This document shows, piece after piece, positions 1-64,000 of a stretch of 64,000 bases of DNA. The stretch comes from a bacterium (GTDB lineage Bacteria; Electryoneota; Electryoneia; Electryoneales; Electryoneaceae). Made by a program: the position numbers and the translations under genes. The stretch covers positions 62,001 to 126,000 of the forward strand of contig JAHLLH010000006.1 of NCBI GenBank assembly GCA_020444265.1. The letters run 5' to 3'. The notes beneath the pieces are model-generated. The model was given only the letters and a program-made list of their open reading frames with translations, was not told where the DNA came from and did no database searches. The stretch's first letter is position 1; every line of letters starts with the position of its first letter.

Positions 1-2
1 CT

Positions 3-1799
3 GCATATGGTTGCGAACTACGGGTTACGAACGGTTCAACGATAAGCCTGGTAGAAGATATTACACCCTCCGGTGACTCCATGTTTATTGGTTTTGTAGT
101 CATGAACAATACGCTTTACTTCGCGGCATATGACGGCATGAACGCCTACATCTACCGATCCGATGGTACGTCAGCAGGGACCTATGATTTCACTGACCCT
201 ACAGGAACGGCTATGGCTTCGGGGAATCTCGTCGACTGTGGCGACATTCTCTTGTTCGGATATCTTGATACCGACGGTGAGCTCACAATTCACTGTTATT
301 CATGGGCTCCCAATCCCCAAAAAAGCCTTGATCGCAACAAGTGGAGAATGGTCGGTATTCCGGTAAATGTGACTGCGGATCAGACTGGGGATAGTTTCTT
401 CCAGAATGACTTAGGTGACGCTGCTCCAAATGGCAGCAACTGGTGCATGTCGCAATGGAGCCCTGAAAACGACTGCTACATCCGTCTTTGTGAAACCGAC
501 TCGGATGGCTCAGACCATGGCGATCCCGAAGTTGTCACACCTGGCCAGGGTTATTGGATTATTCAGGACGTATATGATAGCGCGACCCTGGTAGTTGATG
601 ACGATCAAGAAGTGGGTATGTGCGTGGAGGACGATGAACCACCAATGGTTCTTATTAACAATCCTTCGGAGGAACCGGAGTACAGGGGTTTGACCATGAT
701 GGCAAATCCCTTTATGCAGCCTTATGAAATGATGCACAGTTGCTTCATTACGAGTAGTTCGCCTGAAGTAATTATGATTGAAGACTTCATTGCAATTGGC
801 GGCTGCAACGCCAACATCTATACATGGGATCCGAATGCCGGTGCTGCTGGCCAGTATGAGACTGTTGCCATTTCAGAAGCCATCCTTGATCCATGGGAAG
901 GATTCTGGTTCGAGGAATATGAGCCAATTAATGAATTGATATTCTGTTTTCTCTCAGACTATTGGTACGATGATTTGGGGAGCCATCCTGAAAAAATGGG
1001 GGATGATTTCGCCCGTACAACAGACACGGCATCCTCCTGGACCTTGGATCTGCCCGTCCGGTCTGTGGATGGCGCCTTCCTTGATGAGTATAACCGTATA
1101 GGTGTCGGCGAAAACTTCGATGACTCATTCGACCAATATGATGGTAGCGAATTCAACCCGATGGGCGGGCGTTTTGTGCAAGCCTATTTTGATCATCCAG
1201 AATGGTCAACCCAAACGGAAACCTTTACCTTCGACCTGCGCAGTACCGATTTCACAAATGGTCCCAAGGAGTGGGACTACACCGTTCGTACCTGGCGTTT
1301 AGGCAACCGTGAATTCGAGATCGTATGGCCAGGTATTTCCGACGTCCCCACCGAGTACCAGTTCACCTTGATCGACAACAGTACAGGCGCACCAGCCGAG
1401 ATGGACATGCGTGACCGCAGCAGCCTCCGTTTCCAGACCGGCCCGCACACGGGTGACTACGAGCTCCACAGCTGGACCATCCGTGTCGAGAAAACCTTCA
1501 TCACTGATACACCCGAGATCACCCTGGTGCCAAGCAGCTATGATTTCCAGTCGCCCTACCCGAACCCGTTCAATCCGACTGCCATGCTGACCATCGCCCT
1601 GCCTGAAGCAGGCGACCTCACGGTGCAAGTCTTTAATATGCTGGGGCAGCAGGTGGCAATCCTCGCTGACGGCAAGGTCAGTGCGGGTTATCAAAAATTT
1701 GTCTTGGATGCGACATCGTTGGCGAGTGGCACTTATCTGGTAAGGGCACAAGTTCCGGGAGAACTGAATGTGACAAAGCGGATTCAACTGATCAAATAG
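3..1799 (+). CDS. Secreted protein with C-terminal sorting domain, 5'-truncated
   Basis: This is the 3' part of a large exported protein. The frame is open from the first bases of the window, so the start lies upstream. The first visible residues (CELRVTNGS) resemble an ELWVTDGT-type beta-propeller repeat. The middle is acidic and aromatic-rich with no domain I recognise. The last 85 residues are a classic type IX-like sorting domain: SPYPNPFNPT, then a beta-sandwich with VFNMLGQQV and SGTYLVRAQ, ending in a basic KRIQLIK. Such domains direct cleavage and anchoring at the cell surface in the FCB group. The product is probably surface-attached or released; its substrate is unknown. The small peptide gene at 1830 follows 30 bases downstream. 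Confidence 0.85.
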   Translation, partial: AYGCELRVTNGSTISLVEDITPSGDSMFIGFVVMNNTLYFAAYDGMNAYIYRSDGTSAGTYDFTDPTGTAMASGNLVDCGDILLFGYLDTDGELTIHCYSWAPNPQKSLDRNKWRMVGIPVNVTADQTGDSFFQNDLGDAAPNGSNWCMSQWSPENDCYIRLCETDSDGSDHGDPEVVTPGQGYWIIQDVYDSATLVVDDDQEVGMCVEDDEPPMVLINNPSEEPEYRGLTMMANPFMQPYEMMHSCFITSSSPEVIMIEDFIAIGGCNANIYTWDPNAGAAGQYETVAISEAILDPWEGFWFEEYEPINELIFCFLSDYWYDDLGSHPEKMGDDFARTTDTASSWTLDLPVRSVDGAFLDEYNRIGVGENFDDSFDQYDGSEFNPMGGRFVQAYFDHPEWSTQTETFTFDLRSTDFTNGPKEWDYTVRTWRLGNREFEIVWPGISDVPTEYQFTLIDNSTGAPAEMDMRDRSSLRFQTGPHTGDYELHSWTIRVEKTFITDTPEITLVPSSYDFQSPYPNPFNPTAMLTIALPEAGDLTVQVFNMLGQQVAILADGKVSAGYQKFVLDATSLASGTYLVRAQVPGELNVTKRIQLIK

Positions 1800-1829
1800 G
1801 TGCTGTCATAACATCAAGGGGAGAGTTTT

Positions 1830-1934
1830 ATGTCAAGTGTTTTGCGGCCTTACGAGCCACCCTCTTTAGAAGAGATCCTGCAGCTCGATGAATCTTTGCA
1901 CGGATGGTCAGAAGGAGAACCTGGTCCGCCGTGA
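1830..1934 (+). CDS. 34-residue peptide of the PYxPPxxxEIxxLDE type
   Basis: A short frame of 34 codons plus TGA, preceded by a good ribosome-binding site (AAGGGGAG, about 6 bases before ATG) and followed 29 bases later by a strong hairpin terminator. The peptide contains RPYEPPSLEEILQLDE and a Gly/Pro-rich acidic tail. The same 15-residue pattern, with identical spacing, occurs in the separate peptide gene at 12991-13086, and this match is the main reason to believe in both. Tyr8-x-x-Pro11-x-Leu13 fits the YxxPxL leader motif known from lasso-peptide precursors. However, no maturation enzyme lies nearby and there is no clear core, so precursor status is only an inference. It could be cotranscribed with the secreted protein upstream. 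Confidence 0.6.
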   Translation: MSSVLRPYEPPSLEEILQLDESLHGWSEGEPGPP

Positions 1935-1962
1935 TTTATCTAGTCCTGTTTGCTGCAGAGGA

Positions 1963-1992
1963 AAAACAGGCAGCCACATGGCTGCCTGTTTT
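1963..1992. terminator. Bidirectional hairpin terminator
   Basis: A perfect 13-bp inverted repeat (AAAACAGGCAGCC, loop ACAT, GGCTGCCTGTTTT) lies between the peptide gene and the convergent ackA. It carries A and T runs on both sides, so it can end transcription in either direction. Confidence 0.85.
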
Positions 1993-2018
1993 ATAAAAGC
2001 GGGTCGCCGACCAAATTC

Positions 2019-3227
2019 TTAGTTCGCAACAAGCCGTTCCGTCTCGAGGGCAATCACCAGCTCCTCATTGGTCGGAATCACCATCACTTTGACACGGCTG
2101 TCATCACCTGAAACAAAGCGCTCTTCGCTGCTGCGTGGGTCATTCTTCGTGGAGTCGAGATCGACACCGAGGAAATCGAGACCCTTGAGGACCTCGCGAC
2201 GGACCAGGTTGCTGTTCTCACCAATACCTCCGGTGAAGACGATGCCGTCCAGGCCACCCATCGCTGCCGCATAGGAACCAATATATTTCTTGATTCTGTA
2301 CGTAAAGATGTTGAAGGCGAGCTTGGCACGTTCATTCCCACCTTCCATCTCCTCTTCGATCTCTCGCATGTCCGACGAGATGCCGGAAATACCCATCAGA
2401 CCGGAGTGCTTGTTCAGCAGGGTATTGACCTCACCAAGCGAGAGCTCTTCACGTCCCATGATGTGTAGAACTGCCCCAGCATCCACATCACCCGAACGAG
2501 TTCCCATCAGGAGCCCTTCCAATGGCGTAAAGCCCATGGTGGTATCGACTGATTTGCCGCAATCCACCGCCGCCATCGAGCTACCGTTGCCCAGGTGGCA
2601 GGTGATCAATTTCATCTCCTCAAGCGGCTTGCCCATCAGTTCCTGGGCACGCTGGGAGACGAAGTAGTGCGAGCTGCCATGGAAGCCGTAGCGACGGATA
2701 AAGTACCGTTTGTACAAAACGTACGGAAGCCCATAAAGATAGGCATAATCTGGCAATGTGTGATGAAAAGCGGTATCGAAGACCCCTACCATCGGGGTCT
2801 CTTTCATCAACTTCTGGCAGGCAACAATCCCCTTGATGTTGGCGGGATTGTGCAACGGCGCGAGATCGATATTGTCGTTGAGTACACTCAGGACGTCCTG
2901 ATCGATCAGCACGGACCCGGTGAATACTTCACCACCATGCACAACACGGTGGCCGACTGCATCAATCTCACCACGATCTTTAATGACACCATGGTTTGCG
3001 GAGAGCAGGATGGCGAGGATGTACTCGATGGCCGCGCCATGGTCCACAATTTCCCCAGCGACCTTGACTTTGTCGCCGTCGTAACGACTCTGCGCGAGAA
3101 TCGCGCCTTTCATGCCGATTCGTTCGACGGCCCCTTTCGCGAGAACCTTGTCTCCCTCTTCGCGATGGGTATCAAAAAACTGGTACTTGATGGACGAGCT
3201 GCCGCAGTTAAGCGTCAGGATCTTCAT
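2019..3227 (-). CDS. ackA: Acetate kinase
   Basis: Interconverts acetate plus ATP with acetyl phosphate plus ADP in the cytoplasm, giving substrate-level ATP from acetyl-CoA together with phosphotransacetylase. The 402-residue length is normal for the family. Visible motifs are the N-terminal phosphate loop LTLNCGSSSIKYQ, the CHLGNGSSM segment, the TPLEGLLMGTRSGDVD signature and GGIGENS near the C terminus. GAGG lies 5 bases before the chosen ATG. It is the last gene of a minus-strand group after the double ATPase (48-base gap), and the terminator at 1963-1992 follows. No pta gene is visible in the window. Confidence 0.96.
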   Translation of the reverse strand: MKILTLNCGSSSIKYQFFDTHREEGDKVLAKGAVERIGMKGAILAQSRYDGDKVKVAGEIVDHGAAIEYILAILLSANHGVIKDRGEIDAVGHRVVHGGEVFTGSVLIDQDVLSVLNDNIDLAPLHNPANIKGIVACQKLMKETPMVGVFDTAFHHTLPDYAYLYGLPYVLYKRYFIRRYGFHGSSHYFVSQRAQELMGKPLEEMKLITCHLGNGSSMAAVDCGKSVDTTMGFTPLEGLLMGTRSGDVDAGAVLHIMGREELSLGEVNTLLNKHSGLMGISGISSDMREIEEEMEGGNERAKLAFNIFTYRIKKYIGSYAAAMGGLDGIVFTGGIGENSNLVRREVLKGLDFLGVDLDSTKNDPRSSEERFVSGDDSRVKVMVIPTNEELVIALETERLVAN

Positions 3228-3275
3228 GTCTGCCTCAATGTATCACGATCACAACAAGGCTGCCTCAGCCCTGTT

Positions 3276-4904
3276 TTATCCAGCTTCTCCCTCTCCTCTG
3301 CCAGGCAGGGAAAGGTTCGTTTTCAAGTCATCCCAGGCGATGCTTGTCATCTCTTCGATTGGAAGGCCCGCATCACGCCAGGCTCGCACCGTCGCAGGGG
3401 CGGGCCAGGGGTCTTTCTCCTCTGCCCACCAGTCAAGCGGATCTCCCGCACGCTCAACCGAGCCATCCCGCAACAATAGCCAGTGGTTGGTCCAATCCGC
3501 GAAACGATCCAAGTCGTGTCCGGCGATCAAGATCGCACAACCACGTTGCGCCTCACTCTGGATCATCCTCCCGACCGCCTCCGCATTGGCATCATCCAGG
3601 CCAGCGGTTGGTTCATCCAGTAGCCAGACTGCTGGTTGCATCGTGTGAATCGCTGCCAAAGCAACCCGTCTCGCTTCTCCCCCACTCAAATCGAAGGGGC
3701 TTCGTTTCAACTGGGCTTCATTTCCACCTAGTCCGAGGGAGGCGAGAGCGTTCTCCGCCCGTTTTCTCGCCTCTTCTTTATCGACGCCCAGGTTCCGTGC
3801 CCCGTAGGTCACCTCGTCGAGCACCGTTTCCGCAAAGAAACTCCGTTCCGGAAACTGGAAGGCGACCCCGATCTGACCACGCCGGTTCTCTGGTGGATCA
3901 CCATCGAACTCGACGCTCCCCGAAATGGGTTTCAGCAAACCTGCCAGAACCTCTATCAGCGTGCTCTTACCCGCACCACTTGGACCGACAAGGGCAGTAA
4001 TCTGCCCCAGATGAAGCTCGAGGTCGATCCCCTTCAGTATAGTTCGTTCGGGACCGAGAAAATCACGACGATTTGCATGCACCTTTTTTGCACAAAGTGG
4101 TGCGGAAATCACGCCGCCTGAATGTACTACGGAGGGCTGCTCCCGTGGAGACTCCGGGAGGTCAACCGATTCTCCTTCATTAGCCGGGACAGTCGCCTTC
4201 CAGCCCCGCTGGCGCAAGAGCCAACTGCGCGGTGGACGTAACCCAGCTTCTTCGACCACTCCCTCGCGAAAGAGGCTTATTGGATCATCTTGGGCGAACA
4301 ACCGTCCCCCCTTCAGCAGAGCCAAGATGTCGGTGAGATGATACTCCTCTGGATCGGAGGCAACATAGACCATGCTGGTTTCGGCGGAGAACTCGCTCAG
4401 AAGTGCATGGAGACGTGCCCTTCCCTCGTGATCAAGGTAGGAGGTCGGTTCATCGAGCAGCCACAGCTGAGGTTCGAGGACCCAGGCGGCGGCAAATGCC
4501 AACCGTTGCATCTGACCGCCAGAAAGCTTGGACGGGGCACGTTTTTCCAGCCCCTCAAGCCCGGTTCGTTCAAGAGCTCTTTTTACCTTTCGTTCGATCG
4601 TATCACTGTCAAGGTTCTGGTACTCCAACCCCAAAGCGATTTCATCAAAGACGGTCCCGGCGACAAGCTGATTCTCGGGTTGTTGACGTACAAAGCCTAT
4701 TCGAGGCGGGGTATCATCCGGATAGGTTATCCGACCACTTCGGGGGGTGATAAGCCCGGCAAGAAGCCGTAACAGGGTGCTTTTTCCACCGCCGCTGACC
4801 CCTGCAAGGACGATGCGCTGTCCTGGCTCAATCGTAAGGGTTACATCTTGTAGTATATCCGGAGCGTCCCTGTAGCCAAACCCGAGATGCTCGAGGGCTA
4901 TCAT
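3276..4904 (-). CDS. Energy-coupling-factor-type double ABC ATPase
   Basis: A 542-residue fusion of two ABC ATPase domains. Domain 1 (residues about 1-220) has Walker A GVSGGGKST, signature LSGGQMQRLAFA and Walker B LLDEPTSYLD. Domain 2 (about 275-500) has GPSGAGKST, LSGGEARRVALA and LLDEPTAGLDD. This arrangement matches the EcfA/CbiO ATPase pair of energy-coupling-factor importers for vitamins or Co/Ni. The ATG at 4904 lies 2 bases after the kdtA stop, so translation is probably coupled; a frame extending to 4931 would overlap kdtA. No transmembrane EcfT or substrate-binding S component is in the window, so the substrate is unknown. Confidence 0.88.
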   Translation of the reverse strand: MIALEHLGFGYRDAPDILQDVTLTIEPGQRIVLAGVSGGGKSTLLRLLAGLITPRSGRITYPDDTPPRIGFVRQQPENQLVAGTVFDEIALGLEYQNLDSDTIERKVKRALERTGLEGLEKRAPSKLSGGQMQRLAFAAAWVLEPQLWLLDEPTSYLDHEGRARLHALLSEFSAETSMVYVASDPEEYHLTDILALLKGGRLFAQDDPISLFREGVVEEAGLRPPRSWLLRQRGWKATVPANEGESVDLPESPREQPSVVHSGGVISAPLCAKKVHANRRDFLGPERTILKGIDLELHLGQITALVGPSGAGKSTLIEVLAGLLKPISGSVEFDGDPPENRRGQIGVAFQFPERSFFAETVLDEVTYGARNLGVDKEEARKRAENALASLGLGGNEAQLKRSPFDLSGGEARRVALAAIHTMQPAVWLLDEPTAGLDDANAEAVGRMIQSEAQRGCAILIAGHDLDRFADWTNHWLLLRDGSVERAGDPLDWWAEEKDPWPAPATVRAWRDAGLPIEEMTSIAWDDLKTNLSLPGRGEGEAG

Positions 4905-4906
4905 AC

Positions 4907-6190
4907 TTACCATCCTGCCAGACGTGCACAACTGGCTGCGACTCGCTTGGAAACACCCGCATGTCCCTCGACAAAGTCGGCTGCCTTTTTCCCCATTTCG
5001 AGGCTCTGGTCACCCTTGAGTAAAGCATTGACGAAGGATTCCCCGATATCGGTCTCGTCCGAAATATTTTTTGCTGCACCGAGGGCAAGCAGATCGCGTG
5101 CTTCGTGGCTCATCAGGAATTTCGGACCGAATAGTACCGGAATGCCGAATACGGCTGGCTCAATCACCGAATGAACTCCCGTACCAAAAGCACCTCCAAC
5201 ATAGGCGATGGATCCTAGACCATATAATCCGGCAAGGACGCCGATTCGATCCACCACAATGATATCCCCAACCGGCACACCACCCTCGACTTCCGTAAGC
5301 GTTACGGACAGGAAGCCATTGGGCTCGCTTGCTTGCAGAATCTGCTTGACCCGTTCGCCGGAAGGTTCATGTGGCACGAGAACGAGTACTGCACCGGGGA
5401 TCTCGCGTTTGACATGTTCCCAGGCATCCAGCAGGCGTCCCTCATCCGCCGGCCACGTGCTTCCCGCGACAGCAACCGGACGGTTCACAAGACGATCCGC
5501 CAGGGCGCCCTGGTCAGCACGGCCTGCCAATGCACGTTGACGCACACGGTCAAACCGCGTGTCGCCAGAGACCTCCACCAGCGGCTCTTTGCCTGCGAGG
5601 AAGCGGAATCGATGGGCATCGTCCCGCGCCACAGCGAAAATCGCCGCCAGCTTCGGCAAGACAGCTCGTCCAAAAGGAATCGCCACTCGCTTCAATCGTT
5701 TGGAGTCGGGGCGGAAATTGCCGTTCACCAATGCCGTTGGGATGTTCCGCTTCTTCGCTTCCCAAACCAGGTTCGGCCAGATATCATGCTTGACAAAGAG
5801 GATCAGCGATGGGTCGATGGTATCGAGGAAACGGCGGGTACGTCGAAGGGAGTCAACTGGCAGATAGAGATGATCGACGGGCAGGGTGATTTTCTGGGCA
5901 CGATCTACTGCAGAGGGGGAATAATAGGTCAGCAGCACATCGACATCATTCTGCTCAATCAATTCTTCCATCAGGGGAATCGCACTTTCGAGCTCTCCGG
6001 CGGAGGCACAATGGACGACAACCCTGGGACGATCCTCCCGGCACCGAGACCGTGCAATACGGAGACGGTCCCCTTCTCCGAGCCGTCCCTTGATGCCACG
6101 GCGTACTTTGGCGCTGAACAGCCCGCCGAGCAGCAGGCCGATCATCATCAGGGGCATCGCGATGCCGTTGTACAACAACCGCCAGATCAT
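4907..6190 (-). CDS. waaA: 3-deoxy-D-manno-octulosonic acid (KDO) transferase
   Basis: Transfers KDO from CMP-KDO to lipid IVA at the inner membrane, the first step in building the LPS inner core. The 427 residues are typical. The protein starts with a hydrophobic anchor (residues about 1-27). It then has HCASAGELESAIPL, the family's variant of the glutamate-containing acceptor-site motif, and later LYLPVDSLRRTRRFL, KHDIWPNLVWEAK and the GGAFGTGVHSVIEP nucleotide-sugar motif with downstream glutamate. AGAGGA lies 8 bases before the ATG. The double ATPase gene follows immediately. The intergenic side toward the heptosyltransferase carries a cluster of hairpins. Confidence 0.95.
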   Translation of the reverse strand: MIWRLLYNGIAMPLMMIGLLLGGLFSAKVRRGIKGRLGEGDRLRIARSRCREDRPRVVVHCASAGELESAIPLMEELIEQNDVDVLLTYYSPSAVDRAQKITLPVDHLYLPVDSLRRTRRFLDTIDPSLILFVKHDIWPNLVWEAKKRNIPTALVNGNFRPDSKRLKRVAIPFGRAVLPKLAAIFAVARDDAHRFRFLAGKEPLVEVSGDTRFDRVRQRALAGRADQGALADRLVNRPVAVAGSTWPADEGRLLDAWEHVKREIPGAVLVLVPHEPSGERVKQILQASEPNGFLSVTLTEVEGGVPVGDIIVVDRIGVLAGLYGLGSIAYVGGAFGTGVHSVIEPAVFGIPVLFGPKFLMSHEARDLLALGAAKNISDETDIGESFVNALLKGDQSLEMGKKAADFVEGHAGVSKRVAASCARLAGW

Positions 6191-6248
6191 GCGGGGAATC
6201 CTCTTTCTGACGCTTTTATCCGTTCTCGCAGGTCCAGAGACCTTGTTC

Positions 6249-6390
6249 CGTCAGCTCCTTAGCGAAGCGGAGGCCTGACGGTGTAGCGCGGGCATCCTGC
6301 CTGTTCTGTCAGGTCCTTAGCGAAGCGGTGACCTGACAGAGGATCGCGCCGCTGACGCGAATCGGGTGTCAGATCTAAGGATCTGACACA
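6249..6390. repeat. Cluster of three CAGGTC-core hairpins
   Basis: Three inverted repeats lie in 142 bases. The first, at 6249-6282, has CCGTCAG...CTGACGG with an inner CTCC/GGAG. The second, at 6307-6340, has a perfect 10-bp stem CTGTCAGGTC/GACCTGACAG. The third, at 6367-6390, has a perfect 10-bp stem GTGTCAGATC/GATCTGACAC and contains the stop codon of the GT9 gene. The first two share the identical loop sequence CCTTAGCGAAGCGG while their stems differ in a paired way. On the minus strand they follow the GT9 gene and precede waaA. Related hairpins occur after sodC and typA. Confidence 0.8.
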
Positions 6391-7394
6391 ACCTGATGAA
6401 CAACCTTCTGAACCGCCGCCCAGACCTCATCCGGTTTGATTTCGCGCAGGCAGCGATGGTGCCCGAGGGGGCATCGTTTCGACCCATGTGCGCTGCAGGG
6501 ACGACACCACATCTCTCGTTCCAGCACAACAGACCGTTTCGCACGGAAAGGATAAAAACCAAACTCGCGTACCGTGGGGCCGTACAGGGTTACCATCGGT
6601 ACCCCCACCGCCACGGCAAGGTGCATCGGTCCGGTATCGCCACTGACCAAAACTTTTGCCTGTTCGAGCACCGCTGCCGCTTCGAGCAGGCCGGTCTTCC
6701 CGGTCAGATCGATCACGTTGTCAAATTGCTCGTCCACTCCCTCGAGGTCCTGGGGCAATTCGCCCTTCGCCCCGAGAATAACGACCCTCTGCGAGCGGTC
6801 AATTTTCTCCAACAGACCGCGCCAATACTCCCCGGGCCATTGCTTCGTTGCATGCTTTGCGCCAGGCACCAGAACATAGGCATCCCGGAGCCCATCGTTC
6901 CAGCCTGATTCGACACGATCCCGTGCATCGGGTGGCACAACAACCCGCAGCGACCCGCCATCATCCTCCACCCCCCAGGGAGCCAGGGTTTGCACCATTC
7001 GAAGTGGGACGGGAGTAAACTCACCGACTCGCAGCCGCAATCCGAGCAACATCGCACGGCGGAAACGAGGTGGACGATCCGTGAGCACATCCGTCGTACC
7101 GAGGCGCTGGGCGATTTTATCCGACTTCAGCGACCCCTGTAAATCGGCCACCTTGTCATAAGGCTCGCTTGCATCCAGATCATCCAGGGACCGCTCGAAC
7201 GCCTCACCGCGTCGTTCCACGGCAACCACATGATCGACACCGGGCAACGCTGCTGCAACACCGACGTAAGGTGGATTGGTGATGTAGGTAATCTGGGCAT
7301 CGGGAAAGCGTGTACGAATCCCGCGTACCGCAGGTCCGGTACAGAGGATATCGCCAAACGAGCTGAGCCTGATCACCGCGATGCGCACGGGCAT
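6375..7394 (-). CDS. ADP-heptose:LPS heptosyltransferase-type glycosyltransferase (GT9)
   Basis: Likely transfers heptose from ADP-heptose to the LPS inner core on the cytoplasmic side of the inner membrane. At 339 residues it is close to WaaF/WaaC length. The N terminus RIAVIRLSSFGDILCTGPAVRGI is the hallmark of GT9 enzymes. The C-terminal domain has LVSGDTGPMHLAVAVGVPMVTLYGPT, the nucleotide-sugar binding loop, and a cysteine cluster (CRPCSAHGSKRCPLGHHRCL) typical of this family near the end. It lies upstream of waaA on the same strand, consistent with one LPS-core transcription unit interrupted by the hairpin cluster. Which heptose position it adds cannot be told from sequence. Confidence 0.9.
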   Translation of the reverse strand: MPVRIAVIRLSSFGDILCTGPAVRGIRTRFPDAQITYITNPPYVGVAAALPGVDHVVAVERRGEAFERSLDDLDASEPYDKVADLQGSLKSDKIAQRLGTTDVLTDRPPRFRRAMLLGLRLRVGEFTPVPLRMVQTLAPWGVEDDGGSLRVVVPPDARDRVESGWNDGLRDAYVLVPGAKHATKQWPGEYWRGLLEKIDRSQRVVILGAKGELPQDLEGVDEQFDNVIDLTGKTGLLEAAAVLEQAKVLVSGDTGPMHLAVAVGVPMVTLYGPTVREFGFYPFRAKRSVVLEREMWCRPCSAHGSKRCPLGHHRCLREIKPDEVWAAVQKVVHQVVSDP

Positions 7395-7465
7395 TCCACT
7401 GCTGGAGTGAATAGACGGGGACAGTATACGAAAATCAGGAGAGCATTGGACAGTCTGTTGACCGG

Positions 7466-7495
7466 GTGCCCCGACTTGCTCGCAAGCCGGGGCAC
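7466..7495. other. Long hairpin in the apbE-GT9 gap
   Basis: GTGCCCCG and CGGGGCAC pair over 8 bases, with an inner CTTG/CAAG stem and a CTCG loop. There is no T run on either side, so it may be an mRNA 3' stabiliser or a factor-dependent terminator for apbE rather than an intrinsic terminator. Confidence 0.45.
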
Positions 7496-7506
7496 GATCA
7501 ATACTT

Positions 7507-8520
7507 TCACTCGCTCACCAACGACTTGAAACTTTCGGTTTCGACCACGTGCATCTTGCCACCCTCCTCGTCGGCCATCAATGCGGGAAAGCCGAGGTAG
7601 TCAGCAAGCTGTGTGCCCTCAGTGGGGCCGAGGACAAAGAGGGCGGTGGCGTAGGCATCGGCATCCATGCAGGTTTCCATCACCACGGTTGAGGAGATCG
7701 AGGCACGGCTTGGTGCCCCTTCCCAGGGATCCATGATGTGGCAGTAACGTCCGCCCTCCAGCTCGGAGAAACGTTCGTAATCGCCGGATGTTGCCACCGC
7801 ACCCTCTCGAATTTCAATCACCCGCAAGTATTTTTCCGGGTCGCGTGGATGCCTGACCGCGATGCGCCAGGGGCTGCCATCCGGCTTCGCGCCGAAGACT
7901 CGCAGGTCGCCGCCCGCCCAGACCATCCCCGCCTTGACCCCGAGGTCCATCAACACTTCGCAGGCACGGTCTACAGCATACCCCTTCGCAATCGCACCCA
8001 GTTCCAGTTTTGCACGGGAAGGATCAAGGCGTGCGTTCACACTGTCCAGGGGCGTAAACGTGGTGCTGTTCATCAGCTCGATCGTATAGTCGATCTCGAG
8101 CAGGTTCGGGATACGTGCCTGATCAGTGCCGATCCCCCAGAGGTCGACTAATGGGCCTGTATCAGGACGGAAGGCCCCTTCGGTTTTCGCGGAAATATCG
8201 TAGGCATGGTTGATCAGTCGGATCAGTTCGCTGCCGATTTGATAGTCCTTGTACCCGGCATAACCATTAAGCTTTGAAAGCTCATTCCACTTGCAGAGGT
8301 CCTCGATCCGTTCGATCTCGACAAACGCCGAATCGATCGCGGCATAGACCAACCGTCCCTTCAATCTTTCATCGACATCTTGCACGGTGATCGAGACTTC
8401 AGTCCCCATCAGGGAGAGGGTTTCGGTCACCGGATACCGTGTGCAGCCAACTGCAAACGTCCCGAGCAGCGAAAGGGCCAGCAAAAGCAGCCCGGTTGAT
8501 CTGGATGGAAACGTTTTCAC
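7507..8520 (-). CDS. apbE: FAD:protein FMN transferase (ApbE), lipoprotein
   Basis: Covalently attaches FMN from FAD to Thr/Ser of partner flavoproteins, typically RnfG/NqrC-type subunits, outside the inner membrane. The 337-residue precursor has a hydrophobic signal ending in a lipobox-like segment (FAVGC). Family motifs are visible: LMGTEVSITV at the start of the mature part, LDPSRAKLELGAIAKGYAVD (FAD site), MVWAGGDLRVFG, and CMDADAYATALFVLG, which contains the metal-binding Asp. The start overlaps the end of the polyprenyl synthase gene by 4 bases (ATGA), so it is translationally coupled. It is the last gene of a five-gene minus-strand run. No Rnf/Nqr target protein is visible here. Confidence 0.93.
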   Translation of the reverse strand: MKTFPSRSTGLLLLALSLLGTFAVGCTRYPVTETLSLMGTEVSITVQDVDERLKGRLVYAAIDSAFVEIERIEDLCKWNELSKLNGYAGYKDYQIGSELIRLINHAYDISAKTEGAFRPDTGPLVDLWGIGTDQARIPNLLEIDYTIELMNSTTFTPLDSVNARLDPSRAKLELGAIAKGYAVDRACEVLMDLGVKAGMVWAGGDLRVFGAKPDGSPWRIAVRHPRDPEKYLRVIEIREGAVATSGDYERFSELEGGRYCHIMDPWEGAPSRASISSTVVMETCMDADAYATALFVLGPTEGTQLADYLGFPALMADEEGGKMHVVETESFKSLVSE

Positions 8521-9566
8521 CGGTTTCGCTCCGCAGCAAATCGTGCAAAGCGGCAGAGCTGTTCACGATAGGTGGAGGGGGGTAACTCGTCGAGCGCTTC
8601 GCAGGCACGATTGGCATAGTCGAGCGCCACTTCTCGGGCGTACTCGATCCCCTTGTGCTGGTGGATCAGGTCGATCACTTCGGTCAGGTCAATTTTCTTT
8701 CCCTTTTTCCCCAGCTTCTTGGACTTGCGCAGGAGTCGCTGGACATGTCGCTTCTCACCGTCGCTCACCTGTTCGAGGGTGTGGATCAGGGGCAAGGTCA
8801 ACTTCGCCTGGCCAAGATCAAGACCGATCGGCTTGCCCAGTTCCTTGCTGCCATCGCCCAAGTCGAGCAAGTCGTCACGAATCTGGAACGCCACCCCCAC
8901 CAGTTCCCCATACTGGGCGAGCGGCTGACGATACTCATCGCCCAACCCCAGGGAGAGCGGACCCATCTGGCAGGCGGCACTGATCAGACTTGCGGTCTTG
9001 TCGCCGACCATGCGGAAATAATCGGTTTTGTCGAGGTCGAGTTTCCGTTGGCGGATCGCCTCAACCAGCTCACCTTCCGCGAGACGGATTGAACAATCGC
9101 TGAAGAGGTCGAGGACATCGAGACTGCGCTGCGCGAGCATGCCTTGCAGCGAACGGGCCAACATAAAATCGCCGAAGAGGACGGCGACCTTGTTGTTGAA
9201 GACGAGATTCAATGAAGGACGCCCACGTCGCTCATCCGCACGGTCCACGACATCGTCATGGACGAGGGTCGCAGTGTGAAGCATTTCGACGACTAGCGCG
9301 GCAATCAAGGTGCGTTCCGGGAGGGGACCTTCCACTCCACAGGCACGTGCCGAGAGGATGGTCAAGGTAGGCCGCAGCCCTTTCCCTTTTGAACGAACCA
9401 GGTAGGAGGCAACCTCATCGACAATCCAGATCCCCGACCGGATCACCTTCTTGAACTGGCGCTGAAACGCCTTCAGGTCATCCTGAACCGGGGAGAGAAT
9501 TTCTTTGAGTCGTTCGGGGCCGTTAGCCGGCAGGACGGGTCGTGTGGGGGTACGGACTTCCGTCAC
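8517..9566 (-). CDS. Long-chain trans-polyprenyl diphosphate synthase
   Basis: Condenses isopentenyl diphosphate units onto an allylic primer to make the prenyl side chain of quinones; it is cytoplasmic. The length of 349 residues fits octa- or heptaprenyl synthases. The two aspartate-rich motifs are LVHDDVVDRADERRG (first, metal and allylic binding) and FQIRDDLLDLGD (second). GKGLRPTLTILSA precedes the first. Product chain length cannot be read reliably, but the large-residue pattern before the first motif (MLHTATLVHDD) is typical of long-chain enzymes. It is ATGA-coupled to smpB upstream and to apbE downstream. Confidence 0.92.
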   Translation of the reverse strand: MTEVRTPTRPVLPANGPERLKEILSPVQDDLKAFQRQFKKVIRSGIWIVDEVASYLVRSKGKGLRPTLTILSARACGVEGPLPERTLIAALVVEMLHTATLVHDDVVDRADERRGRPSLNLVFNNKVAVLFGDFMLARSLQGMLAQRSLDVLDLFSDCSIRLAEGELVEAIRQRKLDLDKTDYFRMVGDKTASLISAACQMGPLSLGLGDEYRQPLAQYGELVGVAFQIRDDLLDLGDGSKELGKPIGLDLGQAKLTLPLIHTLEQVSDGEKRHVQRLLRKSKKLGKKGKKIDLTEVIDLIHQHKGIEYAREVALDYANRACEALDELPPSTYREQLCRFARFAAERNR

Positions 9567-10027
9567 CGGTTCGCCTCCTTCATCGCTCGATCGAGGTGCC
9601 GTTTCGATTCACGCTCCGCAATGGCGTGACGTTTGTCGTACTGCCGTTTCCCTCGTGCCAGGGCTATTTCAACCTTGGCATAGCCCCGGTCCGTAAAATA
9701 GACACGCAACGGGATGATCGTGTAGCTCTTTTCGAGTGCCTTCCGTGCCCAGCGACTGATTTCTTTTTTGTGCAGCAGCAAGCGACGGGGACGAGTGGCA
9801 TGGTGGGTAGCATACCCCTTGTTCACATACTCCGAAATGGTCACTCCAATCAGGTTCGCCTGACCATTTTCGAAGGAGACATGGGCATCGCGAAGGTTGA
9901 CATGACCGGCGCGAACGGACTTCACCTCTGTCCCCGAAAGGACCACTCCCGCTTCCAGCTTTTCCACGATCTCATAATCATGGAAGGCTTTGCGGTTCCG
10001 GATCTCTGGTGTTGTCCCACCACTCAT
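9563..10027 (-). CDS. smpB: SsrA-binding protein
   Basis: Binds tmRNA and delivers it to stalled ribosomes during trans-translation. The 154-residue length is normal. Visible hallmarks are NRKAFHDYEIVEKLEAGVVLSGTEVKSVRAG near the N terminus, INPxN-like KGYATHHATRPRRLLLHKKEI in the middle, and the basic tail (KRQYDKRHAIAERESKRHLDRAMKEANR) that enters the decoding centre. The start lies 17 bases after the response-regulator gene and the end overlaps the prenyl synthase by 4 bases. The ssrA RNA itself is not in the window. Confidence 0.96.
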   Translation of the reverse strand: MSGGTTPEIRNRKAFHDYEIVEKLEAGVVLSGTEVKSVRAGHVNLRDAHVSFENGQANLIGVTISEYVNKGYATHHATRPRRLLLHKKEISRWARKALEKSYTIIPLRVYFTDRGYAKVEIALARGKRQYDKRHAIAERESKRHLDRAMKEANR

Positions 10028-10044
10028 CGTTCTGCCAAAAAAAG

Positions 10045-10719
10045 CTATTTCAAGGTATCCATCAGCTGACGGAGTTTATCAAGCTCGGCGCATAACTCCT
10101 CTTCGCCCACCTCATCGTTGGCGAAGATATCCGCCAAGGTATCAAGGTGACTCTTCAGTCCATCCATCGCGTCATGGACCGATGCACGATCCTCGCCCTG
10201 GAGAGCCCGCATTTCAAGCTTCAAGGCGAGCTTGTTCCAGGTGAAGTTGACCCGTCGAATCCAGGTCGACACATCGTCACCCGCCATACTTCCCTGAGTG
10301 TGGTTCTCTGAAACCTGCTGAGTCAACTTCAAGGCGCGCAGGACAAAGTCTTCCGGCTCGAAGGGCTTGGGGATAAAGTCATCTGCCCCCTCTTCGAACG
10401 CTCGCAGGATGTAATCCCGTTCATTCAGTCCCGAACAGACGAGAACCTTCAACCCTGCAAGCTGACTTTTGCTTCGAAGTTGACGAAGTACCTCGAAGCC
10501 ATTCAAATTTGGCATCAGCAAGTCGAGTACCAGCAGGTCAGGATGAAACTCGGTCGCTACAGGCAGGACATCTTTGCCATCCAGCACAGAGCGGACCTCA
10601 AACCCTTCCCGTTTCAGCAGGATCTCCGTGAAACGGACCAGGGTCGGTTCGTCATCTGCGACAAGGGCGCGTTTGACCGCGCCCTTGTCGCTTGACGGTT
10701 GGTTCTGATGATCAGCCAA
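10045..10719 (-). CDS. Response regulator with C-terminal helical domain
   Basis: A 224-residue protein. Residues about 17-135 form a CheY-like receiver domain with the acidic pair ADDE (22-24), phospho-acceptor Asp66 in LLVLDLLMP, Ser96 and Lys118 in FIPKPF. The remaining 85 residues are predicted mostly alpha-helical (charged, heptad-like) with no DNA-binding domain I recognise, so the output is probably a protein contact. Its ATG lies 2 bases after the stop of the aldehyde dehydrogenase gene, and smpB follows 17 bases later. No cognate kinase is adjacent. The position inside a housekeeping run gives no clear hint to the signal. Confidence 0.85.
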   Translation of the reverse strand: MADHQNQPSSDKGAVKRALVADDEPTLVRFTEILLKREGFEVRSVLDGKDVLPVATEFHPDLLVLDLLMPNLNGFEVLRQLRSKSQLAGLKVLVCSGLNERDYILRAFEEGADDFIPKPFEPEDFVLRALKLTQQVSENHTQGSMAGDDVSTWIRRVNFTWNKLALKLEMRALQGEDRASVHDAMDGLKSHLDTLADIFANDEVGEEELCAELDKLRQLMDTLK

Positions 10720-10721
10720 GA

Positions 10722-12245
10722 TCAGTCACCAAACTTTATGCCCTGTGCCAGCGGCAGTTCGTGGCTGTAGTTAATTGTGTTGGTCTGACGGCGCATGTAA
10801 GCCTTCCAGGAGTCACTACCGGACTCACGGCCACCGCCGGTTTCCTTTTCACCACCGAAGGCGCCGCCGATCTCCGCACCGGAGGTGCCAAGGTTGATAT
10901 TGGCGATGCCGCAATCGCTGCCGACTGGGCTGACGAAGGTTTCCGCTTCGACCACGTTGTTGGTAAAGATCGCGCTGGAAAGACCCTGCGGGACCTCATT
11001 GTGCCAGGCCAACGCCTCGTTCTCAAAGTCCTCATAGGTGAGGATGTAGAGGATCGGGGCAAAGGTCTCGTTGTGGACGATTTCCCAGTCATGCTCGGCT
11101 TCGACAATGGTCGGCTCGACATAGTAGCCGCCATCCTTGTCGATGGTGCTGCCACCGGTCAGGATCTTGCCACCCTTCTTCTTGATGGTTTCGAGGGCTT
11201 CCATCATCTCCTCGACACCGGCCTGGTTGACCAGCGGCCCCATCAGGATACCTTCTTTGAGCGGATCGCCGATGGTCACCTGCTTGTACGCGTTCAGCAG
11301 CTGGCTCATGAACTTCTCTTTGACCGACTTGTGCACGATGACGCGACGGGTCGAGGTGCACCGCTGACCGGAGGTGCCGACGGCGCCGAAGAGCACCGAA
11401 CGGACCGCCATGTCGAGGTTGGCAGACGGGGTTACGATAACCGCATTGTTGCCGCCCAGCTCGAGAATGGTGTTTCCGAGACGTTCGTGTACAACACGAC
11501 CGACACGCTTGCCCATGTTGGTCGAACCGGTGAACGAGACCAGCGGAATGCGGCTGTCGTTGATCAGGCGCTCACCGACAGTACGGCCCTTGCCGATCAC
11601 CGTATTGAACACACCGCTGTAGCCATGCTTCTTCGCGACATCGTTGGCGATATTCTGTACCGCCACCGCGCAAAGCGGAGCGTCCGAAGAGGGCTTCCAG
11701 ATGACCGGGTCGCCGCAGACGGCTGCCAAGGCGGTATTCCAGGCCCAGACTGCGACCGGGAAGTTGAAGGCGGTGATGATGCCGACAACACCCAACGGCT
11801 GCCACTGTTCCATCATGCGGTGCTGTGGACGTTCCGACTTGATGGTTAAACCGTAGAGCTGACGCGAAAGACCGACTGCGAAATCGCAGATGTCGATCAT
11901 TTCCTGCACTTCGCCTTCGCCTTCGGCCTGGATCTTGCCCATTTCGAGGCTGACCAGCTTGCCCAGCGCAGTCTTCTTCTCGCGCAATGCATTGCCAAGG
12001 TCGCGGATCATATCGCCGCGCACCGGGGCGGGGACCGTACGGAAGGTCTTGAAGGCTTCGGTCGCCTTCGCCATCACGGCTTCGTAATCGTCTTCGTTGG
12101 CCTGTTTAATCGTCGCGATCGGCTGGCCGGTGGCCGGGTTGAGCGATACCAGTTCTTCACGGTCATCGCCGGTGATCCACCCATCGGGACCATAGCACGC
12201 ACCGGGATTTACATCTTGAATCCCGAGTTCCTTCAGGAAATCCAT
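10722..12245 (-). CDS. Aldehyde dehydrogenase, ALDH7 (alpha-aminoadipic semialdehyde) type
   Basis: NAD(P)-dependent oxidation of an aldehyde to the acid. The closest match by eye is the antiquitin/AmaB group, which oxidises alpha-aminoadipic semialdehyde in lysine breakdown. It is 507 residues long, as usual for the group. Key features are ITAFNFPVAVWAWNTALA, VSFTGSTNMGKRV (cofactor site), ELGGNNAVIVTPSANLD containing the general-base Glu, and GTSGQRCTSTRR with catalytic Cys296; GGNNA and GQRCT are ALDH7-like. The start has GGAGTGAGG just upstream, overlapping the end of a degenerate gene remnant. It is the first intact gene of the ALDH - regulator - smpB - prenyl synthase - apbE run. Confidence 0.9.
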   Translation of the reverse strand: MDFLKELGIQDVNPGACYGPDGWITGDDREELVSLNPATGQPIATIKQANEDDYEAVMAKATEAFKTFRTVPAPVRGDMIRDLGNALREKKTALGKLVSLEMGKIQAEGEGEVQEMIDICDFAVGLSRQLYGLTIKSERPQHRMMEQWQPLGVVGIITAFNFPVAVWAWNTALAAVCGDPVIWKPSSDAPLCAVAVQNIANDVAKKHGYSGVFNTVIGKGRTVGERLINDSRIPLVSFTGSTNMGKRVGRVVHERLGNTILELGGNNAVIVTPSANLDMAVRSVLFGAVGTSGQRCTSTRRVIVHKSVKEKFMSQLLNAYKQVTIGDPLKEGILMGPLVNQAGVEEMMEALETIKKKGGKILTGGSTIDKDGGYYVEPTIVEAEHDWEIVHNETFAPILYILTYEDFENEALAWHNEVPQGLSSAIFTNNVVEAETFVSPVGSDCGIANINLGTSGAEIGGAFGGEKETGGGRESGSDSWKAYMRRQTNTINYSHELPLAQGIKFGD

Positions 12246-12249
12246 GACC

Positions 12250-12830
12250 TCACTCCGCTGTTGTAGCGTGGTACTCTTCGAAGGCAGTTATCAAGCCGGT
12301 ATCCTCCCGCCCCCAATTGCCAGCATAGGGGCCGGTTCCGGTGCGCTCGACAAATACCCTTGCACCATTTTTCTTGAAGACTTGAAGGTACCTACTCCCT
12401 TCGTGAGGAGTCAAACTAACCCCCGTGCCGCCGGAGGCTTCGTCAAGGGAATTTTGGGACTAAAACGAGGAGCTCTACGGGGTCCAGGGATTTGGTTCGT
12501 CGGAAAAGCCACGCAGGGTTTCGTCGAGTAGCTCAATCTCCACCAGGGTCGGGGGAGTGAAGACCAGAAGATGTTTGCCGATCTGCGTATTGATGTCCTG
12601 CTCGATCTACGACCTCTATGAAAAACAGCGACATACCGACCACCTGCCATGACTATCGACTCAACGTTCGGCGAGCTTAAGGTGTCATCGATACAATCAG
12701 GTGGAGAGATTCGTCAGCGATGGACGAAGGGATCGAGATCAATGGCACTTGCCACCATGATCTCCGAGCTGGTAAAGTTAGGTTTTCCGAACCCTTCCTG
12801 CAACAACGCACTTTCTCAAAAAGCGTAAAA
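12250..12830 (-). pseudogene. Degenerate coding remnants upstream of the ALDH gene
   Basis: Read on the minus strand, this stretch contains protein-like segments in shifting frames interrupted by stops. About 12620-12830 reads SSEIMVASAIDLDPFVHR, then TGA, then RISPPDCIDD ... AGGRYVAVFHRG in the same frame; the last part resembles a GyrI-like effector domain of AraC-type regulators. About 12250-12450 reads YLQVFKKNGARVFVERTG followed by GPYAGNWGREDTGLITAFEE, ending at a TGA 4 bases before the ALDH ATG, exactly where an operon partner would end. I cannot name either parent gene with confidence, and the two parts may have different origins. No intact frame spans the region. Chance similarity is possible. 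Confidence 0.35.
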
Positions 12831-12936
12831 CTACTCTAAACACAAAAATTACGAAACGAGACCTTGGCTCACCTTTCTTTATCCCTGTATGGACAACGTG
12901 GTGACTGTGACGTATTGACTGTTCTGAACTACGGCA

Positions 12937-12969
12937 CAAAAAACGCGGGACAGAAGATCTGCCCCGCGT
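12937..12969 (-). terminator. Intrinsic terminator of the 31-residue peptide gene
   Basis: On the minus strand a 7-bp stem (ACGCGGG/CCCGCGT, extended after one mismatch by CTG/CAG) is followed directly by six T residues. It lies 22 bases after the peptide gene's stop codon. Confidence 0.8.
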
Positions 12970-12990
12970 GCAATCTGTTTTGATCGGATT

Positions 12991-13086
12991 CTATTCAATT
13001 GGTCCTGATGTCCCTACGGCTGTTTCGTCCAACAATGGTATTTCATCCACCATCGGTGGAGTGTAGGGTACTCGACAGTCATCCAT
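12991..13086 (-). CDS. 31-residue peptide of the PYxPPxxxEIxxLDE type
   Basis: A 31-codon frame plus TAG with AAGGAG 5 bases before the ATG and a strong terminator right after it. The peptide contains VPYTPPMVDEIPLLDE, which matches the 34-residue peptide at 1830-1934 at 9 of 15 positions without gaps; both then have Gly, Ser and GP in a short tail. A single Cys is present at position 4. No neighbouring gene looks like a partner: the closest are the degenerate region and an fmdB-type gene. Gene reality rests on the shared motif plus the ribosome-binding site and terminator. Function is unknown; a modified-peptide precursor or a small signalling peptide are possible but unsupported. Confidence 0.6.
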   Translation of the reverse strand: MDDCRVPYTPPMVDEIPLLDETAVGTSGPIE

Positions 13087-13658
13087 CGCGTCTCCTTGCT
13101 CCAATAGATCAGAAGCGATTGTTGTCTGAATCTGTTCCCACTGGTGAAGGGTCGCAGACATAAACCAGTTATGGGACTGACGTATGCAGACCCCGTATTG
13201 TGAAGCCTGAAAAGTGGGGGGCTAACAGAATATTACGAGTGGCTAGCATGCGCACCCCCCGTTGCATGCCATCCACCAGATTAAGAAGAATAAAACTCTT
13301 TATGGTGTCGCGATTTACCGAACCGTACGCAACTTTTGAGATTTATTACATTTAATCAAGTGTTAAATCAGCTTATGTGAAAAATGTTGCATAGCAGAGA
13401 GTCCTCTGCTTTCCTGCCCTAATTAGTTCCTGAACAATAACCAGGTACAGAACCAGGAGGGTATTGGAGTCCTATTGCTTGTCGCAAAACGAGGTGCCTG
13501 TCGCAAATATCGATGCTGACCGACAATAGAATGAGAGCGGTAGGTTTTCTAAATGAATTGCCAAGACGGTATATGAACTTAGAGATAGGGAAGGCTATCA
13601 GCATGACGGCATATCTTGAAATCCTATCACCCGATATGTTGGTGCAAACGCTAAAGAG
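13087..13658. other. Gene-poor region
   Basis: No frame in these 570 bases has both coding character and a ribosome-binding site. It is locally A+T-rich around 13330-13380 and probably holds the promoter of the minus-strand 31-residue peptide gene, though no convincing -35/-10 pair stands out. Confidence 0.5.
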
Positions 13659-13687
13659 AAAAGCAAAACGCGAGTCGTTTTGCTTTT
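13659..13687 (-). terminator. Terminator of the fmdB-type gene
   Basis: A perfect 12-bp stem (AAAAGCAAAACG/CGTTTTGCTTTT) around loop CGAGT lies 27 bases after the stop of the minus-strand fmdB-type gene, followed by TCTCTTT on that strand. Confidence 0.8.
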
Positions 13688-13714
13688 AGATAGTTCCGTG
13701 CCTGTGAAAAGCTG

Positions 13715-14044
13715 TTATTCCCCGGAGTTTTTGGATGCCTTCTCCGGTTTTTTTGACTCGCCATTATGCGTCGATGCCGATTTGTCCACTTTCGAACCAG
13801 CGTCGGAGGAGTCGCTGTGGCTGTGCCCGTTTGAATCGCCATTCGAAGGAACGCTGCTGTGGCCGTTCTTGTAGTCGGTGATATAGAAGCCACTGCCTTT
13901 AAAAATCAGGCCCACCCCAGCGCCGATGCGCTTTTTCGCGAGCGCACCACATTCCGGGCAGTGTCGTTCGGTTTCGTCGCTGATGCTGTGAAACAGATCG
14001 AACTGGTGATCACATTCCGTGCAGGCATAGGTGTACGTTGGCAT
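13715..14044 (-). CDS. FmdB-type zinc ribbon protein
   Basis: A small cytoplasmic zinc-ribbon protein of the FmdB/putative regulatory protein family. The start at ATG 14044 gives the family's usual MPTYxYxC opening and has GAGGAG 8 bases upstream; a GTG three codons earlier is less likely. Cys pairs are CTEC and CPEC. IGAGVGLIFKGSGFYITDYK is the conserved second half. The last 40 residues form a low-complexity Ser/His/Lys/Asp tail (NGHSHSDSSDAGSK...) that is longer than in many relatives. Molecular role is not established for the family. It is a single gene with its own terminator. Confidence 0.88.
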   Translation of the reverse strand: MPTYTYACTECDHQFDLFHSISDETERHCPECGALAKKRIGAGVGLIFKGSGFYITDYKNGHSSVPSNGDSNGHSHSDSSDAGSKVDKSASTHNGESKKPEKASKNSGE

Positions 14045-14491
14045 CTCAACCACTCCTCAAACACGTTGATCCGGGGCATATCGCCCGACGTGCCGTTTAA
14101 AAGCAAAGCACGTGCCGAAGCTGACACTCTTCTTGCAACATGCTGTTTTTCAAAACCTACCAGCGGTCGAACAACATCAACCGTGCAACGTGCGTCCGTT
14201 GCCATCTGCCAGATTCTGCCAACTTGGCACAGGTTTCTGACCGGCTGGCTGCCGGGGGCCAAATCTACCCCTTTTGATCGTGGTAGAGCAATGTTCGTAC
14301 GTCTGGAGGGGAGGCAAAGAGAAGGGAGTTGGGTGTGGTACGCTCCTCCTGCACGGGCGACCACGGATCTACCTGGGTCACTCATGGTGAGGTCGGGTAG
14401 CTGGATCCCGGATCAAGTCCGGGATGACAGGCAGGAACCACTGGGGGGCAACTACCTGCTCTGTATACATACCGAGCCACTACCACCCACC
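14045..14491. other. Intergenic region with a dispersed-type palindrome
   Basis: No supported gene. At 14405-14425 lies ATCCCGGA-TCAAG-TCCGGGAT, an imperfect-loop palindrome flanked by TGG and GACAGG. From memory this resembles a short palindromic repeat common between genes of many alphaproteobacteria. The rest shows no coding signal, and the open frames here lack ribosome-binding sites. Confidence 0.5.
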
Positions 14492-15925
14492 TCACCCAGC
14501 CTGGGCGAGGACAAGCGTCGAATCGGGATGGTCCTCCTGGGTGTCGATCAGGCTGCTGAAGATTTCGTAACGGTGGAGCACATCCGCAACGTACCTCCGC
14601 ACGGTTCGTCCACGGACAAATGCGTAGCCATCCTTCTGGTAATACTCCGGCTGCTCCAGCTTGGACAAGGCATCGGCCACATCCTTCCACTGGGTTGGAT
14701 CACCACCCAGCTCAGTCGCGAGGCGTCTCGCATTGGCGAGGTGCCCAATGCCCGCGTTGTAGGCGGCGATCGTCATCCGGATACGATCATCTTCCGTTGC
14801 GGAATCGTTGTAAATCATGTAAAGGCGACGCATGTACCGTGCCCCGGCGAGGATATTCTTCTCCGGGTCATAGATATCTGTAACACCCATTGCACGTGCG
14901 GTTCGAGGCATCACCTGCATCAAACCAACCGCACCCGCCCAGGAGACCTTTTCCGGGTAGAAACGTGACTCATGGTAGGCCTGTGCCGCCAGCAGACGCC
15001 AATCGATTCCTGTGGCACGGCCCGCCTCCTGGAAAAATTCATCGTAGCGACTGATCTGCCCATCCTGGAACTGTGCATTGTAGGCGGTGCGGTGCCGCAG
15101 AAAACGGTCCGCATTGTCGAAATAACGCCGTTTCAGGATATTGAAAAAGGCGCTACGATTGTGACGTTCCAGGAACTCGTTCAGTGCCGCAAGCAATTCG
15201 GGAGAATTGGGACGGACCGCCCAGCCGATCTCCTCGGGATCACTCACCGCCACCCCGATCTCAAGGCCGGGATAGAAATGTTGCTCGAGACGGGCGATAG
15301 CATCATCAACCACGGTCAACGCTGCCCTGCCACGTGCCACGAACTGGACCGGATCCTCGACTTCTATGATCTCATCATGGTACTCGAGGTTCGTCGGAAC
15401 TCCTTCTTTCCGCAAGTGCTGGAGACGTTCATCGTAGGAGGAATCCTTCCGTATGAGAACCGTCCTGCCCTTCAATTCATCCAGCGTCTGTGGCGGTGGT
15501 TCGGCTTCTGTCCCGACCGTCACCTGCTGCACATCAAGATAGGGCCTTGTAAAGGAGACCAATTCCTGACGTTCAGCGGTGATGCTCATCATCGAACAGA
15601 TAATGTCGCCTTTACCCTCGTAGAGGTAGGGAATCATGTCCGACCAGGTGGGCGGAATGACCACTTCGAGGAAGATGTTTTGCTCCTGGGCAAACTTCTG
15701 GATCAGCTCGAAATCAAACCCGCGTCGGGTTCCACGGTAAAGGTAGTAGGTCAGGGGATGGTTTCGTGTAATAACGCGCAGAGTGTCCCGCTCGAGCAGA
15801 TCTGGTAGATCACGCTCAATCGGGCGGCCGATGCCACCAGGCAGCAGAGAACAACCGGTCGCCCCCAGCAGGACCACGACTGTTGCACCCGCCGCCATTT
15901 TTCTCCAGCGAACACGAAATTTCAT
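14492..15925 (-). CDS. mltF: Membrane-bound lytic murein transglycosylase F
   Basis: Cleaves peptidoglycan glycan strands, forming 1,6-anhydromuropeptides, at the inner face of the outer membrane. The 477-residue precursor has a lipoprotein signal (VVLLGATGCSLLPGG). Residues about 45-275 are a solute-binding-protein family 3 domain (LRVITRNHPLTYYLYRG ... GFDFELIQKFA), as in MltF. Residues about 295-460 are the SLT domain, with catalytic Glu in AAQAYHESRF, then SWAGAVGLMQVMPRTA and AYNAGIGHLANAR. It stands alone; no strong ribosome-binding site is visible before the ATG. Confidence 0.93.
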   Translation of the reverse strand: MKFRVRWRKMAAGATVVVLLGATGCSLLPGGIGRPIERDLPDLLERDTLRVITRNHPLTYYLYRGTRRGFDFELIQKFAQEQNIFLEVVIPPTWSDMIPYLYEGKGDIICSMMSITAERQELVSFTRPYLDVQQVTVGTEAEPPPQTLDELKGRTVLIRKDSSYDERLQHLRKEGVPTNLEYHDEIIEVEDPVQFVARGRAALTVVDDAIARLEQHFYPGLEIGVAVSDPEEIGWAVRPNSPELLAALNEFLERHNRSAFFNILKRRYFDNADRFLRHRTAYNAQFQDGQISRYDEFFQEAGRATGIDWRLLAAQAYHESRFYPEKVSWAGAVGLMQVMPRTARAMGVTDIYDPEKNILAGARYMRRLYMIYNDSATEDDRIRMTIAAYNAGIGHLANARRLATELGGDPTQWKDVADALSKLEQPEYYQKDGYAFVRGRTVRRYVADVLHRYEIFSSLIDTQEDHPDSTLVLAQAG

Positions 15926-16062
15926 AAAAGAAAACGTATACTGATAAGTTGAATCGAGTCAAGCAAAATCGCTTCAAGAATCCCTCTTTTCGGGATCAAC
16001 TGCGAAATCCTGATGTTCGCATATCGAAACAATTCGTTTCTTACTAATGTGTTAACAAATGC

Positions 16063-17730
16063 TTACTGATTTTGATTTCTAATATTCGCTATTTCTTGTA
16101 GCTGACGATATTCTCTTGATTTTACAAAGCGATCCCCCCTTTCGAGTGCCTCCAGCGCCTGACCTGGTAGCCCGAGACGCAAGAGGATGCGAGCACGAAG
16201 GACCGGAGTTTTGAAATACTGCGGCGACAACATATCGAGGGTATCCGCCTGGGCGAGAGCTCGCATCAGCAAGTCGGTCCGCTCTCTATTTGCCTCGGGA
16301 GCCGCTGCTGCCTCCCGGTACAAATTCACGAGCAACAGGCTTCGTGACTCGAGTTCCTCCGGCCAGCTTGCAAGCGCCTCGCGCAACTGGGAAGGATCTT
16401 CTGCCGCGAAGTACTGATGCCAGTCTCGTCCAAGGGCATATTGACGATCCGCTTTCAGCCGTTGAAACTGCAGCGGCAGAAGGGCGATCAGCCCCACAAA
16501 GAGCATCAGGAGAAGCGACTTCTTCAATGGTGCAGTGCGTCTCGGCTCAGCAAACGCGAGAACCGCTCCCAGCGCCAGGGCAGCGGGTAGCATGACCTGA
16601 CGGGTGGGAGCGAGGGAAACTGTCCCCTGCACCAGCAAGGCAATGAACGCGGCCCAGATGATCACCGCCTGAAAGCTGTCATCGCGTCGCATCAAGCGAA
16701 AAACATAGACCATCGCCACACCAAACAGGAGTACGAGCCCCACACCAGCGAATACTCCACCCTCCACAAGCGTATGCAGCGGTTCGAGGTGGACATGGTC
16801 GAGTGGATGCTGCGCGGTAACCGCCGTGTACTCATCCATCATTGGCGAACGGAGTGCAGGATAGAGGAAGAGGAACTGGCCCGGTCCCTGCCCGGAGAAG
16901 GGTGCATGGGCAAAAAGGGTCCAGCCGACATGGATGTTGTCCATACGGGTTGACACAGCTACCTGGCCATCCGCCAGCAACCAGACCAGAGTGCCGCCCG
17001 CCAACAGTGCTGATAGAAAGACAAGGCCGGTCTTTGTTGCCGCCCCAGCACCTTTCCAGCGCAAGAGCGCTGCCCCTCCCCAACCGATGGCAAGGGCGAG
17101 CGCAGCTCCAGCAGAGCGGGTGAAGGGCAGGGTGATGACTGCAAGGATGATTGCCACCAGCGCCAGGCGGCGCCACCAGGGAGAACGATCTTCGCGAAGC
17201 ACCCAGACAGTCCAGGGCAACAGCAAGACCAACATCATCGCGAAGACATTACCGTGTGCCAGCACACCTTCTACAATGCTGCCAGGATGGGCAATCACCT
17301 GACCGAGCCCCACCGCGCCATGCAGCAGCAAAGCGAGGGAAGCCCCTCGTGCAACAAGCTGCCAACCTGATGCAGACCGTTGCAAAAACACGGCGGAGAG
17401 AATGACCAGACCGCCGAATGTGAGATGGTAGGAAAAGGTGAGCAGAGCAGTCATTGGACGGCCCGCATGCAACAGCCCCAGCATCATGCCAAGCATCATC
17501 AAAAGAAAAGCGAGCATCGGCAGGGCAGGAAGCTCAACAGGCCGTTTTTGTTTCTCGACCATGTAGAGCAGTGCAAAAAGAAGAGTGCCAATCGTGAATA
17601 GGGTCAGGACTAGGAAGTGGGGACGTGCTGCGGGGAAAGGATGTGGCATAGCAGCAAGGAGGATCAGGCATGCAAGCAGCCATCCACCAAACCGTTCAAA
17701 TGGTTCAACCCCTTTCGCACCAATGATCAT
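16063..17730 (-). CDS. O-antigen ligase-like (Wzy_C) membrane protein
   Basis: A polytopic inner-membrane protein (555 residues, about 11-12 predicted membrane segments over residues 15-425). Its large periplasmic loop contains the family pattern FSGQGPGQFLFLYP ... HPLDHVHLEPLHTLVEGG, including the His used by O-antigen ligase/polymerase relatives. The C-terminal 110 residues are soluble and helical, resembling tetratricopeptide-type repeats. The likely role is attachment or polymerisation of surface polysaccharide, fitting the LPS genes elsewhere in the window. Ligase versus polymerase cannot be decided. AAGGAAG lies 5 bases before the ATG. Confidence 0.8.
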   Translation of the reverse strand: MIIGAKGVEPFERFGGWLLACLILLAAMPHPFPAARPHFLVLTLFTIGTLLFALLYMVEKQKRPVELPALPMLAFLLMMLGMMLGLLHAGRPMTALLTFSYHLTFGGLVILSAVFLQRSASGWQLVARGASLALLLHGAVGLGQVIAHPGSIVEGVLAHGNVFAMMLVLLLPWTVWVLREDRSPWWRRLALVAIILAVITLPFTRSAGAALALAIGWGGAALLRWKGAGAATKTGLVFLSALLAGGTLVWLLADGQVAVSTRMDNIHVGWTLFAHAPFSGQGPGQFLFLYPALRSPMMDEYTAVTAQHPLDHVHLEPLHTLVEGGVFAGVGLVLLFGVAMVYVFRLMRRDDSFQAVIIWAAFIALLVQGTVSLAPTRQVMLPAALALGAVLAFAEPRRTAPLKKSLLLMLFVGLIALLPLQFQRLKADRQYALGRDWHQYFAAEDPSQLREALASWPEELESRSLLLVNLYREAAAAPEANRERTDLLMRALAQADTLDMLSPQYFKTPVLRARILLRLGLPGQALEALERGDRFVKSREYRQLQEIANIRNQNQ

Positions 17731-17845
17731 AGCGTCTTCCTTGTCACCAACCTGCCAGCTTGTCGGGAGAGGCTGCTGCTGGAAATCTTCTTACTCAAAT
17801 CGTACGTTGAAACAATGAACGAAACCTGCTAACGATGAGCAGCGC

Positions 17846-18703
17846 ATGAAGGTACACTGGAATCAGCGACCCACTTTTCTCCTGGTCCTCTTTTCTCTAC
17901 TCCTGCTCTGGCAGCTCCCCGCCGATTGCTTTGCGGCATTTGAGGAGCGCGGCAACAGTCCTGTCGCCCTCGGCCTCGGTTGTTCGCTCGCATCCGATCC
18001 GGTTGATCCTTCCGGGCGTGCCTGGAACCCTGCCGCAGCAAGCTTCACGGACCAATTTGCATTCCGAATTGGCTATGCTCGCCCCTTCGGGTTAAAAGAA
18101 CTCGATCGGATTCGTCTCGATCTGGTCTATCCTTTCGGTGCTCGCGTCGCTGGGCTTTCCCTCTCCAGTTTTGGTGGGGAGCTCTATTCGGAACGTCAAC
18201 TTTCGCTTAGCCTCTCCCAGCGATCTGGTCCTCTTGCATTCGGGGCCGCATTGGGTCATCAGCAGATCAATATCAACAACTATGGCAGTGATCATGCCTG
18301 GTTTGCTGATGCCGGCCTGCTGCTCCACCTCGGCATGGTCCAGCTTGGTGCCGGGGGGACCAATCTTGTTTCTACTACCATGGAACGCTACGGGACCGAT
18401 CAAGTTCCGAGACAGGGAGTTGTATCCCTCCGCTTCTTGCCCGACTCACGTTACGCCTTGCTGCTGGAAACCCAATTCGAAAAGTATATGCCTCCCGCTT
18501 TCCACTTCGGTGGAGAGGTGGAAATCTATGCAAATCTTCGGGCACGTCTCGGCTATGATACTGCCACCAATCGAATGCACCTCGGATTGGGCATTTCGGT
18601 TGAGGGATTGATGATGGACGGCAGCTATGACAACCACCCCTACCTGGGCTGGACACGAGCGTTCGGGTTTGGCTGGGGAGTGAGGCCTCATGCTGCGGAC
18701 TAA
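17846..18703 (+). CDS. PorV/PorQ-like outer-membrane barrel protein
   Basis: A 285-residue exported protein. A signal peptide (residues 1-30, LVLFSLLLLWQLPADCFA) is followed by PVALGLGCSLASDPVDPSGRAWNPAAAS, the GARxxGMGGAxxAxxDDxxAxxxNPA-like opening of PorV/PorQ/UPF0164 barrels. Alternating short beta strands run to the C terminus. Such proteins sit in the outer membrane; PorV is the shuttle for sorting-domain cargo in type IX secretion, which would fit the cargo proteins here, but PorQ-like or unrelated roles are equally possible. Its end overlaps the next gene by 14 bases, so the two are coupled. Confidence 0.65.
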   Translation: MKVHWNQRPTFLLVLFSLLLLWQLPADCFAAFEERGNSPVALGLGCSLASDPVDPSGRAWNPAAASFTDQFAFRIGYARPFGLKELDRIRLDLVYPFGARVAGLSLSSFGGELYSERQLSLSLSQRSGPLAFGAALGHQQININNYGSDHAWFADAGLLLHLGMVQLGAGGTNLVSTTMERYGTDQVPRQGVVSLRFLPDSRYALLLETQFEKYMPPAFHFGGEVEIYANLRARLGYDTATNRMHLGLGISVEGLMMDGSYDNHPYLGWTRAFGFGWGVRPHAAD

Positions 18704-20516
18704 AGCACGTCTGCTAGCATGCGCCCTTCTGTGTGCTCTTTGCATTCAGTTGGCAATTGCTGAGGAAACTTCACCCATCCTCGATCCTGATTCAAGCTCT
18801 ACGCTTTCCGCAGAGGACTTCAGCACGGCCAGGCCCCTGGAACAGGATGGTCTACGCACCCTTTGGGAGGCGTTGTCGACTCCTGAGAAGGGCGACATTA
18901 TTCGCATACGTGATCGTGACCACATCGACCGCCCATCCGCTGAGAGGTATCACTACCTGCATCTGGAACGGCAGAATATCGAGCTGCTACTAATGGAAAG
19001 CGGCCAGATCGCCACACCGGAATGGCGCCGGATTCATAGTGCGTTGGGAATACACGGTTCGTCGACCAATCTGCTGATCGGACATTTCCGTGCCAACCTC
19101 GGCGAGGGCTGGACAGTGCAAAGCTCCCCCTCGTTTGCCCTCACCTCTTCGCCCATGTCCCCCTTCTACCATGCTGCAGAGGGATTCACAGCAAATTCCT
19201 CCGCCGAGGCGCTGAGGGGTTGGTTTGGTGGTGCGGTGCACGTGAACCCCTGGAAGAATGGATGGGCTCCATCCATTGATCTGTGGGCGGGGAGTCTGGA
19301 ATACGAAGCCAAAATCGGGCTTGATGGCTATCACCTCTTTACCGACGTAAATCGATTCCAGTTACGCCGTTATGGCATCGGCGAATTCCAGACCGGAGCC
19401 GCACTTGCCAAGGAGTTCAATGAAGGAGATGACCGGGTTCAACTGATTCGAAGCCAGAGCCAATTCAACGCCGAATTGACACCGATGACCTCAGCCCGCT
19501 ATCGCTTTACCCAGCATACCCAGGCGTATGGTGCAACGGGATTGGCGTATCGTCATACGGGAAAACGTCTCCTGTTGAACAGCGAGATGAGCTACCAGGA
19601 CCACGATGCTCTGGGTGGAAGTGTGGCGACGGCGTACAAGACGAGCCAGTCGGGTACCTTCACCGGCCACACCTATCGTGCCACTCGCACCTTCGCCACG
19701 CTGCATGCACGTCCTTACCTCCCCTTTGGGGAGGACCCCACAGGCAAAACCGGGATACAGGTCGGGTGGATTGGCAAGGGGCTGGGCTTCAAAACGATTG
19801 CCATCAATATTGCGCAGGAACGGACCGAGTCTGAGACAGTCAATTCCTATCACTTCCATCAGTTCTACTCAGATTATCGAACATATCCTTACCAGTTTGA
19901 CAAGGAAAAGATGGGTGGATGGCTGACCCTGCAACGTCCCCTGGGGCATGGGTTTGACGTTCAGGTACGCGGTTCCGTGACGCTACGGAACGATCTGGTT
20001 CACGAACCGGACAGCTTGTTCCATAACCCCCAGCGAGGGGAAATCGGGTATGGCCGCCATTCCATCCGGGCAACCCTGACTCATCGTAGTGCGAGGCGGA
20101 CCATCCACTTGCGCTACCAATATGTGTTCGCCTACCAGACTAACGATCAGGAGATTCGGAGCGGAAGTAACATCAGCAATGGTTACCTGTTAAGCACACA
20201 AATCCAGACCCATTTGAAACACGGAATCGATTTTTCCATCACCGGATCGTATCTCCGAACGGAAGATTGGAACTCTCGTGTGACCATCGTAGAGACCTCT
20301 GCGCCTGGAACCTTTCCGTTTATCACCCTGTCGGGGGAGCATCTCCGTCTCGCGGGACGACTCGAGCTCATTCCATGGAAAGGTGTAATCCTCTGGACTT
20401 CCGGGTATGTCGATCATGATTTTGATCATCATGCCTCTCATTATCCTTACAGTAACATGTATGACAACCCGAAAGTTGGCTGGGGGTTTGGTTTTGATTG
20501 GCGACCTGTGTTTTGA
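18690..20516 (+). CDS. Putative outer-membrane beta-barrel protein
   Basis: A 608-residue exported protein of unrecognised family. Residues 1-24 form a signal peptide ending AIAEE. A soluble segment follows (about 40-110: EKGDIIRIRDRDHIDRPSAERYHYL), then about 480 residues rich in alternating aromatic/polar strands (HGIDFSITGSYLRTEDW, LRLAGRLELIPWKGVILWTSGYVDHDF) and ending in a terminal aromatic, F, as outer-membrane barrels do. GGGGAGTGAGG precedes its ATG, inside the end of the previous gene. The overlap suggests the two barrels work together. Transport versus structural role is unknown. Confidence 0.6.
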   Translation: MLRTKARLLACALLCALCIQLAIAEETSPILDPDSSSTLSAEDFSTARPLEQDGLRTLWEALSTPEKGDIIRIRDRDHIDRPSAERYHYLHLERQNIELLLMESGQIATPEWRRIHSALGIHGSSTNLLIGHFRANLGEGWTVQSSPSFALTSSPMSPFYHAAEGFTANSSAEALRGWFGGAVHVNPWKNGWAPSIDLWAGSLEYEAKIGLDGYHLFTDVNRFQLRRYGIGEFQTGAALAKEFNEGDDRVQLIRSQSQFNAELTPMTSARYRFTQHTQAYGATGLAYRHTGKRLLLNSEMSYQDHDALGGSVATAYKTSQSGTFTGHTYRATRTFATLHARPYLPFGEDPTGKTGIQVGWIGKGLGFKTIAINIAQERTESETVNSYHFHQFYSDYRTYPYQFDKEKMGGWLTLQRPLGHGFDVQVRGSVTLRNDLVHEPDSLFHNPQRGEIGYGRHSIRATLTHRSARRTIHLRYQYVFAYQTNDQEIRSGSNISNGYLLSTQIQTHLKHGIDFSITGSYLRTEDWNSRVTIVETSAPGTFPFITLSGEHLRLAGRLELIPWKGVILWTSGYVDHDFDHHASHYPYSNMYDNPKVGWGFGFDWRPVF

Positions 20517-20531
20517 TTTGGAGAGAATGTA

Positions 20532-21548
20532 ATGGTCCAGCAGCGGAAACGTGAACAGCCCGCCGGCATCCCGCCGGTAGCGGATGGTCCTGATCTGTCA
20601 CGTGAAATCCGTGCCGGAAGCCAGCACGCCGATGTTGAGGAACAATCCCCGACCAACCTTCCGATTCGAACGGTTCGCTGCCCCCACTGCAACCAATCCT
20701 TCGAGCAGAACTGCGAAGGGCTTGAGACAGAAACTTCCTGCCCGGAATGCGACCAGGCCTTCCCATATGTGGATGGGTACCTCAACTACTACAAAGAATA
20801 CATTGAAGTCTTCATTGATGAGGTCCATGCTCTGCCGTTGGTCCCGGGCTACTCGACCTCCGGACGAGTGATGTCCTTGCCGGATGATCTGCTGATTGTC
20901 GACTTTGGCATCCACTACCGTAAACCGCCTGAAGTCTTTTTTCTCGTTCCGGGCAACCGCAGCGCCCGTCAGTGGATCGCGGATAACCAGGTGCTGATGC
21001 CCCTCTCGATTGGTGAGGATAATTTTATCCTCTTCTCACGCACCCTCGACCCGTCCAGCAAGAGTAAGCCGACTCCGGTCACCTGGGTCGCCCTCGGGGA
21101 AACAGGTGAATGGGAGAAACCGCTCTGGCTCAATTACCTGCAAAACTCGGCAAGGCTGGTACGTGAAGGAGAAGATGTCGCGGCGATTGTGATGCTGATG
21201 ATCGCCCTCGACTTTTTCTACGACCGCATTTTGGAACGGCTCGGCATAACCTTCGAGATGATTCGACGTGAGGGACGGCGGCCCGGGATGAACGAGAAAC
21301 GGGCCAAACTGAAGATGATGTCGGAACGGCTCGGCGACTGGCCGGAAGGGTTCAGCCAGGACCTGACCGACCTCACCGACTACCGCAACCACATCGTGCA
21401 CGGGGTCATTAAAAAGGGAACAGTCCGAAGCTACACCGGTAGACGGGCCTTCCAGATTGTGATGCGTGCGACCATGTTCCTGATCGACATGCTCTACCAC
21501 CCACGTCCGACTATTTCAACTGAGAGCGAGAACAGCAAGAACGAGTAA
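20532..21548 (+). CDS. Zinc-ribbon protein with HEPN-like C-terminal domain
   Basis: A 338-residue soluble protein of unknown function. Residues about 50-80 hold a two-part zinc ribbon (CPHC ... CPEC). The middle (90-215) is a mixed alpha/beta region I do not recognise. The C-terminal part (about 215-320) is helical with LMIALDFFYDRILERLG and the motif R285-NHIV-H290 (RX4H) in DLTDYRNHIVHG, the arrangement seen in HEPN nucleotide-binding or RNase domains. It lies 15 bases after the barrel gene with GGAGAG before its ATG, so it is probably cotranscribed with two outer-membrane proteins, an odd pairing. HEPN assignment is by motif only. Confidence 0.55.
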   Translation: MVQQRKREQPAGIPPVADGPDLSREIRAGSQHADVEEQSPTNLPIRTVRCPHCNQSFEQNCEGLETETSCPECDQAFPYVDGYLNYYKEYIEVFIDEVHALPLVPGYSTSGRVMSLPDDLLIVDFGIHYRKPPEVFFLVPGNRSARQWIADNQVLMPLSIGEDNFILFSRTLDPSSKSKPTPVTWVALGETGEWEKPLWLNYLQNSARLVREGEDVAAIVMLMIALDFFYDRILERLGITFEMIRREGRRPGMNEKRAKLKMMSERLGDWPEGFSQDLTDLTDYRNHIVHGVIKKGTVRSYTGRRAFQIVMRATMFLIDMLYHPRPTISTESENSKNE

Positions 21549-21650
21549 AGGGCTCCTCCTTCCGCCCGGTCCCGGTTCCGCGCCCTCCTTGCAACCCCTA
21601 CCTTGCTGAACAGCATGATGCCGATGGACTGTCACAAAGGACGTTTGTTG

Positions 21651-22580
21651 ATGCCTCTTTCTCGTTCCCGTTTCCGGCCGACCTTTGCCTGGATCGTTCC
21701 AACCCTGTTGTTTAGCATCTCTCTTCTTCATGCCGCTCCTGCTGATTCGACCATGCAAGCCCATTTCGGTTCCTTGCAGGAACGTCTGCTGGCGGATGGC
21801 ATCCAGCAGGAGACGATTGATCGACATTTCACGGATGATCGGTTCGAAGTGATTCATTCGCTGCTGAAAGTGAATATCCGTCAACCGAGCGGCACCGCAG
21901 GCTACGAGCGTTTTGTCGGGGATGAATCGGTCCATGCCGCGAGCGACTTTTACCTTGCCAACCGCACCACCCTCGATTCCCTGTTGAAGGACAACCCGGT
22001 TGACCCAATGGTTGTCATCGCCATCCTGCAGGTGGAGAGCAGCCTGGGACGGTACAAGGGGACCTACCCGCTGTTCAACGTCTTCGCCAGCCTCACCCTG
22101 CTGGAAGCAGACCCGGTGACCGATGTCGCACCGCAGTTCTGGGATCATGTTCTCGACGAAATCCCTGAGGCGGAACACAATGCGGCAATGAACAAAGCGA
22201 TCAAGCGAGCTCATTCGAAGTCCAGGTGGGCGTATCGTCAATTGAAGGCGCTACTGCTGATGGAGGAACGTGGTCATCTCGACCCACTCGAGACAAAAGG
22301 CTCCTGGGCGGGGGCGTATGGCATGGCACAATTCATCCCTACTTCCGCAGATGCCTATGCCCGCGATGGGGATGGAGACGGACGTATCAACCTCGACCAC
22401 CTTGAAGATGCCGCCGCCTCAGTCGCCAACTACCTGAAGGTGCATCGTTACCGGAAAGACAACCCGGCAAAACGTCGCAAAGCGGTTTGGCATTACAACC
22501 ACAGCGACGAGTATGTCAATTGCATCCTCACCCTTGCCGACCGGATCGAGGAACGAGTGAAGGAAGAGGATGCCAGGTGA
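21651..22580 (+). CDS. MltB-type lytic murein transglycosylase
   Basis: Exported peptidoglycan lyase of the SLT_2/MltB family. The start at 21651 gives a proper signal peptide (TFAWIVPTLLFSISLLHAA) with AAAGGA 9 bases upstream; a longer frame from 21603 does not. The catalytic Glu is in VIAILQVESSLGRYKGTYPLFNVFASL. GSWAGAYGMAQFIPTSADAYARDGDGDGRINL and AVWHYNHSDEYV are the conserved later motifs. The mature protein is about 285 residues. The DGDGDGRI loop resembles a calcium-binding site. It is a single gene, with tRNA-Glu downstream. Confidence 0.88.
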   Translation: MPLSRSRFRPTFAWIVPTLLFSISLLHAAPADSTMQAHFGSLQERLLADGIQQETIDRHFTDDRFEVIHSLLKVNIRQPSGTAGYERFVGDESVHAASDFYLANRTTLDSLLKDNPVDPMVVIAILQVESSLGRYKGTYPLFNVFASLTLLEADPVTDVAPQFWDHVLDEIPEAEHNAAMNKAIKRAHSKSRWAYRQLKALLLMEERGHLDPLETKGSWAGAYGMAQFIPTSADAYARDGDGDGRINLDHLEDAAASVANYLKVHRYRKDNPAKRRKAVWHYNHSDEYVNCILTLADRIEERVKEEDAR

Positions 22581-22629
22581 ACCTCCCAAAGGCTCTACTC
22601 GTTACGCCTCGGGACGGCCTCAGAGCATC

Positions 22630-22657
22630 TTGACGAACGCCATCGGTCCACTTAACT
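22630..22657 (+). promoter_or_regulatory. Probable sigma-70-type promoter of tRNA-Glu
   Basis: TTGACG at 22630-22635 and TTAACT at 22652-22657 are separated by 16 bases, placing a start about 30 bases before the tRNA. Confidence 0.45.
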
Positions 22658-22694
22658 TGCCGCTTCCGCCGTGCGACATGGCGGATGTACCCAA

Positions 22695-22769
22695 GCCCGG
22701 TTCGTCTAGCGGTTAGGACGCCGGCCTCTCACGCCGGTAACAGGGGTTCGATTCCCCTACCGGGTACCA
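22695..22769 (+). tRNA. tRNA-Glu (anticodon CTC)
   Basis: A 75-base cloverleaf with CCA encoded. The acceptor stem is GCCCGGT/ACCGGGT (one G-T pair). The D arm contains the usual AGCGGTTAGGA. The anticodon stem CCGGC/GCCGG encloses loop CTCTCAC with CTC at 22728-22730. The T arm is GGGG-TTCGATT-CCCC. A terminator follows 5 bases later. Confidence 0.97.
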
Positions 22770-22773
22770 CGAA

Positions 22774-22801
22774 AAATCCCTTCGCCAATGCGAAGGGATT
22801 T
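22774..22801 (+). terminator. Terminator after tRNA-Glu
   Basis: A perfect 12-bp stem (AAATCCCTTCGC/GCGAAGGGATTT) with loop CAAT is followed by GTTGTTTT. It may also serve the convergent secreted-protein gene at 22832. Confidence 0.85.
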
Positions 22802-22831
22802 GTTGTTTTCCTACCTGCTTTGAATCACCGT

Positions 22832-24508
22832 TCACCGTAGCAGTACAACCCGCTGTTGAGTACTCTGGCCAAACCCATTATTGGTTTGGATATAATAAGT
22901 ACCTGATGCAACCCCCGATGCATCCCAGGTAAGCAACCCATGACCACTGCTTCCCGCCTCTGGTTGAAGCACAGCAATCCGTCTGCCCAACAGGTCAAAA
23001 ACTTCGACATTCCGAAGCCTTCCGGGAGTGGTGAGACGAATGTTCAGGTGGCTGTTGAACGGATTGGGCCAGGTTTGGAGGGAGATGTGAGCCGGGAGTG
23101 TTGATTCATACCTCTGTTCCTTTACTCCCAGCGAGGGCGTTCCCCAGGAACCATCAGGACCAACCACATTGGCCAATAGTAGCTCTGACTGCTCGTCAGT
23201 ATCGTCCGCACTCCAGACAACATAGCTGTTCCCCGCTTCGTCACGAGTCACTTTCCCCTGGTTGATTGAGCGAGCTCCATAAACTGGATATCGCCAAAGC
23301 TGGGTACCATAATGATCGAACCCGTAGAGATAGGTCGTATCCGTCTCTTCGCCCAGATACGGACGGGCCAACATGCTGATGCCCTGACCATCCATGGCAC
23401 AGCAGTGATGTGTGGTGGATGGAAGGAGACGTTGTGTGTCATGATTGGGTGCGGGCGTGAGGTTCTCATCCAGCAGGACGTGGTAGCCTTCCACAAAAAT
23501 CGAATACCCATCATCACTTGTCCTCGTCATACACATGACAGGCTCATCCCCGCCATACGTGGGCAGGTAAAAGGGTTCAGAGGCGGTAATGTCTCCCGAA
23601 TCGCTGATACGATACCCTCGTGAGGAATCGTCGTCACAAGGTCCAGTCGCCACAAGGATACCATTGTCCTGCACATCCAGAAACTTGGTCCAGCGACGGA
23701 TCATCATTCCAGGCAAGAGGCAGTCGCCAAACCCCCAGACGACCGATCCGTGCGGGGTAATCCGGACAACACTGTTGCCTGCGATCAACGCGAGGTCATG
23801 TGAGCCGGGAAGCACGACTGCCTTCGAGGCGCCTGTACCCCAAACGTGCGATGAATCCGGGATGAGTTGAATGCCACCTTCCTGCCAGACCGGTTGGCCA
23901 AGGGTGTTGTAGCGCTGGGCGAAGAACGCCGGACCACCATAATCCCAGCGGCCCATATCATCTTTCCAAACCACATACACCGACCCATCGCCAAGCGGTG
24001 CCAGCGCAAGCAGACGTTTCCATTGAGGGACATCATCGCCATGGAACGGCGCGACAATCCGAAGACCGTACTCATAATCGGCCCACTGGGGAACACCATC
24101 CGGGCTCAATTTCTGGAGGAGAAGCTGGCTGCCGAACAACTCTGGATCACCGGCATACCCGGACATACATTCAAAAAAAAGCCAGGTGGTCCCATCTGGA
24201 TCGGAGGCTGACAGCGCATGATCTCCCCACGGGTCAAGCGAGTAGGCCTCCACTCCGTTTGGATCGGCGATCCAGCTTAGCTCACCCCCACGGCTCACCC
24301 GTTGAAAGCTGATGGTTCCATTTAAACTGGCACCTCGCCAGAAAGAAAAGACGGAAAGCCCTGTTAATCCTTCCGTATGGATCGCCAATGGGGTTGTATA
24401 GCGACCCGTTGCTACAGGCAATCCACTTGTTTCGGTAACCGGCCATTGAGCGTGGGCTGGCAATGAGCCTAGAATTGCAGTAAAAATAAGGCAGACCAAA
24501 CATTTCAT
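22832..24508 (-). CDS. Secreted protein with C-terminal sorting domain
   Basis: A 558-residue exported protein. Starting at 24508 gives a signal peptide (MKCLVCLIFTAILGSLPAHA); an upstream frame to 24577 would bury it and lacks a ribosome-binding site. The central 430 residues look like a beta-propeller of WD/PQQ-like blades (repeated W, GDGSVYVVWKDD, DEAGNSYVVWS), a family often annotated as hypothetical. The last 80 residues form the type IX-like sorting domain: WPNPFNSHLNIRL, VEVFDLLGRRIAVL, SGTYYIQT, ending QQRVVLLR. Surface display or release is expected. Substrate or function is unknown. Confidence 0.85.
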   Translation of the reverse strand: MKCLVCLIFTAILGSLPAHAQWPVTETSGLPVATGRYTTPLAIHTEGLTGLSVFSFWRGASLNGTISFQRVSRGGELSWIADPNGVEAYSLDPWGDHALSASDPDGTTWLFFECMSGYAGDPELFGSQLLLQKLSPDGVPQWADYEYGLRIVAPFHGDDVPQWKRLLALAPLGDGSVYVVWKDDMGRWDYGGPAFFAQRYNTLGQPVWQEGGIQLIPDSSHVWGTGASKAVVLPGSHDLALIAGNSVVRITPHGSVVWGFGDCLLPGMMIRRWTKFLDVQDNGILVATGPCDDDSSRGYRISDSGDITASEPFYLPTYGGDEPVMCMTRTSDDGYSIFVEGYHVLLDENLTPAPNHDTQRLLPSTTHHCCAMDGQGISMLARPYLGEETDTTYLYGFDHYGTQLWRYPVYGARSINQGKVTRDEAGNSYVVWSADDTDEQSELLLANVVGPDGSWGTPSLGVKEQRYESTLPAHISLQTWPNPFNSHLNIRLTTPGRLRNVEVFDLLGRRIAVLQPEAGSSGHGLLTWDASGVASGTYYIQTNNGFGQSTQQRVVLLR

Positions 24509-24763
24509 TTTTTCGCTCGCTCTCGAAATCGGAGTTGAAGGGATTGTGGGGATCTTTAATATGTCTTTTTCATTCATTCAATGAAAGGACTGCCCCGGTT
24601 CAACCCACTTCCTGTCGGCTGGTGGTATGCCCCAAGAGGAGTTCAGCTGATTTATCTCTTCTGTCTGGCACCGGTAGCTCGCCATAGCATCCCCAACGAG
24701 GAATCCTTACATTGAGTTTTTCTTACGTTAAAGTGAAATGTGCCTGAATCGTGTGGACGGTTG

Positions 24764-27556
24764 ATGCGGCTACCCCTACTCACTTGGCTGACATTATTTA
24801 TCCTCCTTCCATTCTCCCTGTCAATCGCCGGTGTCCCTGCGCGATATGGCGGTCCTCTTTACAACACCTATGAACCGGAAGATTATCACGGCGAGGGACA
24901 GAATTTTGACCTGGCGGTCAACTCGAAGAATATCATCTACGTCGCAAATGCTGTTGGTGTTCTGGAGTTTGATGGGACACGGTGGCGGACGATTGAAAGC
25001 ACGACTCACTCCATTCCATTTGGTCTTGATTGCGATGAGCAGGACAACATATGGGTGGCCATGCAACAGGATCTCGGGGTGCTTTTCCCCGATTCCAGCG
25101 GCACGCTGACCTTCCATTCCCTCCTTCCGCAAATTACCGACTCCCTTGATATCGCAAGCGGCGTCTGGCGAGTTCGTGCCACCACACAGGGCATCTTTTT
25201 CCAAAGCCCAAAGTTCGTGCTCCGTTGGCGAGTAACAGGCGGCTCACCGCTCGAAGGCGAAGCGAAGATTTTCCATGCCGATGGACATTCTTTTACCCTC
25301 GTCTGCGAAGTTGACAGCACCATCTTTATCCGTCAACACCGCTCCCCGATCTCACGCTTGGAAGGGGACAGCATCGTTCCTGTCTCACAATGGTCTGATC
25401 ACGCCCGCATTTCCTATGTCCACGCAACCCGATTCGATGAAGACCACGTGCTGTTCACCACATTTCGTGGTCGTCTCTATGTCGGTGGACCAGATGGAAT
25501 CGATGAGTTGAAGATTCAAGTTCCCGAAGACTTTGACATGTCTGTCTGCTTCGGGAGCATCCCTCTGTCGGACGACCGATTTGTCATTTCCACCAATCAG
25601 GGGATGGTGGTGATCGATCGTGCGGGAAAGGTGAAAGAAGTTGTGGACAAGCTTGGCGGATTGTCCACAAGAAACATCCTCCGCGAAGCGACCATCGATC
25701 ATTCAGGCGGCTACTGGTTTCCTTTCGATTACGGGCTTGCTCGCGTCGAGTTTGACCGTTCCATGCGCATCCTCGACCGCGGAAGCGGTATCGGGGGGGC
25801 GATTTTCGAGATTCTTCGTTTCAACAACAACCTCTACATGGCAACCGGAACGGGGTTGTATGTACACCCCGAAAAGGACAGTCTCAGTGTTCCGAAATTG
25901 ACAAATGTCGACGGGATGCAGCTGGCAATCCACCATACTGCTCAAACCGATGAACAGCTCTTTCTGGCAACAGTACGCGGTCTTCACTACATGGGCAAGG
26001 ACAACAAAGTCCACCATTTAGGACCATTTATCGGCAATTGCGTTGGCATCACAGTTTCGGAGGACCAGAAGAACCTCTATCTCGGATCCGAACTCCAGGG
26101 GTTGTACCATTTCAGGCTGAAGGATGGTGCAGTCCTGCCATCCGGCAGGTTGGACCTGCCACAGACCGGGTTTGACCGGATCACCTTTGATTCAGCGGGG
26201 AACCTCTGGGCAATGGTGACAGGTGCAAACCAGGAAAAATTGCATCGCTCTACATTGGACCTGAACAATCCGACTCAGCTGGAGTTTTTTTCTTACGGGA
26301 GTGATAAAGGATTACCCGGTACGACAATCGGAACTCCGTTTATGCTGGAAGATAGCTTGCGAGTCCTGACAACAGAAGGGTACTTCACATACAATCCTGA
26401 GTTGGATCATTTCCTGCCAACCTTGCGTCCTTTCCCGGTCGATTTGAGCAACACCTTCCTGATGGAAAAACCATTGGTAGACGAATCCAATCGGATTTAT
26501 CTCTCTGCAGGACCAAACACTACCGTCCGGGTTTCGCTTGACCAAGATAGCGAGCGGCCAGTGGATCGTCTTCTTCAACGTTCTCCCATTCTCAGAGTAT
26601 TGGCGTTTTTCCATGATCCAGTCAGCAACTTGACGATATTCGGGACGGACGATGGGCAGATGGTTTTCTCGGGAGAAGAGGAAGAAACCACCAAGCCAGT
26701 GGTTTTGCTACGTGAAGCGATCATCGGAGATGAATCAATACATATCCGTTCTGGTAAGAAAAAACAGTACCGCTCGAGCGTCTACCAGGGTCCACTAGCC
26801 TCGGTTCGTTTTGTTTACACCATGACCTCGTTTGATGCTCCTGAAATGAGTCAATTCCAGTACCGCCTGGTTGGACGTGGGGACGAATGGTCCGCCTGGA
26901 GCAATGAAACCTACCGAGACTTCAACGATCTTCGTGAAGGGGCATACCAGTTTGAGGTGCGTGGACGCGATTACTCTCGGATAATCAGCGATCCGGCTAT
27001 CTATTCCTTTACCGTACTTCCCCCGTGGTACAGAACCAGTTGGATGTTGGTAATCTGGACACTGCTCGCAGGTGGGTTGATCTACCTGTTGATCCAGGTT
27101 CGTACACGTCAACTCGCCGCCCAGCAGTTGCGTCTTGAGGCCCTCGTACGAAAGCGTACTGAAGAGCTCAAGCAAGCCCAGGAAGCAGAGATCCGTGAGA
27201 TCGAAGCCCGTAAAGCTGCTGAACTGGAAAGCAACCGTCTGAAAACTGTCGCCCAACTTGCGACCACTGTCGCCCACGAATTGAACAACCCGCTTGCTGT
27301 GATCCAGGGACGGGTGGAAGTGGCGGACATGGACAAACAACTCAATCCAGAGTTGCGTCAGGTTCACGATTCGATCCGTGACCAGGTGTCTCGCATGAGC
27401 AAACTTGTGGACAAGCTGACCGGCATCGAGAGCATCCGTGTTGTGGATTACGCCGGCGGTATCAAGATGCTCGATCTCAAACCTCCCCCTCAGCCAGGCT
27501 CCACAGATCAACCGCCCAAGGATACCCCCTATTCTGATTCACCAGAAAAGGAGTAA
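24764..27556 (+). CDS. Triple-tyrosine sensor with HisKA but no ATPase domain
   Basis: A 930-residue membrane sensor. ATG 24764 gives a signal/anchor (LLTWLTLFILLPFSLSIAG); a GTG 24 bases earlier is possible. About 650 residues of periplasmic two-component-regulator propeller follow (repeats such as DCDEQDNIWVAMQQDLGV, FDSAGNLWAMVTG). A Y_Y_Y domain (about 680-745: YRLVGRGDEWSAWSN, LREGAYQFEVRGRD), one membrane helix (about 760-780), a coiled coil and HisKA (His838 in TVAHELNNPLAVIQGR) come next. The protein ends 92 residues after that His in a Pro-rich tail, with no HATPase domain. It may need a separate ATPase or act as a phospho-acceptor or scaffold. A complete stop is present, not a window edge. 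Confidence 0.8.
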   Translation: MRLPLLTWLTLFILLPFSLSIAGVPARYGGPLYNTYEPEDYHGEGQNFDLAVNSKNIIYVANAVGVLEFDGTRWRTIESTTHSIPFGLDCDEQDNIWVAMQQDLGVLFPDSSGTLTFHSLLPQITDSLDIASGVWRVRATTQGIFFQSPKFVLRWRVTGGSPLEGEAKIFHADGHSFTLVCEVDSTIFIRQHRSPISRLEGDSIVPVSQWSDHARISYVHATRFDEDHVLFTTFRGRLYVGGPDGIDELKIQVPEDFDMSVCFGSIPLSDDRFVISTNQGMVVIDRAGKVKEVVDKLGGLSTRNILREATIDHSGGYWFPFDYGLARVEFDRSMRILDRGSGIGGAIFEILRFNNNLYMATGTGLYVHPEKDSLSVPKLTNVDGMQLAIHHTAQTDEQLFLATVRGLHYMGKDNKVHHLGPFIGNCVGITVSEDQKNLYLGSELQGLYHFRLKDGAVLPSGRLDLPQTGFDRITFDSAGNLWAMVTGANQEKLHRSTLDLNNPTQLEFFSYGSDKGLPGTTIGTPFMLEDSLRVLTTEGYFTYNPELDHFLPTLRPFPVDLSNTFLMEKPLVDESNRIYLSAGPNTTVRVSLDQDSERPVDRLLQRSPILRVLAFFHDPVSNLTIFGTDDGQMVFSGEEEETTKPVVLLREAIIGDESIHIRSGKKKQYRSSVYQGPLASVRFVYTMTSFDAPEMSQFQYRLVGRGDEWSAWSNETYRDFNDLREGAYQFEVRGRDYSRIISDPAIYSFTVLPPWYRTSWMLVIWTLLAGGLIYLLIQVRTRQLAAQQLRLEALVRKRTEELKQAQEAEIREIEARKAAELESNRLKTVAQLATTVAHELNNPLAVIQGRVEVADMDKQLNPELRQVHDSIRDQVSRMSKLVDKLTGIESIRVVDYAGGIKMLDLKPPPQPGSTDQPPKDTPYSDSPEKE

Positions 27557-27755
27557 GTGCTAGAGAGTTATGCCCTACCCCTTTTTTTAGTTTGGCGAGT
27601 AGTCCTTTGAAGCACTGAGTTGCATTCCGCCACACTGCTAAGCCATTGATCTACCGTCACTGCAGGGTTTTAGCCCTCTTTGATATGGCATACGGCTTGC
27701 ATCTCCTCCCTGAATAGCCCCATATCCAGAGCCGAGCTGTACCAACGAGGTTGGT

Positions 27756-30164
27756 ATGCTTAAAAACTACCTGCTGGTCGCATTTCGAAATCTTCTGCGT
27801 AACTGGTCCTATTCATTGATCAACATCGCTGGTTTCGCCCTCGGCCTGGCGGTCACTCTCCTCATTGCACTGGTGGTCATCGACGATCTATCCTACGACC
27901 GCTTTCATCACTACCCGGACGACACCTACCGTTTCCTGACCCAGAACCGGGCGACAAAACATGTCAACAGTATTACTTCCGGCGCTCTGACAAAAGAAAC
28001 AGCGATCAGTGTACCCGGTGTCATCGCTACAACACGTGTCTTCGGCTTTGGTACTCTGACCCTGGACGCTTTTGGTGCGGCGGAGAACGAAGCGGGCATT
28101 CAGCGTCGTGTGTTGGGCACAGATTCGAGCTTTTTCAAGGTCTTTCCTGCGTTTAAGGTACTAGAAGGTGATCCGGACAACCAGTTGACCGCGCCTTCAA
28201 CAGCTGTCGTAACTCGAGAAGTGGCCTCCGCCCTGTTTGGCGATGAGCCTGCGGTCGGTCAAGTGGTTGAAGGGCCGGATGGCAACAACCCGTTCACTAT
28301 CACGGGAGTTGTTGCCGACTGCCCACCCAATAGCCACATCCAGTATGATATCATCGTCCCGGCCATCGTGAACGAGCAGAACCGTATTTGGTGGGAATCC
28401 TGGGACAATATCTCGGGGCATGGCTACCTGCGTGCCGAAGCGGGCATTGACCAACGAAATCTGGAACTTCAGATCGAAGAAGTAGGCGTTCTCAACGGCT
28501 TGAACGAGCAGTATCAACCGCGCCTTCAACCAATACGTGATGTCCACCTCGGCTCGTCTGACTTCCACTTTGATGTGCTCAACTTCGGCAGAAGTGACAA
28601 GAGCCAGGTCATCATGCTCTCCGCCATCGCCTTGCTGACCCTGTTGATCGCATCTATCAATTTCATCAACCTCTCCAGCGCACGGGCGGTCAAACGAGCT
28701 CGTGAAGTGGGTATGCGGAAAGTGGTTGGCGCTAATCCGCGTCAGATCATGGGGCAGTATCTCGGGGAATCGGTCCTGCTGACCTTGATCTCGATGGTTT
28801 TCGCAGCGGTACTAGTCGAACTGACCCTGCCCCTGTTGACCAACTTTATCGGGAAGGAACCGACCTACACCTTGACCAACACCCCAATTCTGTTGGTTTA
28901 CGTGTTGGGTGTAACCTTGCTTGTCGGGCTGCTGTCTGGGGTTTACCCGGCATTGGTGCTGACACGTTTCAAACCGGTTGCGATCCTCAAGGGACGGTTC
29001 CAGGCTACCCGGCAGGGTGTGCTCCTTCGCCAGGTGCTGGTCGTCTTCCAGTACTCCATCTCGATTGCCCTGATTGCCAGTGTGATCATCCTGCTTCAAC
29101 AGTTACGCTTTGTCAGCTCGATGGATGTAGGCTACGAGAAAGAACAGACCATCGTCACCTTTACGTTTAACCAGCAGCTCGCTGAAAAACGTCAAGCCTA
29201 TCTCGATGCGCTCCGTACCCTGCCTACTGTCGAAGCAGCCTGTTCGAGCATTGACATGTTCGGTTTCGGACCCTGGGGACGAATGGAAGGTCGTGGGGAG
29301 GATTCCGAAACAGGGTTGAACGAAATCTCCTTTTACCGTCATCGTGTCGGGGCAGAATTTATCCCTGCAATGGGGATTGACCTGCTCGCTGGCCGCAATT
29401 TTACTCGTACAGCGGCGGACAGCGGGCAGTCGGTGATTATCAATGAAGCGGCCCTTCGTGCCCTCGATTGGGCCGATGGTGATCCGATCGGGAAACGAAT
29501 CATCATTAAGTACGAATCGGGACTCGAAGAATCCCGCACCGTGGTGGGTGTTGTCGGCGATTTCGCGGTGGCCAACGCTCGTGAACAGGTCGACGCGGTG
29601 TGCATGGAATACAGCCCGGCAGGTGGCGGTTTTGTCGCAATCCGCTTGCAGGAAGGGGCGGTTGAATCTGCGATGGAGCAGATCGAGACGATCTGGAGTG
29701 AATTTTATCAGGACATCGCGCCCTTCAACTACGTCTTCCTCAACGATCAATTTGACCGTCAATACAGGAATGATCGCAATTTCATGCAGAAGACAGCGGT
29801 CTTCTCTGCCCTTGCGATAATCATCGCCAGCCTTGGCTTACTGGGCCTCTCCTCCTACAATGCGGAACAGCGGAGACGTGAAATCGCGATCCGTAAAGTA
29901 TTGGGAAGCGGCGAGGGACGAATCCTCTTGCTGTTGACACGGGACGCAGTCAAGTGGGTACTGATCGCCAACGTCTTCGGTTGGATTGGGGCCTGGTTTG
30001 TGATGAACCGCTGGCTTGAGGAATTCGCATATCGCGTCTCAGTAGGTCCATCGCCCTTCCTGCTGGCCGGAGCAGCAGCTCTTCTGCTGGCAATCAGCAT
30101 TGTATCCCTGCAGGCATGGCGTGCAGCCCTTACCAACCCGACAACATTGTTACATCAGGAATAA
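27756..30164 (+). CDS. FtsX/MacB-type ABC permease (first copy)
   Basis: An 802-residue inner-membrane protein of the MacB/FtsX permease superfamily in its duplicated form. An N-terminal helix (about 17-42) is followed by a periplasmic MacB_PCD domain, three helices (about 285-405: VIMLSAIALLTLLIASINFINLSSARAVKRAREVGMRKVVGA), then a second such half ending in three helices (SSYNAEQRRREIAIRKVLGS near 710). These proteins usually act with a cytoplasmic ATPase in macrolide/lipoprotein export or mechanotransmission. No ATPase gene is adjacent. GAGG lies 5 bases before the ATG. A paralogue lies at 37744. Confidence 0.88.
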   Translation: MLKNYLLVAFRNLLRNWSYSLINIAGFALGLAVTLLIALVVIDDLSYDRFHHYPDDTYRFLTQNRATKHVNSITSGALTKETAISVPGVIATTRVFGFGTLTLDAFGAAENEAGIQRRVLGTDSSFFKVFPAFKVLEGDPDNQLTAPSTAVVTREVASALFGDEPAVGQVVEGPDGNNPFTITGVVADCPPNSHIQYDIIVPAIVNEQNRIWWESWDNISGHGYLRAEAGIDQRNLELQIEEVGVLNGLNEQYQPRLQPIRDVHLGSSDFHFDVLNFGRSDKSQVIMLSAIALLTLLIASINFINLSSARAVKRAREVGMRKVVGANPRQIMGQYLGESVLLTLISMVFAAVLVELTLPLLTNFIGKEPTYTLTNTPILLVYVLGVTLLVGLLSGVYPALVLTRFKPVAILKGRFQATRQGVLLRQVLVVFQYSISIALIASVIILLQQLRFVSSMDVGYEKEQTIVTFTFNQQLAEKRQAYLDALRTLPTVEAACSSIDMFGFGPWGRMEGRGEDSETGLNEISFYRHRVGAEFIPAMGIDLLAGRNFTRTAADSGQSVIINEAALRALDWADGDPIGKRIIIKYESGLEESRTVVGVVGDFAVANAREQVDAVCMEYSPAGGGFVAIRLQEGAVESAMEQIETIWSEFYQDIAPFNYVFLNDQFDRQYRNDRNFMQKTAVFSALAIIIASLGLLGLSSYNAEQRRREIAIRKVLGSGEGRILLLLTRDAVKWVLIANVFGWIGAWFVMNRWLEEFAYRVSVGPSPFLLAGAAALLLAISIVSLQAWRAALTNPTTLLHQE

Positions 30165-30208
30165 CCCCGCACGTGTCGCGCATCGTCACCGGTACAAACC
30201 GGAGCGAG

Positions 30209-30244
30209 AAAGGGGGATGGGCTGATGCCCATCCCCCTTTTTTT
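30209..30244. terminator. Terminator between convergent genes
   Basis: A perfect 14-bp stem (AAAGGGGGATGGGC/GCCCATCCCCCTTT) with loop TGAT and a run of seven T on the plus strand ends the permease gene; the stem may also act for the M56 gene on the other strand. Confidence 0.9.
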
Positions 30245-30257
30245 ACCGCAGGAATTC

Positions 30258-32219
30258 TCAGTCAAGCCTGAATTTGAACCGCTGAACATACTGAGCCTTG
30301 ACTGGTTTTCCATCCTTCATCGCTGGTTCAAATGGAACCCCTTCCACTGCCTTGATAGCCGCCTTGGCAAATCCTGCATCCACGGGTGACTCTTTGACCA
30401 CCTCTGTTGATTCAACCACCCCATCTGCGGAAACAACAATGCGGATGTCAGCAAAGCCAGTTGTGCCAGACTTGCGTGCCGCTTCAGGGTAAAGCTGCTT
30501 GTCCGCCAGGTATTTGTAGAGCGCATAGACTCCATCTTTCGGACGGGGCTCTGCGCTGTCTACTCCCTTGGAAGCGCCCATCTCCATGCTTCGGCCAGCG
30601 GGTTTCGAATCTGCAGATTCTTTTACTTTTCCAGATGCCTTGCTGGTCCCGAATTCAGCCGATGTTTCAGCATTTGAAATCGATCCACCCGCCTCAGCAG
30701 CCGGTTTCCCAGCAATCGCCCAGATCTTGATCGGATCAATCGGATCATCCTCGTGCAGAATCGCGTAATGCAGGTGCGGGCCAGTCGATTTTCCCGTGCT
30801 GCCGACCTTGCCGATAGCATCGCCCTGACGGACTTGTGTGCCCTTTTCGGTGAGCAAGGCGGACATGTGGGCATAGTGAGTCTCATAGCCACCGCGATGT
30901 TCAATCTTGACAAAAAGGCCCCAGCCCTTGTCCGAACCAGCCTCGATGACCTTCCCATCGGCTGTCGCGTAGACCGTTGTCCCCTCCGCCGCACGAAGGT
31001 CTATCCCCTCATGGTCGTTCATCTTTCCGGTGAAAGGATCATTCATTGCGCCGACACGAGCGGTGATGGCTTCCTCGCTCACACGACTTAGCGGATAACC
31101 GGCAGGGACGACATAGGTCCCAGTTTCTCCATTACCCGCCTCGGGTGCGGGTCGGCGAACCTGAAGGGGAGCGGCCACGGCGACAGTGAAGGCGAGGATA
31201 AGCAGTACGGCACTTATCAGCAATGTGCGAAGCTCAGGGCGACGGTTATCATGACGATGATGCAGTATGTGGGCGATGCGTCGGACGAAAGATCGTCGCG
31301 AACTGATAAAACCTGGTGCTGGATGCATGGCAGACCTCCTACCAGCGACTTGTTCAGCAATCCGGCTCAGCGTTTTTGCATAATCAATATTCTGCGCTCG
31401 ATCACGCAGGACATGTGCATCACAGGCCTGTTCCGCCAGCAGGGCAACACGTGATGCGGCCACCCAGGCGAGCGGTTGAAAAAAGAGAATGGCGCGTGCA
31501 GAAGCTGCCAGTAGCAAGGTGGTGGCATCATGACGTTGAACATGGGCGAGTTCATGACGCACAACCTGGTCGAGTTCCCTGTTTGTCAATTCCGCCAACC
31601 AGGATTCCGGCAGCAGGATGACAGGTTTACGTGTCCCATGTGCGAAAGGGACTAATGCGAAGGGAGTCAAGCGAAGCTGGACTCTGCTGCGCTCACCTTC
31701 CAGCAAGTCCTCGACCCGTTCTCGGCGTGCGGGGGAGGCGATAGGCCTGGAGCGCCATTTCCACCAACGGACGCGCAAACTGTTCCAAAGCAGTCCACTA
31801 AAAAGCAGCAGGTAGACGACCCCGACCAGGATCAGTAGCAGCGCGTACGGTGTGGCAAGGCCATAGGAACCTTCTCCCGGCCCACTCATCAGGAAAATCA
31901 CCGGCTCAGCAGAATGTGCAGCGGCGTGCGAAGCCTGTTCCGCCACAGGACGAAACGCATATTCAGGCAGCAGAGCCAAAGACCCCATTCCCTTTCCCGC
32001 ACCAATCCCCAACAGGTTAAACAGGGGGATAGCCGGAGCTGCAAGCAGGGCCGTCAGCCAGGTAAGGTGACGCCGATCCGGAGACCAGGATCGTTGGAAA
32101 CGGTCCACCAGCAGGACAGCGAGAAAAAAGAGGGTCGTCTGCCACAGGGTCGAGAGCAGAAGACGAACTACTTCATACCCGATAGGGTCGAGACGAGTCA
32201 GCAGGTCATAGCTGTTCAT
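30258..32219 (-). CDS. BlaR1-like M56 metallopeptidase fused to M23 peptidase and TonB domains
   Basis: A 653-residue inner-membrane protein. Residues about 1-350 form the M56/BlaR1 membrane peptidase with several helices and the zinc motif HELAH (VRHELAHVQRHD), in which the His and Glu lie in the cytoplasmic loop. Residues about 365-490 are an M23 peptidase: HEGIDL, YAHMSALLTEKGTQVRQGD, GPHLHYAI (HxH). Residues about 560-653 are a TonB C-terminal domain (YPEAARKSGTTGFADIRIVVSADGVV). In BlaR1 systems the peptidase cleaves the repressor on sensing a cell-wall signal. Here it lies 4 bases overlapping the BlaI-type gene, so the pair is coupled. M56-M23 fusions exist; the added TonB end is less usual. 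Confidence 0.88.
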   Translation of the reverse strand: MNSYDLLTRLDPIGYEVVRLLLSTLWQTTLFFLAVLLVDRFQRSWSPDRRHLTWLTALLAAPAIPLFNLLGIGAGKGMGSLALLPEYAFRPVAEQASHAAAHSAEPVIFLMSGPGEGSYGLATPYALLLILVGVVYLLLFSGLLWNSLRVRWWKWRSRPIASPARRERVEDLLEGERSRVQLRLTPFALVPFAHGTRKPVILLPESWLAELTNRELDQVVRHELAHVQRHDATTLLLAASARAILFFQPLAWVAASRVALLAEQACDAHVLRDRAQNIDYAKTLSRIAEQVAGRRSAMHPAPGFISSRRSFVRRIAHILHHRHDNRRPELRTLLISAVLLILAFTVAVAAPLQVRRPAPEAGNGETGTYVVPAGYPLSRVSEEAITARVGAMNDPFTGKMNDHEGIDLRAAEGTTVYATADGKVIEAGSDKGWGLFVKIEHRGGYETHYAHMSALLTEKGTQVRQGDAIGKVGSTGKSTGPHLHYAILHEDDPIDPIKIWAIAGKPAAEAGGSISNAETSAEFGTSKASGKVKESADSKPAGRSMEMGASKGVDSAEPRPKDGVYALYKYLADKQLYPEAARKSGTTGFADIRIVVSADGVVESTEVVKESPVDAGFAKAAIKAVEGVPFEPAMKDGKPVKAQYVQRFKFRLD

Positions 32220-32608
32220 TTCTCCCCCTCCTCATGGCGCTCGATCATCTCGCGAATCTCCTTCATATCCTTCCGACTGACGGACTTTTCGCCCAGCAAA
32301 GCAGCGACCAGTGAAGGAACCGATCCTTCGAATGCACGGTCGAGCAAGTCACGCAGCATGGAGGAACGCCCCTCCTGACGGACCGTGCGAGGGAAGTAGA
32401 CATAGCCACGGCCCTCTTTGCGACGATCAAGGTGACCCTTCTCAATCAGAATCGAGAGGATTTTGCGGATCGAGCCATCTGCGAGTTCACGCCCCTGCTT
32501 GTTCAGAGCACGCTGCATCTCTTCGGTGGTCGTCTCTCCCTGTTCCCAGATCAACTGCATGAACTCGAGTTCGACTTCCGTAAAAGTGGTAGACCGTCTG
32601 CCGGGCAT
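32216..32608 (-). CDS. BlaI/MecI-family transcriptional repressor
   Basis: A 130-residue winged-helix repressor. The recognition region is TEVELEFMQLIWEQGETTTEEMQRALNKQGRELADGSIRKILSILIEKGHL, the standard BlaI/MecI pattern, followed by GYVYFPRTVRQEG and a C-terminal dimerisation helix (residues about 85-125). The ATG at 32608 is preceded by AGGAG at a good distance; a GTG one codon upstream is less likely. It is coupled to the M56-M23-TonB gene (ATGA overlap), as in bla/mec loci, but the target is not a beta-lactamase here. Twin palindromes upstream are probably its own operators. Confidence 0.93.
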   Translation of the reverse strand: MPGRRSTTFTEVELEFMQLIWEQGETTTEEMQRALNKQGRELADGSIRKILSILIEKGHLDRRKEGRGYVYFPRTVRQEGRSSMLRDLLDRAFEGSVPSLVAALLGEKSVSRKDMKEIREMIERHEEGEK

Positions 32609-32620
32609 CACGCTCTCCTG

Positions 32621-32697
32621 TTGCGAGAATCTTTTCTCGTATTAATCTTACAAAGCAGATTGTCCCAGGTCAAGAGTTTGCGAGAATCTTTTCTCGT
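32621..32697 (-). promoter_or_regulatory. Twin BlaI-type operators flanking a promoter
   Basis: The same 20-base sequence, containing CGAGAA-N4-TTCTCG, occurs at 32621-32640 and 32678-32697. Between the two, on the minus strand, lie -35 TTGACC (32673-32668) and -10 TAAGAT (32650-32645) spaced by exactly 17 bases. Transcription would begin inside the lower operator. Two identical palindromes bracketing the promoter are the layout expected for autorepression by the BlaI-type protein. Confidence 0.8.
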
Positions 32698-32718
32698 CAC
32701 TCGACTCCGTACTATAAA
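32690..32718 (+). promoter_or_regulatory. Possible divergent promoter of the C25 gene
   Basis: TATAAA at 32713-32718 has a weak -35 (TTTCTC, 32690-32695) 17 bases upstream that overlaps the upper BlaI-type operator. If used, the C25-type gene would share the repressor. Confidence 0.3.
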
Positions 32719-32860
32719 TCGCGCAGCAGAATGAACCTACCTTTCGCTTTTCGCACCAACTTGGGACGTTCCGTTGTCCCTTCCCGAATAACCATGTATT
32801 TTGAATGAAGCTAGCTGTGGGACCCGACCCCATCGCATCCCCCGCAAACACGAGTGGTCC

Positions 32861-35800
32861 ATGCCCCTCTTGATTCGTCTCCATTTCCTGAGCTCCCTTC
32901 TGCTGGTCAGCTCACTGGCACTCGCACGTGCCCCGATGTTGACCTCTGACCAAGCGGAAACGCGGATAAGTCGTCACGAAAACTCAATCCTCGTTTCACT
33001 CAGCAGTACGGTGGCGAACATCGAGGAGACAAACGAAACCGAGTTCCTTCCGACCCGGACCTTTCTTTTGCCCGGGCTACACCATCAGCCAATTCCGGTT
33101 GAGGTACTCTCTACTCTGAGTGAGCCGCTTTCTTCCGAGCTTTCCAACCTTCTTGACCGGCTCTATCCAACAGGCCAGCCATTTGCCGAGCTGGACCGAG
33201 CTGTTCAACTCAGGGACTTTGAGGGTACACAGTACAAATTTGTCCCGTTTGTCCGAGTTGGCGCAGTCTGGCGAGAGGTCGAGCAGTTCCGTTTAGATCT
33301 GCCGGGTGGCATGGACAATGGACTTCGAGGCCGTTCGATCGCGCCCTCATTTGCCCCGATTTACGCCGAGTTGCTGGGGCTGGATTCGCTCGATGAACTC
33401 GGTATCCCGGTCGAGTCCGGCGGGTACCTGGTGGTCGGTAACCCGGAGTACCTCGAGGCGATCGAGGAATGGACAGATTGGAAACGGCGTTGCGGGGTAC
33501 GGATTGACACCCTGCAAACCGGTACCTCAACCACATTTGCGGTGGTCAAAAGCCGTATCCAGGCGCGTTTCAACAATGCGGACGTCCCCCCGGAATACCT
33601 GTTGATTGTTGCTGATCCGGTCTGGGGAAATCGTATCCCTGGCAGCTACTACCCCTCCCAGCCGTACGGCCCGATTGTGACCGACCACCCCTACTCCCTG
33701 CTCGCCGGGGACGACTATTTCCCCGACATTTGGGTAGGACGCTGGTCAATCCGTTCCCCACTCGAGGCGAGAACCATCGCCCGCAAATCCATCGCCTACG
33801 AACAAGGCACCTACCTGGCCAATGATCCGGACTGGGTGCAACGTGGGCTGGTGGTTTGCGATGCGACCTACAGTTCTACAGGGTTGACATCGAGTTGGAT
33901 ACGGCGTGAGATGTTGCGATTCGGCTTCAGCCAGGTGGACTCGGTGTGGGCGCCGGACATCACCACACCCGGTCCCCAGGCAGCGGTAATGAACGATGGT
34001 GTCGGATGGGTGTCATACCGTGGGTTCGGCTCCCCATCAGGTTGGGTACAGCCCGTTTTTGATGTGCAGGATGCCCTCGGTTTGCAGAATGCCGGACGTA
34101 CTCCAATTGTCACTGGCACGGTCTGTGGTGTGGGGCGTTTCGACGATGAAACCGATCCCTGCCTGGGCGAGGCCTTCCTGCGAGCCGGCACCCCGACCAT
34201 TCCCATCGGCGGAGTGGCCTTTGTCGGCCCCAGCGAAATCGACACGCACACACGCTGGAACAATTGTATGTCGACCGGGATCTATACCGGTCTGCTGCGT
34301 GAGGGGATGACCACACTGGGGCCGATCATTTTCAGGGGCAAACAGAACATCTGGAACGGGTTCCCCAACAATCATGAACCGGGCAACAGCGAGTCCTCCG
34401 CCCTCTTCTATTTCCACACCTACAATATCCTCGGCGACCCGGGGCTGCTGGTGCGGTCCCGCACAGCAGAACCATTGACGTTGGACTACCCGGAAAGCTT
34501 GACCACCGGGGCCAACGATTTACCGGTATCAGTATCTGACAGCGAAGGGACCCCGGTTGAGGGAGCCCACATTGCGGTTTCTGGCGCGAGCTGGGGTCCG
34601 CTCTCCCTGGTCAGCGACCGGGACGGCACTGTTCGCTTCGATTTTAGCGAACAACTACCGCCGGTCGGTGAACTGGTCCTGACCGCCACGATGTACAACG
34701 CCATCCCGGCAATCGACACCCTGCTGGTCGGCGATGCTCCCCTCGCGGTCCGTCTCGATTCGTTGACCATCAGTGGTCCCGTGCATCCCGGTGCCGAGTT
34801 GACGCTGACCCCGTACATCGGCAACAGCGGAACAGGAGCTCAGGAAGGGTTCACCGCCACCCTAACCTCTCTGGATAGCCGTGCGGACATCCTCGGCGGA
34901 ACCAACAGCTATACCTCGCTTGGTTCTCCCGGCGAACAGGCTAACCCGGTTCAGAGTTTCGCAGTTGAGGTTCCGGTAAATGCTCAAGATGGCAGGGAAT
35001 TGGGATTGCTGCTGAGCCTTGAGTTTGCGAATGGTACACGCAGCCTCCGTCTCCCGCTGACTGTCGAGGCTCCCTCCCTCGAGCTGACGGAAGATGTCTT
35101 CGTGACAGATGGTCCCGGCACAAATGCGACCGGAGTTGTGCAGCTGGTCAATAACGGATCGCTCGCCAGTATTGAAAGCGACTTCGAGATTGTGCTGCCG
35201 GAAGGAGCGCCCCTCACCGCGGTGCGACGAATCACCACCTTGCCTGCTTTACAACCGGGTGAAGACGGCCTGCTTGCGACACCGCTGTCTATTTCGATTG
35301 GCGACGAGGCATTTACCGGGGATCGCTGGTCCATCGGCTGGCGAGCAAGCGACCCCTCGGGACGTGTGGAACGCGGCACGTTCACCCTTGTTGCGGGTGT
35401 AGCGGGGCCGGGCGATCCATCGTTGCCCGATGCTTACGGTTACCGTGCCTACGACGACAGCGACTACGGCACCTATGGTCGTCCTGCCTTCGACTGGTTC
35501 GAGATTGATGCCCGACGTGGTGGGCCCGGCTCTCAAGTTTATCTGCCGGACTACGGAGACGAGCAGGACCGTGTCACCTGGCGATACCTCCCCTTCGATG
35601 TCCAGTACTTTGGCGAGACCTACAGCCAGATCAGCATTTGCTCCAATGGCTGGATCGCATTCGGACATACCGAGGATGTCAATTTTCGTAATTGGAACCT
35701 CCCAAGCGGCCCCGGACCGACCAACATCCTTGCCCCCTTCTGGGATGACCTCTACCTCGATCGTGGGCGGGTGTCCGCCTACCACAACGAGGAAGAAGGG

Positions 35801-37576
35801 GTCTTTATCATCCAGTGGTCGGATGCTCGTCTCCCTTACGGTCTGGATGACAGCCAGGCGCAAAACTTTCAAGTCTTGATCTACGACCAGGAACACTATC
35901 CGACCGAAACCGGTGATAACGAGATCGCTTTTCAGTACGCCGAAATTCACGACCTTGATGCCTCCGAAAACTTCGCGACCGTCGGCTTGCGAAATAGCGA
36001 TGGGTCCAGCGGGTTGCAGCTCAGTTACGCCCGCCGTCAAAACCCCTCCGAACCACCGCTCCATTCCGGGATGGCCTACCGCATCACTACAGCCACCCGT
36101 GGTGTTGGACGGGATATCCGTCTGGAACAAACCGACGTCTATGACAACGGCGAGTTTGGCAGCGAGGGCAATGGGGATGGGCTGATCGACGCGGGGGAAC
36201 GTGTCATGCTCAACCTCCGGGTGCGGAATGTTGGTACCGAGACTGCTGAGCATTTCCGAATCCGACTCGCTGAGACGGATGATGCTGTCAGCCTGGGTAC
36301 TCAGCTGGTGGGCTTCAACCATGTTGAGCCTGGAGAGGTGGCGAGTGCACTGGCCATGGTCCCGCTCGAGATCGCGTCGGATGCTGAGGATGGGCACTAT
36401 TTCCGTCTCTCGATGAGCTTCGAGGTAACGGGGAACGAACCGCTCCGTCAAACCGGAGCCGCCTACCTGATCCACGCACCGAGAATCCGTCTCAGCGGCA
36501 TGAATATCACCGAAGAAGCAGGCGATGGTGACGGCAATTATGAAGCGGGTGAAACGTTTATCATCGATGCCGTGCTGAGCAACGCGGGCAGCGGTTCGGT
36601 GGCTGACTTGGATGTCCAACTTGAGGCGAGCGACCCCTTTGTTGAGATCCTGGCAGGAAGCGGATCCATTTCCGATTTCCCAGCCGGAACTTCTCGTACG
36701 ATCACGGGATTCCGTGTCCATATTGACAATCAGTGTCCCGATTTACGGATCATCCAGATTCCGATCCGTCTCGATCAAGATGGACGGCTTGTCGCAAGGG
36801 ATACCCTCTTCTTCCAGATCGGGGATTATCCCCTGCTCGATTCATTCGAGGGGTTCGCTACGGACAATTGGACCTTCTCGGACAATTTCTGGCACCGCAC
36901 AGATGACCGTTCCATCTCCGGTGCGCATTCGCTCCACTGGGGACACGAAGACTTCCAGGGTTATCCTTCGATCCAGGCCACCCACATGACCAGCGAACCC
37001 TTTGATCTGATAGGAACCGGGGAGCTCGATCTGTTCGCGTTTGTTGACCTCTCCTTCACCGCACGGACCAGCGTGAAGCTTCTCTATGCGGACGGTGATT
37101 CAGCACGGCTTGTCTACCATGCTGGTCCAACCCAGGGCTGGGAACGATGGACCTTCCCCATCACCAACCATCGTCAGGACCCATCGACGCGTGTCCGCAT
37201 TTCGCTCTATCCTCATTTCTGGGACAATGGCACCGGCTTTTACATCGACGATATCATCGTACGCACTGCTGAAACCGGGATAGATGAGGCAACCATCAGC
37301 AACCTCCCCGATAGCTTCGCCCTGCACCCGATCCGCCCGAACCCCTTTAACCCATCGACCATCATCCAGGTAGACCTGCCTACTGCGGCAAGGCTGGAGC
37401 TGAAGCTCTACAACCTGCTTGGGCAGGAGGTGAAGCGGCTTTACAGTGGTCCCGCTCCGGCTGGGGTAAAGCGAATCATGCTAGACGCCGACGGCCTCTC
37501 CTCGGGGGTCTATTTCCTCCACGCATCCATCCCCGGAAAGCTGGACAGCCGTCAGAAGGTGGTCCTCTTGAAATAG
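32861..37576 (+). CDS. C25 (gingipain-like) secreted protein with sorting domain, catalytic His replaced
   Basis: A 1571-residue exported protein. The ATG at 32861 gives the signal peptide (LHFLSSLLLVSSLALARA); the frame opens earlier with TTG at 32801. Residues about 180-540 are a C25 peptidase domain: YLLIVADPVWGNRIPG, GDDYFPDIWVGR, VSYRGFGSPSGW, TVCGVGRFDDETDPCLGEAFLRAG, GVAFVGPSEIDTHTRWNN. Cys422 aligns with the gingipain nucleophile, 33 residues after the position of the catalytic His, which here is Phe389 (GFG instead of GHG). Ig-like and jelly-roll domains follow (about 550-1480). The sorting domain (HPIRPNPFNPSTIIQVDLP ... LYNLLGQEVKRL ... SGVYFLHA) ends the protein. Probably surface-located, proteolytically doubtful. 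Confidence 0.85.
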   Translation: MPLLIRLHFLSSLLLVSSLALARAPMLTSDQAETRISRHENSILVSLSSTVANIEETNETEFLPTRTFLLPGLHHQPIPVEVLSTLSEPLSSELSNLLDRLYPTGQPFAELDRAVQLRDFEGTQYKFVPFVRVGAVWREVEQFRLDLPGGMDNGLRGRSIAPSFAPIYAELLGLDSLDELGIPVESGGYLVVGNPEYLEAIEEWTDWKRRCGVRIDTLQTGTSTTFAVVKSRIQARFNNADVPPEYLLIVADPVWGNRIPGSYYPSQPYGPIVTDHPYSLLAGDDYFPDIWVGRWSIRSPLEARTIARKSIAYEQGTYLANDPDWVQRGLVVCDATYSSTGLTSSWIRREMLRFGFSQVDSVWAPDITTPGPQAAVMNDGVGWVSYRGFGSPSGWVQPVFDVQDALGLQNAGRTPIVTGTVCGVGRFDDETDPCLGEAFLRAGTPTIPIGGVAFVGPSEIDTHTRWNNCMSTGIYTGLLREGMTTLGPIIFRGKQNIWNGFPNNHEPGNSESSALFYFHTYNILGDPGLLVRSRTAEPLTLDYPESLTTGANDLPVSVSDSEGTPVEGAHIAVSGASWGPLSLVSDRDGTVRFDFSEQLPPVGELVLTATMYNAIPAIDTLLVGDAPLAVRLDSLTISGPVHPGAELTLTPYIGNSGTGAQEGFTATLTSLDSRADILGGTNSYTSLGSPGEQANPVQSFAVEVPVNAQDGRELGLLLSLEFANGTRSLRLPLTVEAPSLELTEDVFVTDGPGTNATGVVQLVNNGSLASIESDFEIVLPEGAPLTAVRRITTLPALQPGEDGLLATPLSISIGDEAFTGDRWSIGWRASDPSGRVERGTFTLVAGVAGPGDPSLPDAYGYRAYDDSDYGTYGRPAFDWFEIDARRGGPGSQVYLPDYGDEQDRVTWRYLPFDVQYFGETYSQISICSNGWIAFGHTEDVNFRNWNLPSGPGPTNILAPFWDDLYLDRGRVSAYHNEEEGVFIIQWSDARLPYGLDDSQAQNFQVLIYDQEHYPTETGDNEIAFQYAEIHDLDASENFATVGLRNSDGSSGLQLSYARRQNPSEPPLHSGMAYRITTATRGVGRDIRLEQTDVYDNGEFGSEGNGDGLIDAGERVMLNLRVRNVGTETAEHFRIRLAETDDAVSLGTQLVGFNHVEPGEVASALAMVPLEIASDAEDGHYFRLSMSFEVTGNEPLRQTGAAYLIHAPRIRLSGMNITEEAGDGDGNYEAGETFIIDAVLSNAGSGSVADLDVQLEASDPFVEILAGSGSISDFPAGTSRTITGFRVHIDNQCPDLRIIQIPIRLDQDGRLVARDTLFFQIGDYPLLDSFEGFATDNWTFSDNFWHRTDDRSISGAHSLHWGHEDFQGYPSIQATHMTSEPFDLIGTGELDLFAFVDLSFTARTSVKLLYADGDSARLVYHAGPTQGWERWTFPITNHRQDPSTRVRISLYPHFWDNGTGFYIDDIIVRTAETGIDEATISNLPDSFALHPIRPNPFNPSTIIQVDLPTAARLELKLYNLLGQEVKRLYSGPAPAGVKRIMLDADGLSSGVYFLHASIPGKLDSRQKVVLLK

Positions 37577-37743
37577 GAACACCTTGACCCGCGCTCGTAG
37601 CTGACCGGGAGTGGGACAGATGGTGTACGAATGCGGACGGTTATGACCTGGACGCGAGTTCTATATTATCTGAAAACAAGATTTTACGGATCGGCATGGA
37701 GCTTGTATTACCTGCTGTATCGCCCACCATCCGGAGTTGAAGC

Positions 37744-40167
37744 GTGTTTTACACCATGTTGAAAGCCGGTCTGCGAGCAATTCGCAGGCAGCCTTTTACG
37801 AGCATGATCAATATCATCGGACTCACCTTCGGGGTTGCTGCCTGCCTGCTGTTCGCACTCTATCTCAATTTCGAGTGGAGCTATGATGGCTTCCACACTC
37901 ATGCCGACCAGATTTATCGTGTCAACCAATCCCGTGTGCAGAGTGATGGGGACACCGAGGTGGGTGGTGGAGTTGCCGACCTGCTCGCGGATGAAGCTTT
38001 GGAAGCGATTCCGGGAGCGATCAGCGCTGTTCGCTACACCGATGGTCCCGGCCTGCTTCGCCACCAGAACAGCCTCTACGATGAATCCCTCTTCTACGCC
38101 GATCCCGGCTTCTTTACCCTCTTCGATTTCCCGTTGAAATGGGGTGACCAATCCACCGCGTTGGACGGCAGGGAAAAGATGGTGATCTCAACTGCCCTTT
38201 CAATCCGGCTTTTCGGCGAGGGAAATCCCCTGGGCAGGATGGTACAGGTCCGGATCGGGGACGATTTCGAACCATTTACGGTTTCCGGTGTAATGGAGGA
38301 ACTGCCAGCGAACAGCCATTTTGCTGGAGATGTTGTGCTTCCCTTCCAGGTGCAGGCCGAGGCGATTGCCCGTATGTATGGCGGTGGATGGGGAAGTGTC
38401 TACTCCGAAACATTCCTCCTGCTTGAATCGGGAACCGATCCCTTTGACGCGGAACAAGCGTTAAATGCGCACCTGAAAGCCATCGGCATCACCGATCTGA
38501 ATACCTTCGGTACATTGAGCTTTTCGCTGCAACCCCTGACCGACCTGCACATCATGCTGAGCAACCCGCGCAATTTTCCGGTGGAAGCCTCGGCATCCGG
38601 ATCGATTATCCTCGCGCTAATCGCACTGGTCATCCTCCTCACCGCCTGCATCAACTTCACCGCACTGGCGACCGGGCAAGCCACGGTTCGTTCTCGCGAG
38701 GTCGGGGTGCGAAAAGTGCTCGGCGCAAATCGTGGGCAGATCATCCGTCATTTCTGGCTGGAAACTGCCCTGCTGACAGGGATGGCGATCCTGATCGCGC
38801 TCGGCTCGGTCGAGTTGATACTGCCGCTGTTTAATCGTCTGGCGGAATCGTCCCTCTCAATTCGCCCCTCGCTGCCCGGTCTCGGCATGGTCTTCGCCCT
38901 CTGGGGAATCACAGTCCTGCTCGCCGGGACCTATCCCGCCTTGCAGTTGTCCGGCTTCAGCCCTGTCCATGCCTTCCGTGGCGAGAGCAAGCTCGGGGGT
39001 AAAAATGCGCTAAGACGTTCGCTCGTGCTGATCCAGTTCACCCTCTCGATCACTCTGGTCGCGGCCACGGTGGTGATGATGCTGCAGCTTCGCTACATGC
39101 GAATCCGCGACCTCGGGTATGATGGAGAACAGCTTGTTGTGTTGGAGTACCCCAACCAGGATGAGAGCGGGATGGAGCTGGTTGAGAAATTGCGCTTTGA
39201 TCTGGGTGGTGACCCCGGCATTGTATCGATGACCGGGAGTTCCTGCTCCTTCAGCATCCCGTGGGTGACCCATTCCTGGTCGTCGGGTCCGGGACTGATG
39301 CATGAAATCTTCCAGAATACCATAGGGCCGGAATTCGACGACGTTCTTCAGCTCGACATGGCAGCAGGTCGTTTCTTTGACCCTGCCAACACCTCGGACC
39401 GAACAAGTGCTTTGGTAGTCAACGAAGCACTGGTGGAGTATTTTCAGATCGACCAGCCCATTGGTGCTGATCTACCGGGGGACACTCCGCGCGGGCAGCA
39501 GATTGTTGGTGTCGTGAAGAACTTCCATTTCAGCAGTCTGCACGAGCCCATCAAACCGCTTGTGATGACCCTCAAACCATACAACCCCCCAGCAAGCAGC
39601 AGCAACTCACGCTCCTGGAATCTGCCCACCATCCAACGTGTTCTGATTCGTCTCCAACCGGACAACATCCCGGCGACAATGAATCACATCGAGCGCACAT
39701 GGCAGGAACTCGTTCCGGAGGCCCCCTTCGAGGCGAGTTTTGTTGACGAGCAGATCGATTCGCTTTATCAGCAGGATCGTCGCTGGGGAACCATCGTCGC
39801 GACGGCGGCGGGACTGGCATTTTTCCTTGCAGTGATGGGGATGATCGGGCTGGTATCGTTGCATGTCGGGCAACGGACTCGGGAGATTGGTATTCGAAAA
39901 GCACTTGGCGCGTCCACTCGTCAAATCCTGACCCTGCTCGGAAAGGAAATCACGCTGCTGGTGATCGGCGCCAACCTGCTCGCGCTACCGCTCGGCTGGT
40001 GGCTGATGAAACGGTGGCTGGAGAATTTCGCCTATCATCTTCCACACACCCTCCCCTTCCAAGTGGCAGCAGGTGTCGGGGTGTTGCTGCTCTCCTGGGC
40101 GGCAGTACTTCTTTTTACCTGGCGGACGGCGTCCTCAAATCCGACCGATGCTCTTCGTCACGAATAA
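37744..40167 (+). CDS. FtsX/MacB-type ABC permease (second copy)
   Basis: An 807-residue inner-membrane protein with the same duplicated MacB/FtsX architecture as the gene at 27756: first helix at about 20-45, periplasmic domain, three helices including LTACINFTALATGQATVRSREVGVRKVLGANRGQII, then a second half ending in TREIGIRKALGASTRQIL and final helices. The GTG start at 37744 has GGAG 7 bases upstream; an ATG four codons later is less well placed. No ATPase gene is adjacent. The two permeases are clearly related but diverged, suggesting old duplication. Role in export or signalling to the cell wall is unknown. Confidence 0.88.
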   Translation: MFYTMLKAGLRAIRRQPFTSMINIIGLTFGVAACLLFALYLNFEWSYDGFHTHADQIYRVNQSRVQSDGDTEVGGGVADLLADEALEAIPGAISAVRYTDGPGLLRHQNSLYDESLFYADPGFFTLFDFPLKWGDQSTALDGREKMVISTALSIRLFGEGNPLGRMVQVRIGDDFEPFTVSGVMEELPANSHFAGDVVLPFQVQAEAIARMYGGGWGSVYSETFLLLESGTDPFDAEQALNAHLKAIGITDLNTFGTLSFSLQPLTDLHIMLSNPRNFPVEASASGSIILALIALVILLTACINFTALATGQATVRSREVGVRKVLGANRGQIIRHFWLETALLTGMAILIALGSVELILPLFNRLAESSLSIRPSLPGLGMVFALWGITVLLAGTYPALQLSGFSPVHAFRGESKLGGKNALRRSLVLIQFTLSITLVAATVVMMLQLRYMRIRDLGYDGEQLVVLEYPNQDESGMELVEKLRFDLGGDPGIVSMTGSSCSFSIPWVTHSWSSGPGLMHEIFQNTIGPEFDDVLQLDMAAGRFFDPANTSDRTSALVVNEALVEYFQIDQPIGADLPGDTPRGQQIVGVVKNFHFSSLHEPIKPLVMTLKPYNPPASSSNSRSWNLPTIQRVLIRLQPDNIPATMNHIERTWQELVPEAPFEASFVDEQIDSLYQQDRRWGTIVATAAGLAFFLAVMGMIGLVSLHVGQRTREIGIRKALGASTRQILTLLGKEITLLVIGANLLALPLGWWLMKRWLENFAYHLPHTLPFQVAAGVGVLLLSWAAVLLFTWRTASSNPTDALRHE

Positions 40168-40189
40168 GGGTTTTGAAGTAGGAGAGAGA

Positions 40190-40221
40190 AACGCCCTCGT
40201 CTCTTTGCTGACGAGGGCGTT
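40190..40221. terminator. Hairpin between convergent genes
   Basis: A perfect 11-bp stem (AACGCCCTCGT/ACGAGGGCGTT) with a 10-base loop lies between the permease and the minus-strand DUF2007-like gene. T runs are short, so termination strength is uncertain. Confidence 0.65.
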
Positions 40222-40244
40222 CTACGTTTCTGGCAGGTTCGAGG

Positions 40245-40505
40245 TTACACCTCCTCGTCCCCCTCTTCATCGGATTCATCGTCCTCGAAAACATCCTCCC
40301 AGTCGAGAACCTTCAGCGCCTCGTCGATATCCTTCTCGTCGACAAAAAGCTTTACGCCCTGGGTAATCTGGAGCTGCGGCTGCATGCCGCCGGCATCATC
40401 CTTCATCACCCAGCTCTCGATCCCCGACGCCTCCAGCCGGGAGCGTGCCAGTTCGGCATCGAGTACACTCGAATACTCGGCAATCATCACGGGGTTGTTG
40501 GCCAT
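40245..40505 (-). CDS. DUF2007-like small protein
   Basis: An 86-residue soluble protein. MIAEYSSVLDAELARSRLEASGIESWVMKDDAGGMQP and VKLFVDEKDIDEALKVL match the putative signal-transducing DUF2007 fold (a PII-like alpha/beta module). The last 15 residues are almost all Asp/Glu. The function of the family is not established. It lies 71 bases from the M2 peptidase gene on the same strand and may be read through from it. Confidence 0.75.
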   Translation of the reverse strand: MANNPVMIAEYSSVLDAELARSRLEASGIESWVMKDDAGGMQPQLQITQGVKLFVDEKDIDEALKVLDWEDVFEDDESDEEGDEEV

Positions 40506-40576
40506 GATCCCTCCCGGTCATTAGTTGGTTTCTTCACCCTGCATGTCATGTCGGGTCCGTCATTCAAACTAGTCCA

Positions 40577-42403
40577 CTACTCGGGCAGAGTTGCAGTCCG
40601 TCCCTCGTTTTGCTCCTGCAACCATGCGAGAAGGGGAGCATAGTAGTCGAGCATCGCCTGGGCAGAAAGGCCGGACCCTGTTTTGTCGATCAGCATCTGA
40701 CGCCAATCGCCTGTCGCTCCGACCTCGAGCATCGACCAGAGGAACTCGCCGACCTCTTCGCTGCCATAATAGTTGGTCGCATGCGGATCCTGCTTCAAGA
40801 TGTCGGTCGCGATATGATCGTGCAGCTGTTGTAACAAAATTCTCGAAAGTGCATAATCGTAATATCCGGCTGGGTCATTGTTAATATGTGTCTTAGAGGC
40901 TGCATCGCAATATTCTTCACCGCGAGGTTCGGGCGGAACGATCCCCTGGTACTGCCGCTTCAATGCCCACCAACGCTCGTTGTACTGATCCTGCGACAGC
41001 GGTTCTCCATAGAGATCATTCTCAAAATGGGTCATCACACCACACGACCAAGGGATGAAGACTACGCTGTTCATCGCTTCTTTCAGCATCTTCCCCATCT
41101 TGTCGTACTCGGTGCCCTCCTCGATCAGGTTGACATGGACGAGGAAAGGCTGCTGCATCGAGGCAAGACCGAGCAGGCTGCCAACTGCCTCGTGGTAGGC
41201 ACGGTTCGCACCGCCACGCAGCAGCAGGGGAACATCCGGGTTGCTATAGGCCATGTAGTAGTAGATATGACCGAGCTCATGATGAACCGTTTCCCACCAA
41301 TCGGCATCTGGTTCGACACTCATCAAGCTGCGAACATCGTTCTCGAGATCCATGTGCCAGGCGGAGGCGTGGTTGTTCTTCTTGTAGTCTGCTCCATCGG
41401 GCAGCGGGTAAAGCGAGGATTTCTCGTAGAAGACCTCTGGCAGTTCCGGGTAGCCGAGGCTGACATAGAAGTCTTCGCCCGCGTGGACCACATACTCAGC
41501 ATCTTTGCCTTCGAGTGCCTTGTTCAGGTCCAAGCCCTCTACCTCGATCATCGCGTTCCAGTCCTGGCCCCAACGGTTGGGCAACCAGTGGGCTGGCAAC
41601 AGGTCAGGAACCGGTTCCCCATATTTTTCCGCGAGGGTGTAGCGTGCGTAGGTGTGCAATTCCCGGAAGAGCGGTCGCAACTCCACGTTGAACTGTTCCG
41701 TCATCGCTACCAGCTCTTCGACGGACATGTCATACTCGGAGACCATGTACTGGAAAAAGTTATCGTAGCCCAATGCCTGGACGGTTTTGTTGCGTAGGGC
41801 AACCAGGTTGTTCAAGCCATCCTTCAGGCCAACGCCGACCTCTTTGGATGCCTTCCAGGCAGCGAGGCGCAGCTCGAGATCATCGGATGTTTTCAGAATT
41901 CGGTCAATCTGATTGGTCGTGACTGACTCTCCATTCAGCGTGAAATCGAATCCGTACAGTTTCTCCACCTGGGCGGTTTCCGCAGCGATACGTCGCTTCA
42001 CCAGCGGCTCCACCGTTGCGGGGTTGTTCGCAGCTTTGCGCAGAACAACCTCAAGCTGTTTGACCTGGAGCTTGGTCAACTGATCCTCGTGCTTGAGGAA
42101 GGAACGTGCGGTCTCGATGTTTTCACGTGACCCGGTAAAAGCTGCCATCGCTTCACGTGCCTGGTTGGCGCGGATCGCGTTGGTCGAATCTCCTTCGACA
42201 ATGCGGATATTCGCTTGCCATGTCGCCTCTTCCGAGGCGATGTAGAGATGCTGGTAGCGGCTGGTGTAGTGCTCAAGGAATGCCTGAGCCTCATCCTGCA
42301 TCTCATTTGCGCTCTCATCCCCCCGCACCACTCCGCCCTGGAGGAAAAGAACCATCATCAGGAGTGTCAGAAGAGTCTGCGTCATCGGAAATCGTTTCGT
42401 CAT
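40577..42403 (-). CDS. M2-family peptidyl-dipeptidase (ACE-like)
   Basis: A zinc dipeptidyl carboxypeptidase of the angiotensin-converting-enzyme family, likely exported and nutritional. The 608-residue precursor starts at 42403 with a signal peptide (MTQTLLTLLMMVLFLQGGVVRG); the frame to 42478 is not needed. Zinc ligands are in VHHELGHIYYYMAY (HExxH), with the third ligand Glu in GANRAYHEAVGSLLGLA. RGGANRAYHE and FIPWSCGVMTHFENDLY are conserved elsewhere in M2. Single-domain length is normal for bacterial members. No partner gene is obvious. Confidence 0.92.
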   Translation of the reverse strand: MTKRFPMTQTLLTLLMMVLFLQGGVVRGDESANEMQDEAQAFLEHYTSRYQHLYIASEEATWQANIRIVEGDSTNAIRANQAREAMAAFTGSRENIETARSFLKHEDQLTKLQVKQLEVVLRKAANNPATVEPLVKRRIAAETAQVEKLYGFDFTLNGESVTTNQIDRILKTSDDLELRLAAWKASKEVGVGLKDGLNNLVALRNKTVQALGYDNFFQYMVSEYDMSVEELVAMTEQFNVELRPLFRELHTYARYTLAEKYGEPVPDLLPAHWLPNRWGQDWNAMIEVEGLDLNKALEGKDAEYVVHAGEDFYVSLGYPELPEVFYEKSSLYPLPDGADYKKNNHASAWHMDLENDVRSLMSVEPDADWWETVHHELGHIYYYMAYSNPDVPLLLRGGANRAYHEAVGSLLGLASMQQPFLVHVNLIEEGTEYDKMGKMLKEAMNSVVFIPWSCGVMTHFENDLYGEPLSQDQYNERWWALKRQYQGIVPPEPRGEEYCDAASKTHINNDPAGYYDYALSRILLQQLHDHIATDILKQDPHATNYYGSEEVGEFLWSMLEVGATGDWRQMLIDKTGSGLSAQAMLDYYAPLLAWLQEQNEGRTATLPE

Positions 42404-42621
42404 GCAACCGTCCAAGTTTGCCAATCGTACCGGCCCCAGGTGGGCTGAAAAGAAGGTAGGGTGGGTGGGTGGGGTCAAAACCAGTCCTGGACGGGAGGAA
42501 GAGAGTTTTTCAAACCTAACTCACGTACTGTTTGCCCGGAGACTTCGACCGATGGCCATCCCCCCCCTTGCGCCGGGCAGCAGGTCTGCGTACGATTCAC
42601 CTCTACCAGAGAGGAGACACC

Positions 42622-43791
42622 ATGGAATCGCCCTCACCAACCCCGGAGCACAAACCACATTTCCTTGGACGCGGCTATCTCTTTGCCCTGCTCGCGCTGC
42701 TTGCGGTTGTTTTTCTCTACATGATCCGGATGTTTCTGATTCCAATCCTGCTCGCCGCTGTCTTTGCAGGTCTCTTCCATGGCTTCTATCGCTGGTTGCG
42801 TGGTAAGCTGGGAGGACGAGCCGGCCTTGCGTCCATCCTCAGTTGTATCCTGTTGCTGCTGATCCTGCTGGGACCACTCTACCTGATCGGCAACATGATT
42901 GCCGGCGAGGCTATCAGCCTCTATGAAGGATCGGAACAATCGGTCAAGCAGTTCATGTCCAAGGCTTCGGACAATCCCCTGGCGAAGTTCAAAGATTCAC
43001 GGATCGGACATTTCCTGCTTCCCCTTGAAATTGACTGGCAGAAAACCCTGAGCGACATCGGTAAGGCATCCGGCAGGATTGTCGCGCAGATGATCAACAG
43101 GACATCCCGCACCACCTTCCAGTTTGTGGTCAACCTCTTTATCGTCCTCTTCACGATGTTCTATTTCTTCCGCGATGGTGAGTCGCTGGTGAAACGGTTG
43201 CGGTACCTGAGCCCCATGCAGGATGAGTACGAGGATGCCATACTCGAGCGCTTTATCTCGGTGTCCCGCGCCACAGTCCGTGGCTCCCTGCTGTTAGGTG
43301 TGATCCAGGGAACCTTAGGCGGTATCATCCTCTGGGCCTTCAGTATCCCCTCCTGGCCCCTCTGGGCGGTAGTGATGGTGGTTTTGTCGATCATCCCGAT
43401 GGTCGGTGCCTGGCTGGTGCTCTACCCTGCGGCCATCTACCTGCTGCTGATCGGGAACATCTGGCAGGGGGTTGTGGTGGCCCTGCTGACAGCGGTCATT
43501 GTCGGCAACATCGATAATTTGCTGCGTCCACGTCTTGTTGGACGGGATGCCGGCATGCACGACCTGATGATTTTCTTCAGTACGGTTGGGGGGATTGCTG
43601 TGTTCGGTGTAAGCGGGTTTATAGTCGGCCCAGTGATCGCGGCACTCCTGTTGACACTGCTGGACATTTACGGCACCGAATTCCGCACTCAACTTGAATC
43701 GGATGGGGAGGCGATTCTCAGTGCCATGGAGAATGAACCGGACGAGGAGATGCGGTCCGACAGGGATGATTCAGAAGAAGAACCAGGATGA
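42622..43791 (+). CDS. AI-2E family transporter (PerM/DUF20)
   Basis: A 389-residue inner-membrane protein with about 8 helices: LFALLALLAVVFLYMIRMFLIPILLAAVFAGLF at the start, the conserved RFISVSRATVRGSLLLGVIQGTLGGIILW, PMVGAWLVLYPAAIYLL and NIDNLLRPRLVGR, DLMIFFSTVGGIAVFGVSGFIVGPVIAALL. Relatives export autoinducer-2 or act as Na+/H+ antiporters, so the substrate is open. The ATG at 42622 has GAGGAG 6 bases upstream; the frame beginning at 42532 is too long. The C-terminal tail is acidic. Confidence 0.9.
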   Translation: MESPSPTPEHKPHFLGRGYLFALLALLAVVFLYMIRMFLIPILLAAVFAGLFHGFYRWLRGKLGGRAGLASILSCILLLLILLGPLYLIGNMIAGEAISLYEGSEQSVKQFMSKASDNPLAKFKDSRIGHFLLPLEIDWQKTLSDIGKASGRIVAQMINRTSRTTFQFVVNLFIVLFTMFYFFRDGESLVKRLRYLSPMQDEYEDAILERFISVSRATVRGSLLLGVIQGTLGGIILWAFSIPSWPLWAVVMVVLSIIPMVGAWLVLYPAAIYLLLIGNIWQGVVVALLTAVIVGNIDNLLRPRLVGRDAGMHDLMIFFSTVGGIAVFGVSGFIVGPVIAALLLTLLDIYGTEFRTQLESDGEAILSAMENEPDEEMRSDRDDSEEEPG

Positions 43792-43800
43792 ATAAGAGCA

Positions 43801-43837
43801 GCGCAAGGGAGTTCGTCTCAGGCAAACTCCCTTGTGC
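43801..43837. other. Long hairpin between convergent genes
   Basis: GCGCAAGGGAGTT and AACTCCCTTGTGC pair over 13 bases (one G-T) around an 11-base loop between the PerM and DUF6448 genes. With no T run, it may act as a factor-assisted terminator or 3' protector. Confidence 0.5.
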
Positions 43838-43845
43838 CGCTATGT

Positions 43846-44412
43846 TCAGCGATGTTCGCTACCTCCATGCATCACATTGTGCAGGTTTTCCACATCGTGT
43901 AGAAATCCCACATAGGCCTCAACATAGTGACGCCCTTGTTCGACATCACCGGGATCAAACTCGGCCAGTCGATGCAGCTTGGCGATGTCGTGGTGAAAAC
44001 GTTTGGCGAGCGCCTGATTGAGTCGTGCAACCAACTCATCGGCTGAACCAGAAGCAACAGCCGCGTCAACAAGTGGAATGATCGGGTCGTTACCACTGCC
44101 CGCAGGTTTCAAACCGGTGTATTCCTCACCCTCTCCCTGACGGTGCAATCGGACAAGGGCTTCAAAAAAGCTTTGATCTGCCTTTTCAGGGTCGTTTGCC
44201 CGCTCGCGAAGCGCAGTCTCAAAGGAACTCCGCAATGCATGCTCTTCTTCTGGCTGTACCCAGATCAATGCGTAGTTGAGATTTTTCTCTGCCAGCGCTT
44301 TCCGCCCAGCTTCCACAACCGGACCATCCAACGTGTCACAATGTGCATGAGCAATAACGGGAAGTAGTAACGTTAAGGTCATGAGCGAGATACTTCTTGT
44401 TCTCAAGATCAT
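43846..44412 (-). CDS. Periplasmic DUF6448-type protein
   Basis: A 188-residue exported protein; the signal peptide is LMTLTLLLPVIAHA and the mature part begins HCDTLDGPVVEAGRKAL. The His-Cys-Asp start, the YALIWVQPEEEHALRSSF segment, FFEALVRLHRQGEGEEYTGLKPAG and DPGDVEQGRHYVEAYVGFLHDVE match the DUF6448 family as I recall it. The many His and Glu suggest metal binding, but no function is known. It lies 36 bases after ric on the same strand, so it is probably part of the sigma-54/NorR-controlled unit. GGGGGA is 7 bases before the ATG. Confidence 0.75.
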   Translation of the reverse strand: MILRTRSISLMTLTLLLPVIAHAHCDTLDGPVVEAGRKALAEKNLNYALIWVQPEEEHALRSSFETALRERANDPEKADQSFFEALVRLHRQGEGEEYTGLKPAGSGNDPIIPLVDAAVASGSADELVARLNQALAKRFHHDIAKLHRLAEFDPGDVEQGRHYVEAYVGFLHDVENLHNVMHGGSEHR

Positions 44413-44448
44413 CCGAAAATCCCCCAGTTTTTGTGAGATGATGTCCGT

Positions 44449-45120
44449 TTACCCCGCGAGTGCACGGGGAAAAAGGACGTTGTTTTCGAGGTGAATGTGA
44501 CGTCTCAGCTCGCGATCAAGCCATTGCAGCGATTCCCAGTATGCGCGCCAGGTGTTGCAGGCATCTGAGGGCAGCGTGAACTGATTCGTGAGTTTGCGAA
44601 TCCCTTCAAGAGCAAGTGCAGCTTCACGATGTTCAACCTCCATCGCGTGGACAGCCCCGCCTGCAGATGTTCCACTGCCTCCAAGAACCGACGGAAAAAG
44701 GACCTGCTCTTCCTTGTCCATATGCTCAAGCAGATCCTTCGCCAGCGTTTTAACCACCTCCACCAGCCCGGATAGCTGCTCGGCATAGCGATCCGCATGA
44801 GCGTTGTAAACTTTGTCCGCCATGAAGGTTAATCGTGGCAGTTCATCCCGTAACGGACGGTGATATGCATCAACAATGTGACTGATCAAGTGAAGGAAGG
44901 AGGCTTCTTCCCAGTTCACGTCACTCTCTTGACCGCCCAGGGCCTGATGGATTTGATCCAGCAATTGGCTTGAGTTCAAGCCCTTTTCCTCGCAAACGGT
45001 ATTCAGCGAACGGTTCCCCCCACAGCAAAAATCAATATCATATTCCATGAACACACGGTATGAGCTTGGTTGACGTGCTGCGATGGTGCCGACAGTATCA
45101 TTAATCGTAAACGACTGCAT
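44449..45120 (-). CDS. ric: Iron-sulfur cluster repair di-iron protein (Ric/ScdA/YtfE)
   Basis: Repairs iron-sulfur clusters damaged by nitric oxide or oxidants. The 223 residues comprise an N-terminal ScdA_N domain (DTVGTIAARQPSSYRVFMEYDIDFCCGGNRSL) and a hemerythrin-like four-helix domain whose His/Glu ligands lie in HLISHIVDAYH, LLEHMDKEEQVLFP, MEVEHREA and RHIHLENNVLFPRAL. The upstream sigma-54 promoter at 45162-45177 and the divergent NorR-type gene show it is NO-inducible. It is followed by the DUF6448 gene. Confidence 0.95.
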   Translation of the reverse strand: MQSFTINDTVGTIAARQPSSYRVFMEYDIDFCCGGNRSLNTVCEEKGLNSSQLLDQIHQALGGQESDVNWEEASFLHLISHIVDAYHRPLRDELPRLTFMADKVYNAHADRYAEQLSGLVEVVKTLAKDLLEHMDKEEQVLFPSVLGGSGTSAGGAVHAMEVEHREAALALEGIRKLTNQFTLPSDACNTWRAYWESLQWLDRELRRHIHLENNVLFPRALAG

Positions 45121-45161
45121 GATGTTCTCCTGGTTGAAGTTTCACCGCTGATACTTGTAAG

Positions 45162-45177
45162 GGCAATCGTCGTGCCA
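45162..45177 (-). promoter_or_regulatory. Sigma-54 (RpoN) promoter of ric
   Basis: On the minus strand, TGGCACGACGATTGCC matches the -24/-12 consensus (TGGCAC-N5-TTGC) exactly at the GG and GC. It points at ric, whose ATG is about 42 bases downstream of the -12 element. Confidence 0.85.
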
Positions 45178-45218
45178 GAATGAACCTCTTGCATATCCGA
45201 GGCTTATGGGGCTACGTT

Positions 45219-45254
45219 GTCATTATCACAACCAACATTGGATGTCATTATGAC
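45219..45254. promoter_or_regulatory. Paired NorR-type operators
   Basis: GTCATTATCAC (45219-45229) and the perfect palindrome GTCATTATGAC (45244-45254) both fit GT-N7-AC, the pattern recorded for NorR enhancer sites. They are 25 bases apart and lie upstream of the ric sigma-54 promoter. The second one covers the ATG of norR itself (45250), which would allow autorepression. Confidence 0.65.
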
Positions 45255-46821
45255 TACAGGCGATGTCAAATACACAACCAGCGAACAATTCACCGCCATT
45301 CTCCTCGATGTGGCCCTCGATCTCACCCTCACCCTCCCGGGAAAAAAACGTTACCAAAGGCTGGTCGAAGCTGTGAAGAGGGTTTTCCCCTGTGACGCCG
45401 CCGCGCTTCTAAGACTCACCAGCGACGGTGGCCTCCTTCCGGTGGCGATTGAAGGACTCCATCCCTCCCTGCTCAACCGAACACTCGATCCTTCTATTCA
45501 TCCACGCTTGAATGCAATCCTGTCAAGTCGGCACCCGGTCCGTTTTGCAGCCGACGATCCACGTCCCGATCCTTACGACGGACTGGTGGAAAAGGAAAAG
45601 GATGGTCACCTGCACGTTCACGCCTGCATGGGTGCCTCGCTCTATGTTGACGAGAACCTTGTGGGGGCATTGACACTCGACGCACTCAAGCCAGGGTCCT
45701 TCGATCATGTGCCAGACCAGGATATTGCAACCTTTGCTGCCCTTGCTGCAGCAGCAATGAAAACTGCCGGTTTGATCGATGCACTTGAAAGTCTGGCAGA
45801 AAAACGGGGAATCGTGGCACGAACTCTTGTCGCGGATGCACTGCAGCGTGAGGGTGGCAACCTGGTGGGAAACAGCGATCCTATGGAGCAACTCAAGCGC
45901 GAAATTGATATCGTCGCAAAATCAGACTTATCCGTTCTGCTGCAAGGGGAGACAGGGACCGGTAAGGATCTGGTCGCACGTCTCCTCCATGCTCGTTCCT
46001 CCCGATCAGATCGCCCCCTTGTCTACATAAACTGCGCAGCCCTCCCTGAATCGATGGCTGCCAGCGAGTTGTTCGGGCACCGTAAAGGATCGTTCACCGG
46101 CGCGACGGAGGACCGGGCAGGAAAATTTGAGTTGGCAGACGGTGGGACTTTGTTCCTGGATGAGATTGGAGAATTACCTCTTTCAATCCAACCTGTTTTG
46201 TTACGCGCCCTGCAATCGGGAGAGATTCAACGGATTGGAGCAGACGAACCGCTCAAGGCAAACGTCCGAGTGATAGCTGCTACCAATCGAGATCTTCCAC
46301 ATGAAGTAAAAACGGGTCGGTTTCGACCCGACCTCTATCATCGAATCTCAGTTTTTCCAATCGAGGTTCCACCCCTTCGAGAGAGAGGGAACGACCTGCG
46401 TCTCCTGTCTGAACATATCCTTGATCGTGCTCGTGCCCGCCTTGGCCTCCAGCCCCTTCAATTGTCAGCAGATTCATTACGGATGATGAAAGACTACACC
46501 TGGCCTGGCAATGTTCGTGAACTTGAACATGTGCTCACCCGAGCCGCACTGCGGGCCGCTCAACAGGAAAGTGGAAGCCGCATTACATTGACACCGGACA
46601 TGTTTGATCTACCCACCAGGATGCCTGCTCCCCCCACCCAAGATCTTGCCAACTCCGTGTTACCTGTCCGATCCCTTCGAGTTGAAGTTGATAACTTTCA
46701 AAGGGAGTTGATCCGTCATGTATTGGAGGAGGTTGGTGAGAACTGGTCAAAAGCTGCTGAAAAACTCGAGGTGGATCGCGGCAACCTCTATCGATTGGGG
46801 AAAAGGCTAGGGGTAAAATAG
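45250..46821 (+). CDS. norR: NorR-like nitric oxide-responsive sigma-54 activator
   Basis: A 523-residue enhancer-binding protein. Residues about 20-190 form the GAF sensor; residues 205-440 form the AAA+ domain with [15 protein letters not shown] (Walker A), GSFTGA (the sigma-54 loop, normally GAFTGA) and [12 protein letters not shown] (Walker B); residues 480-523 form the Fis-type helix-turn-helix ([30 protein letters not shown]), whose [10 protein letters not shown] is NorR-like. The ATG at 45250 has GGAT 7 bases upstream; a TTG start at 45217 is possible. It is divergent from ric, where it likely activates the sigma-54 promoter on binding NO at the GAF iron. Confidence 0.9.
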
Positions 46822-47081
46822 AGGCAAGAGCTGGACCCTTCATGCGCAAAAATCCAGGGATAAGCATCCGAGTTAGCAAGCGATAATTTGGCTCTCTTCG
46901 GACTACTCCCCTATTCTCTATCCATCAATGGACTTCATCCAATCTCTTAAATTCGCTGAACCTGCAATTTAGCATTTATCGTTTTCGCGATCAGCAGTAT
47001 CTGTTTCGCTTTATTGCGGGTCTTCAGCATGCACCTCGTTTTTGTGGGGGCTAACCGCTAACTTTTTCAGGTCAGCACAGC

Positions 47082-49973
47082 ATGAAGGGGCAAATGGACA
47101 AAGCAACACGTAATGCGTTTCGTCTGGCTGTGATCATCCCGCTCTTCGGGATGGTCATGATGAGTGTCGCCCATGTTGTGACAGGCTGGCTCCTGCCTGA
47201 GCTTCCCAGCCTCCCCCTTCCCTACCTCCTTGTTCATTCTGCCCTGTTTGTTCTGCTCGCAATCCTGGTCTTTTTTCTTTCTCGTGCTGGTCAACGCATA
47301 CGTGACCGCGCAGAGTCGAGCCTGCAGACCACTCGAGAAAACATCGATGACCTTTTCGAACAGGCCAGTCTGGCCCAGATGAGCCTGGACGAACAGGGGA
47401 TCGTTCTATCAGTGAATCACCACTGGGAGACGCTGACTGGGTATTCAGCCAGTGAGATCGAGGGAGTAAGGTTTGCGTCGCTCCTGGTCCGGCCCTTTTC
47501 AAACGAATTTGACGAAATCTTTGCCGAATACCGTGAAGCAGGCAGGATCAACGGTTTGTTGGTTGAACTCTTGCAGAAGAGCCATACCCCCTTGTTGATC
47601 GAGCTGTATGGAAGACGTTACAAGAAAAATGACGAACCCGCCTACTACCAATGCCTTGTGCGGGATATCAGCGAACGGACACGAGACAGCCTTGCACTGA
47701 TGATCCGCTCCTCGTGGTACAAAACCCTTTTCGAAAAAGCGAATGATGCCATCTTTGTGATGGAAAAAAATATCATTGTAGACTGCAATGAAAAATCTCT
47801 GGAGCTGTTCGATATCAGCCGTACTGAATTAATGGGTATGCGCCCTTCCGATTTGTCGCCTGAATTCCAGAAAGACAATGTCCGAAGTGCTGATCGAGAA
47901 GCTCGCCTTCTGACTGAACTCGAGCAGAAGAGAAGCCTTTTCTTCAACTGGCTGCATCAAACGCGGACTGGGCAGGTTTTTCACGCTGAAGTCAGTTTGA
48001 CCTGTGTTCCAAATCAGGATCATACGATCCTCGCCATTGTGCGAGATATCAGCGATCGAGTCCAATCGCAACGTGCCATGAATGAGCTTGAGGAACGATT
48101 CCGTCTGGCCTTTGAAACGAGTCCAGATGCCATCAATATCAACCGTCTCGCCGATGGAAAGTATGTTGCGATCAATGAAGGGTTCCGAAAGCTGTCTGGC
48201 TATACCGATGAAGAAGTACTGGGCAAAACATCGCTCGATCTGAACATCTGGGATAATCCATCTGACCGTGACCGTATGGTCGAAAGTTTGAGCAGGACGG
48301 GTGAAGTTCAGAATCTGGAAGCAAATTTTGCCCTCAAGGATGGATCTATCCACACCGGGTTGATGTCTGCCAAGACGGTGATGCTGGATGGTGAACCACA
48401 CATCATCTCGATCACCCGAGTGATCGATGAAGTCAAAGCCGCCGAGCAAGCGCTTCGCGAAAGCGAAAAGAAATACCGGATGCTGATCGACAATTCGCTG
48501 GACGGGATCTACATCCTGCAGATGAACAACATCATTTTCTGCAATCGTGTTCAGGCCAGTATGCTGGGATATGATTCGCCAGGTGAATTGATCGGCCATA
48601 GCATTGACAAAGTAGTCAGCCCCCGTTCCATGCCCATCGTCCTCGAGAACCTGAAGCAGCGCGAACTGGGCGAAGTGGACGTGATGCGCTACGAAGTGTT
48701 CATGCTGAAGAAGGATGGCAGCGAACTCGAGGTGGAAGTATACGGCAGCCGGGTAGAGTTCGAGGGACGTCCCGCCATCCAGGGTGTGATGCGGGATATT
48801 TCTGAGCGGAAACGGCTACAACGTCAGCTCGATCAGGCCTCACGTCTCGAGTCTGTAGGTCGTCTCGCGGGCGGTGTCGCCCATGACTTCAATAACCTGC
48901 TAACAGCGATTGTTGGGCATGCAGAGCTGGGCCTCTTCCAGTTGAAGGAAGAGCATCCGTTCCGACGTGACCTTGAAGAAATCCTTGCCATTTCTCAACG
49001 CGGTGCAAACCTGACTCGTCACCTGCTCGCCTTCAGCAAAGAGCGCATGCATCAGCCGAAAACCATCAGCCTGCGTGAGCTGATCCTCGAATTGGAACGA
49101 ATGCTGCATCGTGTGATTGGCGAAGACATCCATATGGTTTTGGCGCTGGAGAAAGAGGATTGGGCGGTTCGTGTTGACCCCGGCCAGGTTGACCAGGCCA
49201 TCGTCAACCTGTCGATCAACGCACGCGATGCCATGCCGACGGGTGGTACCCTGACCATTCACCTTGAAAATCGTGCCGTGGACAACGCCTCCTGCTATTT
49301 CCACACCGGAACCTTCTCGGGTGACCATGTGATCCTCGAGGTTCGGGATACCGGAATCGGAATGGATCACCAAACACTCCAGAAGGTGTTTGATCCCTTC
49401 TTCACGACCAAACCGACGGGAAAAGGAACGGGGTTGGGGCTCTCAACTGTCTACGGTGTGGTCCGCAATGCCGGCGGGCACCTGCAGGTAGAAAGCACCC
49501 CGGGCGAAGGCACAGCCTTCCGCCTCTTCTTTCCACGTAGCCAGACCGCTGTGGAACAAGGCCAAGAGGCAGAAAGCACCCCCATTCCTGTCCGTGGGTC
49601 CGAACGGATTCTGCTGGTTGAGGACGATATCGCTGTCCGGAATACCCTGATCAAAGCGATCAGGGCGTATGGTTATACGGTCGATGCGGTCGAATCAGGC
49701 AAGGAAGCACTTGATTGGCTTGAGGGGACGGATGACCACCCGGACTTGATGATTACCGATGTGGTCATGCCGGAACTTCGCGGCACCGAACTTGCTGAAA
49801 TTGTCCTTAAAAAATGGCCCACACTGCCTATGCTCTTCATCTCCGGCTACCGTGAACCCCTCGAGGATGGCAAAATCATCGAGCTGGGAATTCCCTTCCT
49901 GCAAAAACCTTTCACTGCGAAGGAGCTGCTGCAACTCGTTCGCTCGATTCTGGACGATCCTACCGATTCCTGA
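47082..49973 (+). CDS. Multi-PAS hybrid sensor histidine kinase
   Basis: A 963-residue inner-membrane kinase. Two helices at about 14-68 flank a short periplasmic loop. Four PAS domains follow (about 88-205, 215-325, 335-450, 460-585). The HisKA phospho-acceptor is His601 in GRLAGGVAHDFNNLL; the ATPase domain has NLSINARDAM, VRDTGIGM, TTKPTGKGTGLGLSTVYG; and a receiver domain has Asp893 in LMITDVVMPEL and Lys in FLQKPF. The small periplasmic part and PAS array point to an intracellular signal, as in oxygen or redox sensors. It stands alone; the partner regulator is unknown. ATG at 47094 is an alternative start. Confidence 0.93.
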   Translation: MKGQMDKATRNAFRLAVIIPLFGMVMMSVAHVVTGWLLPELPSLPLPYLLVHSALFVLLAILVFFLSRAGQRIRDRAESSLQTTRENIDDLFEQASLAQMSLDEQGIVLSVNHHWETLTGYSASEIEGVRFASLLVRPFSNEFDEIFAEYREAGRINGLLVELLQKSHTPLLIELYGRRYKKNDEPAYYQCLVRDISERTRDSLALMIRSSWYKTLFEKANDAIFVMEKNIIVDCNEKSLELFDISRTELMGMRPSDLSPEFQKDNVRSADREARLLTELEQKRSLFFNWLHQTRTGQVFHAEVSLTCVPNQDHTILAIVRDISDRVQSQRAMNELEERFRLAFETSPDAININRLADGKYVAINEGFRKLSGYTDEEVLGKTSLDLNIWDNPSDRDRMVESLSRTGEVQNLEANFALKDGSIHTGLMSAKTVMLDGEPHIISITRVIDEVKAAEQALRESEKKYRMLIDNSLDGIYILQMNNIIFCNRVQASMLGYDSPGELIGHSIDKVVSPRSMPIVLENLKQRELGEVDVMRYEVFMLKKDGSELEVEVYGSRVEFEGRPAIQGVMRDISERKRLQRQLDQASRLESVGRLAGGVAHDFNNLLTAIVGHAELGLFQLKEEHPFRRDLEEILAISQRGANLTRHLLAFSKERMHQPKTISLRELILELERMLHRVIGEDIHMVLALEKEDWAVRVDPGQVDQAIVNLSINARDAMPTGGTLTIHLENRAVDNASCYFHTGTFSGDHVILEVRDTGIGMDHQTLQKVFDPFFTTKPTGKGTGLGLSTVYGVVRNAGGHLQVESTPGEGTAFRLFFPRSQTAVEQGQEAESTPIPVRGSERILLVEDDIAVRNTLIKAIRAYGYTVDAVESGKEALDWLEGTDDHPDLMITDVVMPELRGTELAEIVLKKWPTLPMLFISGYREPLEDGKIIELGIPFLQKPFTAKELLQLVRSILDDPTDS

Positions 49974-49979
49974 TCCAGC

Positions 49980-50735
49980 TTACTCCAGCCAGCGAGTCGC
50001 CGCACGCACCAGTTCTTGTGATTCATGCACGAGGGAGTGGATGATGCTGCCCGGCTTATCCGGCTCGTGGTCGGCACGTGATTCAAGCTCCTGTCCCGCC
50101 GGACATTCGGCCCTGAACTGGATATCCAGCTCAACAGGATGCCCCTGCTTCCCAACACCAGGGGCCGACTCTAGCACCCATTCGATAAAATGGACGTTGT
50201 TAACGTGACTGTTGATGTCCAGGTCGCTCAGTCGTGACCGGATTGGCTCACTCGTTGACGCATTTCGTACTTTTGGCAGCACACGTCGTTCAAATTCAAG
50301 AGCGCGTCCAGGTCGTTCCTTCGGATACGCTTCGTAGATGTACGGTTGTAGCGGGACCATCTTTCTTGCTGATAAATCGAAGGTGATCCAGGCACTTGTC
50401 GCTCGACCCACCACCTCTCCCCCGGTTGTGTAGAGGGTGAAATCACGGGTGGCGGTATGCTTGTCCGCCGCAGAAGGCCAGGTGACAACATCGATCTCTT
50501 CACCACTGGCAGGAAACTGGTCGAGGACGATCCGGAGACGGGAAAGAACCCACGCCTGGTTGTCTTGCGCCAGACGTTCCATTGATAATCCCAGCTTGGT
50601 TGCATGCTGCCCGGCGGTTTCCTGCATCATATTCGCCAACAATGCTGGACCGGCGGTCCCCAAAGGGCCGACTTCGTAGGCACGGATTGGGTGACGCACG
50701 GTCAATGTTCCGGGAGCTCCGACAAGCGTCTGCAT
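49980..50735 (-). CDS. Acyl-ACP thioesterase
   Basis: Releases fatty acids from acyl-ACP in the cytoplasm; bacterial FatA/FatB relatives are thought to make free fatty acids. The 251-residue product from 50735 has GAGAG just before the ATG; the frame open to 50909 would run into the divergent gene's leader. It has two hotdog domains. The first contains NQAWVLSRLRIVLDQFP and VTWP, TATRDFTLYTTGGEVVGRATSAW. The second contains DLDINSHVNNVHFIEWVLE, whose Asn-x-His pattern is the catalytic site of the family. Confidence 0.88.
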   Translation of the reverse strand: MQTLVGAPGTLTVRHPIRAYEVGPLGTAGPALLANMMQETAGQHATKLGLSMERLAQDNQAWVLSRLRIVLDQFPASGEEIDVVTWPSAADKHTATRDFTLYTTGGEVVGRATSAWITFDLSARKMVPLQPYIYEAYPKERPGRALEFERRVLPKVRNASTSEPIRSRLSDLDINSHVNNVHFIEWVLESAPGVGKQGHPVELDIQFRAECPAGQELESRADHEPDKPGSIIHSLVHESQELVRAATRWLE

Positions 50736-50864
50736 GCTTCTCTCGTTGTTTGATTTTACCATTTGCTCGGTTGAGTGACTAACATACTGCTTCCCATCGT
50801 CGATGGGAACCCAGTTCAGACAGGCCTCGTCCGAGGCTCCACCTCCAAAACACCCGGAGGCACC

Positions 50865-51683
50865 ATGAGCGACAGCTTGCAACCCGGCAGCTGGCGTGCA
50901 CGACTGCATGAGATCATTTTCGAAGCGGATACTCCGGCGGGACGTACCTTTGACCTGCTGCTGATCCTGACCATTCTCCTCAGCACTCTCGCGGTCATGC
51001 TCGAAAGCATGCAGGGGATTCGTCAGAACTGGAGTCAGGAAATTCGCATCGCGGAATGGGGTTTCACCATCCTCTTTACCTTCGAGTACATCCTTCGGCT
51101 CGTCACAGTCCGTCGTCCACTTCGCTATGCGACGAGCTTCTTCGGGGTCGTCGATCTGCTCGCGGTGCTGCCTACCTATATCAGCCTGGTTCTGCCGGGC
51201 GCACAGTATCTTCTCGTCCTTCGTTTCCTTCGAATTCTGCGTGTCTTCCGTGTGCTCAAGCTGGCGCTCTACTTGAAGGAAGGGGAAATTATCCTGCGGG
51301 CTCTGCGCGGCAGTCAGCGCAAGATCACCGTTTTCCTGTTCGGTGTCCTCTCTGCCATTCTCATCCTCGGATCGCTGATGTACATGATTGAGGGGGAGGC
51401 GAATGGCTTCACCAGTATTCCGAAGTCGATCTACTGGGCAATTGTCACGATGACCACTGTGGGCTATGGAGATATAGCACCCCAGACAACTATCGGCCAG
51501 TTCCTGGCCGCCTGCATGATGATTTTAGGCTATTCGATCATTGCCGTCCCCACCGGAATTGTCTCCGTCGAAATGCGTGGCGCGATGAAAGATAAAGTCT
51601 CGACACAAGCATGCCCTTCCTGTTCGAAGGAAGGGCATGACGTGGAGGCGCGTTATTGCAAACACTGCGGAAGCCCTCTCTAA
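50865..51683 (+). CDS. Voltage-gated potassium channel with C-terminal zinc ribbon
   Basis: A 272-residue inner-membrane channel of the 6-helix Kv type. S1-S3 lie at about 28-100; S4 is LRFLRILRVFRVLKLALYLK with regularly spaced Arg/Lys; the pore has TTVGYGD; S6 follows. It gates K+ flow in response to membrane voltage. The cytoplasmic end carries a CPSC ... CKHC zinc ribbon, often found on such bacterial channels. The ATG at 50865 has CCGGAGG 4 bases upstream; the frame from 50775 lacks one. Confidence 0.93.
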   Translation: MSDSLQPGSWRARLHEIIFEADTPAGRTFDLLLILTILLSTLAVMLESMQGIRQNWSQEIRIAEWGFTILFTFEYILRLVTVRRPLRYATSFFGVVDLLAVLPTYISLVLPGAQYLLVLRFLRILRVFRVLKLALYLKEGEIILRALRGSQRKITVFLFGVLSAILILGSLMYMIEGEANGFTSIPKSIYWAIVTMTTVGYGDIAPQTTIGQFLAACMMILGYSIIAVPTGIVSVEMRGAMKDKVSTQACPSCSKEGHDVEARYCKHCGSPL

Positions 51684-51767
51684 GTCTCCAGTTAACTCAT
51701 TTCTATCATGCTCGTTCGAGAGAAATCGTACAAAATCGCTCTTTTACCCGTTTTGTCTCAACTGGGC

Positions 51768-52379
51768 TCATACTCGGTGGTCGAGGCGTACATGCCCAGC
51801 CATCTGTAGAACCATCGCTTCCTGAAGCGCTTTCAGCTTCATCCCATAGATGTACAACGTGTGATACTCACCGTTCGCGTCCCGAACATGCTCTGGAAGA
51901 GTAGCCTCTTTGCGAAACCCAATCTTTTTCAACATCGCAGTTCCTTCGCGGTGGAAATCGGAGAGGTGCGCATAAATGTGACTCACGCCCATCTCTTTCG
52001 CAAACGGTACAATTTCATCGCACAACGCGGTCGCCACCCCAAATCTTCGATAGTCAGGATGCGTTGCAACGACAACATTTGCCGTGTGGGCTGTCCAGCG
52101 ATTTGTTCCCGGGTAAAGCACAAGCGAGCCAACAATCTCGTTCAAACCATACCAGGCGACAACTCGTTTCACCTGGTTTGCCTTCATCTGGTCGCGCAGG
52201 GTCGAGGGGTAGTCCACATCTTTGACATCACAAGGTAGTTTGGCCAGGTCCTGTTCATCCAAAGCGTGCAAAAATTCCATATGTTTGCCGATCTGATCGG
52301 CACGCAATGGCCGGATTTCTATTGCAAAATCTCCCCGGCACTGCACCCATTTTGGATACTGCTTCGTCGCGGTATGCAT
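51768..52379 (-). CDS. GNAT-family N-acetyltransferase
   Basis: Cytoplasmic acetyltransferase, 203 residues; the acceptor is unknown. The acetyl-CoA-binding core is NVVVATHPDYRRFGVATALCDEIVPFAKEMG (the R/QxxGxG/A motif is RRFGVA). GTAMLKKIGFRKEATL is the usual last beta-strand region. The N terminus before residue 20 is not domain-like. GAGGAGGA directly upstream makes the ATG start firm. No neighbouring substrate gene suggests a role. Confidence 0.85.
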   Translation of the reverse strand: MHTATKQYPKWVQCRGDFAIEIRPLRADQIGKHMEFLHALDEQDLAKLPCDVKDVDYPSTLRDQMKANQVKRVVAWYGLNEIVGSLVLYPGTNRWTAHTANVVVATHPDYRRFGVATALCDEIVPFAKEMGVSHIYAHLSDFHREGTAMLKKIGFRKEATLPEHVRDANGEYHTLYIYGMKLKALQEAMVLQMAGHVRLDHRV

Positions 52380-52531
52380 GACTCCTCCTCTCCGTTGTGG
52401 ACGGATCGTTACAGAGACATGATTCGTTGCGGGGGCGTTGAGGCTGGTAAAACTGTCTCCTCAGAGTGTACGCATGGATCGCTTAAGCATGAAATGGCAG
52501 GGCCGAAAATTGTACATGTTCCGGAAAAACT

Positions 52532-53356
52532 TCACTCATAAGGCAGCAATTCCGCATCTGTAAAAAACGAGTCACACTCTTTCCAGAGCTCAATCCAGTC
52601 GGGGGGACAGTTGTGGTGAGCAGCATCGGGATAGATCAGGATTCGACTGTTTGAGGCTGCTTCATTCAGTCGTTCGGCCTGATTCAGCGGATTGAGTCGA
52701 TCCTTTTGCCCATGCACGATCATCACATCCCCATCAAACTCACGAAGCACGCTGAGATTATCGAAGGGATCTTTGACCAGTATGGGCGGCAGTAGACGTC
52801 GCACTGCGTGGTCCCGGATGCTGGTAAAGGGGCTGATCAGAAGGAGTGCCTTCGGCTGGCGATGAGCGGCTAATGCACAGACCGCACCTGTGCCGAGGGA
52901 ACGCCCCACATACATAACCCGTTGAGGGTCGATTTCCGGCCGCTGGATGATCTCATCATACGACTGCACCATCATCGAAGTCACATTCTCCTGCGATACA
53001 ATCCCAGAAGAGCGTCCATAGCCGGGGAATTCAACCAGGAGCACTGCAAACCCACGTTCGCGAAGACTTTGCACTTTCCAGGGCCAGCGATCCAACACTT
53101 CGCCATTTCCATGAGCGACCACCGCAAGAGGCCATGGCTGCTCACGAACTGATCCGATGGGTTTGAAAAACCAGGCTTCCGCTTCCCCCTCTTCGACGGA
53201 AAACCACAAGACTTCCGCATCCTCGGGAGGACCGATTAGTACCTCATCGTACGGGATACGATGACGTGGAAACACCTTCCGCCTCTGGGTCAACAGAAAA
53301 AAGAGGGCATAGGCCACATACCCAGCCAAGAGGATTACGAGTATTGAAAACAGCAC
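52532..53356 (-). CDS. Membrane-anchored alpha/beta hydrolase (BEM46-like)
   Basis: A 274-residue protein with an N-terminal anchor (ILVILLAGYVAYALFFLL) and an alpha/beta hydrolase fold. The nucleophile is the Ser in GRSLGTG; Asp in VHGQKDRLNP and His in DAAHHNCP complete the triad; the oxyanion region is VAHGNGEVLD. It resembles the BEM46/ABHD13 group of depalmitoylase-like or general esterases, for which the natural substrate is unknown. It lies 31 bases after the multi-Fe-S protein gene on the same strand. Confidence 0.88.
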   Translation of the reverse strand: MLFSILVILLAGYVAYALFFLLTQRRKVFPRHRIPYDEVLIGPPEDAEVLWFSVEEGEAEAWFFKPIGSVREQPWPLAVVAHGNGEVLDRWPWKVQSLRERGFAVLLVEFPGYGRSSGIVSQENVTSMMVQSYDEIIQRPEIDPQRVMYVGRSLGTGAVCALAAHRQPKALLLISPFTSIRDHAVRRLLPPILVKDPFDNLSVLREFDGDVMIVHGQKDRLNPLNQAERLNEAASNSRILIYPDAAHHNCPPDWIELWKECDSFFTDAELLPYE

Positions 53357-53387
53357 CTTCAGAGTCTACCTCCTCGATGACCTTATG

Positions 53388-54671
53388 CTAAACAGCCGCA
53401 CGCTGTACCAGGTATTCAAGGTAACGAGATTTCATCTGTTTCGAGGCAAGGGCACGTTTTACAGGAGATAATTTCAGGATTGCCCCGAACAAGGCAGCCA
53501 GTGCACGATGGCTTGTCAGAGTACGGTTGTCGAAGATGAGGTCCTGCAAATTCCCGCGTTCAATCGCCATCAGCACAACACGGTGCACCGAGTTGAGCGG
53601 GGTGATGACACGTTCCCCTCGCTCTTCCATGCGGATCGCGCCCGGCTTGCAAACCGGCTGGCAGATCCCGCAACCGAGGCAGACATCCTCGTTCAAACGG
53701 GCCAGTTTTTTTCTTGGTTTAGCCGGATCGTTCGCCGAAACCATGGTCATCGCTTCAACCGGGCAGACTTCCGCGCAACGGTTGCAGCCATTGCAGGTTT
53801 CCGCATCGACCACAGGAATGTAGTTGGTCGTGTGGACAGGATGTAGATGGCCGAATTTTCGTGCCGCGATCAAAGCCTCACAGCAGCAGCCGCAGCAGTT
53901 GCAGATAAAATTGACCCCTTCCCTGACATTTTCACCAAACTGCACCAGGTTGTTCTCGTGCGCCTTGGCAAGCAGGTCGAGGCATTCGGACGCTTCAATT
54001 TTACGGGTGACACCATGTTTATTCAGAGATTGAGCCGTGCTGTTGAAGGTCATGCAGATGTCCATCGGGGCATCGCAGGCACGTCCAAGGTGCTCCATCT
54101 TGTGACGGCAATAGCACATGCCGACACCGATCTCGCTTGCGCTGTGGATCACCCAGGAGGCCTTCTCGTAATCCAGCACTTCCAGACGTTGCTCGCTCGA
54201 GAGGGCTGGTTCATTGACAAAGGTCCGTCCCATCTGCGTTTCGCCACGGCAGACGAGGTCACGGATAAAGTCCTCTTCCACATTGATATACTGGTGAAAC
54301 AGTTCAGCGAGCAGCGCCTGATCGATGTCATCCCGAACACGCATCATCGAAAATTCGAAGAAGCCCGCCATCGGCGGCGGAAGCGTGTAAACCGACTCCC
54401 CCTCTCGGTTTTCAATGTCCACCAGGATGCCACGGCTTGCCAGGGTGTCAAGTGTCACCTGCGCATCGGCGGAGGTTGTTTTCCAACGTTTCGCGGCGGT
54501 ATCGGTGGTGAAGGGTTTGATCGGCAGGAGGGCAACCATCTCCGCTTCTCGTTCGGTAAACAGTAACCCTAGAATCTTGTAAAGTAGTTCCCCGGGAGGG
54601 GCACCCTGCGGAAAGTGATTGATCCGATCACTCAAGGACCTGTACGCAGTCCGTACCGTATGATGAGCCAT
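53388..54671 (-). CDS. Multi-cluster ferredoxin-type protein with N-terminal winged helix
   Basis: A 427-residue cytoplasmic protein. Residues about 1-130 are a winged-helix region (TAAKRWKTTSADAQVTLDTLASRGILVDI). Next come unusual Cys groups, GMCYCRHKMEHLGRACDAPMDICM and FICNCCGCCCEA. Then a dicluster 4Fe-4S ferredoxin domain has CNGCNRCAEVCPVEA and CLGCGICQPVCKPGA. Similar proteins occur in anaerobes and are annotated only as 4Fe-4S proteins; the role may be redox-linked regulation or electron transfer. The start at 54671 follows GGGGGAG closely; the frame continues upstream to 54740 without a ribosome-binding site. Confidence 0.8.
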   Translation of the reverse strand: MAHHTVRTAYRSLSDRINHFPQGAPPGELLYKILGLLFTEREAEMVALLPIKPFTTDTAAKRWKTTSADAQVTLDTLASRGILVDIENREGESVYTLPPPMAGFFEFSMMRVRDDIDQALLAELFHQYINVEEDFIRDLVCRGETQMGRTFVNEPALSSEQRLEVLDYEKASWVIHSASEIGVGMCYCRHKMEHLGRACDAPMDICMTFNSTAQSLNKHGVTRKIEASECLDLLAKAHENNLVQFGENVREGVNFICNCCGCCCEALIAARKFGHLHPVHTTNYIPVVDAETCNGCNRCAEVCPVEAMTMVSANDPAKPRKKLARLNEDVCLGCGICQPVCKPGAIRMEERGERVITPLNSVHRVVLMAIERGNLQDLIFDNRTLTSHRALAALFGAILKLSPVKRALASKQMKSRYLEYLVQRAAV

Positions 54672-55078
54672 ACTCCCCCCGTTCGTTCCACTTATCACAA
54701 TGTCTGCACTTGTGAGCCCTCGCGACAAGCTCGCCCCCACCTTTGCCTGGTTGGTAAGCTCTCCTAACTTTCAGCCTTATGCAAGAACGATTTCTTTATT
54801 TTGAAAATAAAAATATCCTTATTCTTTATAAAATAGATATATCATCAATTATTAATATGGTATGACTGAAAAACGCTCCATAATCTTCATTTCGTACTCT
54901 AATAATTATATTTAAGCGATTAGACAATTTTTGCGATTCACGCTAATATACCGAATATCGACTCTGTACCTGATATTTATTCTATCTTTGCACTCATTTT
55001 CACATGTATCTTACAGGTGATCAGGGGGATCAACCGTAAACCACTACTACACGAGTCCGTGAAAAGCGAGGTACAACA
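54672..55078. other. A+T-rich intergenic region
   Basis: About 400 bases between divergent genes without a gene. It is markedly A+T-rich from 54780 to 54960 and contains a perfect 17-base palindrome TTTATTTT-G-AAAATAAA at 54795-54811. Promoters for the Fe-S protein and the chemoreceptor are expected here but none is unambiguous. Confidence 0.5.
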
Positions 55079-57337
55079 ATGACTCTTTCACTATCAAGGA
55101 AGATTGCCCTGGTTGCATTTGCCACTCTCTTCATCACTCTAGGGACGATGATCTTCCTCATGCTTCAGGCGGAACAGAAGCGCGAGATGAGCACAGCGAT
55201 GGAGCAGGCGGAGAGCAACTCTCATATGGTTGTTCAGGCGCTGGTCTTTGCCATGCGTGAAGGAGTGACCGATGTCACCCCCTTCGAGGAAGAAGCTTCC
55301 AGCATTGGCCTGATTCGTGAACTTCGCGTCATCCCCATGGACATCATTGATCCAACCGCCGCTGCTACCCTTGATGAGTTTGAACGTGAAACCCTCGCTC
55401 ACGGCGAGGAAAAGAGCCGTATCGAAGAGTTCAAGGACAAATCGGTGCTCCGAATCTCGACACCGATCATCTCGGACCAGAGCTGTGTAGACTGCCATGG
55501 GGGAGCAGTCGGCGACGCAATCACCGTGGTCACTCTTCGTACTTCGCTGGAGGAAGCGCAGGCCTCGATTGCAGGGCAACGTTTCCGGGCGATCCTGATG
55601 GGATTCGGTACCCTGATCGTCACCATCATCATTCTCTACTTGCTGGTGAACGCGCGCATCGTCGGCGCCATCCGAAAGTGTGTCTCCTTTGCAGGCCGTC
55701 TCGCACAGGGCGATCTGCGCGAGGAACTGGTGATACACAGCAAGGACGAGACAGGTCAATTAGCCGATTCGTTCAATCAGCTGCGCGACAGCCTCCACGC
55801 GAAAGAAGTAGCTTCGCAACGTATAGCAGCCGGTGATTTGAGTGAGGATGCACCCATTGCTTCTGATCAGGATTCGTTGGGCCGCGCGATGCAGGGGATC
55901 ATGAACAGCCTGCGGACGATGCAAAGCGACCTCGCCCGGACGACAAACAAACTGGCCGAGGGGCAGTTGGATGCACGTTGCGAATGTGACGAGAGTAAAC
56001 TTGCCGGATCCTACGCTGATCTGATCAAGGGTGTCAACCAGGCCCTTGAAGCAGTCGTGCAACCGTTGATGACAGCTCTGAATTGCATTGGACAGTATGC
56101 GGACGGTGACCTGAGTAGTGAAATGCCAGAGCTACCCGGTCAGCAACAGATTATTACGGATGGTCTTAACAGGATCCGTGGCAACCTTCAAGACCTGGTG
56201 GATGAGGCACGGACACTATCCAATGCGGCAGAAGAGGGAAACCTTTCGGTTCGAGCAGACACAGGAAAACTGTCCGGCGCATTCCGTGATGTGATCGAAG
56301 GAATGAACCACACCATCGATAACTTGCTCGCGCCGATCCAGGAAGCAGCAAGAGTCCTCAAAAGAATGGAGACCGGTGACTTTACCGCGACTGTCCAAGG
56401 CGACTATCACGGCGACCATGCTGTCATCAAGGACGCAATCAATAATGTGCTGGGTCGTCTCAACCACCTCCTAACCAACATTTCGGAAGCGGTGGACCAG
56501 GTGAAGAACGGTTCCGAACAGGTCTCCACCTCGAGCCAGTCCCTTTCCGATGGGGCAACTCGTCAAGCCTCATCCCTCGAGGAGATCAGTTCCTCGATGC
56601 AGGAAGTCCAGCAGCGGGCGGAAACGAATGGTTCCAACGCGAATGAAGCACGCAAGCTGTCGGATGGTGTTCGCAGCAGCGCAGAGGAAGGCAATGAGCG
56701 CATGGCGAAAATGCTGGACGCGATGGAAGGGATTAATAATGCGGCCGGTGAGATTTCGCAGATCATCAAGACGATCGACGAGATCGCTTTCCAGACCAAC
56801 CTGTTGGCGTTAAATGCGGCAGTTGAAGCGGCACGTGCCGGGGCGCACGGCAAGGGCTTCGCAGTTGTCGCCGAGGAGGTGCGTAACCTCGCGCAACGCA
56901 GTGCGAAAGCCGCATCCGAAACCACCCAATTGATCGAGCAATCGATTGAGCGATCCCGCAACGGCAGCAGGATTGCGACCGACACCGCGGACAGCCTGGG
57001 CACCATTATTACGGGTGTCGGTAAGGTGAGCGGGGTCATTGGCGAGATCGCAGAAGCGGTCTCCCACCAGAGTGTGAGCATCAAGGGAATCAATGACGGC
57101 TTAACCGACATCGATCAGGTCACCCAGGGCAACAGCGCTATCGCCGAAGAGACCGCCGCCTCCTCCGAGGAACTGGCAGGTCAGACCGCGACCCTTTCCT
57201 CCATGTTGCAAGAGTTCACGCTTACCAGAAGTGGCGGATCCCGTGTGTTGACGGGTACCACCCGTGGCGGGATGAAGCAGCTAGGTGGAGTGGCAAGCGA
57301 AGATGATCTTGCATTCGATGACTTTGATTCCTTCTAG
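55079..57337 (+). CDS. Methyl-accepting chemotaxis protein with haem-binding periplasmic domain
   Basis: A 752-residue receptor. Helix 1 is at about 8-28. The periplasmic domain resembles DUF3365/Tll0287 and holds a c-type haem site CVDCH (Cys136, Cys139, His140), so redox or gas sensing is likely. Helix 2 lies at about 162-192. Two or more HAMP/linker repeats follow (about 190-450). The signalling domain has the conserved tip [47 protein letters not shown] at about 555-605. GAGG is 7 bases before the ATG. No other che gene is in the window. It ends with an acidic aromatic tail. Confidence 0.92.
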
Positions 57338-57376
57338 TGGGTCGCTTCATCAGGTGAATCGCGATTGGACCTAACG

Positions 57377-57408
57377 AGAACGACCCGGGTAGTAGCCCGG
57401 GTCGTTCT
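57377..57408 (+). terminator. Terminator of the chemoreceptor gene
   Basis: A perfect 13-bp stem (AGAACGACCCGGG/CCCGGGTCGTTCT) with a 6-base loop is followed by TTTCTTT. It lies 39 bases after the stop. Confidence 0.9.
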
Positions 57409-57429
57409 TTTCTTTAACTCGATGCCCGC

Positions 57430-57723
57430 TCAGTGACGAGGATCGATAATGTTGCCTTCCTTGAAGAGGAATTCACGCAGCTCGTCATTGAGGGTTGCAT
57501 CCTTGCGTCGCAGCCACTCCAACAGCATCGCGGTGTGCTCGAGCTTCTCCTCCTTGTTGTGCTGGAGAAGCATCTTCAGCGACTCATCGGTGCAAAGGTC
57601 AATCTGCTGCGAGTAACGATCCACCGCCTCGAGGGTAATGGTCAGGGAAACTAGCGCACGGTGCAGGTCCCGTGTCTCCTGGCTCAATTCTCCCGACGGC
57701 TCATGATAGGCATGCTCAGCCAT
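57430..57723 (-). CDS. Encapsulated-ferritin-like protein without encapsulin
   Basis: A 97-residue two-helix protein of the EncFtn type, which forms ring-shaped decamers that oxidise iron. The pattern HEPSGELSQETRDLHRALVSL, TLEAVDRYSQQ with Glu32, and HNKEEKLEHTAMLLEWLRRKD with Glu62/His63 matches the family. The C terminus, EGNIIDPRH, lacks the usual localisation peptide that loads the protein into a shell, and no encapsulin gene is adjacent. By eye, Lys60 occupies the place of the first metal-binding Glu of the ExxH helix, with Glu59 one position earlier. It sits after sodC on the same strand. Confidence 0.75.
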   Translation of the reverse strand: MAEHAYHEPSGELSQETRDLHRALVSLTITLEAVDRYSQQIDLCTDESLKMLLQHNKEEKLEHTAMLLEWLRRKDATLNDELREFLFKEGNIIDPRH

Positions 57724-57886
57724 GTTTTCTCCTGGAAATGGTCCATAACGCCGGTGTCCTCCCCCCGGCTGTTCCCCCCGTCTGAAAACCTACTCACGAG
57801 GGAAGCGTGACTCAAGGGGCGGCTCCGACCGGGCGAGGCCCACTGGTAGCTGTTCCATGCTCGTTCGATCAGGTCCGTCATCGGTT

Positions 57887-57940
57887 CGGTCAGGTCTCCC
57901 GACCTGACCGAGGATGCGGCAGCTCCAGAGACCTGCCGCA
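57887..57940 (-). repeat. Two CAGGTC-core hairpins after sodC
   Basis: A perfect 10-bp stem CGGTCAGGTC/GACCTGACCG (57887-57910, loop TCCC) and an 8-bp stem TGCGGCAG/CTGCCGCA (57915-57940) lie directly after the sodC stop. They belong to the same hairpin family as those at 6249-6390 and 58923-58950. Confidence 0.75.
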
Positions 57941-57957
57941 ACGATTACACAGCCAGG

Positions 57958-58581
57958 CTACTCCGCGACACCGATAACACCCACCGCGACACGTGCACCA
58001 GCAGCGCCGGTTGGTTGGCTTTTCAGGTCATCTTCACCCGCATGCACCACCACTCCTCGTCCGATGAACGATGTAGGCCCGTGGAACTTCAGGTCAGGAT
58101 CGGTCCACTCGTAGGTAGCGACCCCCTCGTCATCGGCGACAAGATTGCCAAGGTCACCCGCGTGACGCATCTCCGTCATCGGGCCGGCGTGGTCTGCCTT
58201 CATGGGATTGAAGTGCCCACCTGCAGAGGTCCCGTCCGGCGCGGTCGCGTCCCCAAACTGGTGGATGTGGAAGCCGTGCTTGCCGGGGGTCAGCCCCTCG
58301 ACCTTTGCGGTCACCTGCACACCCTCATCCGTCTGCTTGAACCAGACCGTACCATGGACCTTATTCCCCTCGGTTGGATGCAGGACAGACACCGCGGCTG
58401 TTATCGGCGAATGCATTTTACCGTGCTTCTTGCCGTGCATCTTTCCATGTTTCTTGCACTGGCCGTCGCACTCGTGTTTGGTCATGGTCGAGTCTTGCTT
58501 GCCGTGCATCATACCCTGTGCATTCGCAGCGAAGGGCAGTGCGAGCAACATCAGGGTCATTCCAATAGCGGTCTTCTTCAT
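57958..58581 (-). CDS. sodC: Periplasmic Cu/Zn superoxide dismutase lacking the disulfide cysteines
   Basis: Dismutates superoxide outside the cytoplasm. The 207-residue precursor has a signal peptide (MLLALPFAANA), then a His/Met/Cys-rich segment (HECDGQCKKHGKMHGKKHGKMH) likely to bind copper or zinc. The catalytic domain has Cu ligands FHIH (105, 107), the bridging His in GGHFNP (123), His131, His140, Asp143 and His180 in VVVHAGEDDL. The conserved structural disulfide is missing: the positions are Ala112 (GDAT) and Val200 (RVAVGVIG). A hairpin pair follows the stop. Confidence 0.93.
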   Translation of the reverse strand: MKKTAIGMTLMLLALPFAANAQGMMHGKQDSTMTKHECDGQCKKHGKMHGKKHGKMHSPITAAVSVLHPTEGNKVHGTVWFKQTDEGVQVTAKVEGLTPGKHGFHIHQFGDATAPDGTSAGGHFNPMKADHAGPMTEMRHAGDLGNLVADDEGVATYEWTDPDLKFHGPTSFIGRGVVVHAGEDDLKSQPTGAAGARVAVGVIGVAE

Positions 58582-58914
58582 GGCTCCTCCTGGGGGGTTG
58601 TTGTTCCTCTTCCGATGATACGGGTCAGCAGAAAGTTCGATCCAACTAATTTTTCGGATCGAAGAGATTGAGAGCGGGGGTACGAACTGGATGATTGAGT
58701 GTCATCCCCAGTTCGCAATCCGGTGACAGCCGGATCGTGACCGACAGGGAACTCGCGAGCGTCGGGGATCCTCTCTGGCATCGCAGCAAGCCTCGTCTTC
58801 GAGCAAAGTGGATGCCCGACGGCTCCAACACAAACACCGAGCCGGTTGACACCGGCATGGAGCCTGGGCATAACAGTGGTGAGGTTCCGGGGGACGGGAC
58901 GCTCTACCTATACA
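58582..58914. other. Intergenic region between sodC and typA
   Basis: About 330 bases with no gene I can support. A minus-strand frame at 58646-58858 (70 codons) has fairly protein-like sequence near its end but no ribosome-binding site, so I left it unannotated. The sodC promoter is expected here. Confidence 0.45.
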
Positions 58915-58950
58915 AACAAAAATTGCGTCAGCTCTTCCGACCTGACGCAA
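58915..58950 (-). terminator. Terminator of typA (CAGGTC-core hairpin)
   Basis: On the minus strand, TTGCGTCAG/CTGACGCAA (9 bp, 10-base loop) is followed by TTTTTGTTTG. It lies 24 bases after the typA stop and shares the CAGGTC half-stem of the hairpins near sodC and waaF. Confidence 0.85.
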
Positions 58951-58974
58951 CTCGACGCAAAATGTAAACAATCT

Positions 58975-60810
58975 CTACTTCGCTGAAGCACGGTGTGCTT
59001 TGCGGGTCGCCTCTTCCGTCAGGTGACGTTTGCGCAGCCGGAGCGAGCTCGGGGTCACCTCGACCAACTCGTCTTCCGCGATAAATTCGAGAGCTGCCTC
59101 GAGGGTGAGCGGACGTGGCGGGTGCAGCATATAGTTGTCATCGGACCCGGCAGCGCGCATGTTGGTCAACTTCTTTTCCTTCGTCGGATTGACCCACATG
59201 TCATCGGTTCGGCTGTTCTCGCCAACGATCCGCCCGGAATACATCTCCTCGGTCGGGCTGATAAACATCTGCCCACGCTCCTGGAGGTTCTGGAGAGCGT
59301 AGGAGGTCGACTTCCCTGTGCGGTCGGCAATCAGCACACCGTTGACACGGTGCGGAATCTCGCCGGTGTGAGGACGCCAGCCGATGGAGAAGTGGTTGAG
59401 GATGGCGGTACCACGTGTCTCAACAATCAGCAGGGAGCGCAACCCGATCAGGCCACGCATCGGCACCTCGAACTCCAGACGGACCCAGCCGGAGGCGTGG
59501 TTGACCATCTTCGCCATCTTGCCCTTCCGCATGCCCAGCGCCTGGGTGACAGTCCCGATGTAATCCTCCGGGCAGTCGATCACCAGCAGCTCGAAAGGCT
59601 CGAGTACAGCACCATCTTCGCCTTTCTTGGTCAGCACACGCGGTTTGCCGACAGCAACCTCGTAGCCCTCGCGACGCATGGTCTCGAGCAGAATGGCAAA
59701 CTGCAGCTCGCCTCGTCCCAGCACACGGAAGGCATCGGCGCTACCGGTCTCTTCGACGATCAGCGATGGATTGCCCTGGATCTCTTTGTTGAGACGGTCC
59801 CGCAGCTGACGGCTGGTGACAAATTTCCCCTCACGACCCGCGAAGGGAGACGTGTTGACATAGAAGATCATCTCAAGAGAAGGCTCGTCGATACGAAGCG
59901 GCGGTAACGGCTTCGGGTTCTCGGGATCGGTCAGCGTATCACCGAGGCTGATACCGTCAATCCCGGCAATCGCGATGATGTCGCCCGGCCCGGCCGATTC
60001 GATCGGGACACGTTTCAGCCCCGAGAAACCAAACAGCTTGCTGATGCGTGCCTTCTCGCTCACGGACCCTTTTTCACCACTCGCCATCAGGACCGTCTGC
60101 CCAACCCTGATCGACCCATTGGTGATACGTCCAATGCCAATTCGTCCGAGGTAGTCGCTGTAGTCAAGTGTGGTAATCTGCAGTTGCAGAGGTTCGGACT
60201 CATCATATTCCGGTGCGGGAACCTTCTCCATGATCAGATCAAAGAGCGGACGAAGGTCTTTGCCGGGGACTTCCGGGTCAAGGGTGGCGGTGCCATCCTT
60301 GGCGATGGTGTAAACAGTCTGGAAGTCGCACTGTTCTTCGGTGGCATCGAGGTCGAGGAAAAGTTCAAGAACCTCGTCCGCAACTTCAGCGATGCGAGCA
60401 TCCGGGCGGTCAATCTTGTTGATCACCACAATCGGTGACAAACCGTTATCAAGGGCGTTCGAGAGCACATACCGTGTCTGCGGAAGCGGTCCTTCGGAAG
60501 CATCTACCAGCAGCAGACAGCCGTCGACCATTTTCAGGATACGTTGCACCTCGCCGCCAAAGTCAGCGTGGCCGGGGGTATCAACAATGTTGATGATGGT
60601 ATCCAGGTAGGGGATGGCGGTGTTCTTCGCCATGATCGTAATCCCCTTTTCACGCTCCAAGTCCATGCTGTCCATGGCACGTTCCGCGATCACTTCATTG
60701 TCACGGAAGAGGCCGGACTGACGAAGCATGGCATCGACAAGTGTGGTCTTGCCGTGGTCTACATGGGCGATAATCGCCAGGTTACGAATGGCGTCACGAG
60801 TCTTCGACAC
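58975..60810 (-). CDS. typA: Ribosome-associated translational GTPase BipA/TypA
   Basis: An EF-G-like GTPase that binds ribosomes and helps 50S assembly and stress or cold response. The 611 residues from GTG 60810 are the family length; AGGAGC is 7 bases upstream, so I prefer it to the ATG at 60846. G motifs are [30 protein letters not shown]. Later domains show [35 protein letters not shown] and the C-terminal [40 protein letters not shown] signature of TypA. Confidence 0.96.
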
Positions 60811-61112
60811 AGTACTGCTCCTAGATAAAGAAATGCCCTCCCACACGGTCTGCGTGGCCCAAACCCGGGTCGGGTCCGGGAAACGCCGGAGGGGAAGGCA
60901 GCGAAACTCCGGTCAAAAGCGGGGGAAAGATACATCATACCGCTCCCTTGTGGGAAGCGGAAAGTTGAGGATTGGGCTCCGTGGGGAGGGTTAACTGGGC
61001 AATCCCCTGCCCGGACCACCCATCCGTCTCAGAAATCACCGTCTGATATTGACGAACCCTGCAACGGATCGTATCCTGATGCTGAGCCCTAAGCAAACTG
61101 GGAAACAGAACT
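60811..61112. other. Divergent leader region with cupin promoter
   Basis: Holds the typA leader on the minus side. On the plus side, TTGACG (61049-61054) and TATCCT (61072-61077) are spaced by exactly 17 bases, a likely promoter for the cupin gene. No gene is supported here. Confidence 0.5.
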
Positions 61113-61457
61113 ATGACAGAGATCGATCAATTTCCAGATTTCATCCAAGATGGTGTCGAAATTGATATCCCCCTGCCAGGAGTCCGGGGCTGGATGATCC
61201 AGGGGGAGGCGCAACAGGCGGTATTTGTCGAGTTTGCTCAGACGATTGATGTACCTGAGCATATCCACTCTGAAAAATGGGAATTCGCCCTCGCAGGAAA
61301 AGTAGAACTCCATCGTCTCGGCCAAACAGAAGTCTACACCCCGACTTCCCACTTTTTCATTCCTACAGGACAGCCGCACAGTGCCACAGTCCACGCAGGC
61401 TGCAAGGCAATGATCCTCTTCAACGAGCCGGACAGATACAAGGCGCGCCAACAATAA
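61113..61457 (+). CDS. Single-domain cupin protein
   Basis: A 114-residue cytoplasmic beta-barrel protein. Cupin motif 1 is HIHSEKWEFALAGKVEL, with two His and a Glu as possible metal ligands; motif 2 is PHSATVHAGCKAM. Its fold is a small-molecule binding or isomerase/dioxygenase type but the substrate cannot be inferred. G+C content is like the flanking core genes, in contrast to the island starting after it. A promoter at 61049-61077 is likely. Confidence 0.85.
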   Translation: MTEIDQFPDFIQDGVEIDIPLPGVRGWMIQGEAQQAVFVEFAQTIDVPEHIHSEKWEFALAGKVELHRLGQTEVYTPTSHFFIPTGQPHSATVHAGCKAMILFNEPDRYKARQQ

Positions 61458-61532
61458 TGAGTGATCGGAAATTTTCAACTTAGAACATCAATGAATCGAC
61501 TCTCAAGGTATTCGCCTGCCTTCTTCAATGTG

Positions 61533-61561
61533 TTGTTCTTTAATCAAGGGACAAGTAGATT
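61533..61561 (+). promoter_or_regulatory. Possible promoter of the DGQHR-HEPN pair
   Basis: TTGTTC and TAGATT spaced by 17 bases would start transcription about 16 bases before the ATG at 61584, leaving just room for the AGGAGA ribosome-binding site. Confidence 0.35.
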
Positions 61562-61583
61562 TAGGGATTATCCAGGAGAAACC

Positions 61584-62807
61584 ATGAATTTTTACGGCTG
61601 GCTGATCGACAAGAAAATCATTGGTCTAAACGTTACAGTAAGTATGTCAATAGGAGAGTATTTAGACCTTGCTTCTGAAATAACAAAGCTCAATGTTTTC
61701 CAGCGTCGCAAAGTTAGAGCTCATGACCGAGTATACGAACTTTTAAGGAAAGACCTTCTTCAGGGGTGTGTAATTCCACCTATCACACTAGCAGTATCCG
61801 ATAAAATGAGTGACGAATGCCCTATCAATATTAATAGAATTGTTGAACGTGGATCCCTCCTTGAAGAAGAGGAGCGCGGCCTAAATGACTATGTGGAAGA
61901 AGCGTTTAGACGATATCAACTTATTATCCTGGACGGGCTTCAAAGAACCTTTACCCTTCAACAATGCCTTACAACGGCACAAGAAAATGATACTGAAGCA
62001 GAGTTCTCAGATTTCACAATTCGTACGGAAATTTATCTTGGTCTTTCCAAATCTGGCATACTCTATAGGATGCTTACGCTCAATACTGGGCAAACACCTA
62101 TGTCTTTCAGGCATCAAATAGAAATATTGTTCCATGACTTTTTGGAAGATGGTGCGCTGGCAGAGGACATTAGACTTGTAAAAGAGGTTGACGCTGCTCA
62201 TGCAAGGGGGCTTGGTGTATATAAATATAGTGACACCATTGATATGTATCACGCTTTTACTATTGGGTCTCCTAAAGCCATAGATAGATCTGCTTTGGTT
62301 GATAAATTAAAAGAAATGGAATTCCTTGAATCATATAGAACAGACCAGGCTAGTTATCAGCAGCTTGTTGTTTTGTATAACTCACTTATTCATCGTCTTG
62401 ATAATCTTTCATGCGATTGGTCTTTTGATAAGGAACGGGCGGCATCTGAAATCGAAAGGCCCTTTGGGACTAATATAGACTCTTTGTTTAGCAAATCACA
62501 GCCTATGACCGCCTTTGGAGCTGAACTAAACAGGTTAATTAAGCTTGGTAAAATCGAAGATGTTTCATCGATTAGTAGTATGATTGATAATCTTCGTTTT
62601 ACAATTAATCCCACTACATCACTGGATCAGCTTGTAGTGATATTGGACGAAATTGCGAGGCCTGCAAAGAGAATTGGTGACGCACAGAGAGAGTATTTTC
62701 GACTTGGTTTTAGAACCTTATTTAACGATGATTTCGATTCTTACCTTGACTTGTCAGAAGCATGGCTTAAGGCTCAGGATATGTATAACTCCATGTTCCT
62801 ATCATGA
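61584..62807 (+). CDS. DGQHR/DndB-like protein of the A+T-rich island
   Basis: A 407-residue cytoplasmic protein; codon use and A+T content differ sharply from the flanking genes. I chose ATG 61584 because AGGAGA lies 5 bases upstream; the frame is open back to 61461. The N-terminal part (about 25-75) has QRRKVRAHDRVYELL ... CVIPPITLAV, and LIILDGLQRTFTL (Asp117-Gly-Leu-Gln-Arg-Thr) is a variant of the DGQHR motif of DndB/ParB-like defence proteins, in which Leu-Gln replaces Gln-His. MLTLNTGQTPMSFRHQIEILF matches the LNTTQ segment seen after DGQHR. It overlaps the next gene by 4 bases (ATGA). Likely acts on nucleic acid; mechanism unknown. Confidence 0.7.
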   Translation: MNFYGWLIDKKIIGLNVTVSMSIGEYLDLASEITKLNVFQRRKVRAHDRVYELLRKDLLQGCVIPPITLAVSDKMSDECPININRIVERGSLLEEEERGLNDYVEEAFRRYQLIILDGLQRTFTLQQCLTTAQENDTEAEFSDFTIRTEIYLGLSKSGILYRMLTLNTGQTPMSFRHQIEILFHDFLEDGALAEDIRLVKEVDAAHARGLGVYKYSDTIDMYHAFTIGSPKAIDRSALVDKLKEMEFLESYRTDQASYQQLVVLYNSLIHRLDNLSCDWSFDKERAASEIERPFGTNIDSLFSKSQPMTAFGAELNRLIKLGKIEDVSSISSMIDNLRFTINPTTSLDQLVVILDEIARPAKRIGDAQREYFRLGFRTLFNDDFDSYLDLSEAWLKAQDMYNSMFLS

Positions 62808-63919
62808 CATGTGATGTGAAACGACTCGTCAATTCATTTGAACCTACTAGTGATGTTGATGTTTCTGACGTTGGATATGAAGATGGCACTCTAGTAATAT
62901 CTACCAGTGCGGGCAATATCCTCGTCAAATGCATCGATCCCGATTTACACTCCGTTACTATTAACGACTACATCGCAGTCCTTGTGTCGAGCCCTCATGC
63001 TGGACAGCAGGAATATTGCCCTATTCGGACAGCACCACCCTTGACGAATACACTGGGGATGCTCTTCCCATTGACCTCACTGGATGACGGGAGTGAGATC
63101 TTTTCTAGCGACCATGAAGAAAAATATGCGGTTGCCGCGCTCTTATCGATTCTCGAGAATCGTTTTACTGCAAACAGTATTACACCAAAACGCGAAGAAG
63201 TTCTCACCGACCGAACCTACTATTTATCTGAGCTATTTTCTGAAGGCACATCTATAGCAATACTACATAATCCTACTTTAGCATCTCATCATTACGACCT
63301 GAAAGATGTACTTATTAATCTATTATGCCATAATATTACAATCCCTCCAGATATACTTCCTAGACAAACACACCCAACTGCTCCAGACAAGTATAAGATA
63401 AAAACTATATCCAGCGAGCTGCTTGACGACAAAGAAGTAATTTATCATATGCTTATAAAATACCAGAACGAGACCGATCCATACCTTAAATTTGTTATAT
63501 TATATCAAATTATAGAATTATTACTTGATAAAATTTACAAACACGTCATATCACTTCTTAAAGACGAATTAATAAACAATCAAAATATTTTAATAGTTAA
63601 AGAGATAATTCAAAATATCAGCAGAGAAAGATGGAGGCTTCAAATATTAGAGAATAAATTAGTAGCCGGCTGCAATCGAGATATAATGAGAGATTCTAAG
63701 GATAAATTAAATGATTTTCTTGTTGCTTGTGGAGAAGAAGGCTATCAAGACTGGAATAAAAGCTTATACAAAGCAAGAAATTTGATAACACATAGATTAT
63801 TCGAGAACTTTAATATTACCGGAATTGATTTTAGCGATACCGTTGAGTATCTAAGTAAGGCACTTCTTGAAGTAATTAGCAATTTTTCCACTAGAAATTA
63901 CACTACTTTTGAAAACTAG
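62804..63919 (+). CDS. HEPN-like protein partnered with the DGQHR protein
   Basis: A 371-residue soluble protein of unknown family, A+T-rich. Residues 1-200 are mixed alpha/beta with no match. The C-terminal 160 residues are helical: DPYLKFVILYQIIELLLDKIYKHV, then WNKSLYKARNLITHRLFENF with Arg325-NLIT-His330 (RX4H), the signature of HEPN ribonuclease or nucleotide-binding domains (ApeA-like order: helix bundle, then RX4H near the end). Translation is coupled to the DGQHR gene (ATGA). A toxin or effector role in defence is likely, the DGQHR protein being its sensor or control. Not recognised as any named system. Confidence 0.65.
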   Translation: MTCDVKRLVNSFEPTSDVDVSDVGYEDGTLVISTSAGNILVKCIDPDLHSVTINDYIAVLVSSPHAGQQEYCPIRTAPPLTNTLGMLFPLTSLDDGSEIFSSDHEEKYAVAALLSILENRFTANSITPKREEVLTDRTYYLSELFSEGTSIAILHNPTLASHHYDLKDVLINLLCHNITIPPDILPRQTHPTAPDKYKIKTISSELLDDKEVIYHMLIKYQNETDPYLKFVILYQIIELLLDKIYKHVISLLKDELINNQNILIVKEIIQNISRERWRLQILENKLVAGCNRDIMRDSKDKLNDFLVACGEEGYQDWNKSLYKARNLITHRLFENFNITGIDFSDTVEYLSKALLEVISNFSTRNYTTFEN

Positions 63920-63927
63920 CCCTAAGT

Positions 63928-64000
63928 TCAGTCCACGACCGTCCGTGGGATCTCGGTTGGGATACGGACGAGCGCCTCGTAGTTCAGGACACGGGCAATG
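63928..64000 (-). CDS. Probable alanine racemase, C-terminal end only
   Basis: The minus frame from the window end reads IARVLNYEALVRIPTEIPRTVVD and then TGA. The pattern NYExLxRI...IPRxxV is the usual C terminus of alanine racemase, which makes D-alanine for peptidoglycan. Only 23 residues are visible, so the call is tentative. G+C content is back to the core level, marking the right edge of the A+T-rich island about 10 bases after its last gene. Confidence 0.5.
   Translation of the reverse strand, partial: IARVLNYEALVRIPTEIPRTVVD

Follow-up and report, generated by a model that had tools for sequence, protein, structure and literature searches.

Does a frame of only 34 codons in the 64,000-nucleotide stretch of bacterial DNA analysed here (the window) encode a real peptide and, if so, what is that peptide for? 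The preliminary description had paired this frame (peptide 1) with a minus-strand frame 11 kb away (peptide 2), on the basis of a shared 15-residue segment and of a ribosome-binding site and a terminator at each, and had supposed a family of tiny peptides. The likeness is borne out: the segments PYEPPSLEEILQLDE and PYTPPMVDEIPLLDE of peptides 1 and 2 are identical at nine of 15 positions without a gap, and this pair is unique among the 42 open reading frames of 25-58 aa in the window that are preceded by a Shine-Dalgarno site (about 850 pairs; the runner-up reaches 7/15). Shine-Dalgarno sites and terminator-like hairpins are found for both frames (Table 1), the hairpin after peptide 1 not being among the matches of a stricter terminator pattern scan of the window. 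Starting from an in-frame ATG farther upstream, at 13161, peptide 2 would reach 56 aa, but the ribosome-binding site fits the start at 13086. Both copies are real; when peptide 1 by itself served as query, a third, which had been overlooked, came to light near peptide 2 and on its strand. Its frame holds no ATG, GTG or TTG before the motif, so that it either uses an unusual start codon or is decaying, and it joins the leader of this family to a tail (FSDEPNPW) that resembles the core of a second subfamily considered below. Peptides 2 and 3 lie in 1.5 kb without a long gene (12246-13714), between an aldehyde dehydrogenase gene and a zinc-ribbon gene, a region that may be a decaying locus. A search of 12200-13900 for decayed remnants of a surface protein or an enzyme cassette gave no convincing match.

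Table 1. Features of the window and of the two enzyme gene clusters elsewhere in the same genome (G000); plain positions are those of the window.
Feature	Position	Strand	Details
Partner gene, 3' part	1..1799	+	whole gene G000:C4:60986-63799, 937 aa from ATG
Ribosome-binding site of peptide 1	1816..1823	+	AAGGGGAG, 6 nt before ATG (sequence)
Peptide 1 precursor gene	1830..1934	+	34 aa, MSSVLRPYEPPSLEEILQLDESLHGWSEGEPGPP followed by a stop; 30 bp after the partner gene
Intrinsic-terminator-like hairpin after peptide 1	1963..1992	+	13 bp, 3' side ends in UUUU, -23.1 kcal/mol, z -4.0
Third family member	12475..12606	-	VFTPPTLVEIELLDETLRGFSDEPNPWTP; open frame of 43 codons and stop
Terminator of peptide 2	12943..12969	-	after peptide 2
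Peptide 2 precursor gene	12991..13086	-	31 aa, MDDCRVPYTPPMVDEIPLLDETAVGTSGPIE followed by a stop
Ribosome-binding site of peptide 2	13092..13097	-	AAGGAG (sequence)
Own-genome cassette	C11:353186-355077		RRE (L086:9276-9572), kinase ScmC (L086:9580-10449), peptidase (L086:10442-11077); separate contig from the window peptides
Second LPP-like cluster	G000:C11:97684-100637 (L087:8684-11637)		precursor ending in LFSDEPDPWGP, peptidase, PF14907 nucleotidyltransferase, PqqD, HprK-like kinase

Profile searches show that the short peptide is a real member of a small precursor-peptide family of one little-known phylum. A model of the three window sequences finds only these copies in the own genome at E<1, and finds relatives' copies in Ca. 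Electryonea clarkiae (G001, two copies; same family as the window organism), in G010 (two) and in G026, G005, G006, G031, G033 and G017, at E-values from 5.4e-10 to 0.06, with matches directly beside PqqD genes; a 13-row model recovers the same set at E 3e-8 to 6e-19, with three copies in G033. All relatives' copies belong to Candidatus Electryoneota, which includes Ca. Hatepunaea and Ca. Tariuqbacter, and no match was found outside this phylum at E<=0.001 (386 genomes searched); several of the relatives' contigs are short. The family consensus reads Y-E-K/P-P-x-L-x-E-I-x-L-L-D-E-[ST]-A-x-G-[WFY]-S-x-E-P-x-P-P and thus holds YxxPxL, a type of leader motif that RiPP recognition elements (RREs) bind and to which the preliminary description had drawn attention. 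Purifying selection acts on the peptide: substitutions between the G005 and G006 copies are mostly synonymous (dN 0.09, dS 1.62), and the three G033 copies differ with dN 0.07-0.09 at saturated dS. The shortness of the frames and the missing start of the third copy could suggest a chance resemblance of untranslated sequence, but the model E-values, a dN well below dS and conservation across three families of the phylum leave this reading with a negligible probability, and the relatives already refute it. A lack of further copies or of frame conservation had been named in advance as what would speak against a family; neither holds.

In the relatives, the peptide gene has on one side the gene of a secreted protein with type IX sorting and on the other a RiPP cassette, whose genes encode a PqqD protein (PF05402), ScmC, a signal peptidase, an MsbA-like ABC transporter and a PF14907 nucleotidyltransferase. 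All five functions (RRE, HprK-like kinase, peptidase, NTP transferase and exporter) are present in G001, G026, G033 and one locus of G010 (C279); gene order varies and some loci are without the full five, the G017 cassette (C124) having no peptidase. The HprK-like kinase is ScmC (TIGR04249), scoring 244 and 284 bits in two relatives and 196 bits in the own genome at a cut-off of 125, and an AlphaFold model of the own protein (pLDDT 89) matches PEPCK and HprK/P structures, which predicts a kinase fold. The PqqD/ScmD-like RREs reach 61-89 bits against TIGR04248, below its cut-off of 100. The signal peptidase is of the archaeal type (TIGR02228), and the SxM, HR and GD motifs are kept in the peptidases.

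That no modifying enzyme lies nearby, as was first remarked, is true of the window, but most relatives have the cassette beside the peptide, and a search for RRE-containing enzymes elsewhere in the genome, as had been proposed, leads to an RRE in a cassette on contig C11. No family peptide was found adjoining this cassette, so that the window peptides would be served in trans; the G033 peptides likewise lie apart from their cassette. The own genome yielded no dedicated exporter (best candidate 194 bits, 29%) and no nucleotidyltransferase linked to this cassette. Across 39 genomes of the phylum, all nine with a clear peptide have ScmC over the cut-off and all 29 without ScmC lack the peptide, a co-occurrence with a Fisher p of 5e-8, falling to 1.6e-9 when G012 is placed among the peptide genomes, both values uncorrected for kinship. 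G012, the tenth genome with ScmC, carries a Cys/Gly precursor and two radical-SAM-like genes; its locus (L218, contig C93) is a radical-SAM SynChlorMet cassette within the same phylum, with a precursor beginning MEYEKPELKELDTGHGQQCMNGSSAPGETCLSGG, and represents a sister type to the kinase-only cassettes.

The other recurrent neighbour is the secreted protein. The upstream gene at the edge of the window, passed over in the preliminary description, is part of the conserved neighbourhood of the peptide: it encodes a protein with a signal-peptide-like N-terminus, ELWxxDGT repeats, a conserved module of about 400 aa (window 243-1538) and a type IX C-terminal sorting tail that matches PF18962/TIGR04183 over the cut-off. 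The module, marked by the motif GIPxxV...PGxGYW...ANPF...WxGFW, corresponds to no Pfam family; it is homologous to the proteins whose genes adjoin the peptide gene in relatives (E 2e-90 for that of G001) and occurs in secreted proteins of 15 of the 39 genomes. Its AlphaFold model (pLDDT 64) has no PDB match at E<=0.001 and is uninformative as to fold. Thirteen of the 15 peptides of this family flank the gene of a module-bearing secreted protein, in divergent orientation in G005 and G006, the exceptions being window peptides 2 and 3; given about 20 strong module genes, the chance expectation is roughly 0.02, a rough figure as the genomes are related. At the second strong module gene of the own genome (C9:717099) no adjoining peptide was found. 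Of 13 genomes examined for SprA, 12 have it, among them the own genome, which therefore has a type IX system. Guilt by association would thus couple peptide and surface protein. Two further large type IX-tailed proteins are encoded in the window (22835-24577, minus strand; 32792-37573, plus strand), without module and without peptide.

A related precursor subfamily, [YW]xPPxIxEKxxxxxxLFSDEPDPWGP, was first found beside module genes in G015 and G010, where three peptides and one peptide, respectively, flank such genes. With a model of this subfamily, a single copy was detected in the own genome (G000:C11:100470-100559), and this copy belongs to the second cluster of Table 1, whose HprK-like kinase matches TIGR00679 at E 2e-8, below the cut-off. 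The same block occurs in G003 and G004 and in part in G001. Both subfamilies have the core [FWY]-S-[DE]-x-P in common, which points to the core Ser as the putative modified residue.

Based on the above data, we consider it likely that the family supplies the precursors of a linear-phosphopeptide (LPP-like) RiPP system, whose product would most probably work at the cell surface together with the type-IX-sorted neighbour. The leader Y-x-K/P-P-x-L-x-E-I-x-L-L would be held by the stand-alone PqqD/ScmD-type RRE, while the HprK/PEPCK-fold kinase ScmC would phosphorylate the core, which is short, acidic and rich in Pro (A-x-G-[WFY]-S-x-E-P-x-P), at its Ser. The archaeal-type signal peptidase would release the core from its leader either near LDE[ST]|A or at A-x-G; in cassettes that include them, the PF14907 nucleotidyltransferase may add to the phosphate and the MsbA-like ABC transporter may export the product. 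In the own genome, the precursors would be served by the RRE, kinase and peptidase on contig C11.

The known LPP system (LppA/K/B/S/D/N) has been described as restricted to Bacillota; there, deletion and in vitro assay established what kinase, peptidase and RRE do, core Ser3 receives several phosphates from LppK, LppS cleaves after FET with the aid of the RRE LppB, LppN had no detectable effect in the host used, and the biological role is unknown (Popov et al. 2026, PMC13381572). Common to both systems are an RRE, an HprK-like kinase, an archaeal-type signal peptidase, an MsbA-like exporter and an NTP transferase, together with a YxxPx[L/V] leader, an E-[T/S]-A boundary and a linear core with a Ser soon after it; the family's LDE[ST]-AxGxS resembles FET|AQS of LPP. 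Counted from [ST]-1, the core Ser stands at +5 here and at +3 in LPP. Most family peptides have YxxPx[L/V/I], whereas the rest of the motif, LDE[ST]AxGxS, departs from the LPP consensus YxxPxVLxHQxIxFETxxS (PMC13381572). As this consensus is matched only in part, we call the system LPP-like rather than a proven member. It also differs in its host, Candidatus Electryoneota, in a kinase of the ScmC family, in leader and core sequence, in precursors that may lie far from the cassette, and in that most of these adjoin a type-IX-sorted protein, LPP being found at capsule loci. Besides the partial consensus match and the different Ser spacing, the own cassette without exporter and nucleotidyltransferase, the lack of a surface-protein neighbour at peptides 2 and 3, the third copy without a normal start and a ScmD score of 61 bits against the TIGR04248 cut-off of 100 speak against the LPP-like reading.

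The same leader and enzymes invite comparison with two other RiPP classes. The preliminary description had thought of lasso-peptide systems because of YxxPxL; the PqqD proteins of the cassettes also match lasso PqqD models, and HprK-like kinases and nucleotidyltransferases are likewise encoded in paeninodin-type clusters (PMC8498205). Lasso peptides of the paeninodin and pseudomycoidin types share with the family an RRE, a Ser-phosphorylating HprK-like kinase, a nucleotidyltransferase and an exporter. However, a scan of the cassette genes revealed neither macrolactam cyclase nor B2 cysteine protease, the enzyme for leader removal is of the signal-peptidase type, an Asp/Glu at ring position 7-9 is not consistent and the cores are only about 10-16 aa long in the own genome. 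We therefore reject lasso identity, for want of cyclase and B2 genes in the cassettes, and hold lasso precursors to be very improbable; LPP and SynChlorMet relatives match better. ScmA-type precursors of the radical-SAM SynChlorMet system (ScmA-ScmF; TIGR04248, TIGR04249, TIGR04252) would account for a kinase that is ScmC over the cut-off and for the ScmD-like RRE, and ScmC-adjoining precursors of other phyla have the same YEKPxL leader and A-x-G boundary, one of them matching ScmA weakly. But radical SAM genes, present at 58 of 75 other ScmC loci, are missing from all five loci that carry a peptide of this type (Fisher p 0.001), the family core has no Cys and is not of the Cys/Gly type, and the ScmA model TIGR04252 matches neither the window peptides nor those of relatives. 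Membership of the radical-SAM system was rejected on the missing ScmA match and radical SAM genes, and we judge this origin quite improbable. Of the ScmC-locus precursors tested, the one that matches the ScmA model falls below its cut-off, so that this model may be too narrow. Among the papers available to the literature search, none mentions SynChlorMet.

The peptide could instead be a small helper of the secreted protein outside RiPP biosynthesis (e.g. a chaperone, a translational attenuator or a stability factor), its cassette link being incidental: it is physically most tightly linked to the gene of the secreted protein, at 30 bp, and this holds for G033 too, whose cassette lies apart, and G015 has related peptides beside module genes with no ScmC over the cut-off. 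Such a role is unlikely in view of the genome-level co-occurrence with ScmC, the RRE-type leader, the same or related peptides heading complete cassettes, including the second one of the own genome, and two of three window copies without a secreted-protein neighbour.

Under the preferred LPP-like reading, an enzyme cassette of its own probably phosphorylates, trims and exports the peptides, and a second phylum has the LPP gene set that had been described only for Bacillota. The surface-protein neighbourhood is a first clue to the purpose of such peptides, since precursors apart from their enzymes and repeatedly paired with one secreted-protein family provide a testable idea of what LPP-like peptides act on. 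It is conceivable, if rather doubtful, that the peptide, once processed and phosphorylated, serves the neighbouring type-IX-secreted surface protein as a dedicated ligand or is attached to it as a covalent decoration, with the module as receiver and one enzyme set serving several dispersed peptide-protein pairs. If true, this would tie RiPP maturation to type IX secretion and give the LPP class a function; none of the papers available to the literature search joins type IX secretion with a RiPP and precursor peptide. Enzyme-centred mining would miss such short precursors on contigs other than those of their enzymes.

Further observations concern the enzyme genes at large. ScmC loci of many phyla, archaea included (L104-L183), hold precursors in which a YEKPxL leader is followed by a core rich in Cys/Gly, in many cases with A-x-G at the boundary. 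In G005 and G006, the PF14907 nucleotidyltransferase (L035:2619-4244 and L034:5104-6747, both minus strand) has an N-terminal extension with YGGSMRSLFR that resembles a signal-peptidase domain, and the gene is likely a peptidase-nucleotidyltransferase fusion. On contig C13 of the own genome (L088:8662-13444), a PF14907 nucleotidyltransferase gene overlaps that of a WecB-like epimerase and adjoins heptose-phosphatase-, GmhA- and ManC-like genes (named by eye), a group in which a link to sugar phosphates is possible.

Follow-up and report, generated by a model that had tools for sequence, protein, structure and literature searches.

A divergent Dazbog gene pair from an Electryoneota genome, encoding a predicted ParB-like protein and a predicted HEPN-type partner

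Close to the right-hand end of the 64,000-nucleotide stretch of DNA analysed here (the window) lie two overlapping genes that, judged from the sequences of their products, are a divergent copy of Dazbog, a known two-gene anti-phage system. The first protein matches the PADLOC model PDLC03835 (DzbA) at 1.5e-117 with 391 bits, over positions 2-392 of a profile of 393; the second matches PDLC03836 (DzbB) at 1.8e-38 with 131 bits, over positions 20-338 of 341. From the PADLOC names we take DzbA and DzbB to be the products of the two genes of Dazbog. The gene order is that of the known system, dzbB coming directly after dzbA in the same orientation. We consider it reasonably probable that the locus as a whole is a horizontally acquired Dazbog system, in which DzbA would sense modified DNA and activate a HEPN RNase, DzbB. 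An earlier, sequence-only reading of this DNA had proposed a compact two-protein defence module of an undescribed kind. Both proteins being members of the Dazbog family bears out the module, and their nearly full-length matches to the PADLOC models remove the claim that it is undescribed. The locus is one more copy of a known system, in a small and sparsely sampled phylum. Reviews credit the discovery of Dazbog to Millman et al. 2022 (PMC10952713; PMC12926258).

The pair shares with Dazbog, as modelled in PADLOC, both proteins, the gene order and the two-gene operon. It differs from it in two respects: the DzbA of the window belongs to a distinct and fully supported subclade of 12 rows (100/100, stem 0.91), together with sequences from Falkowbacteria, Chloroflexota and Pseudomonadota, and its DzbB is only about 17-23% identical to the DzbB proteins of the nearest DzbA relatives. 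The nearest DzbA homologues come from Falkowbacteria and Pseudomonadota. Two homologous pairs on plasmids match both PADLOC models well, and other pairs match them more weakly. At plasmid locus L008, the protein that takes the place of DzbB has no PADLOC match, yet keeps the invariant arginine and histidine described below. Other collections were less informative: NCBIfam profiles did not match the pair, a search of PDB sequences with the DzbA and DzbB alignments returned nothing, and in PHROGs DzbA matched one unnamed family only (phrog_27603, 1.9e-19) and DzbB none.

Two intact open reading frames, dzbA (61584..62807, forward strand, 407 amino acids) and dzbB (62804..63919, forward strand, 371 amino acids), are joined by an ATGA at 62804..62807 (forward), where the dzbB start overlaps the dzbA stop; this coupled arrangement had been described correctly. 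An SD-like AGGAGA lies at 61574..61579 (forward). Because it precedes the ATG at 61584, and because many homologues align from that methionine as residue 1, we prefer this start; a longer, mechanically called frame beginning at GTG 61461 is unnecessary. Scans of the locus for promoters and terminators gave no more signals than shuffled sequence. The pair is strikingly rich in A+T, as had been noticed: G+C is 39.4% in dzbA, 36.3% in dzbB and 37.9% in the pair, against 54.4% in the window, which places the pair 5.7 standard deviations below the window mean. No other stretch of the same length (2.3 kb) in the window has so low a G+C. A second, shorter stretch of low G+C (39-42%) is found at 54500-55250; it is mostly intergenic and lies before a methyl-accepting chemotaxis-type gene at 55079. 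The flanking genes are those named by the sequence-only reading. On the left is a small cupin-like gene with a weak match to Cupin_2 (0.00063). On the right, a true alanine racemase gene (6e-51) is convergent with dzbB; its 3' end lies about 8 bp past the dzbB stop, and the gene extends beyond the window. Elsewhere in the window, an EncFtn-like (encapsulated ferritin-like) protein is encoded at 57430-57723 on the reverse strand (3.7e-31), adjoining a Cu/Zn superoxide dismutase gene at 57958-58581.

The best Pfam family for the window DzbA is GmrSD_N (DUF262), with a value of 0.0012 that lies below the Pfam cut-off. GmrSD_N is matched by 42 of 52 DzbA homologues at E-values up to 0.01, compared with a single homologue for DndB, and the window protein itself does not match the DndB profile at E-values up to 1. 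Two short motifs, DGLQR (Asp117 to Arg121, encoded at 61932..61946, forward) and LNTGQ (Leu166 to Gln170, 62079..62093, forward), had been pointed out before; both are present and invariant in the 52 aligned DzbA rows. In DUF262 proteins a DGQQR motif forms the nucleotide pocket (PMC10952713), and residues Asp117 to Arg121 of DzbA correspond to it. The same two motifs resemble those of DndB/DGQHR proteins, and one DzbA homologue reaches the DndB profile at 0.0011, as might be expected if the locus were an undescribed system of the DGQHR/DndB type. Against this reading, which we regard as very improbable, stand the Dazbog models, which both proteins match over nearly their whole length, and the better fit of GmrSD_N across the homologues. 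The likeness of DzbA to DndB/DGQHR proteins is one of motifs, at the level of the superfamily, and theirs is not its best-matching family; DzbA is nearer to the DUF262/GmrSD-N proteins (SspE, BrxU, DndI) than to DndB.

The predicted structure of DzbA points the same way. AlphaFold2 modelled DzbA with confidence (pLDDT 88.9), as a ParB-like N-terminal domain (residues ~1-171) and a helical C-terminal part (~174-407). The N-terminal half, predicted to have a ParB-like nucleotide-binding fold as the sequence-only reading anticipated, can be superimposed onto PadC and ParB with Z-scores of 7.1 and deviations of 2.8-3.0 Å for 97-98 residues. The model also matches SspE (Z 6.3, 3.5 Å, 122 residues), BrxU (Z 5.2 over 271 residues, a loose superposition at 13 Å) and DndI (Z 4.0). 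A Foldseek search with the DzbA model gave no E-value below 0.001, and SspE, PadC and BrxU appeared within its first eight rows. Like GmrSD, BrxU, SspE and DndI, DzbA has a predicted NTP-binding sensor domain of the DUF262-like kind, in which a DGxxR motif is present, and its predicted structure is similar to theirs. These modification-dependent enzymes combine DUF262 with DUF1524, whereas in the Dazbog pair the putative effector is a separate HEPN-type protein; the DUF1524 HNH-type nuclease domain was not found by Pfam in either DzbA or DzbB. The models thus support DzbA as a predicted ParB-like nucleotide-binding domain related to the sensors of type IV restriction enzymes, lacking their nuclease domain. 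Of what had been said of the first protein, a DNA-sensing type in the ParB superfamily agrees with the predicted fold, the assignment to DndB gives way to DUF262/GmrSD_N, and a role in marking DNA is unsupported, as no modification domain was found.

The model of DzbB is likewise confident (pLDDT 86.3), with an α/β N-terminal domain (residues ~1-200) and a helical, HEPN-type C-terminal domain (~203-362). Within one helix of the latter lies the RX4H motif that had also been pointed out before, Arg325-Asn-Leu-Ile-Thr-His330 (63776..63793, forward). Arg325 and His330, together with Tyr234 and Glu238, are the only invariant residues in 61 DzbB rows, whose homologues are just 14-23% identical to the window protein. 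The residue after the arginine is Asn, Cys or Ser (Asn in 52 of the 61), and R[NCS]xxxH occurs within 95 residues of the C-terminus in 98 of 102 partner proteins but in 1.0% of shuffled sequences. Given this shuffling result and the invariance of the motifs in the 52 DzbA and 61 DzbB rows, the motifs are not due to chance. HEPN domains are characterised by an RX4-6H motif in which the arginine is usually followed by a polar residue (PMC3710099), and DzbB has just such a family-conserved motif, RX4H with a polar residue next to the arginine.

Profile comparisons add to this evidence. Pfam does not match the window DzbB itself, but HEPN_Apea is matched by six of 61 homologues (best 2.6e-4) and HepT-like by three (best 2.8e-4), and in some of them these are the best match. 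The C-terminal domain of DzbB was also compared, as a profile, with a mixed set in which sequences from DzbA and from the N-terminus of DzbB served as decoys; the first 19 ranks were all HEPN domains of ApeA or HepT, above the decoys. In hhalign the domain reached 54% probability with ApeA and 20% with HepT, with the arginine and histidine paired correctly; the controls gave less than 2% and at most 7%, respectively. ApeA, RnlA and HepT, which are HEPN RNases of defence or toxin systems, have in common with DzbB the RX4H motif and a predicted HEPN-like helical domain, and differ from it in the N-terminal domain and the partner protein; the sequence likeness is remote.

Structural comparison placed MtlR (3brj: Z 5.2, 4.8 Å, 121 residues; 3c8g: Z 5.1, 5.5 Å, 124 residues) and RnlA (4i8o: Z 4.4, 3.6 Å, 100 residues) at ranks 2-4, behind an unrelated kinase at rank 1. 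Z-scores of 4.4-5.2 are common for helical domains and do not decide the fold by themselves. MtlR and RnlA are members of the HEPN superfamily (PMC3710099). Foldseek with the DzbB model gave no E-value below 0.001. The weakness of the structural match leaves some room for a DzbB that acts on DNA or binds nucleic acid without catalysis, its helical RX4H domain not being an active RNase, and some HEPN families, MtlR among them, are largely inactive (PMC3710099). We think this rather unlikely, since an arginine and a histidine that never vary in 61 such divergent sequences are hard to explain without catalysis. The invariant residues, the fold ranking and the ApeA/HepT profile ranking together give good support to the earlier suggestion of a HEPN RNase-type protein. 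We conclude that the C-terminal domain of DzbB is very probably a HEPN domain; the models support an intact RX4H site in it, and RNase activity is its likely predicted function.

The pair is widespread. A scan of genome contigs with the single DzbA sequence matched nothing, and homologues were retrieved through an alignment. One degenerate pattern found at least 250 further DzbA relatives, in bacteria and archaea, in a collection of genomes from 84,980 species; two patterns found 41 relatives in viral contigs. Homologues are found on plasmids as well as on viral contigs; a search of the INPHARED phage records for DzbA relatives at 1e-5 found none. A partner gene lies directly downstream in 102 of 106 homologous loci, overlapping or within 20 bp in 100 of these, and three of the four remaining loci run to the end of the sequence. 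The same pair is therefore present in other genomes, a point the sequence-only reading had left to be checked, and in many phyla the two genes, their arrangement as an operon and the motifs that they encode have been conserved.

In its own phylum the pair is a rarity. The window genome is the sole carrier among 39 genomes of the phylum, and the other 146 of 147 genomes of relatives lack dzbA. The patchy occurrence, the low G+C and the DzbA tree together indicate that the Dazbog pair was horizontally acquired. The sequence-only reading had named one finding that would count against a defence module, namely that the two are ordinary core genes which stay with these flanking genes. Nothing was found in favour of this: the pair is missing from all other genomes of the family and phylum searched, and the genomes of the same family share no gene order around the flanking genes, which sit in different surroundings there. 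The outlying G+C (z = -5.7) and the occurrence of homologues on plasmids and viral contigs also speak against an ordinary host pair, to which we give almost no credence.

How Dazbog works is still given as unknown in reviews (PMC12926258; PMC12409349). They do report that phage methylases activate Dazbog by an unclear mechanism (PMC12409349), and name methylated DNA as what its DUF262 protein probably recognises (PMC10952713). On the strength of the reported activation by phage methylases (PMC12409349), we favour DNA sensing as the trigger. DzbA would bind phage DNA carrying a modification, probably methylation, and the switch would be nucleotide binding or hydrolysis by DzbA. Where GmrSD, BrxU and SspE use a DUF1524 nuclease, DzbA would then release or activate a separate HEPN RNase, DzbB, which would cut host or phage RNA, and the infected cell would cease to produce phage, aborting the infection. 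That a DUF262 NTPase without a DNA nuclease commands a HEPN RNase in this manner, with the methylation by which phage escape restriction triggering RNA cutting and abortive infection, is a tentative proposal, to which we give slightly less than an even chance.

The two proteins evolve at different rates: across 49 loci, DzbB pairs are ~20% identical where the DzbA pairs have 35-40%, and both halves of DzbB diverge much faster than DzbA. Toxin effectors often change quickly, and phage inhibitors might, as a matter of speculation, be what drives DzbB to do so. The faster divergence of DzbB also suits a different, toxin-antitoxin-like arrangement, in which DzbA mainly inhibits a putative HEPN toxin, DzbB, and phage infection frees the toxin by disturbing DzbA, modified DNA not being recognised specifically. 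The genes are coupled as tightly as in toxin-antitoxin operons, and a toxin, RnlA, is among the closest HEPN structures. DzbA, however, resembles a DUF262 sensor in size and domain rather than a small antitoxin, its NTP-pocket motif is invariant, and the link to phage methylases drawn in reviews fits DNA sensing. We regard the toxin-antitoxin-like arrangement as unlikely.

The combination of DUF262-type and HEPN proteins is not without precedent, since a survey in 2013 already described HEPN domains that are fused to ParB-type proteins, DUF262 among them, or share an operon with such proteins (PMC3710099). According to a review (PMC10952713), PD-T4-2 also has DUF262 and HEPN domains; the likeness is by description only, and no PADLOC model of PD-T4-2 matched DzbA or DzbB at E-values up to 1. 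The same review does not include Dazbog among the HEPN systems in its table (PMC10952713), and we did not find the HEPN nature of DzbB in the literature searched, which did not extend to the primary Dazbog papers. A HEPN-type RNA-cutting toxin, for which DzbB is a strongly supported candidate, would explain how Dazbog acts. If the sensing mechanism with DzbA is true, Dazbog joins the sensing of DNA modification to an RNA-cutting effector, and provides a second line of defence against phage that methylate their own DNA to escape restriction. The useful part is that this mechanism is testable, with Arg325 and His330 of DzbB and Asp117 and Arg121 of DzbA as precise residues to mutate.

Ten neighbouring open reading frames were scanned (~10 kb to the right and 4 kb to the left); none of them is a Dnd gene, in agreement with the sequence-only reading, and those on the left include no other defence gene. 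Just one further defence gene was found in the vicinity, encoding an MmeI-like type IIG restriction-methyltransferase. It lies outside the window, just beyond the alanine racemase gene (L003:1558-5070; about 127457-130969 of contig G000:C4), and its larger part scores 1309 bits in PADLOC. A single in-frame stop after residue 144 splits the gene, which is either a pseudogene or the product of a sequence error. In other genomes the immediate neighbours of Dazbog include type IV restriction enzymes, type I and II restriction-modification genes, AbiO, Nhi and MzaE, and several plasmid copies adjoin methyltransferase or restriction genes. No constant third gene or restriction-modification partner emerged: the 135 genes immediately next to the pair in 80 genome loci belong to families with three members at most. 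The Pseudomonas plasmid record NZ_CP032615.1, which has a Dazbog pair at L005:5037-7411, also carries an integrase gene and filamentous-phage-type genes for a major capsid protein, a zonular occludens toxin-domain protein and a TspB-like protein. This record may be an extrachromosomal filamentous prophage that carries a Dazbog pair.
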